Below, in pieces: positions 1-64,000 of a stretch of DNA of 64,000 nt. Made by a program: the position numbers and the translations under genes. Position 1 is the stretch's first letter; each line of letters begins with the position of its first letter. Location: contig NC_080569.1 of assembly GCF_030253575.1 (NCBI RefSeq), positions 4,589,501-4,653,500 of the forward strand, read 5' to 3'. This DNA is from Rhododendron vialii. Its lineage: Eukaryota; Streptophyta; Magnoliopsida; Ericales; Ericaceae. Below the pieces are notes generated by a model. The model did not search any database. It worked only from the letters and a program-made list of their open reading frames with translations, and had not been told where the DNA came from.

Positions 1-261
1 AGCTATGATCTACCTAAGCATATATGCATTGCCATTTCCCTAGCAGAGCTCACCATTAAATAGCCCACATGCAGCCTCCTTATTCACCAAATGGTATTTG
101 AATTTTTTCCCAACCAGCCTTATCAAAGTGCCATTAGGAATTTTCCAGCATATACATACATGAAAGACACCAACACCCTTTATGAAGATATCGAGGTTCT
201 CATCAGATTTACCTCTTCTCAAACCTCTTAACAACGTATCCAAGATTCCAAAAAATATCAC

Positions 262-625
262 TAGTAAAAGATCCAACTCTAGACCATTTGGCTATGGGTG
301 ACCCGGGTTCATATACTAGCTTTGGAGGTGATAACTAACTGTTATCACCAGGCTTTAACACTCCCCCGTACTTCAGTACGTGCAACCTCTAAGTCTCACT
401 TGGAGAAGTAAACAAATTATCCATATACATTGGGATCGCAACGAATAATGTAACTTAAGGCACAGCAAGGGGCAATTGATCAAGACAGTCTTGTCCAAAA
501 GCCTCCTGAAGCCTTGCTCTGAAACCATGTTAAAGCATCCAACTCAAAACCAACTGCAATAAGTGAGAGGCCGCCCAAGCTCATACCCTTGTTTTGGAGG
601 TGATAATTAACCAACGTGCACAAGC
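262..625 (-). mobile_element. TRIM (terminal-repeat retrotransposon in miniature) remnant
   Basis: Read on the minus strand, an LTR ends in CA at 528 and is followed at once by TGGTTTCAGAGC (527-516), one mismatch from the plant initiator-Met tRNA primer site. A purine tract GGGGGAG (367-361) precedes a second LTR that starts TGTTAAAGCCTGG at 360. The two LTRs align through TTATCACCTCCAAA, then GAGTTGGAT. The internal region is only about 165 bp with no coding capacity, which is the TRIM layout. The upstream LTR is truncated or diverged. It sits in the leftmost visible intron of the DENN gene. The flank 1-255 is unrecognised, and a (TG)n run lies at about 1154-1173. Confidence 0.7.
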
Positions 626-1273
626 TCTTACAATCACTACTAAACAGAAAGCACAATGAAGCCATACCCGAGATTCTTGCCAAACAATTCGCTTGCCCAA
701 TTCTCCATGGTAATCAGCTCAATGTTACCCCATGTTCACCCCCAACCTTGAAACCACGTTTGTTTACTGGAAATAAATTAACATGCACCTTCTCACCACA
801 AAATAAAACCAAGGAACTCAGGTACTTCCACCCATAACGCTTCCTCTATTCCTATCCACCCCACCAGTTCCCACTCTCCAAAAGTGGCTATCCTCCAACA
901 AACATTCTCTAAAGCCATAGTAATTTCCATTCAAATGCCTACCAAGAGAGCTACAATCCTTGCTTCAATATGAGAGTTATTTCATTGAAATTTGAAGAGT
1001 ATCAGGAATAATGGATGGGAGCGTTATTTTGATGGCTGGGAGTGGGGACACATATATCTACTCCTTTGCAGATTCGTAGTGGCAGGAGCCTCGTGCACTA
1101 GGCTGCCTTTTTATCTATAAATATCCATGTACTTATATAATATAAGCATATAATGTGTGTGTGTGTGTGTGCGCGTGCATGCGTGTGTACTAAGGTTGAT
1201 TATATAATTTGCACATTACACATTGACAAACAAAAACCAGGACCACACACAAAGGACTAGTTAGTTTGCATAC

Positions 1274-4200
1274 TTGTCCATAAACAACCTCATTTAGATC
1301 ACTCAATGATGGCGTCCTCTCCAATAAGCGTGCCTGCATCAAATAAACACACTTTAGGGCAATGCAATCTTAGTAGTAGATGGATTACTTTCTAAGTTAG
1401 ACGTATATCATATAACACTTTTTTTTTATTGCAAATATGAAATATAGATGAAAAGTTCAAACAAATACAAGAACATAGCATCGGAAATACCCAATGCACG
1501 TCATATTTCTCCATTTCGCGGATTAAACATGAAATACAAGTCATAGAAGAGAATACGCGAATTATAAATTACCAGGAAAGATGATATCTTTACATTCATG
1601 ATATTCCAAGAAATTATGACAGGAATTGGGTATGAACCAAATAGTTCTGTGTCGGGATGATGGCCACGTATATCCTTCAGCGAACCCTTCAGATACTCAC
1701 TCTCCAGAATGGAACATTTCTATTGGATAACCTACATTAGCATGCTGAGCAATACTTGAGGTAGAATGTGGTTTACCTAAATACCTAATATTTTTCGTTT
1801 CACTCGAACTTGATATGCCCTGGTGAAAAACAAAACTATGGACTAAAATAAGTGACTTTATGCATCAATTATTGGAATCAAGCTAACAAACTGATTCGAA
1901 ACCAACTCCCTAAGCAAACACTTTGTACTAAGGAAGTACTTGAGTTGCAATCCCTTCAGTATTTTTTTAACGAACTTATTTCATTAAAAATCTAGGATAA
2001 CTAAGAATCTAATCTTGAATAAGCTAAAAAGAAAAATACGACTGAGATCAATTGTTAGGCAGAATTAATAGTACCACATATGGACATATCTTCCAAATAA
2101 TAAGTGGTGCAATCACCAAAAATTATGGATTTGTTGAGTAACCAGGATATAATGTAAAGCAAAATTTTGAAGCATCTGATAAGTGATAACAATTACCGTA
2201 TCTTGAAACACTAATATGTCCCTCTTGACATAGACCAGGCTTAAAATAACTTTGTAAAAATTGTGCATTGTGTCATAGAAGTACCTCAGAATAAGTGCTG
2301 AATCAAGATAACGTAAAGTTAGAGAGACTATAATAGAAGATAAGAAATTGGCAATACCACACCTTCACACCCCCAGGAAAGCAGAATGCTGCTAAATCCT
2401 TTGGACGGACAGCCAACCTCTTCCCCGGAGGATACTTGAAAAGTATCTGAAGGATAGAAGAAAGAATATAACTAATGTCAATGACCCACGGAAAACAATT
2501 ATGCTGAATTGGTTCATAAAAATGCAGATTCCAGCTAATTTGGGTATCTATCCCTGCAGTTAACTCAATGAAAATAACAGAACTATACTTCTAAGCCTAA
2601 GCTATCATTTCCTGCTACAATACCAATTGCTGAAGAAGAAATATAAACTTACCTTTCTGCTACAAGAATGAAATGAATGGAAAACACAATGTGGCACAGT
2701 TATGTAAAAGATCAATCCATACAACATTCAGTCAAGCAGTCAACCTGAGGTTCCATTGTGGAAAATGAAGCCCCCCGATGCTGCAGCTGTTCGAGATCTG
2801 TCATTTCATATTGTTTCATGTCCAACTCCCATTTTTTTCTTTTGGCGAATGCATCCTCGACAATTTCCAGATTCGCATCTGGATGAATACCCACAATGAT
2901 GAAGTGTTCAAAAAGCGAAGTGGGCTCCTTGTACTTTTCCTGGTCCTACATGGCATCAACATTTGAGTGACTTTGGAGGAATATAAGACCCATTAACCAA
3001 TGAGTAGATAAGCACCCTCTATAAGAAGACAGCAACTATTATACAGCAATGGAGAATATAATTACAAAATACGTAAGAATCAAATCAGTACAAAAACTCC
3101 AATCTGAGTGCCAGCTGCATCATGTACCATTTACAACTATGAGTTCGTCCTTATTTTCTCCACAACATAACTAGTAGTAGCTAATTCTAAGACATCCTAG
3201 AGGCAAATCTAAACTAACAATAAAAAAATCTAAGAAATTGTTTATATTCATGATCCTTTAACCACAACAAAATAAGTAGGTTCGAAGCCAACAATTAGCT
3301 AGCAAGTTCAAAGAACAAAAAAGAGTTGATCCAATTTTTGCACTTGTATCTAAACCTGTACCCTAACCTGATGGGTATTGGGAATCAAAATGTGCGGCAA
3401 AAAATAAGAATTGAGGCATATTGTATTCTGGACCTTTTCATTTCACCGCTGAGTTTTTTTTGCTGACAGTCCACTTCCCCTATATCCTACAAAACCCTCT
3501 TTGCCATTCTTAATACAACTAGCCATCTCACACCACACCATTAGTTTCATATAAGTTCCACCATCGGGTCTCGAAGTTTTTGGTTTCCTTTATTCTCTCT
3601 TTTCTATCTCTTAACCTATGCTGCATATACATTTGCAATGCTTGCATGTTCATCTGTCAACCATCCTAGTAAGCAAGATATAATTAGCTTGACTACATCA
3701 ACCTTCTGTACGTCCTGAAGTATTCATCTCTCCCTTGTGAACATGTGTTCACTTTACACCATTGCAAACTCTGTCAGACCTCCATTGTTTCTCCCTACAA
3801 TCTGAAACCCTCATGAAACTTCTCATACCCTCCACTACCTTTCTCTACATGATTATTCACTTTGCTTTCCACTAAATTTGTCAGAGGTTGTTATCCCTAG
3901 TCGGCTAGTCCTAATTCATTCATATCCTCTCTAAACATTTTCATTTAACATTTTCGTCCTCTCTTCTCTAGCACTAACTACTATGGTGATTTTATCTCCT
4001 CTTCTTTAGGCCTTCTAAACTTCTTCTATAATTATAGCTGTGATTATCCTATCTCTCGTCATATGTTTCTCTTCCTATAAACCAGAGTTTATATCCTATA
4101 ATTTCCACTTCCTTGTTAGAAAAGAAAAAAAAAAAAGAGCAAACAACCTATAATATCCTCAAACACTTTATCTACTGAAGCATGCAGTTAACTATAAATA

Positions 4201-4996
4201 CCCTTATGCATTGAGTTCCTGAATCCTGCTTATCCTAATCTCCCGGACAAAAATCTTCACTTTCACGGATTCACCAAAACAGAAACCCTCACCTACTTCT
4301 CACTGCACCTGAGCACCAATAAGATCCACCCTTTGGGTGGCACTACACCAGAAAACGTACAGAAGTTGACGCCATTAGCATTAACTACTCGATATGGATT
4401 TCAACTTCCTTAGCTCATTTAAATGGAAAAACATTAATCTCATATGTTAAGGAGTGGAGGGAGTGGGGGAATCACTTTCCCGCTGGCACTGTGCTTAAAG
4501 ATCATAAAGGTTCTATTTGACCACATCAACATTCAACAGGCTTCACTCTCTTTGCATAAGTATGTTTTGGTATCGAATAGAACTCCTTAAAAGATTTCCA
4601 AAATGATAAAACAAGATGAAGAAAAGTATTTACCGACGCCTTGGAGTGAAGCTGATACCACTGACGTTTCTGGTTAGCCAAAACCTCAGGATTGAAAGCC
4701 AAACACCGACTCTGTTCGCGGGGATTGTTACCCCACCGCAATGCCCTCTGCATCTGAGACTTCCATCTCTGAAAGCTATTGCTACGCCTATGTTCTGCCC
4801 CCGTCAAAATCTCACTTTGACAACGCCTGTGCCCCGGCTCCGGCCCCGGTGGCTGATTGTTCAAACTACTGCCCAAGTACACACTCTGTATTGCTTCACC
4901 AGCCGCTCTAAATGCCTCCTCGGATATCTGCTGCAAAACTTGGTACGGTGATGTCGGCCATTCCTCTGTACCATCACCATCTTCTTTCGATTCCAT
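1274..4996 (-). CDS. DENN-domain protein, 5' (N-terminal) part only
   Basis: Minus-strand gene whose first four coding exons are in the window: 4996-4634 (121 codons), 2945-2745 (67), 2446-2363 (28) and 1333-1274 (20), all joined in phase 0 at GT-AG boundaries. The 236 residues contain family blocks I recognise from plant DENN (AEX-3) proteins: SEILTGAEHRRSNSFQRW in exon 1, EPTSLFEHFIIVGIHPDANL in exon 2, KYPPGKRLAVRPKDL in exon 3 and ERTPSLSDLNEVVYGQ in exon 4. DENN proteins are generally Rab guanine-nucleotide exchange factors in membrane traffic; that role is inferred from the family. The next expected exon is not found down to position 1, so the gene continues beyond the left edge. ATG 4996 is the first in-frame start before the conserved N-terminus. 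A possible 5' UTR donor lies at 5337/5336. The 1.7 kb intron 2946-4633 shows nothing I recognise. Confidence 0.88.
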
Positions 4997-5500
4997 TCCA
5001 ATTTACCAGACCTTACGTCATAGTAACGTATGCAATATGCACAGCGTTGTCCATTCTTGACAACAAAATTACAAGGAAATTTTCAAATATCCAAAATCAC
5101 GAATGTATTGTTCTTTACGCGTCGCATTCCTTCGTTGGAGGAGCAATTCTATTCGCTTCTTAGCGCAACGAATTCCATGCCCTGGTTGGAGAGAATTTGG
5201 AGACATGCAGAGATGAAAATCGATTTTGAAGACAATTGATCTCGAGAAATTTAATAAATCAAGAGTATAGTCCGTGGAACGACGTGGGAAATAAATAACT
5301 GAAATGAAAAAAAATAAAATGCTTCGTTGGTTTTACCTGGCTCTTGACTAGGGTTTGCGGTGTCGAAGGAAGATATTTTTTGTGAGGAAGAAACGGAGAG
5401 AGAGAGAGAGATGGCAGGAAAGGCAGGGTGACCATGAGAGAGAGAAGGGGAGAAACGCACGAGTCCGAGTATGACAGAGAGTGGGAATTGGGACGAAAAA
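4997..5500 (-). promoter_or_regulatory. Probable 5' leader and promoter region of the DENN gene
   Basis: Upstream of ATG 4996 on the minus strand. A GA/CT-rich leader (about 5393-5480) ends in CAAGAGCCAG followed by GTAAAACC at 5336, a good donor, so a 5' UTR intron is likely between about 5000 and 5336. I could not fix its acceptor. No clear TATA box is assigned. Confidence 0.4.
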
Positions 5501-5619
5501 CGGCCAAATAACAAGAACCTCCCTAAACTCGCCCTGTACTGGCATTTGAGTCCCTTGTGTATTTTGGACTATCAAAGGCCTCTCTTGTGATGTTTTATAA
5601 AGCTTTGCATTCGTTTTTT

Positions 5620-5791
5620 AATGCACTTTTCGCACATTAATTATTGTCCATTAAGTTGAAGTTTGCATTTTTCAATGCACTTCCTACAGATACTAATGAA
5701 CTTTCCCATATAGATCTGTACACATTTCTCAGTTATCAATGCACTTTTCGCACATTAACCATTGTCCATTAAGTTGAAGTTTGCATTTTTC
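5620..5791. repeat. 54-bp direct repeat pair
   Basis: Positions 5620-5673 and 5738-5791 are nearly identical (both start AATGCACTTTTCGCACATTA and end TTTGCATTTTTC; I see two mismatches). They are offset by 118 bp, so this looks like a small tandem duplication in the intergenic DNA upstream of the DENN gene. Confidence 0.85.
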
Positions 5792-6476
5792 TTTTAAGTT
5801 TTGAAAAATACATGTAAAATTCCCAAATTTTTTTTTATTAATTAGCTTTTAAAATAGTAGTAGTGCGTATTATTTTCCTATAACAGGTACATTCAAATGA
5901 CACGCATTCAATTTGACAAGTTTGTCTTCTTCTTTTTTGGATCCATTAGCAAATTTATCTCGTAGTATAAGGTAAATTGAAGGTGAATTTTATCAGCATA
6001 TATATAATCAAGTAAGTAACTAAGAAGCATATGCCCCTGTGCTATTGTAGATTTACTAGATCGTATCTAACAATGACGAATTAGATCTGAACGGTGATTC
6101 GCCCAGCCCCCTTTCGTCAAATGATAGATGAACAAGACACAGGGGACTTGGTGTATTTTCCAGAACTTTGTGGGGGATCCGGTCACATAGTCAACAGCTA
6201 GCAAATAGTGACAACAAAAATTAAAGATTAGGATACTCCGTACTATAATAAAATTCCGGAAGAGAGAGAGAGAGAGATTTGACTTTACAAAATTCAACGT
6301 ATCACGTGCTGTGGATGCACAAACCGCCTCGCGATACCAAGGGACCTATGGGAAAATAACTTACATTTTCTTTTCTTTATCTCAAAAAGGAATATTGTTT
6401 TATGAATGTAAATTCTATCCGCTGTAGGTGGAAATCATAGGGTTCATCGAATGTGGGCCTTACAATACTTTTTAGA

Positions 6477-6594
6477 AAATGATATTGGCACTCCAAAAAT
6501 TGATGCAGACACTCCAAAAAATAAAAAAAAGTGGCTTTGGAGTTGCACTAATTTTGGAGTGCTTGCATCAATTTTTGGAGTGCCAATATCATTT
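6477..6594. repeat. Foldback hairpin with perfect 31-bp arms
   Basis: Left arm 6477-6507 and right arm 6564-6594 are exact reverse complements (AAATGATATTGGCACTCC at the outer end). The CACTCCAAAA unit recurs inside the loop and pairs with TTTTGGAGTG, so almost the whole 118 bp can fold. It could be a tiny MITE or a transcribed hairpin precursor; the sequence alone does not decide. Confidence 0.8.
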
Positions 6595-9097
6595 CCCTAC
6601 TTTTTTTGTTATAATTAGAACCGTTTATCTTGTAGAACACGTAGAGTAGTATACCCATGAAAAAAATCAACTTGATTGGATATCGATAGGTATATCAAAA
6701 TTTGAATTTTGATTTACAGAATGGAAGGTCATAGATTTTGAAGTTAAATTATTGATGGCAGTCCATTTCCTAAACCGAAATTCAATTTTTAATATACCTA
6801 TTGATGTCCGAACAAGCTCATTTTTTTGCATGCATATACTATTATGTGGGCTCTACAATATGAACGGTTCAAATTATAACAAAAAATGCTTGGTAGGATC
6901 CGTATCGGGCTGTGGTGGAAAGAATTTTTACTCTTGTTTTATATCAGGAACAAATAAAAAGCAAATATTTCGACTTGTCAAAAAAAAAAAAAAAAAGAAG
7001 CAAATATTGGCTTCTTACAAGACCTTTCAAAAAGAAATACTCACTTATTTTTTAAAGATTAAGTAAAGAGAGTAAGGGAAAAGGAAAAAATATATATGTT
7101 AATGATAGATTTGATTGTCGTATTGTTTTGTCGAAAGATTAAAAGATAGGATTGAAGCTTGGAATTCTTGGAACATGAGGGTTTAGAATCGAATTAATGA
7201 ATTCTCAATTAAAATACTTTTTTATTTAGATTATAATAACTCGAATACGTGATAAATAAAAAATAATATTTTTAAAAGGACTGAGAAAAATACCACTATT
7301 CTCTATGGAATATTAAATGGGCACAAAATCCTCCTTGAAAAAATTAAGAAAACATGTAAACCCTCTTCTCCCTCGGAAAAAAGATTGATATATACTTATA
7401 ACCTACTCTATTATTCCAAACACTAATTTAACTGAAACTACATCCAGCGCATACTTAATTTCATAGTTATTCTACCATATAATAACTTTTTTAATTATTC
7501 ACTCATTATATAATTCACTTCAAAAAGTTTACAACCACAAATTCATTACGTACACAAACAAACGCATACACACCGGATGTGTAACGTGTATGGATCCCTA
7601 TTATGTGAATGTGAGTGTGTTTGTTTGTGTAAGCATTTGTCGCGCGCAATAGAATAATTGAATTCACTGTACCAATTATTTTACAAGATTTTTTCCTTCT
7701 CCTTCCAACTTATATAAAGAGACAATAAATAAAAGATCGATCAAATAATGTAGAGTCTCGTATAAACAAGCCAAAGACACAAAGTTATGCACATTAAAAT
7801 AAAAGAAAAAGGGAAGGAACCTACGCTGCGCACTGAATTTGTGAGTGTGTATGCATTTGCGTGTCTCCAGCACATCTACCCTAAAAAATATTTTCGCGAA
7901 TCGTGCCTCCTCGTAGTCCAAATTTATTTATTTTTAATAGCCGTATCAAACGCGATAGTTCCAAATTCCAATATTATAATTAGGCGGAAATTCTCCAAGG
8001 TTGCACATGCCGTATGCTGGCATTTACCATAAGTTCTCATAGGGATCACAAACAAGAAAACTCAAGTGCACATCATTTTACTTATAGTACAAGTAATCGT
8101 TTAGTGGCAACAGATAGTCAGGCCGACCGCAAGAGAAAAATTTATTGTGAATATTTTTATTTCGGCATGGATGCATGGTTTGTGTTTGATCGGATCGGAA
8201 AGAGAAATAGTCAAAGATGCACGTAAGCTGACTTGGACACCCTTGATCACCGATAAAAAAAAAGAGTTAAGTAGACAAGAGTGTAGTGCGCAATTTGAGC
8301 AGTCTAAAAGTTTTTTTTAATGATTTAGATTTGCTAAAAATATCATCCGGGTAAAAAAGCATCTTACATGAATGATACTTCTTTAAAATCTCGATCGTCA
8401 TTGTAGAGATAGACAGCTCAGATCACGCACTATACTCTATAGCGCACCTCTGCACTACTGCTCCCGGGTCGGTTTAGTAGTACGTGTTACATTTGTTACT
8501 GTCTTCTCTTTATATACTACTAAAAAAATTACTAATGGAGTAGTTGAGAATAACGACAATCCCATACTCCCTAACAATACTGTCACTCATTATATACATG
8601 CGCAAACTATTTTAAGCAAACTAAATTGAAAACAATATTTTTTTTTCGAAATGGTCAGTGTCAAATCATATCAAAAGCTCGAAGGCATTACAGATTTCAT
8701 CAAAAGATACAGGAGTAGACCAGAAATACAAAATTTTGACGCAGACACCTATTGCATAAGCAGGCCGACGAGAACGTCAAACATAAGAACCACTCGCAGA
8801 AAAAATAGTAGAGAATCTTACAAACGACGCTCAGCTTAAACACTAAATAAGTATTGTATCACTTGATTGAAAAAATTGCGCGATTTTTTGTGAACAAGAC
8901 TTTCAATTTTGGAACGGAGGGAGTAGGAAACAATCTTGGTTGACCTATTTCCAAGAAATGTTTTTCCCAAGCCCAAACCAATACAAGACTATCAAGATCA
9001 CTAACCCAACGGCCCATTCCGAACCTTTAACCCCACGCAAGCCCAATGGCATAATGGGCCGTTTTTTCCTTTTATCCCGATGGATCCAACCAATTGG
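6595..9097. other. Intergenic DNA without a recognised gene
   Basis: AT-rich, with scattered short open frames that lack homology or codon bias I can see. A short inverted repeat (ACACAAACAAAC near 7553 against GTTTGTTTGTGT near 7619) and a Stowaway-type end (GGAACGGAGGGAGTA near 8911-8925) without a partner are the only structured features noticed. Confidence 0.5.
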
Positions 9098-9223
9098 AAA
9101 ATAACGGCCCGGTATGTATTTTGATAATTAATACCCGTTAAAGACATTTTCAGTATTAACGAATGTTCTCCAATATGCATTTAACGGATATTAATTATTA
9201 AAATACGTCTTGGACCGTCATTT
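9098..9223. repeat. Imperfect 126-bp palindrome
   Basis: The left half (ACGGCCCGG, then ATAATTAATACCCGTTAAA) and the right half (TTTAACGGATATTAATTAT, then GGACCGTCATTT) pair over about 45 bp with a loop of about 35 bp. It is probably a small foldback element, about 1.5 kb upstream of RIN13. Confidence 0.6.
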
Positions 9224-9949
9224 CCCTATCTTCTTTCCCTCGAAATTGTGCCAGACAGCTTGGTCAGCCCCATTCACGAGTCGTTCACTACTTCGTATCG
9301 CTAACGCAAATCCTCTCCTTTACTTTTGCCCTTTCCAGACGGTCAATGTTCAGGTTAGTGTACGCATACCCCGACTAATTTCGTTCCTGGTTCGATCAAA
9401 AACAGATCATCCATTTAGAGATGGGAGAATTTATTTTTATTTTTTTACAACATAGGAGATATTCTCACACCCGGACAGAATAAGACTAATCCACCTCGAG
9501 TTGGCTGCAGAGACACCCACGAACAAAAAATGAGAAGTAGCTAGGAGGGAGATCACTAGATGTGCCCATGGGACTTTGAGAATTCACAATAAATTTATCG
9601 GTCTTGCAATTGTCAGCCCACTTGGCTGACGATAAACACACTAAAAGACAAGAAAACACGTATTTCTGTGCACTTTTTACATCCTTTAATACACAATCAT
9701 GCACCTACTATCGTCAACCCATTGGGCTGATTTTAGAATTTTTCTAAATTTATTTCTTACAGTTTAATGCCAGAGACACAACACTCCAACAACCGATTGG
9801 TACAGGGAGAATAACCACTTTGAAACAATTTTACAACCATCAATCATGTAGAGCTTGCTCGTTTTGGAATTTTGGATTATCTCTTGGCGTACAATCCCTA
9901 ATAAAGTTTCTCTCAATTGCTACTCTTGCTGTGTCATAGGTAGAGTATT

Positions 9950-10077
9950 GTATCCATAACATATTGAAAAATTAAACTCTAGTCAATTGTGGGATCCAAA
10001 AATTAAACCATCATCAATTGTGGGTGGGGAATCAAACCCACCAACCAACCGAGTGGCCGTGGGGCTAAGAGCCAATT
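9950..10077 (-). repeat. Possible tRNA-derived SINE fragment
   Basis: On the minus strand, GGGTTTGATTCCCC (around 10039-10026) resembles a pol III B box, and GCCACTCGGTTGG lies upstream where an A-box-like head would be. No target-site duplication or tail could be defined. Confidence 0.3.
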
Positions 10078-10698
10078 CCAGAAACCCAAAAATGTCTATA
10101 TTTTTTGAGAATGTAATTTTAAGTTAAAAAATTATAGGCTTATTGAAATTTAAAAATGCACAATATAGATAGTGTTCGAAAGATTTTGATAATATCTTTT
10201 ATATGATGAAAAAAATAGAAATTTTTTTTATTTATATTATTTTTTAATTTGAAAAAATGTGAATAAACGCTTATTTTTTTAGAATGTTTCTGTACGTTTC
10301 TCAATCACGCAAGCCAGAAGGCTTGACCTCTACACCGTCGATGCAGAGCGAAACGGTTAGCATCTTTCCAGTTCCGCAACTAGGGTTTCTCAATCCCCGA
10401 CCTTAATCTCTTTCTCAATCTAGGGTTCCTATTTTGATTCTCTCAATTTTGGTCATTCTTGTCAGATTCGTAATTTTCCCTTTCTGAATCTCCCGGGAAT
10501 TTTTTTACCTGACTGAGAAAGTGTATGAAAGAATCCGCTAGTTACTAAGATTTCCGTGCTTGTAATTTAATGTTTGGTGTACTTGTTTCGGGTTCTCGTG
10601 GTTGCACTGGGAAATACTCATGAAAGATTCGATTTTTGGCGAGATTTTCTTGAAAACCCTAATTTTCTTGAAAACCCAAGTTAGTGAGTGAGTTCTCG

Positions 10699-13631
10699 AT
10701 GGATTCGAGGCCAGTGGTATTCGACATAAGCTCGGACGAAGAGTGTTGGGGAGAGACCGGACGAGGTAACAATACTGGTGGTGGTGGTGATGGGTATGAC
10801 TGGATATCAGAGTTCTTTGGAAGAGAGTCTGAGGACTCCGACGATGTCGAATTAGTGGGTGAGATTGTTCTGAACCCCAAGCCAAGGCCTAAGTCTTCGA
10901 GTGTCGCTGAAAAGCTGAAAGATTTCGATGATGATGATGATGAATGCGTGATATTGGATGGTGACCCGGATAAGCCGGTTGTGATCGAGAAAGATAATGC
11001 ATCTGACTCGGATGATTTGCTCATTGTCGGCGAGAAAGGGCAGGTATTCGGAATTCAGAACTTTTTTTTTTTGCAATTTAGATGAGCATAAGTGATATTT
11101 GTTTACTTTTACGCAGGCATGATCCTTTTAAATTTTCTTGATATAGATGGGAAAATCCATGATGTTGATATTGAAGTAAAACATCTAAGGCTCTAAGCTA
11201 TATTGCGGTGCAATCAGCTCGGCTTTGTTTTGTTGGTTATTTTATATTTGTTTAAGTTGAATTAGTGGCTCAATTTTGGTTTATTAACGTTCCTAATGTG
11301 ACTCATCTGTTGGTGGTTAGTGAAAGTCTTAGATTGTAAATTCAAGATGGTAGGGGTACTGGTTTGATGGATTTGAAAGGGATTCTGTTTTAAGAAGTTT
11401 TGGGGCCAAATGGGCTGCTCCAGTGGGCCTATGGCTGAATGGATAGTGTATTTCAGTAAGAAAAACAATTCAGAATGTCTTTCATTGTGTTTTTAGAAGG
11501 TTTAGATAATGCAGTTGTGTCATGAGGACTGAGTGTTATCTTAGCACGATGTTATGATCATTAAAATAAACGCAGTTTTCCCGCTCAAGTGGTGATCTAG
11601 ATGGTGGGATGGGGATTGTCATTTTGGACATAACATTTCTTGTTTCGAGGTTGAAAGTATATGAGAATGAATGCTTTTTTACACAGATTCAGGGTTCTTA
11701 AAATGCAAGGGGAAGATAAGTGGGACTTATCAAAAAAAGGGAGGGGAAGATAAGTGTGGACTGTGGATATTTACTATTTTCTTAGGTGTCTTGTACATGA
11801 AGAATGTGCATCATTTTTAGATTTTGGCTCCACCTCCTTTGTCAAGCACAGTATATCAATCTCGTATTTGCTTGTTGGGTGAATTCTAATGAAACTGCTA
11901 AATGGTTGGGCCTTGTTTTATGCATTTGAAACTTTGATGTTGCTTTTCGATAGAAACCTAAGTGTGAGATTCTCATAATGGCATCAATGCTGCACACCAT
12001 TTACTCTCTTCTTCTCTTTGCATTAGTAATTTAACACCTTCTTGTTTTTTGAACAGCAGTAAATAACACTACTCTCATGTTTTTTTCTGCTTGGTTTGTT
12101 CTTTGCTTTGGCCACAGATTGCTTGCAGAGATTACCCTCATCCACGTCATCTCTGTGCTAAATTTCCATTCACCTCCACCCCCCACCATAGGCATTGTCA
12201 CTTGGTGAGATGATCTTTTCAAATTTCATTGTGGATCTTTACAAGCATTATGCTGTTTTGATTTATATGCAATTTTCTATATTTCAGTGCCACTGCTATG
12301 TCTGTGACTCACTTGCTCCATGTGTGAAATGGGGCAACGCCACTTCCAGTATCGACCATTGTCACGCTACGGATAAACATGAGTACTGGAAACTTCAAAG
12401 ACGAAATCTCAAGCAAGGGGACAATGCTCCACCACCAGTTCCAAAACTTCCTATTAGGTCTGTCCCGAGAGGCCCACCGCAAACAATCCCAATCCCACAA
12501 CTACCACCACCACCGCCGCCGCCACCACCACTAGCACCACCACCGCCGCCGCCACCACCACCACCGCCACCATCATTGCGGCAATATGTGTCTCATCATC
12601 AGGTCTCTAGGCCAACCACAATCCGTCCTTGCTCTACATCAGCCAATTCTTCCATCCCAAACACCACAAATCAAGGCAGAATCCAACAGCCTCCATTTGT
12701 TAATTCCAGAAACAAATTCCTCCCGCATTTGGTTTCTCAGCAGCTACCGAGTACGCACAGTAATATCCATCGAAGGGATAGAAGCCACAGTGTTGGTAAT
12801 TTAGTGCCTCAGTTCACTAATTCCCATGCAATTTTCAAAAAGGCAGGAACGGCTGTGGGTGCTTCAACAACTTATCGATCAGGATACACTTCATCTAACA
12901 ATAATCATGCAACTCAATACTTCAGAAATTCCTCTCCTATGGCGGCTTCAAACAATAGATATTATAGTAGGCGGAGAGAGTTTTCTAGCGGGATGAGTTC
13001 GGACGCAAATGCATGCCGGGCGCCATCCCTTCCAAATACGGGCAGCAGATTTGGGAATTCAGTGCCTTCTTACCACCGGGTATCTTCACATCCAAACAGG
13101 CAGGGCGTGAATTCAGTGCCTTCTCAACCCATAGTATCATCTGATTTGAACACAGTGCTTTATCCACAAGCCTCTTCTCAGCCAAACATGGGGAGCAGTT
13201 TTGAATACTCAGCGCCATCTCAGCCACATGAAATCTCTCAGCCCAACATGGGCAGCAGCTTTACAAGTCCAGAGCTTTCTCAACACCAAGTGTACAGTCA
13301 GTCTATTCCTGTATCAAATGATGGCCACAATGGGCTTCAAAATCCTCTGGATGATTTTTCAGATTTTAACTTAACCTGGGACAACCCCACTTGTGAGACC
13401 TACCAACAGCCTTTGGCGGATGATTCCATAGTTCAAAGTGCAGGGGTTACAGAGTTTGCTCCCCAGATTCATATGAGCATAAATGTGGGCTCACCGGACT
13501 TCCATTATGATAGTTGGATGCTGGAAAATCAGCCTGTTTCTGGGACCCTAGAAGTTCCGGTGCCTTCTGGGTTCGATGTATATTCTCCGGAGTCTGCACA
13601 TTTAGGGTCAAGTTTCTCGTTTGATTTTTAA
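10699..13631 (+). CDS. RIN13: RPM1-interacting protein 13 (RIN13)-like protein
   Basis: Three exons: 10699-11043 (115 codons), 12118-12204 (29) and 12288-13631 (447 plus stop), giving 591 aa with phase-0 GT-AG joins. The N-terminus is acidic (MDSRPVVFDISSDEE, then a run of Asp and DPDKPVV). The diagnostic block is built across exons 2 and 3: IACRDYPHPRHLC, then CHCYVCDSLAPC, then DHCHATDK, a Cys/His-rich motif that may bind zinc (inference). After it come a Pro tract interrupted by LA (about residues 188-217) and a low-complexity Ser/Pro/Asn tail with repeated SQPNMGSSF units. In Arabidopsis RIN13 is reported as a positive regulator of RPM1-mediated resistance. An in-frame GTG lies upstream, but ATG 10699 begins the conserved sequence. 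The leader at about 10320-10690 looks like 5' UTR. Introns are 1074 and 83 nt. Confidence 0.88.
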
Positions 13632-15034
13632 TCTATTGGAAATGTCCAATACACGTGGAGCGGGCAAAACAATGGGAATTTACAGGAATGGCAATCCCCT
13701 TTTGACGATGAGATTAGTATCCGTCTTGAAACATCATTTGGAGAACATTGTAATGTACAGTTTTATATAAAAGTAGGTGCATGTATAATAGCCCTGGTTT
13801 CAAAGGGTGCTTTACAATGTACAGCGCCAGTAGTGTCTTCTTGCTTGTAATTTTATTTATCTCTGAGAAATCCCAGATTCTATTTCCCCCCCTCATTTTA
13901 GACTACATGGATCTGACGTACTCTGTTTCTTTGATATGAATTGATTTATTTCCAATCTCTGTCCTTTCTGTGTACGTTTGGTTCTTTCTGAATTGATGAG
14001 CGGATGCAATGTTAATCCCAGCATTTCTGCTTAAATGTCCATTACTGTGAGAGTAGTTGCTGGTGATGGGAGAAGATTGCCATTTTGCTGCTGCCTGATA
14101 TCCACAAAATTTTTGGCTGGTAGGGGAGAGGAATGTTTTAAATTGGCGAACTAAACAAGGAGAGGAAAAAGCTCTCTCTCTAACTTTTCCTTTGTCTACA
14201 TTTTAAAGAATTAGTTCAAGAATCAGGGTTCCCTCGGGGGAGGGGGCTGCGTGGCCTCCACCCTCCCCCCACGTCTCCTCCCTCCTCTCCCGGCCCCCAT
14301 CTCCATTCTCTCATACCTCTTTCTCTTCAACACCGTTGGAGTTAGATTTTGTGTTCACAATCCACTCCAACGACAAGGTTTGTTCCACGACTTTTGAGTC
14401 AATCTAGATGACAAAAGAGACAGATCTACCGAAACCATCGGAAAAATATCGCACACCTCAAGAAAATTGATAATACCCAAATGGATTTTTTCTCTCTCTG
14501 TCTCATTAAAATGTGGAATGATACCAGTATTCGCTCTGTCGATAACCAAGCCATCCAGTATGTCACAATCTTTATTTTGACAAGGGCGAGAAGTTGGTGA
14601 GTGAAATTTTAAAGGGAAAAAAACAGAGGCATGAACGCAAATTGAAAAATAAAACAGTCTCGTCCATAAGCTCAGATACGTACACAGATTTGTCAATGAA
14701 ATGGGCCTACTCTGTGAGTCCAGAAGCAATGTCGGCCCATTTTTTCGATTTTGTTCATTTGCACCTCCTTCACATAATTCTTCAAAATACCAATCACTCC
14801 CGTCCTTGGCTTTCATACGGCATTAACGCTTTCAATCTTCGCACTCACGAATTTAAATAATTTAAAATATGTTTTAAAATATTTTTACGCTCGTATTCTT
14901 GCTCACGTACCCGCACGCAAATTACGTGAGTTTGATTTGGACTCCCTCGTGCTTCCAGAAAGGCCCAAGTTCAACTAGTGCCGAAACTCTTCTCTCTCTC
15001 TCTCTCTCTCGGAGCAAAGCAAAGGCAGCAAGCA
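13632..15034. other. Spacer between RIN13 and TTC4
   Basis: Holds the RIN13 3' UTR (to about 13.9 kb by composition) and the TTC4 leader. The leader contains a CT run at about 14991-15010, just upstream of the TTC4 start. A 153-codon open frame on the minus strand (14355-14816) has no recognisable domain. No other structure seen. Confidence 0.5.
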
Positions 15035-15137
15035 ATGGCTCTATGGATGGAAAAAGGTTCAGAACCTCATACGGAAACAGAGATAGCAGACCTTGACGCC
15101 ATCGCCGCCCTCAAACAGTCCGCAGCTATCGAACTCA

Positions 15138-15229
<92 letters not shown>

Positions 15230-18200
15230 ATATATATATATATGTATGTATGTATTAATATTGGTTTGTTCTGTGTTCTTACTTCCTCTTTAGGGTTCTA
15301 AAGTTGCTTTCTTTAATGCTTAAAAAGTTAAATTAATCCTAATTGACGCGAGTGTTTTCTTCTTCTTTCTAGATGGGGGAATTAATGAGAGTGATTTTGG
15401 CCCGTCCATTATTTCAGTCAGTTTTTTACTTGTAGAATGGAAAATAAAAGCAAGAGGAAGTAATTTATTTTCCACTATTTGCATTAGCATGAATTAAGCT
15501 GTTGTTGCTTAAAATGGGTAAGTCTATATTGATGAATTCGGAAGGAGCCTATTCCTAGCATTCCTATTTTCTTGAGTACTGTATTAGAAAGAAAATTTCA
15601 TGGTTCAATTATAAACTTGTGTCTTTGTCGCGTTGATTTCTTTTGGCTTGATATGGTGGCTTTTAGTGGATTAATTGTGAGAGAAGAAGTATACAAATTT
15701 TTTGGCAAATGACTTTTGCACATGTTGAAGATCTTCAATGGCTATATCTTCTCCGACGAGATCGAAATTGCTACCAGTTGCGGGAAGATTACTTATGATC
15801 AACAAAGCCACAATTACGCAAATTTTCCCTTCAAGAACCAATGTTGTTCTTTCATACGTTTGCCACTGTTTTTCATCTCGGCTTTATTTGTGCTTTTGTG
15901 CATTCATTTACACTATAAACGTATTTTACAGCATGATCCATTTTGCTTAGATACATGTCACGGTTCACATATGAAGGCCATTTCTGTTTAGTTATCTATC
16001 TCATCTTCCAATCATAGCTTGTGGGAACTCAAGAAAATGTTGTAAGCATCGATTAGAAAAACTCAGCTATGGAAAGCTTCTCCAGAACTAACTATGCTGC
16101 CTTACCGTAATAGTGATTTGAGTACATTATCTAACTTACTATGGAGATAGTATAATTTCATCCAACCTTTTGCAGTGTCACAATCGCATTTGGTGGGTTT
16201 CATTATTCCTTCATTGTCCGTGCAGGAAAAGGGCAATGAATATGTCAAGATGGGCAAGAAGCACTATTCCGATGCTATTGATTGTTACACCAGGGCCATA
16301 AATCAAAAGGTTTTAAGTGATTCTGAGAACTCAGTCCTCTTTGCAAACAGAGCTCATGTTAACCTACTGCTGGGGAATTATAGACGTGCTCTAACGGATG
16401 CCAAGGAGGCAATTAACCTCTGTCCAACAAATATTAAGGTTTTGTACCTTCATACATGTGTTGTTAAACTACTGTTGTTTGATTTGCACAAGAAGATCAT
16501 CCGTGTTCACTTGCATACTCTTTCAGCAGTTCTGTTATAAACCGTTAACATTTTGGTCAGGCACTGTACAGAGCTGTCAAAGCATCATTATCTCTGAATC
16601 TCTTGTCCGAAGCGAAACAATATTGTGAGAAAGGACTTCAACAGTCCCCAGAGAATGAGGAATTAAGGAAGCTTGCCAGACAAATCGATTTACGAAAGTC
16701 GGACTGTGAACGCCATGAATCTCAAATTTCCAAGGCTGTGGCAGCGGCTGAGGTATGATGGTGTACAATAGCGTGCCAGAAAATATTGATATTTTGGAGG
16801 CTTACGTTGTCCCGTTGGATCATGCAGGGTATTGTTTCTGCTATCGAAGAGAGAAATCTGAAAATTGGGAAGGCTAGTTTTCAAGAACTTACTGGATCGA
16901 AAAAGCCCATATTAGATGAAGATAACATTCTTCACTGGCCTGTTGTTCTTCTTTATGCAGAAGTTATGACTAGTGACATTATTGAGGACTTCTGTGAGAC
17001 TGACATGTTTTCAGCTCATCTGGATATGATATCCTCAGATATATATGTGTATTATTTGTCCATGGATGTGTTTGTGTGGTGTTTTCATGGATTTGTTTCT
17101 TGGAATGTTCTTTAACGAATTGATTTGAAATAAAATGTTTGTGGATCATTTGTCTTACCCTTGAGATGCTATGCCCTTTGGCCAATAACTTATATATGCT
17201 CTGTGAGGTCCTTAGCTTCCAAACATGTTTTCAGAAAGTTGTCCACCATTGCCTTGGGATAAAGAAAAAGCTTATTCTCGAGATGCTGTTGAACTTTATT
17301 ATGAGGTGAGCGGTGGGCCATCTTGTTTTTTGTTTTATTTTACAGTTCTTATTGCCTTGAGTCAGTGATATACTACCAAAACAAGGTATGGTCAATCGAG
17401 CTTAGCTTCAAATGCCAATGTTATTGTCCATTTCAAAATATTTTTGCAATCTAATGCATGAATTCCATAGTGAAGATTTCTTTATTTAAGCACCTTAGCT
17501 CGTTATTCCAAACATAGGTATCGAAGTTTTTATTTTCATGCCCGTCTGATGAATTGCGGGACATGTCGTGAATTATAGCAGGTTAATCTCTGTAGGCTAG
17601 GAATTCAAGTTACCTGAACTTGCTTATCAGAAATCACATTAAGCTTAATTTGTGATTCATAATATTGGCCAAAGCAATAGCTGATGGTAACTCCTTTTGT
17701 AGACCAGTTCGTTTAAAGGTATTACATGCTCGCATCCTTGTATCTTTAAACTTGCTTACTGCATATTAGTTTACAGCAGAGCAGTCTCTTTCCAACATAA
17801 GGGATTCTCTAGAGTTTTAAACATGACTCGAGTTTGACTGTGTGCTCACTAGTTTTCTTGGTCTTTGAAATGATATACTTATTAGTTCTCCACTAAACTA
17901 CTGCAATTCATAGATTCCATCTTTTCAATACTCCTCTTCCAATTTTATGAACCCCTCTTCACTAGGTTGGTTCTGGTGTTGGCTTATCAAGGAAGGAAAT
18001 TCTTCGGTACCTCTTAGAGGGGACTGCTGGTTCACATAGTGAAAGCTTTGGGGACGATGAGAAACATGCGGGTGATAGTTTAAATCATGGAAACTCTACA
18101 GGTAGTTTGCCAAATTTCTGAACATAATTTCAGCTTCCAAAAAACATTTGCAAGAATTATACATCAGCGTTTAGTGTAGTTCTCCAATATGCATATGGTA

Positions 18201-18960
18201 TACTCCAAAATTTTCAGTAGAGTGACTTGTCAGAATGAATATAGAAGTTTTGATCTATGCTCTCTCTCTCTCACACACACACAAACACACACACATGCAC
18301 TCACTCACACACACGCACAGACTCCATCAGTACTTTCTGCAAAGGACATTGTTGTAGGACAGGGCAATTAGTTGTGATATTACATGTGATCTCTTTTTAA
18401 GCGCACACAATTTCGTATGGATTAGGTCGTTGGTCCATGGGAAAGCTAGGAGATGATTAGGTTATCCTAAGTACTTGAGGACCATGCATAGTTTCTCTTG
18501 TCTTGGAATTAGTTCAAAGATACCCATGTGTGAGAAACTTAGAATACTCAACTCTGAAATCTGTATCGTGCAGCATTTTTCTTGTGCATATGAAACTTAG
18601 AAGATTGTATTTGCTTTCTTTTATTTGGCATTTTAAGTGGCTACAGACCTCAATTGTATCAACTTCAATTGATTTTTCCTCAGGGAGGAGTCCTAAATGG
18701 GTCAAAGTAAATGAAATGAGCACTCTGTATAGCATCTTGAAAGAACCAGATATCGTTATCCCTGGAATCCCAGGTATGCCATAGTTCCATAATAAGTCAA
18801 CACGGTTCCCTTTACAATCTTAGACCCTGGTGTTTTGTTTAATTGAGAGTTCTTATTTTATCATCTCTTTGGTGCAGTTTTCTTTATCGTATCAAGGAGC
18901 TCCAGCTTTTATAAAGATTTCAGAACCGGGAAGTGGGCTCCCCCATGGCTTCATGACTGA
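15035..18960 (+). CDS. TTC4: TTC4/CNS1-type TPR co-chaperone
   Basis: Eight exons: 15035-15139, 16226-16438, 16561-16752, 16828-17028, 17225-17305, 17966-18101, 18684-18773 and 18878-18960, summing to 366 codons plus stop. Exons 2 and 3 encode the TPR region (EKGNEYVKMGKKHYSDAIDC, FANRAHVNLLLGNYRRALTD, ALYRAVKASLSL). Exons 4-5 carry LTGSKKPILDEDNILHWP, FCETDMFSAHLDM and CPPLPWDK, and exons 7-8 the C-terminal TLYSILKEPDIVIP and GKWAPPW region. This is the plan of Cns1/TTC4, an adaptor that binds Hsp90/Hsp70 C-termini; the plant role is inferred from the family. Seven of the eight joins fit GT-AG; intron 4 (17029-17224) does not and is AT-AC. Intron 1 opens directly into a TC/TA microsatellite. 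The length fits the plant family (about 360 aa). Confidence 0.93.
15141..15253 (+). repeat. Compound TC/TA microsatellite
   Basis: (TC)25 at 15141-15190 runs into a TA array with TATG interruptions to about 15253. It begins two bases into intron 1 of TTC4, so the donor reads AAG followed by GTCTCTCT. Confidence 0.95.
17029..17224 (+). other. U12-type AT-AC intron (intron 4 of TTC4)
   Basis: The intron starts ATATCCTC at 17029, matching the minor-spliceosome 5' consensus ATATCCTT except at the last base. It ends AC at 17223-17224. TCCTTAGC at 17209-17216 matches the U12 branch-point consensus TCCTTAAC, with the branch A near 17214, about 10 nt from the 3' end. Splicing here joins HLDM to MFSESCPPLPWDK in phase, reproducing the family sequence. 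The nearby GT-AG alternative (donor GTGTAT near 17046, acceptor TTTTCAG at 17228-17234) shifts the frame and destroys PPLPWDK. Confidence 0.88.
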
Positions 18961-19926
18961 GACACTTTCTTGCAGCCGAAGTTTGTTTTTCTGTTTTGTA
19001 GCTGTAGCAAAGCATCTTGTGATTTACGAATTAGATGACGAGTCTGTGTGATGACAAGTCTTAAAGTCTTGAGTGTTGTTACAGTGTTGGATCTATCACT
19101 TCCCAAACATAGTTTTGTTTTGTTCTTTATACTAATCAATTTCCGTGAACACTTAAAATTTCTCTTGTTTCCGCTGTTGAAGAACTGCGACCTTGTCAAG
19201 CTTAACAGTCACTGCTCCAAGAGCCGAAGAGCTCTAAATAGACTTCTCTTGTTTTTGTATTATCTTTGGAAAAATGAAAAGAGAGAATGAAACTACCTCT
19301 AGTCATATACCCATTTGGCTGAACTAAAATGCAAACTTGGATTCAGATTTTGGAGTTATGCTTCTTTCTGGTTATTCATCTTGCTGCTGCTGCTACTTTT
19401 TTTTGTAGTTTATTCTCCCTGTGCTTTATTTGTTGGCAGTCTTTATTGAACTTTTGTTTGGGACTGTACTTGAACAACTGTACTCTTACGCTTATTCTCT
19501 GATGAAGTTCTATTTTTGCCGAAAAAGAAAAAAATTACAAAAATATAGAAAGCTAAACCAACAGACAAGTATCTATCTCATGACCGTCACAGGTACACAG
19601 CTAAAAAGGCCCGAGGAGCAGGAAGTTGGAAGCCAACAATCCAATCTGACTGTGGGTTTCATTGGAGAATAAATCTCAATAAACCAAATACAATTTCTCT
19701 CTGGACATTATATGCATGGAAATTGTAGGAATAAAGGTTGTAAAACTTGAGAAATGAGAACGTTAAGTCGGAGAGAAATTCTGGCTCACACAGATCGATT
19801 AAGCATTCAGATAGTCTATAAGGCGTACATGTGCTTAGACTGATTGAATTAAGACCTAACGTAAGGAATCATTATTTACTGCATAGACTAAGCTTTGCTC
19901 AACGTTTTTTCTGGTCGGAGCTTTGC
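18961..19926. other. Spacer between TTC4 and Deg copy 1
   Basis: Convergent 3' ends. The part from about 19640 to 19860 (GGTTTCATTGGAGAAT, CTCTGGACATTATATG, AACTTGAGAAATGAGAA) is recognisably the same as 27265-27600 downstream of Deg copy 2, so the duplicated unit extends past the stop codon. No gene seen. Confidence 0.6.
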
Positions 19927-22900
19927 TCAACATATCTTGAGATCATCAGACATAGCAGAAGGTATGTTGTGCATTTTGAGAATATCTGGAGTTCGAGCTT
20001 TGGCACTAGCTGTATGCAACACCAACTTCTGCACAAATATGAAAAACAAAACTCAGCAACATTGAGAGAGAGAGAGAGAGAGAGATTGCTAATAATAAAG
20101 TTATGGAGAGGGACCTTCTGTTTATCAAGAATAAACTCTAGGAATTCTTCATTACAGCTCTCTACAATACTCGCAAAACTCTTTAAACTCTGAACGGGTA
20201 TACCATTAACAGCAAGAACCTACATCCAACATAATCAGTAGGAATTCTTGTTAAGTAGAGAGGCATTACAAAAGTGGTTTGTTTCTTTAGAACTTGATTC
20301 TTTATTTAGTCTATAAGATGTATATATTTCCAAACCTGAGCATTCTCCAGGTACTCCATATGATCATACCCATTACTAGTGCCACTCTTAAGCACCTGTC
20401 CAACAGTTGCAATCAAGTGGCTAGACCCAATTTCAGCTAAAAAAGGGCAAAAATACTTGGCACAAATGATAAAAATGTCAGCGGGATTGAAAATCACCTT
20501 AGATATCACTACACGCTCTTCGTACAAAGCTTGCCATATTAGCTCTTTTGAAAGATTTCTAAGAGACAGTCCATACTGGGATTCGAATCATACCATGAGG
20601 TTAATAAATTACAACCAGGGTGATAATGTTGATGAATAGTTATAGTATTCCAAATCTAAGTAAAGAGCAGACCTCAGATTGTAGATAGGAAATAGAAAGA
20701 GTTGTGAAAACAAATCCTGCAACGATGTAATGTGAAAAAGGCCTCCCACTAATGTTGGCTGGCTTGAATTGCTTGTGAGCTGTGAGTTTTAAGTTATATT
20801 TTAGTATCTCTGAATTACGGAGCACTTCTAGATCAACCGTATCTCCCGTGTACTTTTGAGTGAGAAGGTAACTGAATGGCATGCGTTGTCCCTGTGAAAA
20901 TGGAACTGGAATCGGTGGCCAAAAATAGTAGGAAACAGAGCAAGTTAGCTAGTTGACCATTTAAGACACACGAGAAGAGAAAAAAGGAGGTAAACACTAC
21001 AAGTGACTTGAACCTACAAAAGTCTCTTCCCTTTTGAATGGGAAAAATATTTACCTGTTCCATCGTTACCAATGTTAATGCCATCAATGCTGAGGATTAT
21101 GTCGTTTGGCTTTAGAATCTCATATTCGGGATAATTAGGCTTCACTTCTATAATGAGGATACCTTGCTGACCATGTCCCATCTTCAGGAACAAGCGTAAA
21201 TCAGGATATTCCATATTTTGCCATACGATGCCGAGAGTTGGGAACCCTACCATTTATGATATTAAGGGTGTGCTTAGACTATGTACTTTGTAAAGAGATC
21301 AAAATAAAGCATTGCATGGACCAAATTGAAGATTACAAAACTGAATAACATAGATGTAACCAGTATATGCTCCATTCTTGTCATAGTCTTGAAGGACGTG
21401 ATCAATAACCGATGCAGCTATGATATCACTTTCGTCTTCCTTGCAGCTCTGAAATGCCATTCCCACACATTTGCCCCTTTTATTAAAAACAGGTGAACCA
21501 GAAGTTCCGATCACTATAGCAACATCCACCTGCGCAATGGTGTTTTATATGGTTTGGTCCAACTCCAAATAACAAACACCAAAACAAAAGCCCATTAAAC
21601 ACGACCATGTTGCTACCTCAGCTCAGATATAGCCCTTAATATTTTGTCAATGCCCAATCTAAGGGGGTAAGGTATGCATCTATGTTTCTGAATGGATATT
21701 GATATAGTTTTTGAATGTGTGTAGGGGCACCTGGTAAGTGGGTAGGCTTTATGATTTTCCATATCGTTTGAAATATTTCAAATTCTAAACGCAAATGATC
21801 ACATGATGTGCATATGGATTGAACATGACCTGTCTGCAATGGGATCAAACTACAGAGTGCAGTTTTTATTTTGGATCCACCACCTATCCCACATTGGTTG
21901 TACCTACTGAAGGGTGCATTGAGGTGATCTTCTTCTTAAAAATCAAAAAATGTTGATCTGATAATGAAGGGCATGGAATCAAAACACAAATTTGGAAATC
22001 ATAGATTGTCAACAGACTGTCAAACACTACTGACTGTGTTAGGCTGTGAAGACCAATGAATTTTGTGGTCCTTGTCCGGACCACTGTGAATATGATTGAA
22101 GAATGGGAGAGATTCTGGAAATCTGGTCCGGACCACAGTGACGCTTGTCTCGACCACGGTGGAGCTGGTCTGGACCACCGGGCACGCGGAATTATGCAAG
22201 ATGCACGTTTGCTAGTTTGCTTACTATAAAAGCAAAGCTAGGGCTGCCTCCTATTGTAATGTTGTTCAACTTTTCATCAAAGTGAAACCCCAAGCATCCC
22301 GTGGAGTACGATTAGGCAAATTTCTTAAGTCGGAACCACGTATATCGTGTCTCGTCTTTTGATTGCTTGTTTCTTTTGCTTGTGTGTTTTGTTCTCTTGC
22401 CCTAACAGACTGGCTGTTTTTTGCTTGGACAAATGTGTTTAGATGAGGTGGTTAAAAATGTCCGATTCGATCTGGTTTTGGGACACATATGGCCTTCTTG
22501 GAACTTGAACTTTCGAGATGAACGATTCAGAACATCAACATGAGACTGGTAGAGAGCCGATAATCAAATAATGTAATGTACTTAGAAAAACCCAAAAGCA
22601 GACAATCCATGTACTATAAACTTTTCCTTGTTACCTGTACACCTAGGAGTTCGGCTAGGCACAATGAACTCTTTGTCATGCTCACTTTAGACACACTAGT
22701 TGTAATCATAGAAAATTTTCCATCGGGGTAGCCCATAATTGTCAATTTCTCTTCAGGTGCTGGTATGTCCCCGAACTCAACTGGCACGACTCCTTCCCAA
22801 AACTTATCATCACTAACTGTTAGCATTGCTGTAGACAACATCACCCATGAAATCAATATCAAAAGTAAACAATCGTTTAATCAGCTAGCCCAATATTTGA

Positions 22901-24393
22901 AAAGAAAATGAGATAGGCTTCCAATACAGGACAGGATGCTCTCATATGAACCTCTAAATTGATCTCCACTTGGAAAAAATGAGGTCCACCACAGTCCATT
23001 TGATGATTTTCTGAGTCGCAATGTGTAAATCAAGTTAATCAACAATGGAAAAAAATCAATTTAATTGAAATTATTGAATATCAGGAAGTGTCTTAGTGTC
23101 TAGTCGGATAATATTTGTCTCGAGACAAATAGATTCTCATGACAGATATGATTAGTTGAGATGACTACCAATGACTGACTAACCTGACTCTTTTACACAT
23201 CGAAACCTCACGACTCAAATTATCAAAATAGACTGGTGGGCCCAGTTTCTTTCTCACGGTCATATAAGAGGATCCTCATCCCTCTCTTACATTTCACCAA
23301 ATTTATGGTTAACACTTCACATACCAAGATCACACTCAAGTGCTACAGCAACTACCGTAGCAGTATATAATGTATCTGAATTGGGTTTCTTGAGCTGCAC
23401 CTTTGTGTGATGATCTACACACTGAGCACATGTTAACACTTTTCTTCCCTTTACAATGAACCCACTGCGGGTACTGGGGTACTTGGGTCTCCATTGTCCA
23501 CGTGGACGCAAGAAATTTGGTGGGCTTTTCCAGCATAACACCTTCACAAGTGCCTGACGAAAAATCTAACTATCAAACAGATGTGCTTTAATTTCCTTTT
23601 ATTCTGAACAGATTTAAACAATTAATCAGTCCATCAAATAATCATAGCTAATGGTCCCTATTATTGGAACGGGATGAATCTAACCTAGTTAGCCAAATAT
23701 GTACGCTATGTGCTCAGAGGTTAAGGGGTCAAAATTCAAAATTTAAATGAACTAAAGGGCTCAAAATTTCAAATACAAAATTTCGGTTGAGCACACCGAG
23801 ACGCCCTCACACACCCCTTGTCCATATTTTATGGTTCACGGCATAATATTAAAAGATGTAATCGATAGATTGCAACTGTATATCAAAACTGAATAAATAA
23901 TCAATTTTTAGTAAAACATGCTGGTATTAGATTATTACCCTTTTAAGAACTCTACACTTCATGTAACTTATTTTTCTCTCTCTTTCACATTGGAATGTTG
24001 AATGATATTTCCACGTTCACAAAAAAAATCTCCTTCATTTTGCAATTATACAACAAAGGAAAAAAAAACGAGACTTACAGCCAAGTACGGGGAAACTTTC
24101 TTCTTTTTCCTTTTCTCCTGTTCAAGGCCTCGATCTTCTTCTGGTACTTGAAGCTTTTGAGCGCAATCTAAAAAATCCTGTGCTCGAGAAGCGAATCTGT
24201 CTTTCTGGAGAGAGAAAGAAGAGCGAGAAGAGGAGCAGCGGCATTGAACAATAGGGCGAATTCGGTGGTGGTCCGGTGGGTCTGAATACGGTTCAAGAGG
24301 AAAAAACGAACGTTGAAAGATTCTGTCGATTACATTGAAATTGGTGTACAAATTACAAGAGAGAGTATCGATCACCGGAGATGTCGCCAACAT
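19927..24393 (-). CDS. DegP/HtrA-type protease, copy 1 (catalytic His replaced by Gln)
   Basis: Ten exons on the minus strand: 24393-24079, 23553-23325, 22828-22635, 21529-21361, 21246-21055, 20905-20673, 20575-20498, 20395-20336, 20219-20115 and 20028-19927. They sum to 558 aa plus stop with all phases consistent. The domains follow the plant Deg9/10-type plan: basic N-terminus, trypsin-like domain (about 106-300), first PDZ (GFPTLGIVW to [12 protein letters not shown], about 303-375), a second PDZ-like region (about 445-525) and the tail [15 protein letters not shown]. The catalytic Asp is kept (ECDLAML, residue 180) and a Ser is present (VIGTSGSP, residue 256). The His motif TxAHxV reads TCAQCV (residue 149, codon CAG), so proteolysis is probably lost although the frame is open. 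The family is usually organellar or nuclear; the target here is unclear. Intron 3 holds a solo LTR. Confidence 0.9.
22037..22407 (+). mobile_element. Solo LTR with 5-bp target-site duplication
   Basis: A 371-bp segment begins TGTTAGG and ends CCTAACA, an LTR-type terminal inverted repeat, and is flanked by GACTG on both sides (22032-22036 and 22408-22412). It contains a TATA-like CTATAAAAG near 22226, so its transcriptional sense is plus, antisense to the host gene. The element lies in intron 3 of Deg copy 1 and is absent from the same place in copy 2 (around 31860-31890). Confidence 0.85.
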
Positions 24394-24644
24394 CGTATCA
24401 TCGGCGAAACAATTAGAACTACCGGCCGACTAGATTCTGTCGCATGTATGTTTGGATCTGTATATATTAGGGTAAACGACACTAATGGTCCTGTTAGTTT
24501 GAAATTTGTTCAATTTGGTCCCTGTATTTTCAAATTACTCGATTTTTACCCTGTAGTTACGATTTTGTGTCAAGCCAATCCAATCAATAACTTTCGTTTA
24601 CTTCATTTAACGGAAGAGCCAAATTCAGTCCCGTTGAGGGAATT

Positions 24645-25175
24645 TAATTTTGTTCACCCTCTACTTAAGAGTAGAGGGTGAATATTACCCTACTTTCTAT
24701 CGGTTGAAATGGTGTAGATCCCACCACAAAGTGATGTCATGCTTACCAAAAAATTCTATTGTAGGGGGTGTGACATATACTATTTCAACCCATAAGAGAA
24801 ACGTAATGTTCACCCTTTTTTTTAGGGCACCGCTATTCGCAGCCCTCTATTTACTCCCGTAGCCCACTAAATTTCGGTAAATGATTGTTGAAAATCATAA
24901 ATAACATTTCGGTAAATTGCTGTTGAAAACAAAATTATATTTCGGTAACTACATGTCGAAAATATGTTCAACTTTCGGTAAACAACTGCCGAACATGCAT
25001 TTTCGGTAAACATCTGTTGAAAAAAATATTATATTTCGGTAATTGGACGCTGAAAATATATCTCAATTTCGGTAACTAACTGTCGAGTATAATTGAAAAT
25101 TTTTAACGGGCTATGGGAGTAAATAAAGGGCTGCGAATAGCAGCGCCCTTTTTTTAAGAAGGGTGAACAAAATTA
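24645..25175. mobile_element. Outer element of a nested MITE pair
   Basis: TAATTTTGTTCACCCT at 24645-24660 is repeated as its reverse complement ending at 25175 (AGGGTGAACAAAATTA). A second short inverted repeat, CACCCTCTACTTAAGAGTAGAGGGTG, sits at the left end. The outer element is interrupted by the inner MITE at 24825-25148. The upstream piece 24476-24640 has the look of another repeat end but could not be defined. Confidence 0.55.
24825..25148. mobile_element. MITE with 41-bp TIRs and an internal tandem repeat
   Basis: The 41-bp terminal inverted repeats 24825-24865 and 25108-25148 differ at few positions (shared core CGAATAGC, GGGAGTAAATA on the right arm). Between them are about seven degenerate copies of a roughly 34-bp unit that starts TTTCGGTAA and contains TGTTGAAAA or a variant, from about 24870 to 25100. 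A T-run followed by A flanks both ends and may be an 8-bp target-site duplication. Confidence 0.75.
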
Positions 25176-25310
25176 CACTCTCCATTTACCTAATTACCCC
25201 TTAAAAATGAGCCTCTTATCATAAGTCTCAAACCTTCTTAATTAAATTGCTACTACTAATATTTATCTAGGTCTCCTCATACCCATTCTCTTCCCAATCT
25301 ACCTTGTCAC

Positions 25311-25933
25311 TAGGTCTGTAAATGAACTGAGCAGTTTGCAAACTGTTCGAGACTCAATTCGGCAAGAGCTCGTTTGAGTTCGATTTGTCTGCTAAACGAA
25401 CTAAACCTCAGCCTCAATTCTAGGCTTGTTCCGTAAATGAGCCGAATCTGAGCCTAACGGTATTCGGCTCGGTTAGGTTCGTGAACCTATACTTAAATTT
25501 AATTAATAAATAAGGGTCTATATGTAAATATAATTTTTTTTAAGGTTTATATATAATTCAATACTTATTTTTTTCCCAATTTCTATATGAGAGAGTTTAG
25601 GTTTCGCTTGAATTTAATAAGCCGAGCCAAACCAAACTCGAGTCTTGACGAGCTTAGATTCGGCTCGGCTCGATTTGTTTGAGTTTAACGAGCCAAATTC
25701 GAGCCAAGATGTTTAGGTTCGAATCGAACCCGAGCCGAACTCGAGTCAGACTAGTACCTTAATGAACTCAACCGAGCCGAACCCGAGCCTTGAAAAATTT
25801 TAACGAGCCAAACTCGAGCCAAGTTGTCCAGGCTTGAATCAAACTCAAGCCGAACTCGAGCCAGACTAGTACGTAAACGAACCCGAGCCAAACTTAACAG
25901 GATTTAACTCGATTCGCTTCGTTTTCAGCCCTA
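25311..25933. mobile_element. hAT-like non-autonomous element, copy A, with 8-bp TSD
   Basis: Starts TAGGTCTGTAAATGAAC and ends TTTTCAGCCCTA, imperfect inverted termini, and is flanked by CTTGTCAC on both sides (25303-25310 and 25934-25941). An 8-bp duplication is the hAT hallmark. The interior is a degenerate series of CGAGCC/GGCTCG words (for example GAGCCGAACTCGAGTCAG) with no coding capacity. Related elements lie at 55880-56166 and 58470-58904. Confidence 0.8.
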
Positions 25934-25941
25934 CTTGTCAC

Positions 25942-27264
25942 ACCCACGATCAAATTTCCACATGGCGTGGCCAAACAGTAAACGACGAGTACGGCCCGAC
26001 CACGTGTTACCGTTATGTGCGTTCTCTGGTTGGGTTTTGGCAAGTCTTTCCGCGGCTGTTGGTACAGGCGTACGGTCCAACTCGGTGCGGCCACATGACT
26101 CGATAACGTATTGGCCGACAAACTCAAGAGCGCTCCACTATCTGACCCAACGTTTAGGCAGGTTAGTGGTGGTCAGCGATGTCACCTCGACATGAGGGTG
26201 GCATGCGTGCCAACTTGGCTTCCAAGACAGGGCATTCCGCTATATATATAATTGTGATAAACCTCAACAGGTATGCTCTCTTCTCTCCTATTAAGTTTGG
26301 TTTTCCTCCTCCTGAGTTGAAACCAACTATCATCGGAGTGTCCGCCGGCCACCTTCGGCCAGTAGGCACTAATTGTTTGCTTCCGTATAGTGAACAAAAG
26401 ATAGGGGAGAGCTAGACAACCCAACCCACAAGTGATCTAGAGAGAATTTGAGGAGAGACCCAGTCTAGAAGAGTGAACACCATTCCACATATATATCATA
26501 AGAATGATTCATTGACTGAATAGTGAAGACCAAAAAATAAAAAATTAAGCTTGGGTTCGTGGGAAATTTAGAAGGTTTTCAACGTCCTAATTTTGGTTGG
26601 TTTGTTTTTTCCTTTTCCTATTTTATAGTCGTTTACTGGTCCGAAAATACAGAAAACAACGAACAAAAACAAAATACAACAAACAAACAAACCAAAACAA
26701 AAAAGAAAAGCCGCTTGCAACCAAGACGCCGGAGTCGGACCCTCGATCACAGTTGTGAATTTGCATTTAAGAGGCTACAGAGCTCAAGTGCATGAAGCAC
26801 TAAATAACTTCTAGTTATTGTTTTGGCAAAATATAACCACCTTCTTCATTGAATGTAGATACTTCAAGTTGCAACACATGTATAAAGCTAAACCAAGAGA
26901 CTAAAAGCAAAACTTAATTAATAGACATCACTTGACCACAACACTCGTGAAAAACCAAAAACCAGAAACACCTAAAAGGTGAAAACTATGGGATTCGGAT
27001 CCAGCATCTCGGCCGAAGCAGCTACCAAACCTCGAAAAAGGAAAAAACCCACACATCACGTGTAATCACGAAAAAAGCAGTCGCCTAGCATTGTTAGCAG
27101 AAATAGCAACAAACACCTATAACTCGAACGTGAACTGTATCACAAGGAAGAAAATGAGAATGTTACTGATGCACTCAAGTCTGCAGTCCAACTTCTCGCG
27201 GCAAAGAGTTGTCCACTTCTTGAAAGCTTACGGACATATGGGCGGGAAAGTTTGAAGGCGACAA
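25942..27264. other. Intergenic DNA between the Deg genes
   Basis: Higher GC up to about 26360, with a TATA-like CTATATATATAATT near 26230. It resembles retroelement LTR sequence, but no second LTR, primer site or boundary was found. The stretch 26600-26740 is A-rich (AACAAAC/CAAAAC words). No gene supported. Confidence 0.4.
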
Positions 27265-27678
27265 TGCAATACGACTGTAGGTTTTATTGGAGAATGCATC
27301 TCAGTAGTCGAAACACAATTTGTCTCTGGACATTATATGACACCAGACTTAAAAAATACCGAAGTATAAAAACTAGACCTTGAACAGATGCATGCAAATT
27401 GTAAAAGTATGAAGTACAGCAACTACATCGTTAAAGATGCGTGCAAAATGAATGAAGTCATACATTTGTAAAACTCGAGAAATGAGAATGGGGAAGTTTA
27501 AGTCTGAGAAAAATTCTGGCTCAAAAAAACCGATTAAGGATTTCAAACAATCAAGGTGGTGTGTGCTTGTACTTGGATTGATTAAGATATTCAAGTCTCC
27601 AAGAGGCTAATATAACAAATGGGTACTCACTTCCTAGACTAGCTTTGGACCAAGCTACATTCTTCGGATCATCAGACC

Positions 27679-29889
27679 TTATCTTTTTGGTAAATATAGA
27701 TCATCAGACATAGCGGAAGGAATGTTGTGCATTTTAAGAATACTTGGAGTTCTTGCTTTGGCACTGGCTGTATGCAACACCAACTTCTGCACAAATAAGA
27801 CAAAGAAAACTCAGCAACAGTTACAGGGAGAGAGGGAGAGGTTTGATGGCTTGAAAGCTGAAGTTTAGAAAGAGGAATTTTCATTTCTACCCCCTCTAGT
27901 TAGGGCGAAAATCACTTAAACCCCCTCGAACTCCAAAGCCTATACTTGCACCTCTTGAACTCGCGACTTAAGCGCCAACTTTAGGTTCTCAGTCCAAATC
28001 AACGAAGTGTAACCCACGCACTCAAGTGCCATATTTGTAATAAACGAAAGAATTGCCCCTATTTTCAATTTTCATTTCTTTCCCAGTTCATCACCACCAG
28101 GGTTACCTAGATTGCCGATCCCTGAGGTGTGTGGAATTTGATTGTGGGCTCCATACCCTTTGGAACGCGATACGGTGGGGGTAGGCTTCTTTGGATCATA
28201 TGTTCGAAACGAAACTAGTTCGTTCGGAACGCATACCAGTTTTTCAGATTCTTTTAGTACTAGCAGCATCTGTATATGATATTGTACTAATCAAATCAGT
28301 AATGGAATTAATTTATGAGGGTTTTTTTTTTTGTATGACACTGTACCTATCATCTGTGTGCCATTTTTACGGTCAGATCGCCGGAATCTCAGTTCCAGTT
28401 TGCTACTGATCCCTGATTGGGATCGTCCAATCTGGATCGTAGTTCGTAACCCCTATTGCGAATAATGGTAAGCCACCAACTTCTCTTATTTATTTATTTT
28501 TATGTAAGGGGGTACCACAGGGGTGCCACCACTGCAGAATTCAGAGCTTCCACCACCACCAAAAACAATGTCCTTCATTGCTCTACACACTCACCCAACC
28601 AGTAGAGTACCGGTGCCACTTTATTTATTATACCTCACACATACACATGAAGGTCCGTGCACACTACACTCACAAGTCACAACCTATCAAAGCACCATGA
28701 ACAACCTTCAGCCACCAGTCCCCAAGCCAATCATGATCAAAATCCAACTTTTGGCACGCCCAGGATCAACCCCCAAAACTAGAATTGATACATATATTTT
28801 ACAAAAACAAAATGCAACCTCGAATTTATAATTCACTAATCAATTATTAAGTCGATGGGTCAAGATTGACCCCAAAAAAAGAAGCCAAAGGGCTAGGCTA
28901 TGGGCCTATGGCACCCGATAGCCTTCATCACTGCCCTCTTCTTCATTCGCAAAGGTAGGTATCGCCGCCACCATCATTCTTTCACCTACCCCATAACCCA
29001 ATTTCCCACCCAAACAGTAGATAATAGTCATGTCTGTTGGCGTATCACCCAGTTGATTCTGTTCGTAACCTCTAAATGCGGATAACTCCTGTCGTGAGTG
29101 AATAGCTTAACAGGGGATAAGAAAACGCGATTTTGGCCACCAATCAGTTTGCAAGAATTAAAATAACCCTAACTAATTTAGAAAGAAATATACGTCTAAG
29201 GAGAGCAAGAGATAGAGGCGGGGGACTACTGGATGTGTAACTGATCTGCTTCAAATTTCAGAAAATTAATAAGTCCTTATCAGGAACTCATTTTCCATAT
29301 ACTTAAAGACAAGTATTTATAACTTGAGGCTCACTTTTATATAAGGGGTGGGTGGGTGTGAAGTTGATCTGCTTTGTGTTTCCAAATGTCAAGGTTGTTG
29401 TGATGGAGTTGGATACTCCTACGGCTGATTGTTGTGCTCTTAATTCATCGGAGATATGAAGGGGGAAGCAAGTGGATTGAAAATCAGAGGGAAGGAAAGA
29501 TAAGGGGCAGTGGTGTTTAAATTTGAAGGCTTAGAATAGGTAAAGTTGCCTTCCTACTGAATCAGTCAATATCATTCATGTTGGTAATCTAATCCAAAGT
29601 ACGTGGTGGTAAGCATAGGTTTTTTAGGTTAAGGAGCCTAAGTGATTTTTCTGTCCTAAGTACAGGGGTCAAAATTAAAATTCCCTCTTTGAATTTTTTT
29701 TGCAATAACAATATACATACTGAGTTTGTCATAAGGACATGAAACCAAAGAACTAATGCACAAATAGAGTTGTCAAGATGACTATTCCAGGATCCAAGAT
29801 ATATCTATATAACTATATATTTATCTACTAAAATAGATACAAAAGACTTTTTTTTGGTGCTTACTAAAATCACTTGCGTGCGCGCATGC

Positions 29890-29938
<49 letters not shown>

Positions 29939-32900
29939 TTTGTTTGTCAAGAATGAACTCTAGGAATTCTTCATTACAACTCTCTACAATACTCGCGAAA
30001 CTCTTTAAATTCTGAACAGGCATACCATTAACATTAAGAACCTACATCCACCAGAATCAGAAGAAACTCTTGTTAGCTAGAGAAGCAATAATAAAAAGGT
30101 CAGCTCCCTTGGAGTTCTGTTCTCTACTTAGTCTAAAATGTACATGTTTTCAAACCTGAGCATTCTCTATGTCATCCATACCATCATATCCCTCACTTGT
30201 GCCACCCTTAAGCACCTATCCAACAGTTGCAATCAAATGAAGAGATCGATTTTTAACGCAACGAGCAAAAATTTGAGGCAAATGATAAAAATATCAACGA
30301 GATAAGATCACCTTAGAAATCACCACGCGCTCTTCATGCAACGCCTGCCATATTAGCTCATTCGAAATGTTTTTCAGACCATATCCACACTAGGATTAGA
30401 ATCATAACACAAGGTTAACAAATTAAACTAGATCAATTATATTCATGAATAATCATAGTAATCTGAATCCAAGCAAAGAGCACACCTTAGACCTTAAATA
30501 CGGTATAGAAAGAGTAGTGAAAACAAATCCTGCAATGATGTAATATGGAAAAGGCCTCCCACTACTGTTGGCTGGCTTGAATTGCTTGTGAGTTGTGAGT
30601 ACTATGCTATATTCTCGTATCTCTGAATTACGGAGCACTCTTAAATCAATTGTATCTCCCGTGTACTTTTTCGTGAGAAGGTAACTGAATGGTATGCGTT
30701 GTCCCCATGTAAATGGAACTGGAAGCGGTGGCAAATAATTTTAGAAACAAAATGAACTAGCTAGTTGATCATCAAAGACACAAGAAAAGAGAAAAATATG
30801 TAAACACCACAAGTCACTTGAACCTACAATTGTATGTTCCTTGTGGATGGAAAAAATGATTTACCTGTTCCATCGTTACCAATGTTAATCCCATCAATGC
30901 TCAGGATTATATCATTTGGCTTAAGAATCTCATACTCAGGATAATTAGGCTTCACTTCTATAATGAGGACACCTTGCTGACCATGTCCCATCTTCATGAA
31001 CAATCGTAAATCGGGATTTTCCATATCTTGCCAAACAATGCCCAGACTTGGGAACCCTACCATTAATTATGTTAGTGTGTGTTTTAACACTTGTACATTA
31101 TAAAAAGTTCAAAATAAAAGATCAAATGGAGTAATACACACACGCGCGCGCGCATACATACCCGTATATACTCCATTCCGGAAATAGTCTTCAAGGAAGT
31201 GATGAATTACGGGTGCAGCTATGATATCACTTTCGTCTTCCTTGCAGCTCTGAAATGCCATTCCCACACATTTGCCACTTTTACTAAGAACAGGTGCACC
31301 AGAAACCCCATCCTCTATAGCAACATTCACCTGCGCAATGCTTTATATGGTGCACTCCAGATTACAAGGCTCTCCAAATAACTAAAACCATAACAGTATG
31401 GCTAGAAACGACATGAATGTTTTTCTATCTCAGCTCAGTTCGTTTAGCCTTGCCAATGTTCAACACAATGGATGAGGTAACTAGGTAAGTATAGTTCTAT
31501 ACACTTGTTTTCAACAAATTTGAAAGCATTCCAAAAATCTTGTTTTCCACAAATCTTGAAACAGACGCGTTGTCAAAGTGTGAGGGGCAAAGTTAATGTG
31601 GTAGATTTTATTACTTGGTGCTTCAGAGCATATCTCAGAAGTGAAGTTGATGGACAATGAATTGGAATGGCTTGTCTGGATTTGGACCAAACTGCAGAGT
31701 GCAGTTTTTATTTTTGGGCCACCATGTATCCATTGGTGATCTGGCCGTTCACCGGTACGGTGCATCAAGGAGATTGTCTTTGAAAGAAGTCAAGTGGATG
31801 TCAATAGCCATACGATTGCAACACATATCTTCGGAAAAAATAGACTGTCTCTAGACTCTGTTGACCGTCCACCTGTCTGTTACTCCCACAAATGTGTTTT
31901 GAGTCTTTTGACCGAGTGGCTAACAATATCCGACTCAATCTGTTTAGTTTGCGCATATATAGTCTTCTCAGAACCTTCAAGACGAGGGTTCAGATTGTCA
32001 ACGTAAGACTTGTAAAGAGCCCGAAGTCAAACACTGCACTTGCCAAAAGACCCTTGGCCCAACAACATAAGGGGGTGCACTTAGGTGCTAGGAGTAAGGA
32101 GTTCAACTCCTCCTCCAAGGTGCTAATCTAACTATTCTAACAATACTGACTTTCGCCAAGCAAAAAAAAAAAGTCAAACACTGCACTTCAAAAACTCAAC
32201 AGCACACAAGCCATGTACTATGACTTTCACTCTTTACCTTTACACCCAGAAGTTCGGTTTGCGACCATTGAAATTTTACCATGGTCACTCTTGACACGGA
32301 AGTCTTAGTCATAGAAAATTTTCCATTTGGGTAGCCCAAAACTGCCAACTTATCTTGGACGGCTGGCATTCCCCCGAAATCAACTGGCATGATTCCTTCC
32401 CAGAACTTATCATCATTAACTGTTAGCAGTGCTGCACACAACATCACCCACGTCAAAGCTAAATAATCTTTGTAATTACACCAACAGTTCAAAAGAATGA
32501 TGACCCTCCTATGCAGAGCAGATGCTCTCATGTGAGCCTCTGTCCCATTGTGTGAAGAAAAATGGGGCCCAACACTGTCCCTTATGATGGTCTGAGCTAT
32601 CATTTTGTAGATCTCAATGTAAAAATCAAGGATGCAAAAAACAAATTCAATTTATTGATACCGGTAACTGTCTGATCAAATCATAATCGTCTCGGGTCTC
32701 GAGATAAATGGACTCTCAAGACAAATGATTAGTTGACATGCCACTGATGTCTGATTAATCCAATTTTCCATGTCAAGACCTGAGAAATAACCAGCTCGGG
32801 TAATCAAAATGGACAGCTGTGGGCCCGATTTCTCTTCATACAAGTAGAGCATGTAAGAGGATCGCTCGAGAGGATCCATCCCTCTCATACATGCTTTTTC

Positions 32901-33941
32901 ACATAAAAATTATGCTTAACATACCGAGATCACACTCAAGTGCTACAGAAAGTACTGTAGCTGTGTATAACGTATCAGAATTGGGTTTCTTGAGCTGCAC
33001 CTTAGTGTGATTATCTACAGAATGAGCACATGTTAACACTTTTCTCCCCCTTACAATGAACCCGCTGCTGGTAGTGTTTTTGGGTTCCCTTTGTCGTGGA
33101 CATAAGTAATCTGGTGGGCTTTTCTTGCATAACACCTTCACAAGTGACTGAAGAAAAATCTAGCTATTAAACATTAATAGGCCAATGAAAGAGGATGGAA
33201 ATGGAATATAAAAGATAAACTAATTAAGTCACAAAAAATTGTACAGTTCACGTGGCATAAACCTCTCACAAAGAGTGCGTCCTAACCTTTGCGAGATTAA
33301 ACCGTGCACTTTTTGATAAAGAACGAACAAAATTTGTCTTCAATTATTCATTTATATTCATTCCATAACCAGATGTCCCAGCCATATTCTGTGCACCTGC
33401 ACTAATTCCGCGCCATAAAGTTAACGACAAACTCTTCAAGTGGCCCAAGGTTATGAATGTTTGGACTACGTGAGATTAAAAAATGCAACTTTGGAGAAAA
33501 AATACTTGTTTGCTTTTTCATGCCGCTCGACCTAACCCCTTGGGATTAAAGTGTCTTCATATATTTGCCACATTGAACTGCTTGTACATTGCTTTCAATC
33601 TCCATCATCTCCCCTAATTTGTAATTATGGATTGTAATAAGACTTACAGCCAAGTAACGGGAAATCTTCTTCTTCTTCTTCTCCTCCTCCTCTTCAAGAC
33701 CTTGATCTTCTTCTGCTAACCAAGTCTCAGCTTGCGAAACGAAACTTGCTTTCCGGAGAGAGAAAGAAGGGCGACAAGACGAACAGCCGCTTAAAACAAC
33801 AGAGCGAAGGCGGTGGTGGTCCGGTGGGATTGGACGGGGTTGAATCGAGAGAAAGGAATGTTGAAAATTTCCGTCGATTATAGTGAAATTGGCGGACAAA
33901 TTACAAGAGAGAGAATTGAGCATCGGAGACGTCGCCAGCAT
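27679..33941 (-). CDS. DegP/HtrA-type protease, copy 2 (His retained)
   Basis: Ten exons on the minus strand: 33941-33648, 33147-32925, 32431-32238, 31330-31162, 31056-30865, 30718-30486, 30389-30312, 30215-30156, 30041-29937 and 27786-27679. They sum to 551 aa plus stop with consistent phases. The domains are as in copy 1. The His motif is intact (TCAHSV, residue 140), the Asp is present (ECDLALL, residue 171) and the Ser motif is DGVSGAP (residue 247), which departs from the usual GNSGGP, so activity is uncertain. The N-terminal exon has an acidic/basic run ([10 protein letters not shown]). The last exon ends YLPKR instead of copy 1's KIC. Intron 9 is 2150 nt against 86 nt in copy 1 because of an inserted element; if it is not removed, the last 35 residues are lost. 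Intron 3 carries a SINE. Confidence 0.88.
27869..29690. mobile_element. Non-autonomous DNA transposon with long TIRs in intron 9 of Deg copy 2
   Basis: The left end (AAAGAGGAATTTTCATTTCT at 27869, then AATCACTTAAAC) and the reverse complement of the right end (AAAGAGGGAATTTTAATTTT from 29690, then AATCACTTAGGC) align over about 60 bp, with weaker similarity further in (both arms have GCCCCT then CTTTCC). The element is 1.8 kb, and I see no transposase. Long TIRs suggest a Mutator-like element, but no clear 9-bp target duplication was found. Confidence 0.65.
29894..29935. repeat. (GA)21 microsatellite
   Basis: Lies at the 5' end of intron 9 of Deg copy 2. In the sense of the gene the donor reads AAG followed by GTCTCTCT. 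Confidence 0.95.
32042..32170 (+). mobile_element. SINE with 18-bp target-site duplication
   Basis: A 129-bp body ends in an A-run and is flanked by an identical 18-bp repeat, AAGTCAAACACTGCACTT (32024-32041 and 32171-32188). GAGTTCAACTCC at about 32098-32109 matches a pol III B box, and GGTGCACTTAGG upstream is a weaker A-box candidate. It lies in intron 3 of Deg copy 2 and is absent from copy 1 (around 22555-22590). Confidence 0.88.
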
Positions 33942-35322
33942 CGTATCGTCGGAGAAATAATCACGACTACGAATGCAACCGTTAGTGGATCTGCGATCAT
34001 TATCTGTGCCCTTGTTAAATCCGCCAGAGCTGGACCTTCATCTTCATGTATTGAGACTTGAGAGAGAGAGTACAGTTATGTACAGTTATCTATGGTAGAT
34101 CGTTTGACCCGGATCCGATGGAAGGCCTGGTTTGTTGGGCCACAGCCCACAGTTCAAAGTTAACTTCCCAGACCCGATTAGCCCGTTGAACTGGGCCCGT
34201 TGGTATTATATTTGGGCCATACTACGGAGGCAAATTAATTCCCTAGTTAGAAACCCATCCAAAAATGTGAAGGGGAGCGGGGAGGCTAGAGTTCAGGACA
34301 GCGTGGTTAGCACGACTCGAACCCCCTAGCAAAACCCTAATCGGAGGAAAGCTCTAGAGAGAGAAAGTTTTAGGGGGGTTAGTGTCCATGTTTTTTTATT
34401 TATTAACCCGGGTTACTGACAATTTGAATTATCAAAGTGAGACTCATAGTAGGTTCATCGAGGTCTAGCAGCTCTGTCTTTTTTTTATGATTGAAAATTC
34501 GGGTCAGTTTATACACACTTCGACTAATCTGGAGACCGAAAGATAATGATCGGGTAAATTCTCAAGTAGCCCCGAACATGAAGGACAACACTCGAAAGCA
34601 AAGCGCCCCACCCTCAAGAAAAGAGAAGAGGGAGGAGATGTACAATGGTCCATTGGTCCTTTGCTTTTCCAATGAATAACCTATTGGGGAAGGCAAGAGA
34701 TGCACGTGAATATGCATGTGCAGAGGAAGGATAACCTTTAAAGCAAAGGAAAGTAAAAGGGGAAAAAAAACTTTGAATTCCTGTTGTCATTTTGCTTTCT
34801 GGTGGGGGGGAGGTTGAAGAGTGTAAGTAAATACTTCTATTTGCTCTATCCCATGAGGTCATATTTTCAGTACTCGAAATATTTTTAGTATCTTTATTTT
34901 GATTTTTGATGCATTTTTGCAGTCACGGAGTTATTAAAAGAATATAAATACGAAAGTTTACAAGACATGATCGATATAAGGACTAAAATCATCAAAAATA
35001 GAAGTACGTGAAATGAGGAGAAGAGACGATTCCGCTCCTCCAAGATTTGGCCCAAATTTTGATATGGGAACGTTTGTTCGTCTTTGTTAAAAGTTTTGTA
35101 AGAAATTGCGTCAATTCTTTTCCATCATTAGTCTTGCTGAGAGAACTTTAAATAATAATAAATTAAAATCAAAAGCAAAAAGATAAAGCTCAGATGAAAA
35201 AAAAAAGTTTGAAACAAATATCTTTATTGTAGTTCTATCTATTTTTTTCCGACATTCATTCATATGTTTTTGGTCATTTTCTCTCATCGAAATGAATGAT
35301 TTATTCAAAAAAAAATTGAACC
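33942..35322. other. Intergenic DNA upstream of Deg copy 2
   Basis: The first ~50 bp are alignable with sequence upstream of copy 1 (ACAAATTACAAGAGAGAG, then GAGACGTCGCCAGCATCGTAT). The rest shows no gene. A tRNA-like word on the minus strand near 34300-34325 (GGGGGTTCGAGTCGTG) has no supporting structure. Confidence 0.45.
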
Positions 35323-35699
35323 GTTCTAGCGACACAGACCTTTTTTACACAGATTTTATACAGACTTTTTGTGGGGCCACTTTTGGATCCCACACAAATA
35401 ATTCAATCCGTTAATTAATTTAAAAATATTTTTTCAAGAGACCATGTAAAAAATAAGCTCAATAGAATATGTGTAAGTGCTGGATCTAATCTTCCAATTT
35501 TTCATTCAAAATTCAGAATAGAATTCTGAATAAAAAGTTATAAGATTATATCAAGTACTTACACATATTTTATTGAGCTGATTTTTTACGGAGTCTCTTG
35601 AAAAAATATTATAAAATTAATGAATGGGTCGGATTATTTTGTAGGACCCCAGAGTGGGCTCCACAAAACATCTGTGTAAAAAATGTATGTGTCCGAAGT
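35323..35699. mobile_element. Foldback MITE, about 375 bp
   Basis: The two halves are reverse complements over most of their length. The left arm has TTTTTTACACAGAT, TTTTTCAAGAGACC, AAAAATAAGCTCAATAGA and ATATGTGTAAGT in order, and the right arm has the complements in reverse order. The centre is near 35525 (CAGAATAGAATTCTG). Confidence 0.8.
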
Positions 35700-36078
35700 G
35701 TTTTCAAAAAAATTTGCACAAAAATAAATGAATGATCTATTGATGCAAACTCACCCACAATGTCAGATAAAAAAAAGGTATTTAATTTTCACGCTCTTCT
35801 TTTTTTTATAACTACACTCCTTTTTCGTCCTCTTGTGATTTGAATTTATAAAATTAATCTTTCATTTATATATTTTTCCATACTTGCTAGGACAACTTTA
35901 TAAATTCACATTACAAGAAGACAAAAAATGGCGTGTGATTATAAATCAATGGAGTGAGACAATCACTAAAAAAAAAATAATAATAATAAAAATCACTATA
36001 AATAAATAAACGGCCGATGGTGAAATGTCGGCATCTTCAAAGACCGTGATAGCTGGTCATACACGTAGCCATTCTACT

Positions 36079-36220
36079 ATTGCCACGTGTCCCCTGTCCT
36101 CTGTGGTGATTCCAGTCAACCCTCTGACCAATGGAACCCCATCCTCCACAAATTGCCAACTACTTTTTGCAATTGATTTTCCTTCCCATATTTTGTCCCC
36201 CCTTTTTTTTCCACGTGAAA
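36079..36220. promoter_or_regulatory. Two G-box (CACGTG) elements
   Basis: GCCACGTGTCC (core 36084-36089), which also fits the ABRE core ACGTGTC, and CCACGTGAAA (core 36212-36217), 128 bp apart in a GC-richer island within AT-rich DNA. They lie about 1.1-1.2 kb upstream of the cupin gene; a regulatory role is only inferred. Confidence 0.35.
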
Positions 36221-37288
36221 TTACAATATTGCCCTTAGGTATGTGAAAAAGAATAGCACTGCTAAATATCTGCTTCTCTGGAAGTTGATGAAACTAGAAA
36301 AGCATATGATATACTCCTATTTGTTAGTGAAAATTACAATTGAATTCACTTATTGTTGATGACAAACAGTAGGAAAAAGATTTTTTGATCGGCAATAAAA
36401 TATACAAGACGTAGATTGTATATTGAGCAGCATTAGAGATTAATATTTTCTTGATTACACGCGTAAAATTAAATAGATCTCGTTGATATATATATATAGT
36501 ATATTGATAATGATCGATGTCCCTAAAATATAATTTCAAAACATAAAATACTAGGTGAGGGCAATAGTAATATTTACTGTATTTACTTCTTGTTTTTCTT
36601 ACGGTATTACTAGCTAGTATCAACATTTTAGAGTTTTTCTAGTCACAATACATGAATGTTTTTCAAAAAAAGTTTTTTTATGGCCACCTTCGCAATAATG
36701 TGTGATTATTCGGCCCTTCATTCTTTTTTATTGTTCACCTCTTCGTATAAGAACCAAAAATATTTGTACAATATTTACTAAAAAAATCTTATAACTTCTT
36801 TTATTTTTTTTATATTAGATGCCCAACTTGCGTGTACTTTGTTGACTAACTTCAGAGTTCTGAGGTTAATGGCCGAGCTAATCCTCCGGTGGTTCCAAAG
36901 GTTTAGAATTGAATGTTTATTTCGGCCCTTCGTTCTTTTTATTTTATTTTATGTTTCAACTCTTTCAAAGAACCAAAAATGTAGTATATATTATATAATA
37001 CCTCAAAATCTTTTAACTTTCTTAAAAAATATGTGTAGCGTAAAAATTCTCAAAATAATTATCCAACCATTGTATCTTATCCGTTTCTTCTGTATTTCTC
37101 CATTCCCAGTAGAGACACAATAGATTCCTCCTCTCTCCCTCTCTCTCTCTAACACCAAAATCCCATGTATAAAAAGCTACTAGTTGAGTTCGTGTGTACT
37201 GTGGAGAGAGAGAGAGAGAGAGAAAAGATTAAAATCCTTAAACACTGTGATCTTATAAATTCGTCCAAAAACCCTATATCCTACACCC

Positions 37289-37400
37289 ATGGCTGCAGAG
37301 ACCTCAAACTCCGACTCTTCATCAAATCTCAGAATTACTGTCCAAAATAACCCTTCAGACTCCCAACTCTCTCAACTTGGTATCAAATCTTGGCCCAAGT

Positions 37401-37442
<42 letters not shown>

Positions 37443-37782
37443 ATATATATATACTGTTAATTTTCTTTACATGTTCATAACACCCATCACTAAATTCTTT
37501 TTTGTTTTGTTATTGTTGTGGGGAAAAAAACAAATATATAAAAGATGGGGTTGTTCTCCCGGGAAGTACCAGCTGAAATTCGATTCAGAGATGACGTGCT
37601 ATCTCCTGAGAGGAAAAGTGAAAGTTTACCCTAAAGGGTCTTCTCCTTCTACGGCGGCCGTGGCGGAGTTCGGCGCCGGCGATCTGGTGGTGATACCGAA
37701 GGGACTGAGTTGCACTTGGGACGTGTCGGTCGCCGTCGATAAACACTACAAATTCGACTCCTCCTCACCTCCACCTCCTTAA
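37289..37782 (+). CDS. Small RmlC-like cupin (Cupin_3/DUF861 type)
   Basis: Two exons: 37289-37398 and 37545-37782, giving 115 aa. The split Lys codon (AA plus A) restores GIKSWPKWGCSPGKYQLKFD. The single cupin barrel contains CYLLRGKVKVYPKG, FGAGDLVVIPKGLSC and TWDVSVAVDKHYKF, typical of a plant family of about 100-residue cupins of unknown biochemical function. Ser- and Pro-rich extensions lie at both ends. ATG 37289 is the first in-frame start. The intron is 146 nt: the donor GTAACTCTCT runs straight into (CT)19, and the acceptor AAAAG is preceded by an A-rich stretch (ATATATAAAAG) rather than a pyrimidine tract. A read-through open frame from 37390 is an artefact of this intron. Confidence 0.85.
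37403..37440 (+). repeat. (CT)19 microsatellite
   Basis: Starts four bases after the exon 1 end of the cupin gene. Confidence 0.95.
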
Positions 37783-38104
37783 TGATCCTCCTAGTTAATC
37801 TCTTTTTTCTTTTTTGGGTTTTTTTTCCTAATTATTCTTGTTGGTACATTTAGGTAGAGAACTATACCTTTTTATTTAGATATCCATGTTTTTTTGTTTT
37901 TTTTTTTGATGTTTATAAACATGTTTGGGTTGTTTAGATGTTGGGTGGAAGAACTGAATGGTGAGTTTATATTATCAAAAGTTTGTTGGTCAAAGAAAGG
38001 ATTCATGTCAATATTGCATGCCCTATGCAAACTAAACTCTTTTTTATGTGTGTTTCTTTGACTGGTCAAAGGCATTAAATCTATCGTGACAGCAAATTTT
38101 GAGG

Positions 38105-38107
<3 letters not shown>

Positions 38108-38145
<38 letters not shown>
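38108..38145 (+). repeat. (GA)19 microsatellite
   Basis: Plain dinucleotide array downstream of the cupin gene. Confidence 0.95.
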
Positions 38146-38149
<4 letters not shown>

Positions 38150-38207
38150 CCTTTGAAAAAGAAAAGGGTGTCTATTGTAAGAGTAATTATTCACTGGTCA
38201 TGACCCA

Positions 38208-38869
38208 TGAGGGTCATCATTTAGCTCGAAGTCTGCCCGATCTGTCGGGCTTTTATCTGGTCCGAACCCATCTAACAGGCGGGCTAGCTCAACTCGTAGT
38301 TTTCAATGGGCGGGCTGGGGCCTAAGTATTTTTGCTTGACTCACCCGCCGACCCGTCCTACAGCCCGCCTATTATACTAATTTATTATGCTCTGTTTTAG
38401 TCCACTACCACCAACTATACAAATTTATTATGCTCCACTAAGCAAATAAAGAAAAGAAGAAATTTTACTTACTGAGAAAGAAAAACAAAAGTCTGATCTT
38501 GAAAAACTAGAGAGGTGCACGGGGTGCTATATGCATTTGTGGTTGGCTGTAAAAGCCTTGTTAGTTAGAAGAGTTCTTTTTATGCTCCTAATGCTATAAT
38601 ATATAATATATACATACAATATATAATGTGTATGACTATATTGAATGTGGAGTGTTAATATTATATACATTTTTTATCGTACTAATATAATATACATTTT
38701 TTTGTGAGGCCTGACTAGTCAGCCCGTGGGCGAATTTGGGTTTCAACTTAAGAAACACAGCCCGGCTCATCCAGCCCGCAAAAAGAAAAAAGCCCGCTCA
38801 GCCCAGCCGCGGGTGAGCTTGAGTAGTGACTTGACGGGCTAGGCCGGTCTGGCCCAATGATGACCCCTA
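38208..38869. mobile_element. TIR element, hAT-like
   Basis: The left end GAGGGTCATCATT and the right end AATGATGACCCCTA are inverted repeats of each other. The interior has CGGGCT/AGCCCG words and no coding capacity. A clean target-site duplication was not found (GTCATG on the left against GTCACG on the right is suggestive). Confidence 0.5.
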
Positions 38870-39673
38870 GTCACGTGGTGCCTCAACACGTTTCTCTACC
38901 ACACATTTTTTTTTCGTGTTTTGATTGCTTATTCTGTGGAGATTTGCGCGAAGAGTAAATTGTACAAATGCCAAGTTACTTAGACGTTCATAACCCATTG
39001 AGTGAACCATTTTGGTGTATGTTTTCTAAATCGTATTTTTAGTTCCTTTATTCAAGAAGAACGTGATTTGCTCACTGAGTTACATTTATCCAATCAACTT
39101 TGACTTTTTTACATATTTGTTCTACACATCAAGTTCTACAAAGTGAGCGGATGGACTTATATTTTTGAGCTCAAAATAAGACCCATATGAATGGCACACA
39201 ATACTATGGGATTTTGGCTCGATACGTGTTCTCGTTCCCCATTTTTTAGAATGGAAAAGCCACTAAAATGACCTTAACTGGTTTACATTATAAATTTATA
39301 CTTACGTATTGGTTTTTCTATAATAATTGGTGTTCGTGAGAACTTACGCACATTTCGAATAATCTTAAGGATCTTGTGACAAAGACCCTCAATAATTTTA
39401 TATTGGAAATGAAAGTCAAATCTACAATTAGTAATTCGTTATTGTTATATGAAAATCACCGACAAAAACTGATAGACCGCCTCGTAATAAATTTTTTGTA
39501 AAAGATATGCAAAAATACGTGAAAGCGTATAGAAATACCCAAAATTTGTAGTAAAACACTAAAATTATTTTGATTTTACTCTCAATTAAATCTTTATTCA
39601 TAGGACGTCGTTAACTCAACCTTTTCATTTGAAAATACAACATTTGCACGTAGCAATATACTAGCAGAAAGTG

Positions 39674-39876
39674 TCAACGGGCTTGTAGTTCAATGACACT
39701 TACTCACCTCTTTCACAAGGAAGGTGAGGGTTCGAGCCTCGCTAGGAGCGCGACTGCTTGGTGTTGGTTGATGCCCTTTGGGTTGACCCCACTTGTACGC
39801 CGCTTAGCAGTATCATTTCCCCATCTTTTAAAAATAGGCTAGATATCTATCGAATGACAAAAAAAAAAAAAAATTA
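39674..39876 (+). mobile_element. tRNA-derived SINE with 12-bp target-site duplication
   Basis: A 203-bp body is flanked by TAGCAGAAAGTG (39662-39673 and 39877-39888) and ends in an A-run (AAAAAAA...TTA). The head is tRNA-like: GCTTGTAGTTCAATGAC (A-box region) and GGTTCGAGCC (B box, 39729-39738). The body continues with TGGGTTGACCCCACTTG. Confidence 0.9.
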
Positions 39877-40017
39877 TAGCAGAAAGTGACTTTTTTTTTC
39901 CTCATTTTTTAACAACTTAAAATATCTCACCCTTGTTTCGAGTAATTTCTTTGGATAATATTTACAAATCATTCTTCCTTAGTTAACGTGTGTACAATCA
40001 AATTTGATGTATGTATA

Positions 40018-40354
40018 GGTACATCATTTTTGACACCAGATTTTGTAAGATTCACTTTGGGGTACCAAAAAAACGATCCAAGCGGTTAAATTTGTTTAAA
40101 ATATATGTTTAGAAAATCCTAAAAAAAAAATCAGCTCAATACGATATCGATTAGAGCTTGATCAATTCAATTCAATAACCTTATCAATTCAATAACCAAA
40201 AATCGAATTTATTTGTCAAGCTCTTACCGATATTCGACTGAGCTAACTTTTTTGGATCTTCTTAAAATAATATTTTTAACAAATTAACGGTCCAAATCGT
40301 TTATATAGACCCCGAAGGTGAACTCCACACAATTATGTGTACATTTGATGTACC
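40018..40354. mobile_element. Foldback MITE, about 340 bp
   Basis: Begins GGTACATCA and ends TGATGTACC. The arms pair over most of the length (GGTTAAATTTGTTTAAAATA against ATTTTTAACAAATTAACGG; ATCAGCTCAATACGATATCG against CGATATTCGACTGAGCTAAC). The plan resembles the foldback at 35323-35699, sharing an AGCTCA(A/G)T block. Confidence 0.75.
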
Positions 40355-40544
40355 CATAGTTGTATTCATATTTATTGGTTGGGGGAAGGTCGGTCGTCTA
40401 TTGCCCACCTTTCAAGGGGTTAAGTTCCCAAAGGTGGGAGTGGATGCGAACCGTTGATGTCAAAATTGCATGGTTAGGATTGGTTGGGCGCCTAGCTAGT
40501 AGTATTATAGTGGCTAGTACTATTTCAATAGTCAAAATATGTTG

Positions 40545-40740
40545 AAAAATTTTTGGGTGTCGGACGTGGTGCCAAGCACTCACATCCGGGTGTTAGATGG
40601 TCCAGATTGAAACACTCTCTTCTCTCTCACCCCACCACTCTCTCTCTCTCTCTCCAAATCCGAGCCGTCCAAGACCGAAATAGACGGTCCGGATGCACCG
40701 AGTGGATACCACGTGGTACCCGCTCGGCACCGAAAAATTT
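40545..40740. mobile_element. Small MITE with AAAAATTTTT termini
   Basis: The left end AAAAATTTTTGGGTGTCGG and the right end CGGCACCGAAAAATTT are imperfect inverted repeats that continue inward (CACATCCGGG against CCGGATGCACC; GATGGTCC against GACGGTCC). The body carries a CT run and the palindrome TACCACGTGGTA. Confidence 0.6.
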
Positions 40741-43699
40741 ATCATTTCTTGGGAAAGGAATATACCTTGTTGTACTTTGTCCTGGGTTGTATTATGGTTT
40801 CTGAATTTGGGTTAAAAGGATGAGTACGTAGTAGTACTACTTAACAAAGACTCTCTGTCTGTCGTCTTGTTGGATAACTTTGGAGGAAGGACTGCATGTG
40901 TAAAACTGGAACCCATCACTTTCTGTTTGCTAAGCTGGATTGGATTGTCCATTAATTGCAGCATGAACTGTCCTTTTTATTTCTTGGTAGGAGTATTAGA
41001 GATAGAAACAATGCGGAAAAACTTATCCTTGCATGCACACGCATTTTTACCGACTGCACTCTTATATACAATTCTTCACCATTTGCACTTTGGGAAATGA
41101 CATAAGCAAAAATAAACTTACTTGTGGAAATTATAATAAAATACTATCTTAAAAGATTTATGAATGCACTCTATTTTTTTTGTCTCGTGGTGAAAAATTA
41201 TCATAAAAGATTTACTAGAAAACACGAAACGGAGTGTATTCATATAGAAAAGGGAATATGAAAATCATTTTCCAAAGTGCAAATGGTAAAAAATTGTGTG
41301 CAAGAATGAGTTTTCCGCTATTTTCCTCTAATACTACCAACAAATACAAATGGTACAATTGATGTAAAAAACACTCCTTGAGATTATTCCCTTTTTCTTT
41401 TTCTTTTTTTCTGTGCAAAAAGACCCTTTATCCGATTGCTTCAGGGCTTTGTTTTGAATTCTAATACCGTAGTTATTTATTTGAAGTAAGTTTAATATTT
41501 TTTCTTCAATAAAAAACTATATTTGGAGATAATCATTCCGTTCTGTTGTAAGTATATTTTAAATTTTGGTCAAAATATTTGACTTTTTAAATTTAGGTTT
41601 TCAGACAATCTTTTTTTTTTTTTGTTAGTAAAACATTTTACTTTTCAAATTCACTTCAAAAAGAAAAGAATCAGAAATAAATTCAAAGCTGAAAATCATA
41701 TGCAAGCTTGGTCTGTTTTGAATCATATTTGCCTTTAGTAAATAGAGAAATGATTTTTAAGTTTTTAACACTCCCCTTTTATCCATTGCCACTCCTCTTC
41801 TTTCTTTCTTTTTTTTTTTGATTAACATGAAAAAAACGACTCAAAAGTTCAGGATAATTATCATTTCCAATCCATAATAGACAAAAAAGGGGTGCTGATG
41901 GATAAAAGAGAAGTGTTAAAATCATTTGTTAGCTTTTTGGTCATAGTTTTTGCATTTTAAATTATCTGCATCAATTGATCTTAAAAAGATCATGACAAAT
42001 ATAAATATAAAAAAGCTAATGCTGACTAAAGCTCAAGAAAAACAAATGAAAAAATTGTAGTAATAAATTAGTCCAAAGTAGATACTTTTGATAAAGACTT
42101 AAACTCCTTTCCACTGCTTTTGACGGGAGCTTTTTATTGAAAGTTCTAACCACAGCTTGTTGCGAAGTGTGCGTTAAAAGATGCAAAAAGTACATTTAAG
42201 CTTGTGAAAAGCATCATTAAAATTTTAAATTTATGATAGTATTATCTGCACCTTAATATCCAAATAAATTGAACAAAGCATAAAAGAAAGCGAAAAATAA
42301 CATAAAAGAAAGCAAAAAATCTTCACGTACGTTGAGCACTCTACAAATGAAATAAGTTTTCTATAATTTCTAAATCTACACTTAAAAAGGAAAAAACATA
42401 GGCCGAATTAGCATATCCAAGTCTCATATTCGGTTAAATCAGATCTAGCAACACTCACTATTGAGAAGAAAGAAAGGAGCAAGATACGACGACACGAATC
42501 CATTCGATTTCCGAAAAGGATTAGTTGCGATTTTCGACTTATCCAGCCGAGTAGGCAATTACTAAGCCATTTTCTTCTCTGAGGGAATAATATCGTCGTC
42601 AGCAAAGTCCCTCTCCCTCTCTAAGCCAAATGTGATCAACAAAACTTGAAGCAAGAGCTATAGATTAAGCTGATTATAATGGAGCACATCCCATTTTTCA
42701 GATTACATAAATGCATCAAGCAAACAAACAGCTTACCCATCCCCCAGGGAAGCGATACACCTTTTTCTTTTCTCAGTTGCCTCTACGGCTCTACCTCATT
42801 ACTTAAACAACGTAACCGAAAAGGATAAGAAAGAAAAAAAAATACCAACAGATGAAAAAGGAAAAAAAGCCAAAGATACAAACTTCACGCATTTCAAACC
42901 CTATGGTAATAATGTACAAGTTGACGGTTGACACAAACATGATTCCAGTATAAGGGGGGGGTGATCAAAGAACCCCCGGTTTAACAAGCTAGCGCATGCA
43001 ACAGCTCCATAAGTTGTATATCACCCATTCCTGGAGAAACAAGTTGTTATATCAAAAACACATTTTAGATGAAATGTGGTAGCATATTCTGAACTGAATG
43101 CGAAAATAGGAAGAGCCACTAATCACATACAAGAAGTACAAAGACCATTGTAATCATCATCTCAAAATCTTCAGACGTGGGCACTATTAAGAAAAGGTTG
43201 TTATAGTGTACTAGTTTGCACTTAACTTGGGGAGAGCTTGATGGCTGCTTAAATACATAAATTTGACAATAAAGTTCGTGACACTGGAAAATCTAACAGA
43301 GTTCATGTGTCAACATTTTCACCAGGTAGCTTGCAATTAAGCACCCTAGGGTGTATAATGTGGATTCATGAGTTTAGCTATTGGAATAACGCCATCCTTG
43401 TTTGTTGCATTGGACTCCAAAATCGAATCATTTTCTCCTGTAACTAGTGGGCATTCTGAATTGCCAATTCTCAAAACGCAACTTGTGAGCATAGAGAAGC
43501 GCCACAAAACCACTTGGTAATTTTTCTTAGAACTTCCACCACCACAAACCTATCAGATGATCAAGTCTAGGCTCTCCATTCAACTACCAACAATGCTCCT
43601 TATCCTATTCCTAATAGATCAAGGAGAGTAAACCAAGGTCACCCCTTCTCAGTCTCGATTACAACTCGAGATTCCCTACTTCATATCACCACAATATTC
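40741..43699. other. Gene-poor intergenic DNA
   Basis: AT-rich with no recognised gene. A 31-codon minus-strand frame (42503-42408) begins MDSCRRILLLSFFSIVSVA, which reads like a secretory signal followed by DLTEYETWIC, but it has no homology I recognise. Confidence 0.45.
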
Positions 43700-45400
43700 T
43701 AGAATTCTCCACACAAGTTTAGCATATAGTGGAGTCTGGAAGGCACTAGAAGTGTACTCATTGATCCAATCCCAGCTTCTGTCCCAAATGAAGTTGTTCT
43801 TGTTGGTATCATAGATGTGTTACGCACACCAGACGCTAAAATGCCAAAACTACCCTCTAAAAAAAACTTGTCCTCAACTTGGACAACAAGACACAAGGCT
43901 ACTAAATGAAGAGAACATAGAACTATTGAAGTATTTGTTATGCAGCTCCAAAGTAGGCATGTGGCTCAATTTCCTGCATCCATATCATGCTCATGCAATA
44001 ACCTATCTTGAATACAAGCTTTCGGTTGTGTACGTCCACCGCATCCATCTTTATGTGCAAATAGACCACCCACTTAGCATGTCTCTGGTGTAGAATCACA
44101 TCATAAAAATAGGCCATTACGCTTGTACCCCACACGTGACACCAAGAACCATCTAACATGAAGTGCAAAAAGTTCCAACTTCACTTCATACCCAAGGCTT
44201 GCTCGAGTTAAAACCATGCCCATAGGATCTTCAAGCACCAAGTAGTCAACACCCTCTTTTGAGGACTTGTTCAGGCACCACCACAACACAAACTTGTACA
44301 TCATGCATCTCTTGCTCTATCGATAACTTGGAAGACAAGTGTTGGAAGTAATCATCAATCTCAAAGTCATAACTTTCCTCTACGTCATGGCTTGTCTCCA
44401 AAACTTGCCCACTATCTTCCAAAGGTGTCAAGAAAGGCTCATTGATCGGTAGGATAAGTCCTTGCTCTTCATGCTCACCAAACTCTTCTTCAAACTTTTC
44501 ATATATGGGAACACAATCTAAATCACCACTAGCCCCAAAGACAGGATCATCCTCAACATCTTCATGTGAGAGTCTCTCCTCACATTCAAAGATAGAAATC
44601 TCATCAATATCCAAAGTCTTCATTTGGAGACTCATCATACACGGGAATTCCTTCAAGATCACCTCCAAAGTTTTCATTTGGAGACTCATCAAGATGGGTA
44701 AATCTTCACACTCATCTTAAACCTCAACTACACAATCATCTCCAAGAATATCCTCAAGCTCCTCACTTGAATATTCATCAAAGATGGAAAAATCCTAGGA
44801 ATAGCAGAGTTCCTTCACTCCTTCAAACTCATCCAGATTGAGCCTTCCCCAAACTCGTTCAGATTAGATTTTCGATAAGGGGTTCGACAACAATGTTGTT
44901 CTCCTCCTTGTAGTCAAAACTAGACTTAAATTGACTATGAGAATCACCAATGTCTTCACGAGGTAGTAAATGATGCACCTTCTTAATCAAGGTAGCAACT
45001 CGTCTTTTCAATAACAACAATTGCACCTTATTGTTCAAGGTAGCAATTTGTGCACTCAACTCTTCAATCTCATTCCTATAACGATTTTGGTTGCCAAAGT
45101 TATCAATTCCATCACCATTATGCTCCATGATTGCTCTACCTCTACCTCCTCTTCTTACTGTACCTCTATGAGCCATCATAATATCAGAAATCAACTCCAA
45201 ACAAGCAAATCAACCCAAAATAATCTGTGTACCCAGCCAACTCAGTCACAAAACTCAGTGAACTCAGTGATCGACTGATTCGACTTAATCAATACATCAA
45301 AATTACCTAATGAGGACTCTAGATACCTATTTATAGACTCAAAACCCTATGCATGCCAGAGGATGCTAAAATGACAAAACTACCCTTAATTCTACTGCAT
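43700..45400 (-). mobile_element. Degenerate non-autonomous LTR retrotransposon (Gypsy-like)
   Basis: A minus-strand leader with a TATA-like CTATAAATA (about 45335-45327) precedes a gag-like frame (45200-44859: RRGGRGRAIMEHNGDG, then NEIEELSAQIATLNNKVQ). A second, acidic frame follows (44692-44246), of the kind seen in plant non-autonomous elements. A related word (GCTAAAATGNCAAAACTACC) occurs at both ends (near 43838 and 45367), suggesting LTR remnants, and CTTGAGGACAAGTTTTTTTTAGAGGG stands before the left copy as a purine-tract region. Frames are broken and I see no reverse transcriptase. Confidence 0.55.
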
Positions 45401-46002
45401 CAACAGCACCAGACCGTTTAGACTACAATGCCTATACACAGCACAAGACTGTTAAGACTACAATGAGTATGTCAATACAACTAAAGAACTTTGAACAATA
45501 GAGCAGTAGGAAAATCTAACCATCCATATCTAAACTATCAATCAACATTTAAGACAAGCATCAAAGTTGAAGGCACATACTATCACGATGTACACCTCAC
45601 ATGATGAATACAACAACCCAGGTCTAGCCGTCTAGCATTCTATAGCATATGTCTGAACCTGAAACAAACAAAAGAAGACATAACTCTGGCATCCATGATT
45701 TGTAAAAAAAAATGGTACACTACTTGACACTGATTTTCACGTAAAAAAGGGAAAAAAAAAAAATGAATGGACCACACATATCCAAAGTGCATTGATGAGA
45801 ATGTACAACATTGTCAAGTGCCAAAAGCAGAAAGTACGTGCACCAAAAGCAGTAAGAACTTGAAAGAACTCCATTTACAACCTCACATGAATAAAATGGA
45901 ATATCTGAACAAGAGCAAAGACCTAAACTAAGCAGTCAACACTGTAAACCTAAATTGAATGCAAAAACAAGAAACATATCAAACAACTTAATTAGTAAGT
46001 AA

Positions 46003-49000
46003 CTACCACAACCTGGGATACTGTTCTACCTCATCAAAACTGTCTTCTGAAAAGAAATTTGTTCCAGTACAACTCTTGTCATGAGAACCATCATACTGGA
46101 AAACCCTCAGCTTTCCTTCCTGTAATGAACAGTGACACATAACTCAAACACCCAAGATGGTCAAAAGCAAATGTACAACCTCCTGGCAATGACATACGTG
46201 TACCTTGGTCCCATAGACAAGGCCACCACCAGCTAAAGGATGAAAACAAGCTACATTGACTTCATCTTCTGCACTAGGAAGAATGCTCACAAGTTCCATA
46301 TCTGAAACTCGATATACCTGAGCCCAGGCAAAAAAAAGAGCAACTCTTAATAAAGGCAATGAAGCACTTCGAAGCAATTAATAGCATGTCTTCATCCCAC
46401 TTTCAAGGCACAAATAGATGAGGACAGCATACTGTTTCCATTTCGTCGTCAAACAATTAAATTAACTATTGCTGCATAATACTGGAACCAGAACACAACC
46501 AAAGTAGTACATTGTTGAGGATACTTTTTCATAACTACTTCAAAGGATAGTTGCAGCTGCATCCACCCAAAATTGAACAGGACTTCCTTAACATAGTTTT
46601 ATAACAGGAGAACGCAAACACTTTGATCTATACCACAATCTTGTCTCTTGTGCATCTGCAACTGCCTATGATTATACATACAGTACCAACTTTGAACCAA
46701 AAGGCCAATATGATGGCATAGCACTTTACTTCTGCAATAATATGGTTATACACGTATAGTATATAATTGTGCATGTGCAGATGAGTTGGAGACTGGAGAG
46801 GAAAAAATCGGCGCTGGTAGTTGATGTCAGACGGTTGCCTTGGTGCCTTCTATGGTGGTGTGGTTTTGTAGAAGTGGGGAACGGAGCGGAGGGGATGTTT
46901 GAGAAGTGATAAAAGCAATTGCAAAACAGTGTAAAATGAAGTTTTCAATCCCTGGAAGTTACCCAACAACTCTTGCAAGGGAGGACAGTGGTATTTCAAA
47001 AGCTATATGAGAGGTCCCTATAATGGTTACAAAACTCGTGAATGGTAGAGGTGTAATTAACAATATACCATTAACCTATTTTGCTAATTTGTTGACCTCA
47101 ACTCATCTAAAAGCTCAAGCTTTTTGAGAGTGGTAACCTTATTATTAGATCCTCAACCCACCCCCTTGCATGTTCATACTTTCCTCCCCAAGCGGACAAA
47201 CATGAGCACTATTTTCGACAGCAACAAATATCACACAGTTGGTTCCATCAGATATTGAAAAAAGAATATGTCATGATGCAAACCACGATTCGCGTATGCC
47301 TTTCTTATGCTATAGTATAAGGTAAATAGAAGTACTTTGCTTCAAAATTCATATGAATGAATCCAATTATTGCTATTAGTTCTACACCTGGACAACAGAA
47401 TTGAGTTATCATATTTTAGTTCAAGCTATTACCTAGATCCTATGTTGTATATGTAGAGCAACTACAACATGCAAATTGAGTAGTTCTTCATAATGCAACT
47501 TAGTTCTTACTAATTTAACCGTGGAAGTAGAAATGGAGGAATGATAGTAAATACAAGACTTTCTAACAGCCTGATAAAACTCCATAAGACTTCAACGACC
47601 TAACTCCCAACAATGCAAAAGTAGGGTTCATAAGTATGTTTCCCCTTGTAAGTTAATGTTCCTTAACTGTTAATAGGTACAGAATTATAAATATCCAAAA
47701 ATACTTTCTACTTTCTAAAACACCAGTATGAGGTTCCAAATCATTTTCAAACCTCTGAACTACTTCGGAAGGTCTTCATATACAATTCGTATGCAGATAC
47801 TGACATTCAGAATGAAGCTCATTTGTGATATCAGTTGTTGTCAGTGTATTTTAAAGACATCTGCATTAAACCATCGCGTCTTGACTAACCCCGTTAATCA
47901 GTAAATCAAGATGTACACTTATATTTTGCCTTTTACTGCCCTTTCTCTCCGGAAAATACCAATATTTTTTTCTAAAGGAGGCATATTCATTCACACAAGA
48001 CGGAGAACTATATCCTCAGACAAATGGCCCCTTCATCCCATCCCCAAAATCCAAGTATCAAGAATTCAAGATACATCATCATTCTACTGGAAGAGCCATG
48101 CTAACCCTCACTGGCATTGTAACTATCATCAGATGCCAAAAGGAGATGGAATGAAGCACTTTCATTCATGTACAAAAAGGAAGAAAAATTCCTTCTAATA
48201 TGCTGACGAATCAGGATAACAGAAGGGAAACAATCACAATGAGCAACCATGGGCACACTTCAGTAATTCGGGCAAGGAAAAATAGAGAGCTTTACCTCCA
48301 AAACAGTGTAAACGGGTAGTGATGTTTCTCCGTTAATGACAATGCTTTTGAGAAGCGAACTATGTCGTCGACCGTATGCAAGCAATATGTGCTCAGAGGT
48401 GGGAGAAAACTGCACAAACAGAGTGAGTAAACAAGTTCAACTTTAATTGCAGTTGACAAGGGTTCTAACGATTACACAAAAGCTTTAACACTTCCAGTGC
48501 TCAATGATTGAAAAAGATGCAATCTTCTTCCGATGACTAGAAACATAAAGTTCAATAGGATTTCCATAAAATCTCATTATGAAATCCATATTGTAATTAC
48601 TGGAAATCATAGCCCATTCCCCTTTCGCCCTCCCTCTTCCTTTCTCCTCTCTTTAGTCTTTCAGGAATCAATGCCGAACCTATGCATTCCCAAGGTCCCT
48701 ACAGGATATTATTTATTTCAAAAAGTTGATTCACAAAAAAATGTCAATTTCCAGAAAAGGGTCCTTAGACCTTTCAGCCAAATGAACTAAACTTAACAGC
48801 CATCTGCTATTTACGAAAAGGAACAGATTACACTTTGCAACACCAAACAGGACTGTTTCTGTACATCACAATAGTTGTTGAAAAGATGTAATAGGACAGC
48901 AAAAATATGAAATTTCAAACTAAGGACATCACAGGTAAGAAAAGGTGCATGTCTAAACACAAACAAGAAGGGTACATAGTGAGTGCTGGATTTAAGCAGA

Positions 49001-52000
49001 GTAGCAGACTATAAGACCTACAAAGCAAAGCTGCACTTTTGTACACCTAACAACATAGTGTATCAAAGGGGAGAGGAGTGGGGTAGGGTCTGGACAATAA
49101 GAATCTGGCACTGATATCTATCCAGTAAATTAATGGAAGGGGTGGGGTGGGGTTAAGATAATGAGAACCTGACACTGAACCTATCCGCTAAATCAACGAA
49201 AGAAGCTGCATTTCCAGATATCTATAGGGAACAACTAACCTGTATTGAAGTTAGACAATGAGCAGCTCGAATTGGCCTTGATACAAGCACCACACCAAAG
49301 CTGTATAAATATAATTAACATTGGAATGATCAAAATTGAATGTACCATAGAGCTAAAAGAAATTAAATGGGTGAACGGGTTGGAATTTACGTTGCTTCTT
49401 CAAGGGAGTATATACGAAGCTCGTACAAGACTTGTCGTGCTGAGATTGGGTGTCTGGTCGGGGACGTACCTGCCCCCGAGAAATCTTGATGTAGTTGTGT
49501 TAATAAACCTGGATCAGTTTCAATTTGAGGAAGCACGCATGCGACACATGCAGCCAAAAATCTCCCACAAGGTGAAAAATGGGCCCCCATTTCACTGCAA
49601 CCACATTTGCAGTTATCATGCTATACCACACGCCAAAAAATCCAGCAATGTAGACTTTGAACAAATTAATTCACACCACAAAACGAAACCAGATATACGA
49701 TTATGACCACCGTCAATCTAAGTTGCCGTTTGCAGTCTACATTTATGGTCAAATTTTCTCTTTAGCTTAATCTTGAAACATATAAACAAGGCTGACCTCG
49801 AAAGATTTCACTTCACCCAACAAAGGATGTTAACACATAGAAAAGGATCAAATGATTTTGAAAACAAATTACTTGCCATCTTCATACCTGCAGAGGACAG
49901 CATGCGGTATGGTTAGACGACACCTTTCAGCATCGAGCGGATCATGGGGACTTTTAATATCATGCGGCCATATTCTTAACTTCACTGTGCAAGGTAACTC
50001 CGCAGGTGCAGTAGCAGCCAGTGACGCAGCAAGCTCAGACTGAATTCTACTCAAAATGGGGATAGAATCACTCCTACCATGTGAATTACTAACATGAGCC
50101 GCACCTTGTCTGGAGTCTAATGCAGACATCAAATGGGTCTGCAAAGACAGATCCCGCAACCCAGATCCTCCTGAAACCACATTTCTGTTCACAGAAGATG
50201 GCATTGCTACAGGAGCCATTGGCATCCCCCCTTCAACAGGAAGCACAGGGGCCATGCTAGCCTGACTTTGACCCATTAACCATCCTTGCAGAAATGGTAG
50301 CTCCCAACGTGTTGAATCTCCATAATGTAGAAACTGATGTTGTCTCGATTCTACAGAAACCCTGTCTACCTGAAAACCAGTTGACCTGGGTACTCCACCA
50401 GCTTCGGAAATTAAACTCTGCTGGTACCCCTCATCAAGTTGCTGTTCAGTGGTCTCCATGGAATCCATGGTGGTGTCAGCAACAGAATCTTGCAATCCAG
50501 TAGGGCAATATTTGGTTAATGTTCCCCTGATTGCAGAATGTGAGTTAGAAGAACTCTCAGGAGCCAAATCCATATGGTCAGGCTGCTCTATTGCATTTAC
50601 ATCCCCCTGAAACTGCATTGAAGAAGAAGATCCCACTCCAACGTGACTTGGACCAACTGGTCTGTTACCGAGTTGTGGATCTGTCCTTGAATCCTCTCTT
50701 GGAAAAGAAGGCAAGAACAATAAAGGTAAAGACATCAAAGGCAATTCAGTTGACATACTAAAACGATCAGTTGATTGCACATTTGCCACATAAACAGCAG
50801 GAGGAGGATAACGCCAAGATCCTGGAGATGTTGCCATTATCATTGAGGAATCTGAAGAGCCAAGATCATTAACCTGCATAGCAGCCGGATGATGAAATTA
50901 TAATTTGGTTGAAGTGAGTAACTAAAAACAAATCTGTTGAGAAAATTTTCACCTCAGCTGTTAAGAGAAAGGGAGCACCATGCGGATGAAAATGCACGGC
51001 CCGCAGTGAACGCTTGGTCTTCAGTACAACAGTCGGTGAGGAAGTCTCCCCTCTCCTATCATAGTGCCATATATATAGCTGATATTGGATTCCAAAATCA
51101 AAAGGTTATGTCCCAGAAACAAAGACTCACTTACAACGCGCTAAATATTGGACAATAAAGTTCAAACACCTACAAACATGACAGAGACTAAGCGAAGTCA
51201 AGAATCAACACCTTGTGACCTGAAGCAACAGCAAGGACTTCCCCTTCAGCATGAAAAGCAAGGGAAGCAATAGGACGGTCTGTGAAGAAAACAAATCACG
51301 ATCCTGATTCAGTATATTCCAAGCAAAGAAAAAGGAAAAGACTTGGGAGCAATAATTACAAAAATCTAGAGATCCGATGCACTCTGATGTATGTGCATTC
51401 CACAGACGAACTTCATGATCCAAACTTCCACTTGCAAGTATTTCTGGATGCTCAGGGTGGAATCTAACCTATAAAAGCCCATCAGCACATGAGACACAGG
51501 ACATGACACGGTAAATAACATCATAAACAAGCCAGGAAAACAGTGATCTCAATTAGTAAATTAGAATTTGAAATTATGACACTCAAATTGCATTCACCCA
51601 TTTCATAGAAGCCAGCTGAACTCTGTCACTTGCCTATCCAAACTAAAATTAATGAAATTAATAGGTAGTCTTACAATACAACAGCTTATCAACCACAATT
51701 ATTTGGTGTCGTTTATTTTAATTTTTGCAACTTTTTCTTTAGGGAGTTTGAAGGTTATATTAAAATACTTACAATAGCTTGAAGCCTCAGTGCTTGTAAT
51801 AGTTACATCCCGGGAACTACCTAGAAAGGGCTTCAAAGGTTAATCCCTGTATTCCACACTTTTTAGGCATCCAAGTATTCCACCAAAGAAATAACTTTAG
51901 TTGATTGACCATTCTTAGTAATTACTGTCTATTCTTCGCTTTTTATTTGATGACCAGAATTCCCTACTTTCCAACACAAGATAAAAACTGGTGGGAATGA

Positions 52001-55000
52001 CCAGAATTCTTTTGCAGCCAAACTGGTGGGAATGTGGATTGACGGCTCCTTTTGGATTCCAGATACCGTAGCCAATTCTTGAATTGTATTGTTGTAAACT
52101 TCTACTTCGTCCTTGTTTCCTTAAGTTTCAATGCTAATACTTAAAGCCAGTATACCTACAATCTGTAATAGTCACACTTCCTGATGGTCAACTTGATTTT
52201 AATTCCAAAGCAGCTCATTTTGACAGTTCAATTACTACCTTCATGGTACTCTCTGGTGTGATGCCTTTCCTCTAGACTATCAACTTATACATCTCAATAG
52301 AGAAAAACTGTTCATCTTAATTCCCAAGCAGCTCGTTCCAACTGTTCAATTACCTTCGTCGTACTTTCTGGTGTGATGATGTGGACCATACAAAGAGGTC
52401 ACAGGTATTTGGTAATTTCATATGGTTGGAAGTTATGGCCTTCTGGACTGGATGGTTGGCCCAAATTTGGCACATATCCAACTTGGGATATTGGCTTAGA
52501 GATGGGCTGGATTCTTAAGGAGTGTCTTTTGGGTTTTAGTCAAGTCAAAATGTCTATTTAATTTCTAGTCAAAGTTTTTAGAGTTAATTAGTTGATCAAA
52601 GAGTCATTTGGTTTTTCCATGTCATTAATGTTAAGTGTAGTCGTAGAATAAATTAGTTGATCTAAGAGTCATAAGTTTTTCCATGTCATTAATGTAGTCA
52701 AAGAGTCTATGTTCAATGTGTCTTTGGAAGTCTAAAGTTAGTTGAAGGTTATTTATGTTAGGAATTTCTAGAGTCAAGTTGAAATGGTTATAAATAAGAT
52801 TGTAAGCCTTATGGCAAATTATAATTGAATGAATGAAAAATTGAGTAGCTTTCAAGCTATTAGATTGTGTGATGCATTCTTTTCTTTGGTGTGATGCTAA
52901 AGAGCCCCTAGGTGTGATGCCTTGGGTTTTCTAGGTGTGATGCCTAGACCTATCCTTCTCTAACCCTTCATCTCGTTCTTCTTACAAATTACTATTCACT
53001 TCCACTGTTCACAGCCCCAAAAAACAGCCCCTTATTTTTGTGTTTGATTATACTTAGCCCTATTTCAATCTGTCCTACATCATGTGATGCCTTCCCCTTG
53101 GACTGTCAATGTATTGATATTGACGGAGAACAATCTCGACCAAAATGATATACTTAAAGTAAACCAAAAAGTGGAGGGATATGTTACATGGACTTGTGTA
53201 TGACGTTTATTAGTTGTCTTTAACCTTTTCATGAAGTATAGGAGTTCTATGCATAGCTCGTGAGAAATTTGAATTAGACAATAAGCTTGCTAAGTTATTG
53301 AGCAACTAAACACGTTCGACACGGATCCCGCACCCTTATCCAATAGTGACAAGTTTTATTAGCTGGAATACGGATTTGTCAAACCGAATTGAGTTTTTAC
53401 ATGTTGACCATCCTTTGAAATTTTGCGTGTCTACGCAAATCTCCAATGGACAAGATGCTAATATAATACATTATTCAGGTCAGTGCAAGGCAAAGCAAAA
53501 GCAAATCAATGTGTACTCGCACAACTCAAACTTACCACCCAGGGAGTTCTTCTATGACCACTCAACACCTTTAAGCAGCTTCCACTTTGGCAATGAATTA
53601 TCTTTACAGTGTGATCACCACTGAGAACAACAAATGAATAGAAACGTAAATCTAGTGGTATGCAATTATCAACGAACCAAAAAGCAAACAACTCACTGTG
53701 TTGAAGCAAGGGTTTTCCCATCAGGACTGAATGCTGCTGCAATGGTTGACCTTGGAGGCGGCATCAAAGGACAATACTTAGCTGATAAATGTCGCAACGA
53801 CTCGGCCTCAACCCTGAAATCATCAAAAGATGTGCCTAGAACTCAACATATTCCAATTGAGATGAGAACTGGCAAATATAATACTAAAACTTGTGTGGAA
53901 ATACCATGATAAAAGGTCGCGTTTTGCATCTCTCGTTGCTTCAGGTCGGGACCCCAAAGAAAATTCAGCATTCCTTGTAGTAGCAATCCCCCAATTCCGT
54001 CTAGGCAAGCATTTTGTTCTCGGAGATACCTCTCTTTGTGCTAACAATGAAAACACATTTCTACTACTGCCAAATTTTCAAAGTATCATTGAAGGAGAAG
54101 TGGCATCAAGTAACATAACAAACCTTCACAAGAAACTTGGGTAGCAATAATTCATAAGCCCGTAAGCAAGCTAACCGTATACTATAATACCGCAATTTCA
54201 TAAAAACAAAGGATGCAATAGAATCCCAGACAGCTAGCAAACCTAAATAGTAAATACAAAGGTCACATAAAAAATTGGGTAAAGGCATCCAATGTAAGGC
54301 AGCAATAACCAACAAGACCTGAGCGGTATGTTTCAGTAGACCTTAAAGCATCAATAAGAGGACGAATAAACGTCTGGTTAAAGCATGAGAAATCACCTGG
54401 TATCTAATGGAATTGGTTAACATTAATATAACTTCAAAAGGGCAAATAAAATACTAACTAAAACTGCTATAGATGCAGTAATCACCCCAAGGGCACCAGA
54501 TATTCCTAATTTCATGGAATTACCGACCGAAACAAACAGTTCTCCCAATATGATCTTCAGATTGGTCAAAAAACATATTTCCATCCTACAATATCTATTT
54601 GATGGTATTTGGGCTCACTAAATCTAAGTGAACCAGAAGCCCAGGACAGAGCTCAATGGAAAAAATAGGATTCATGTAGCCGTCTCCAATTGATTGGGAC
54701 ACAAGGCTCAGTTTGGTTTGGTTTGGTATATCTATTTGACAGTTTCTCAATATCCTAACTAAACTTAAATACTTAGACTACAATTCCATTTGTTTCCAAC
54801 AAATAACAACTACGGAAACATCATTGGAGAGGGGGGGAAATCACACGATACGTATAGAAAAAACTTTTCAATTCTGCGCTTTTCATGTCCACAGTGGAAA
54901 TTGCACCACTGCAATTTCCAAATTTCCGATCTGGTCCGATCAAAATCAAAATTTGCGATCTACAATAAGGACAATCGTTCTTATAGCACAATCTGCGAAA

Positions 55001-55125
55001 TTCAGACCGGAAAAATAAAATAAAATAAAATAAATTTAACAGAATTTGGCAAACCTTTGAGGGATTGGAGGCTGTGACGAAGAATATGAGCTTCCGTTTG
55101 CCTCGTCAAACGGTGAACGCCCCAT
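46003..55125 (-). CDS. AMBRA1-like WD40 (transducin family) protein
   Basis: Thirteen exons on the minus strand: 55125-55055, 54066-53905, 53813-53697, 53620-53536, 51468-51360, 51279-51212, 51078-50953, 50873-49888, 49594-49391, 49300-49240, 48409-48296, 46317-46204 and 46119-46003. They sum to 777 aa plus stop with every phase closing. WD repeats occupy about residues 100-245 (FSPDGKTLASTHGDHTVKI, LSGHRRTPWVVRFHP, ILASGSLDHEVRLWN, AFHAEGEVLAVASGHK, SLRAVHFHPHGAPFLLTAE). A long Ser/Pro-rich insert is coded by the 986-nt exon 8, and a C-terminal beta region follows (EMGAHFSPCGRFLAACVACV, FSPTSEHILLAYGRRH, VNVACFHPLAGGGLVYG). Plant members are annotated as AMBRA1 or transducin-like, possible autophagy or CUL4 substrate adaptors (inferred). 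The stop at 46003 is the least certain part. Large introns lie at 46318-48295 and 51469-53535. Confidence 0.9.
52380..53079. mobile_element. LTR-like insertion in intron 4 of the WD40 gene
   Basis: Begins TGTGGACC and ends GTCCTACA, with TGATG-containing sequence on both flanks. It contains TTATAAATAAGATTGTAAG near 52790 (promoter/poly-A type motifs of an LTR) and an internal duplication of GATCAAAGAGTCAT/TTTTTCCATGTCATTAATGT (about 52594-52692). The surrounding intron has its own diverged duplication (TCTGGTGTGATGCC words). No internal coding region, so it may be a solo LTR. Confidence 0.45.
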
Positions 55126-57114
55126 CGTATCCTTCACGGCGAAATAATTCCGGGGAGTACACAGGGAGACATCAATCAATGGTTTCTAGTTATTGCAATT
55201 CTCCCTCTCCATCTCCCTCCCCCTCTCTCTCCCTCTCTCTCTCTCTCTCTCTCCTCTGGTGTGTTGTGTGTGTAAGTTGCGCTCTATTTCCTGATTTGAT
55301 TTCGAATGAGATTAGGTTTTGGAAATCAGTATTTAATGAAAAGGCCTAATCGGGGCCGTTAATCTCTCTCTACATCCTAATTTGCGTCGTCAAACCTAAT
55401 CCATTCTCAGATAGCCTACATTTACAACTTTAGCCTTCAAGTTTTCTCTGATGTCAACATTGGCCCTTCAAGTTAGTTTCTTCCAATATTTGTCCAGACC
55501 TAATCTATAGTCACTTGTTTTTTGGACACATCCATATACAGACCCAACCCCACCAAAGATAACCGTTGCCCCTCTCTCTCTCTCTCCTATTATTTTCCAA
55601 TCAATCTTTTCCATTGTCTTTTTGCAGATAACTTTCCTTTGCATTGTCTTTTTGCATTTAGTTTTTCTAAATAAAACTTTGGATTGATTAATCAATCAAC
55701 TAAAAGTAACAACTTTTGAAAAAAAAGGATTTGTTTTTCTTAATTTAGGATAAGACAAATAGATTTGTAAGTAAACAAAAATACACATAAACAACCTCTT
55801 TTATCTCCCTCACAATTACACGCCATACTAATTTGACTTACTCTCTTTCATCCACCTTTGCTAGAAGCGCAAATAAGTCAAGTCGAGTCTTACAGTGTTC
55901 AAGCTCGGTTTGTTTACTAAACAAATCCAAAACTTGAGCTCAAGCTTGGCTCATTTAGAAATGAGCCGAGCCTGACTAATTTACTTAACAAGTCTTCCTA
56001 AATGAACTAATATTTTGTGAGCCGGCTGAGTTTTTTAGTGTTGAGTTCAACTCGTTTAATAAAAAAAAATCTAAATCTCAAGCTCGGCTTTATTACTGAA
56101 CAAGCTAAGCCTTAATGAGCTGAGCCATGAGCTACTCACGAGCAGCAATGCTCAGTTGTAGCCCTAACTCTCGCTCTTTGCTCCAAGCTTTTTAAGGCTT
56201 GGAAATATTGCATCATGACCATGCATATTAGCTTGCATTGTTATATTTGTGAAGTCCTCATATCACTCTACCTCTTTATCTAATGTTTTTTTTACATTTG
56301 AAAGTACATTTAAATATTGTTATTTTTACATCCAAACTACATTTAAAACAATGTGGGTAGCAATTATGAGACATATAGTGAACCACTTGCTTTATTGCCA
56401 TTATAACATAAGCGTCATTATTGGTCTTTTTCTTCTTAGCTACAATTAACTTGACCGATGACATAATAAATCACAACCACAGTCAACAAGATTGTACTCT
56501 TCCTCGTTTCAACTCAATTGGTGAACGAACAGTGAAACTCATTTCATCTCAGTCCCTTGCGACATCATGTATACTTCTAATTTCAACCTCATCAACAACC
56601 TGTTTTCTTATTGCTTTGGTTGTATGTGGTCGCATAAAAAATAACTTAATTGCAATATTTCCCATTATTGACGACCTTGTATTTGACTGTACTTTGGTAT
56701 ATCATTTATCTTGAAACAAATGACAATTGTAGTACTTGGATGCTACCCGAAACTTGTTCTTTATGAGTGATAATGATTACAGGAGACTTGGGCTTATTTG
56801 ATGCAATTGTGAGAAATAGCATAGGGTAGTGACTAGTTGTTGACAATTCACAAAGTAGGTTGAATAGTTCAAGGCTTAAAGATTGAGGCTTTAGTGATGT
56901 CACTAATTGTGCTACAATGGAGGGTTATCTAGGTGGAATAAAAGTAGGGGAAAAATACAAAAAAAGGGAGGAAGAAATATAAAATAGGTTTAGCATTGTG
57001 ATTTTTGTCTTATTTGTATCTGAACACATCTACATTTGACGAGATTATCAATCAAAACATGTGTAAATTCATTAGTTGCAAAGAACGAAAGTGAACAATT
57101 TGATCAAATTAGTA
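55126..57114. other. Spacer between the WD40 gene and the ALE2-like gene
   Basis: Divergent promoters with a CT-rich tract at about 55200-55254, just upstream of the WD40 start. No gene is seen; the only element recognised is the hAT-like copy B. Confidence 0.5.
55880..56166. mobile_element. hAT-like GCTCG-rich element, copy B (truncated)
   Basis: Same interior vocabulary as copies A and C (AAGCTCGGTTTGTTTACTAA, GAGCCGAGCCTGA, GAGCTGAGCC) and the right end TTGTAGCCCTA. The left terminus TAGGGCT is not found, so it is probably truncated. Confidence 0.55.
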
Positions 57115-57337
57115 CTCCATCCGTCCCAGTTTGTTCGTCTAATTTTGACATACATGCCCTTAAAAAAATTGTCTATATCTCACAATTCGTAATGTTTTTT
57201 ATAATTTCGAAAATATCATATTACAAACTTAATCGAGATCTATCAAACAAGATTCATATTACATATATAAAATATATAGACAAATTTGTAAGAGATCCCA
57301 AATAGTGAAAATGAACAACAAATCGGAACGGAGGGAG
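57115..57337. mobile_element. Stowaway-like MITE upstream of ALE2
   Basis: CTCCATCCGTCCCAGTTTG at the left and CGGAACGGAGGGAG at the right are the classic Stowaway termini, flanked by TA dinucleotides (57113-57114 and 57338-57339). The ~220 bp between them is AT-rich. Confidence 0.85.
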
Positions 57338-57584
57338 TAGCATTTTTTCGTGGGTCGTGGGGAGAAATACAAGTTGAGGGAATAAAGTGTAAATTTATGC
57401 ATGTTAGTATTACATTCAAAATACAGTGAACTCAAACCCCATGTAATTAAGGAAAGTTGTTGTATTATTAGAGCACACTCTACAGTTAAACACGCGTGGA
57501 CTAGGAGCGTGGACCGGACAACCATGAACTGCCAAAAGCACGAGTGCTGCTGCATCACCGGCTATAAAGCGACCCACCTCTCTC

Positions 57585-57677
57585 TCTCTCTCCTCTCATC
57601 AGCTTCTCTCTCACTCTAAAATCTTGTCAATTTCCTTCAACTCTCACTCCCAAGATCTACACCCTTGTTCTTTTCCC

Positions 57678-57710
<33 letters not shown>

Positions 57711-57805
57711 AAGATCTACCCCTCTAACTCTTTCTCTCTCTCTACTCATCACTAGCAAACCTCCCAACTCTCCCTCTCTTTCTCTCTCTCTATATATATA
57801 TATAC
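57585..57805 (+). repeat. CT-rich microsatellite leader
   Basis: Several (CT)n runs ending in TATATATATATACACACACAC, with the phrase CAAGATCTAC repeated at 57651 and 57710. Probably part of the ALE2 promoter or 5' UTR. Confidence 0.8.
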
Positions 57806-58097
57806 ACACACACACATTCTGTCTACTTCTCAGATCTCCGCCGTATCTCATGGATCTAGAACCTCACCCGCATTGTCGTCTCTAGGCTAGGGTTTAACGA
57901 CCTCATGCTTCTCTGGCCCCGCTCTACCACTCAAAGCCATGCAATTCCTTGTTTTGAACGGAGGAGGTGGTGACGAACGCGGCCGACGCGGGCCGGAGCT
58001 TCACCGGAACCCTATAATCCTCCGGCGGGACTCCGTCGAAGCGCTCGGTCTTGGATTCTGACAATGGTGTGCGCGAATCGCATTCCGAAGAGTGAAG

Positions 58098-64000
<5,903 letters not shown>

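Follow-up and report, generated by a model that had tools for sequence, protein, structure and literature searches.

The donor consensus of U12-type introns is RTATCCTTT, and plant introns of the AT-AC subtype share an ATATCC donor and a TCCTT-type branch site near the 3' end. For Arabidopsis, 269 annotated U12 introns are collected in IAOD, and the share of U12 introns that have AT-AC ends is 26% for this species, 23% for soybean, 22% for rice and 13% for maize (PMC7367187). The statement in the original prediction for the DNA described here, that AT-AC introns are a small minority of U12 introns, is somewhat overstated for these four plants. Both consensus adenines of the U12 branch site are reported to be able to branch, and the optimum distance between branch point and 3' end of the intron is given as 11-13 nt (PMC3584512). 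Minor introns as a group avoid phase 0, which accounts for about 22% on average (PMC10639083).

Arabidopsis TPR2 (At1g04130), a protein of 360 amino acids, is a carboxylate-clamp TPR co-chaperone, of which the clamp mediates Hsp90 binding (PMC2939883). It is listed in a table as the plant equivalent of CNS1 of yeast (PMC4127529), and underlies a seed-size QTL in Arabidopsis (PMC12428041). Here we describe a gene of the same apparent family within the window (the whole stretch of 64 kb that was analysed). Judging from its sequence, the interval 17029-17224 is very probably a genuine U12-type AT-AC intron in a plant TTC4/Cns1 co-chaperone gene.

Results

Gene model of TTC4

The predicted TTC4 gene consists of eight exons on the forward strand between 15035 and 18960 (Table 1), which together form a frame of 1101 nt for a protein of 366 amino acids (367 codons including the stop, the only one and terminal), reading MALWMEKGSE...GKWAPPWLHD. 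Both a TPR domain and a C-terminal Wheel domain were detected in this protein by Pfam. TPR_1 gave 41.7 bits for the whole protein, above the curated cut-off, with none of the individual stretches passing 0.001 alone, and Wheel (PF18972) gave 49.9 bits against a cut-off of 27 at residues 200-266. When compared by eye with the Arabidopsis TPR2 (AtTPR2) data printed in PMC2939883, the N-terminus, TPR motifs, length and C-terminus were found to match: the 5' cloning primer, as translated by eye, opens with codons for MALWM as does the gene in the window, and the 3' primer, after reverse-complementation, encodes AGKWTPPN, to be compared with the end GKWAPPWLHD. The gene model, the Pfam matches and the primer and motif comparison support the assignment of the gene to the plant TTC4/Cns1 family, as the probable AtTPR2 orthologue.

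Table 1. Predicted features of the TTC4 gene and of its fourth intron (positions in the window)
Feature	Position	Strand	Basis or remarks
Exon 1	15035..15139	+	Reading frame and splice donor; start codon MALWMEKG...; AtTPR2 primer likewise MALWM
Exon 2, TPR motifs	16226..16438	+	Gene model, Pfam TPR matches; resembles printed AtTPR2 motifs (PMC2939883)
Exon 3, TPR motifs	16561..16752	+	Gene model, Pfam
Exon 4, start of Wheel domain	16828..17028	+	Phase 0; ends ...SAHLDM
Intron 4, putative U12-type AT-AC	17029..17224	+	196 nt, phase 0
Putative U12 5' splice site ATATCCTC	17029..17036	+	Motif match to [A/G]TATCC(T)
Putative U12 branch site TCCTTAGC	17209..17216	+	Near TCCTTRAY, one mismatch
Putative 3' splice site AC	17223..17224	+	Terminal dinucleotide of intron 4
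Exon 5, MFSESCPPLPWDKEKAYSRDAVELYYE	17225..17305	+	Gene model, phmmer alignment
Decoy AG (TTTTCAG)	17233..17234	+	10 nt into exon 5; 20 nt past the branch A
Exon 6	17966..18101	+	Gene model
Exon 7	18684..18773	+	Gene model
Exon 8	18878..18960	+	Ends ...FRTGKWAPPWLHD stop

Six of the seven introns are of GT-AG type, intron 4 being the exception. If intron 4 were retained, the frame would stay open for 28 intron codons, as might be expected if the locus were a pseudogene or if the interval were non-intronic and required no splicing. The retained frame, however, meets a stop codon at 17113-17115, inside the Wheel domain, whereas splicing of all eight exons yields a single uninterrupted frame of 367 codons with the stop; the probability that we assign to this explanation is close to nil.

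Besides these features, intron 1 opens with an extended CT repeat, after which TA and TATG repeats continue to about 15255 (from 15140). The major-type donor of intron 1, AAG/GTCTCTCTCT, scored 4.3 on a rough matrix and is thus weak by score; it is also embedded in the microsatellite, since the CT repeat starts right at the intron.

Splice signals of intron 4

The boundaries of intron 4 read ATG/ATATCCTCAG...GTCCTTAGCTTCCAAAC/ATG. The predicted trio of U12 signals (donor, branch site and terminal AC) is present in full at the positions listed in Table 1. The second consensus adenine of the branch site is replaced by G at 17215, and A17214 is the likely branch point because only the first consensus adenine is present in TCCTTAGC. 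This adenine lies 10 nt upstream of the last base of the intron, in agreement with the predicted distance of about 10 nt, and this spacing is near the optimum, on its short side. Three slide-equivalent introns would generate the identical mRNA (the others with TA-CA and AT-AT ends), among which only 17029-17224 combines AT-AC ends with ATATCC. With 17028 joined to 17225, the frame is open and reads HLDM/MFSESCPPLPWDK; the AT and AC ends thus fall at the junction defined by the protein, as expected for an intron of the AT-AC subtype.

The last 20 nt of intron 4 contain 55% pyrimidine and 25% T, compared with 55-70% pyrimidine and 30-50% T for the six GT-AG introns of the same gene. Two of these GT-AG introns have the same pyrimidine content of 55% and the remaining four 65-70%, so that pyrimidine content does not separate the two classes here. 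A missing pyrimidine tract was for this reason dropped as an argument for the U12 type.

Protein test of the junction

The fragment starting from exon 4 was compared with PDB sequences by phmmer. Residues 28-99 of the query matched TTC4 of the solved structure 6hfo_A with an E-value of 2.5e-9, the sole PDB sequence matched at E-values up to 1. The alignment is ungapped across the junction, where ...fsahldMMFSE... is aligned with ...fidhlmVMFGE... of 6hfo_A (HLDM/MFSE corresponding to HLMVMFGE). The protein of the window differs from 6hfo_A in three unmatched extra residues, which fall in a loop just past the junction (SCPPLPWD).

Among the eight splice products compared with the Pfam Wheel model, the AT-AC product gave the highest score, 49.5 bits. 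The seven alternatives gave 39.8, 38.0, 37.8, 27.5, 26.2, 24.5 and 15.9 bits, of which the entry for AT-AG splicing carried an incorrect tail, the true product being shifted in frame. Five of these alternatives were GT-AG or GC-AG products, with net changes of -22, -12, +9, +12 and +16 residues, and each scored at least 9.7 bits lower than the AT-AC product.

Alternative splice pairs

All pairs of donors within 16840-17214 and acceptors up to 17289, giving introns of about 60 nt or longer, were scanned. A total of 57 pairs were in frame and free of stop codons, including 26 GT-AG, 6 GC-AG and 25 AT-AC pairs. Only one of the 57, the AT-AC pair 17029-17224, produced HLDMMFSE, and this pair is also the only one of the 25 AT-AC pairs with an ATATCC donor. 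Another AT-AC pair, 17051-17246, gave a product of the right length and was rejected, as it lacks a U12 donor and does not join HLDM to MFSE. The original prediction had stated that only this splice keeps HLDM/MFSE and PPLPWDK in frame. As worded this is too strong, since PPLPWDK is kept by 22 of the 32 GT-AG and GC-AG pairs, and all three of HLDM, MFSE and PPLPWDK by five of the 32, with 9 to 29 extra residues; what stands is that 17029-17224 is unique in giving HLDMMFSE, and that none of the 32 pairs gives a protein of the correct length (net changes lie between -70 and +29 residues, and none involves fewer than 2).

The same scan bears on the possibility of a GT-AG intron using weak nearby sites, such as 17079-17238, 16973-17234, 17047-17215 or 17068-17215, with residues gained or lost in the Wheel domain. 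The 32 open pairs and the frequent retention of PPLPWDK speak for such an intron, as do the AG at 17234, an acceptable U2 acceptor with a score of 5.2, and, to a lesser degree, the AG at 17215 (2.6). On the same matrices, which are rough approximations, the six other introns, all GT-AG, gave 4.3-10.0 for donors, 1.3-8.1 for acceptors and 9.8-17.5 for the sums of both, whereas the best sum for a GT-AG pair in place of intron 4 was 6.0. Given also the wrong length of every product and the losses in Wheel score of the five products (of 32) compared with the profile, we consider a GT-AG intron very unlikely. That the AT donor of intron 4 scores low as a U2 site is largely explained by the absence of GT.

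Chance occurrence of the signals

The donor motif ATATCCTY was found seven times on the forward strand of the window and not at all on the reverse strand. Units of donor, branch site and AC, allowing for introns of up to 4 kb, were detected ten times on the forward strand and never on the reverse strand; two of the ten, 17029-17224 and 4153-4432, are shorter than 400 nt. After Markov resampling of the window (one strand), one or more units occurred in 52 of 60 resampled windows, with a mean of 2.7 per window, and units shorter than 400 nt numbered 14 in total across the 60. Since resampled windows yield such units by chance, the motif trio alone is insignificant in 64 kb. The weight lies in the placement: the signals stand exactly at the junction required by the protein, at which none of the GT-AG pairs scanned restores the conserved sequence.

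The second short unit on the forward strand, 4153-4432, also consists of ATATCCTC, TCCTTAGC and AC, and spans 280 nt. Neither the sequence nor the list of open reading frames offered convincing flanking coding exons for a second AT-AC intron, and the unit was accordingly treated as a probable chance match.

The downstream AG and the 12-nt repeat

A major-type acceptor had also been predicted to lie inside the next exon as a decoy. The U2 score of the AG at 17234 lies within the range of the six GT-AG introns, and the acceptor is plausible to this extent, but no good in-frame donor of the major type was found as its partner. Combined with the U12 donor, the AG at 17234 causes a frameshift and termination after 40 codons. 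It could nevertheless be asked whether the U12 donor and branch site direct splicing mainly to this AG, 20 nt downstream of the branch adenine, as the choice of the 3' splice site by the U12 machinery is described as error-prone (PMC3584512). The frameshift argues against AT-AG as the main mode, as does the AC being closer than the AG to the optimal branch distance; AT-AG introns are, moreover, reported to be disfavoured and poorly spliced (PMC3584512). Use of this AG as the main 3' splice site appears extremely improbable to us, and from the same two reported properties of U12 splicing a low-level use may be possible.

The word ACATGTTTTCAG had been predicted both just before the donor and at the acceptor. 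Both copies were found, the first at 17003-17014 (and not at 17004-17015 as predicted) and the second at 17223-17234, and no further exact copies were detected on either strand of the window. A direct repeat of 12 nt within the 356-nt region was reached by 29 of 2000 shuffles and is thus mildly unusual; among equally long segments of the window, 56 of 358 contained a 12-nt repeat, segments with microsatellites being counted. MFS is encoded in frame by both copies, so that constraint on the protein may have contributed to their identity. On these grounds the repeat was not taken as a footprint of how the intron arose.

Other features of the window

Two similar stretches of open reading frame on the reverse strand, 22614-22880 and 32196-32651, share by eye the pattern KFWEG...GYP.GKFSM..TSVS.V.M; the stretch 32199-32651 gave no Pfam match. 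A nearby frame on the same strand, 21302-21544, showed weak Pfam matches to trypsin-like peptidases, and the three together suggest duplicated genes, or fragments of genes, for Deg-type proteases. On the forward strand, 60100-60666 and 62392-62886 encode an ALE2-type receptor-like kinase (ALE2_N, 183.5 bits, followed by a protein kinase domain, 72.8 bits), of which the N-terminal domain fits plant DNA, and the open reading frame 37351-37779 contains a cupin domain resembling EutQ (75.7 bits for Cupin_3). No Rfam family reached the gathering score in the window.

Discussion

The gene model, the protein test of the junction and the splice signals all back the original prediction of an AT-AC intron of U12 type at 17029-17224 in TTC4. 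Several points count against this assignment: the G in the branch site, the distance of 10 nt that falls short of the optimum, the rarer phase 0 and the fact that the motif trio is expected by chance. On the model of known minor splicing, U11 would recognise ATATCC at the donor, U12 would pair with TCCTTAGC and bulge A17214 as the branch point, and the first downstream AC would then serve as the 3' splice site. Removal of the intron would join HLDM to MFSE within the Wheel domain, a junction that is supported at the protein level, and transcripts left unspliced or mis-spliced in the AT-AG mode would probably be unproductive.

In human cells, minor introns with AT-AN ends form a CENATAC-dependent subclass in which basal retention is relatively high, and autoregulation of the CENATAC mRNA by way of a minor intron is described for plants too (PMC8280824). 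From these properties, together with the stop codon met on retention of intron 4, it may reasonably and soundly be predicted that TTC4 expression depends on the minor spliceosome. TTC4/TPR2 would then join the genes expected to need the minor spliceosome for full expression; its orthologue in Arabidopsis controls seed size (PMC12428041).

The AC and AG at 10 and 20 nt past a single branch point could in addition form a tandem 3' splice-site switch, between the productive AT-AC form and a frameshifting AT-AG form or retention. We regard such a switch as unlikely; if true, it could adjust the dose of an Hsp90 co-chaperone to the condition of the minor spliceosome and thereby influence traits, for example seed size. 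Intron 4 itself is an unremarkable member of an established class of introns, and is of use mainly in annotation: a gene finder restricted to GT-AG introns would misannotate TTC4, with residues inserted into or deleted from the Wheel domain, or with a truncated protein.

In the literature, no paper combining TTC4 with "minor intron" was found among the papers searched, and TTC4 co-occurred with U12 in a single study of dogs. The term "U12" was absent from the main text of the papers found that name At1g04130, including PMC2939883, PMC12428041 and PMC4127529. The orthologous intron may well be listed already in specialist catalogues or supplementary tables. Searches for plant DNA related to a 114-aa fragment returned 7 pattern matches among viral contigs and 92 among genome contigs, and no relatives by tblastn.

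Compared with typical plant AT-AC introns, intron 4 of TTC4 differs in the branch site TCCTTAGC, which lacks the second consensus adenine, and in its phase 0, which is less common. It is like the plant AT-AC introns catalogued in IAOD in its AT-AC ends, in its ATATCC donor and in its branch site of TCCTT type close to the 3' end.
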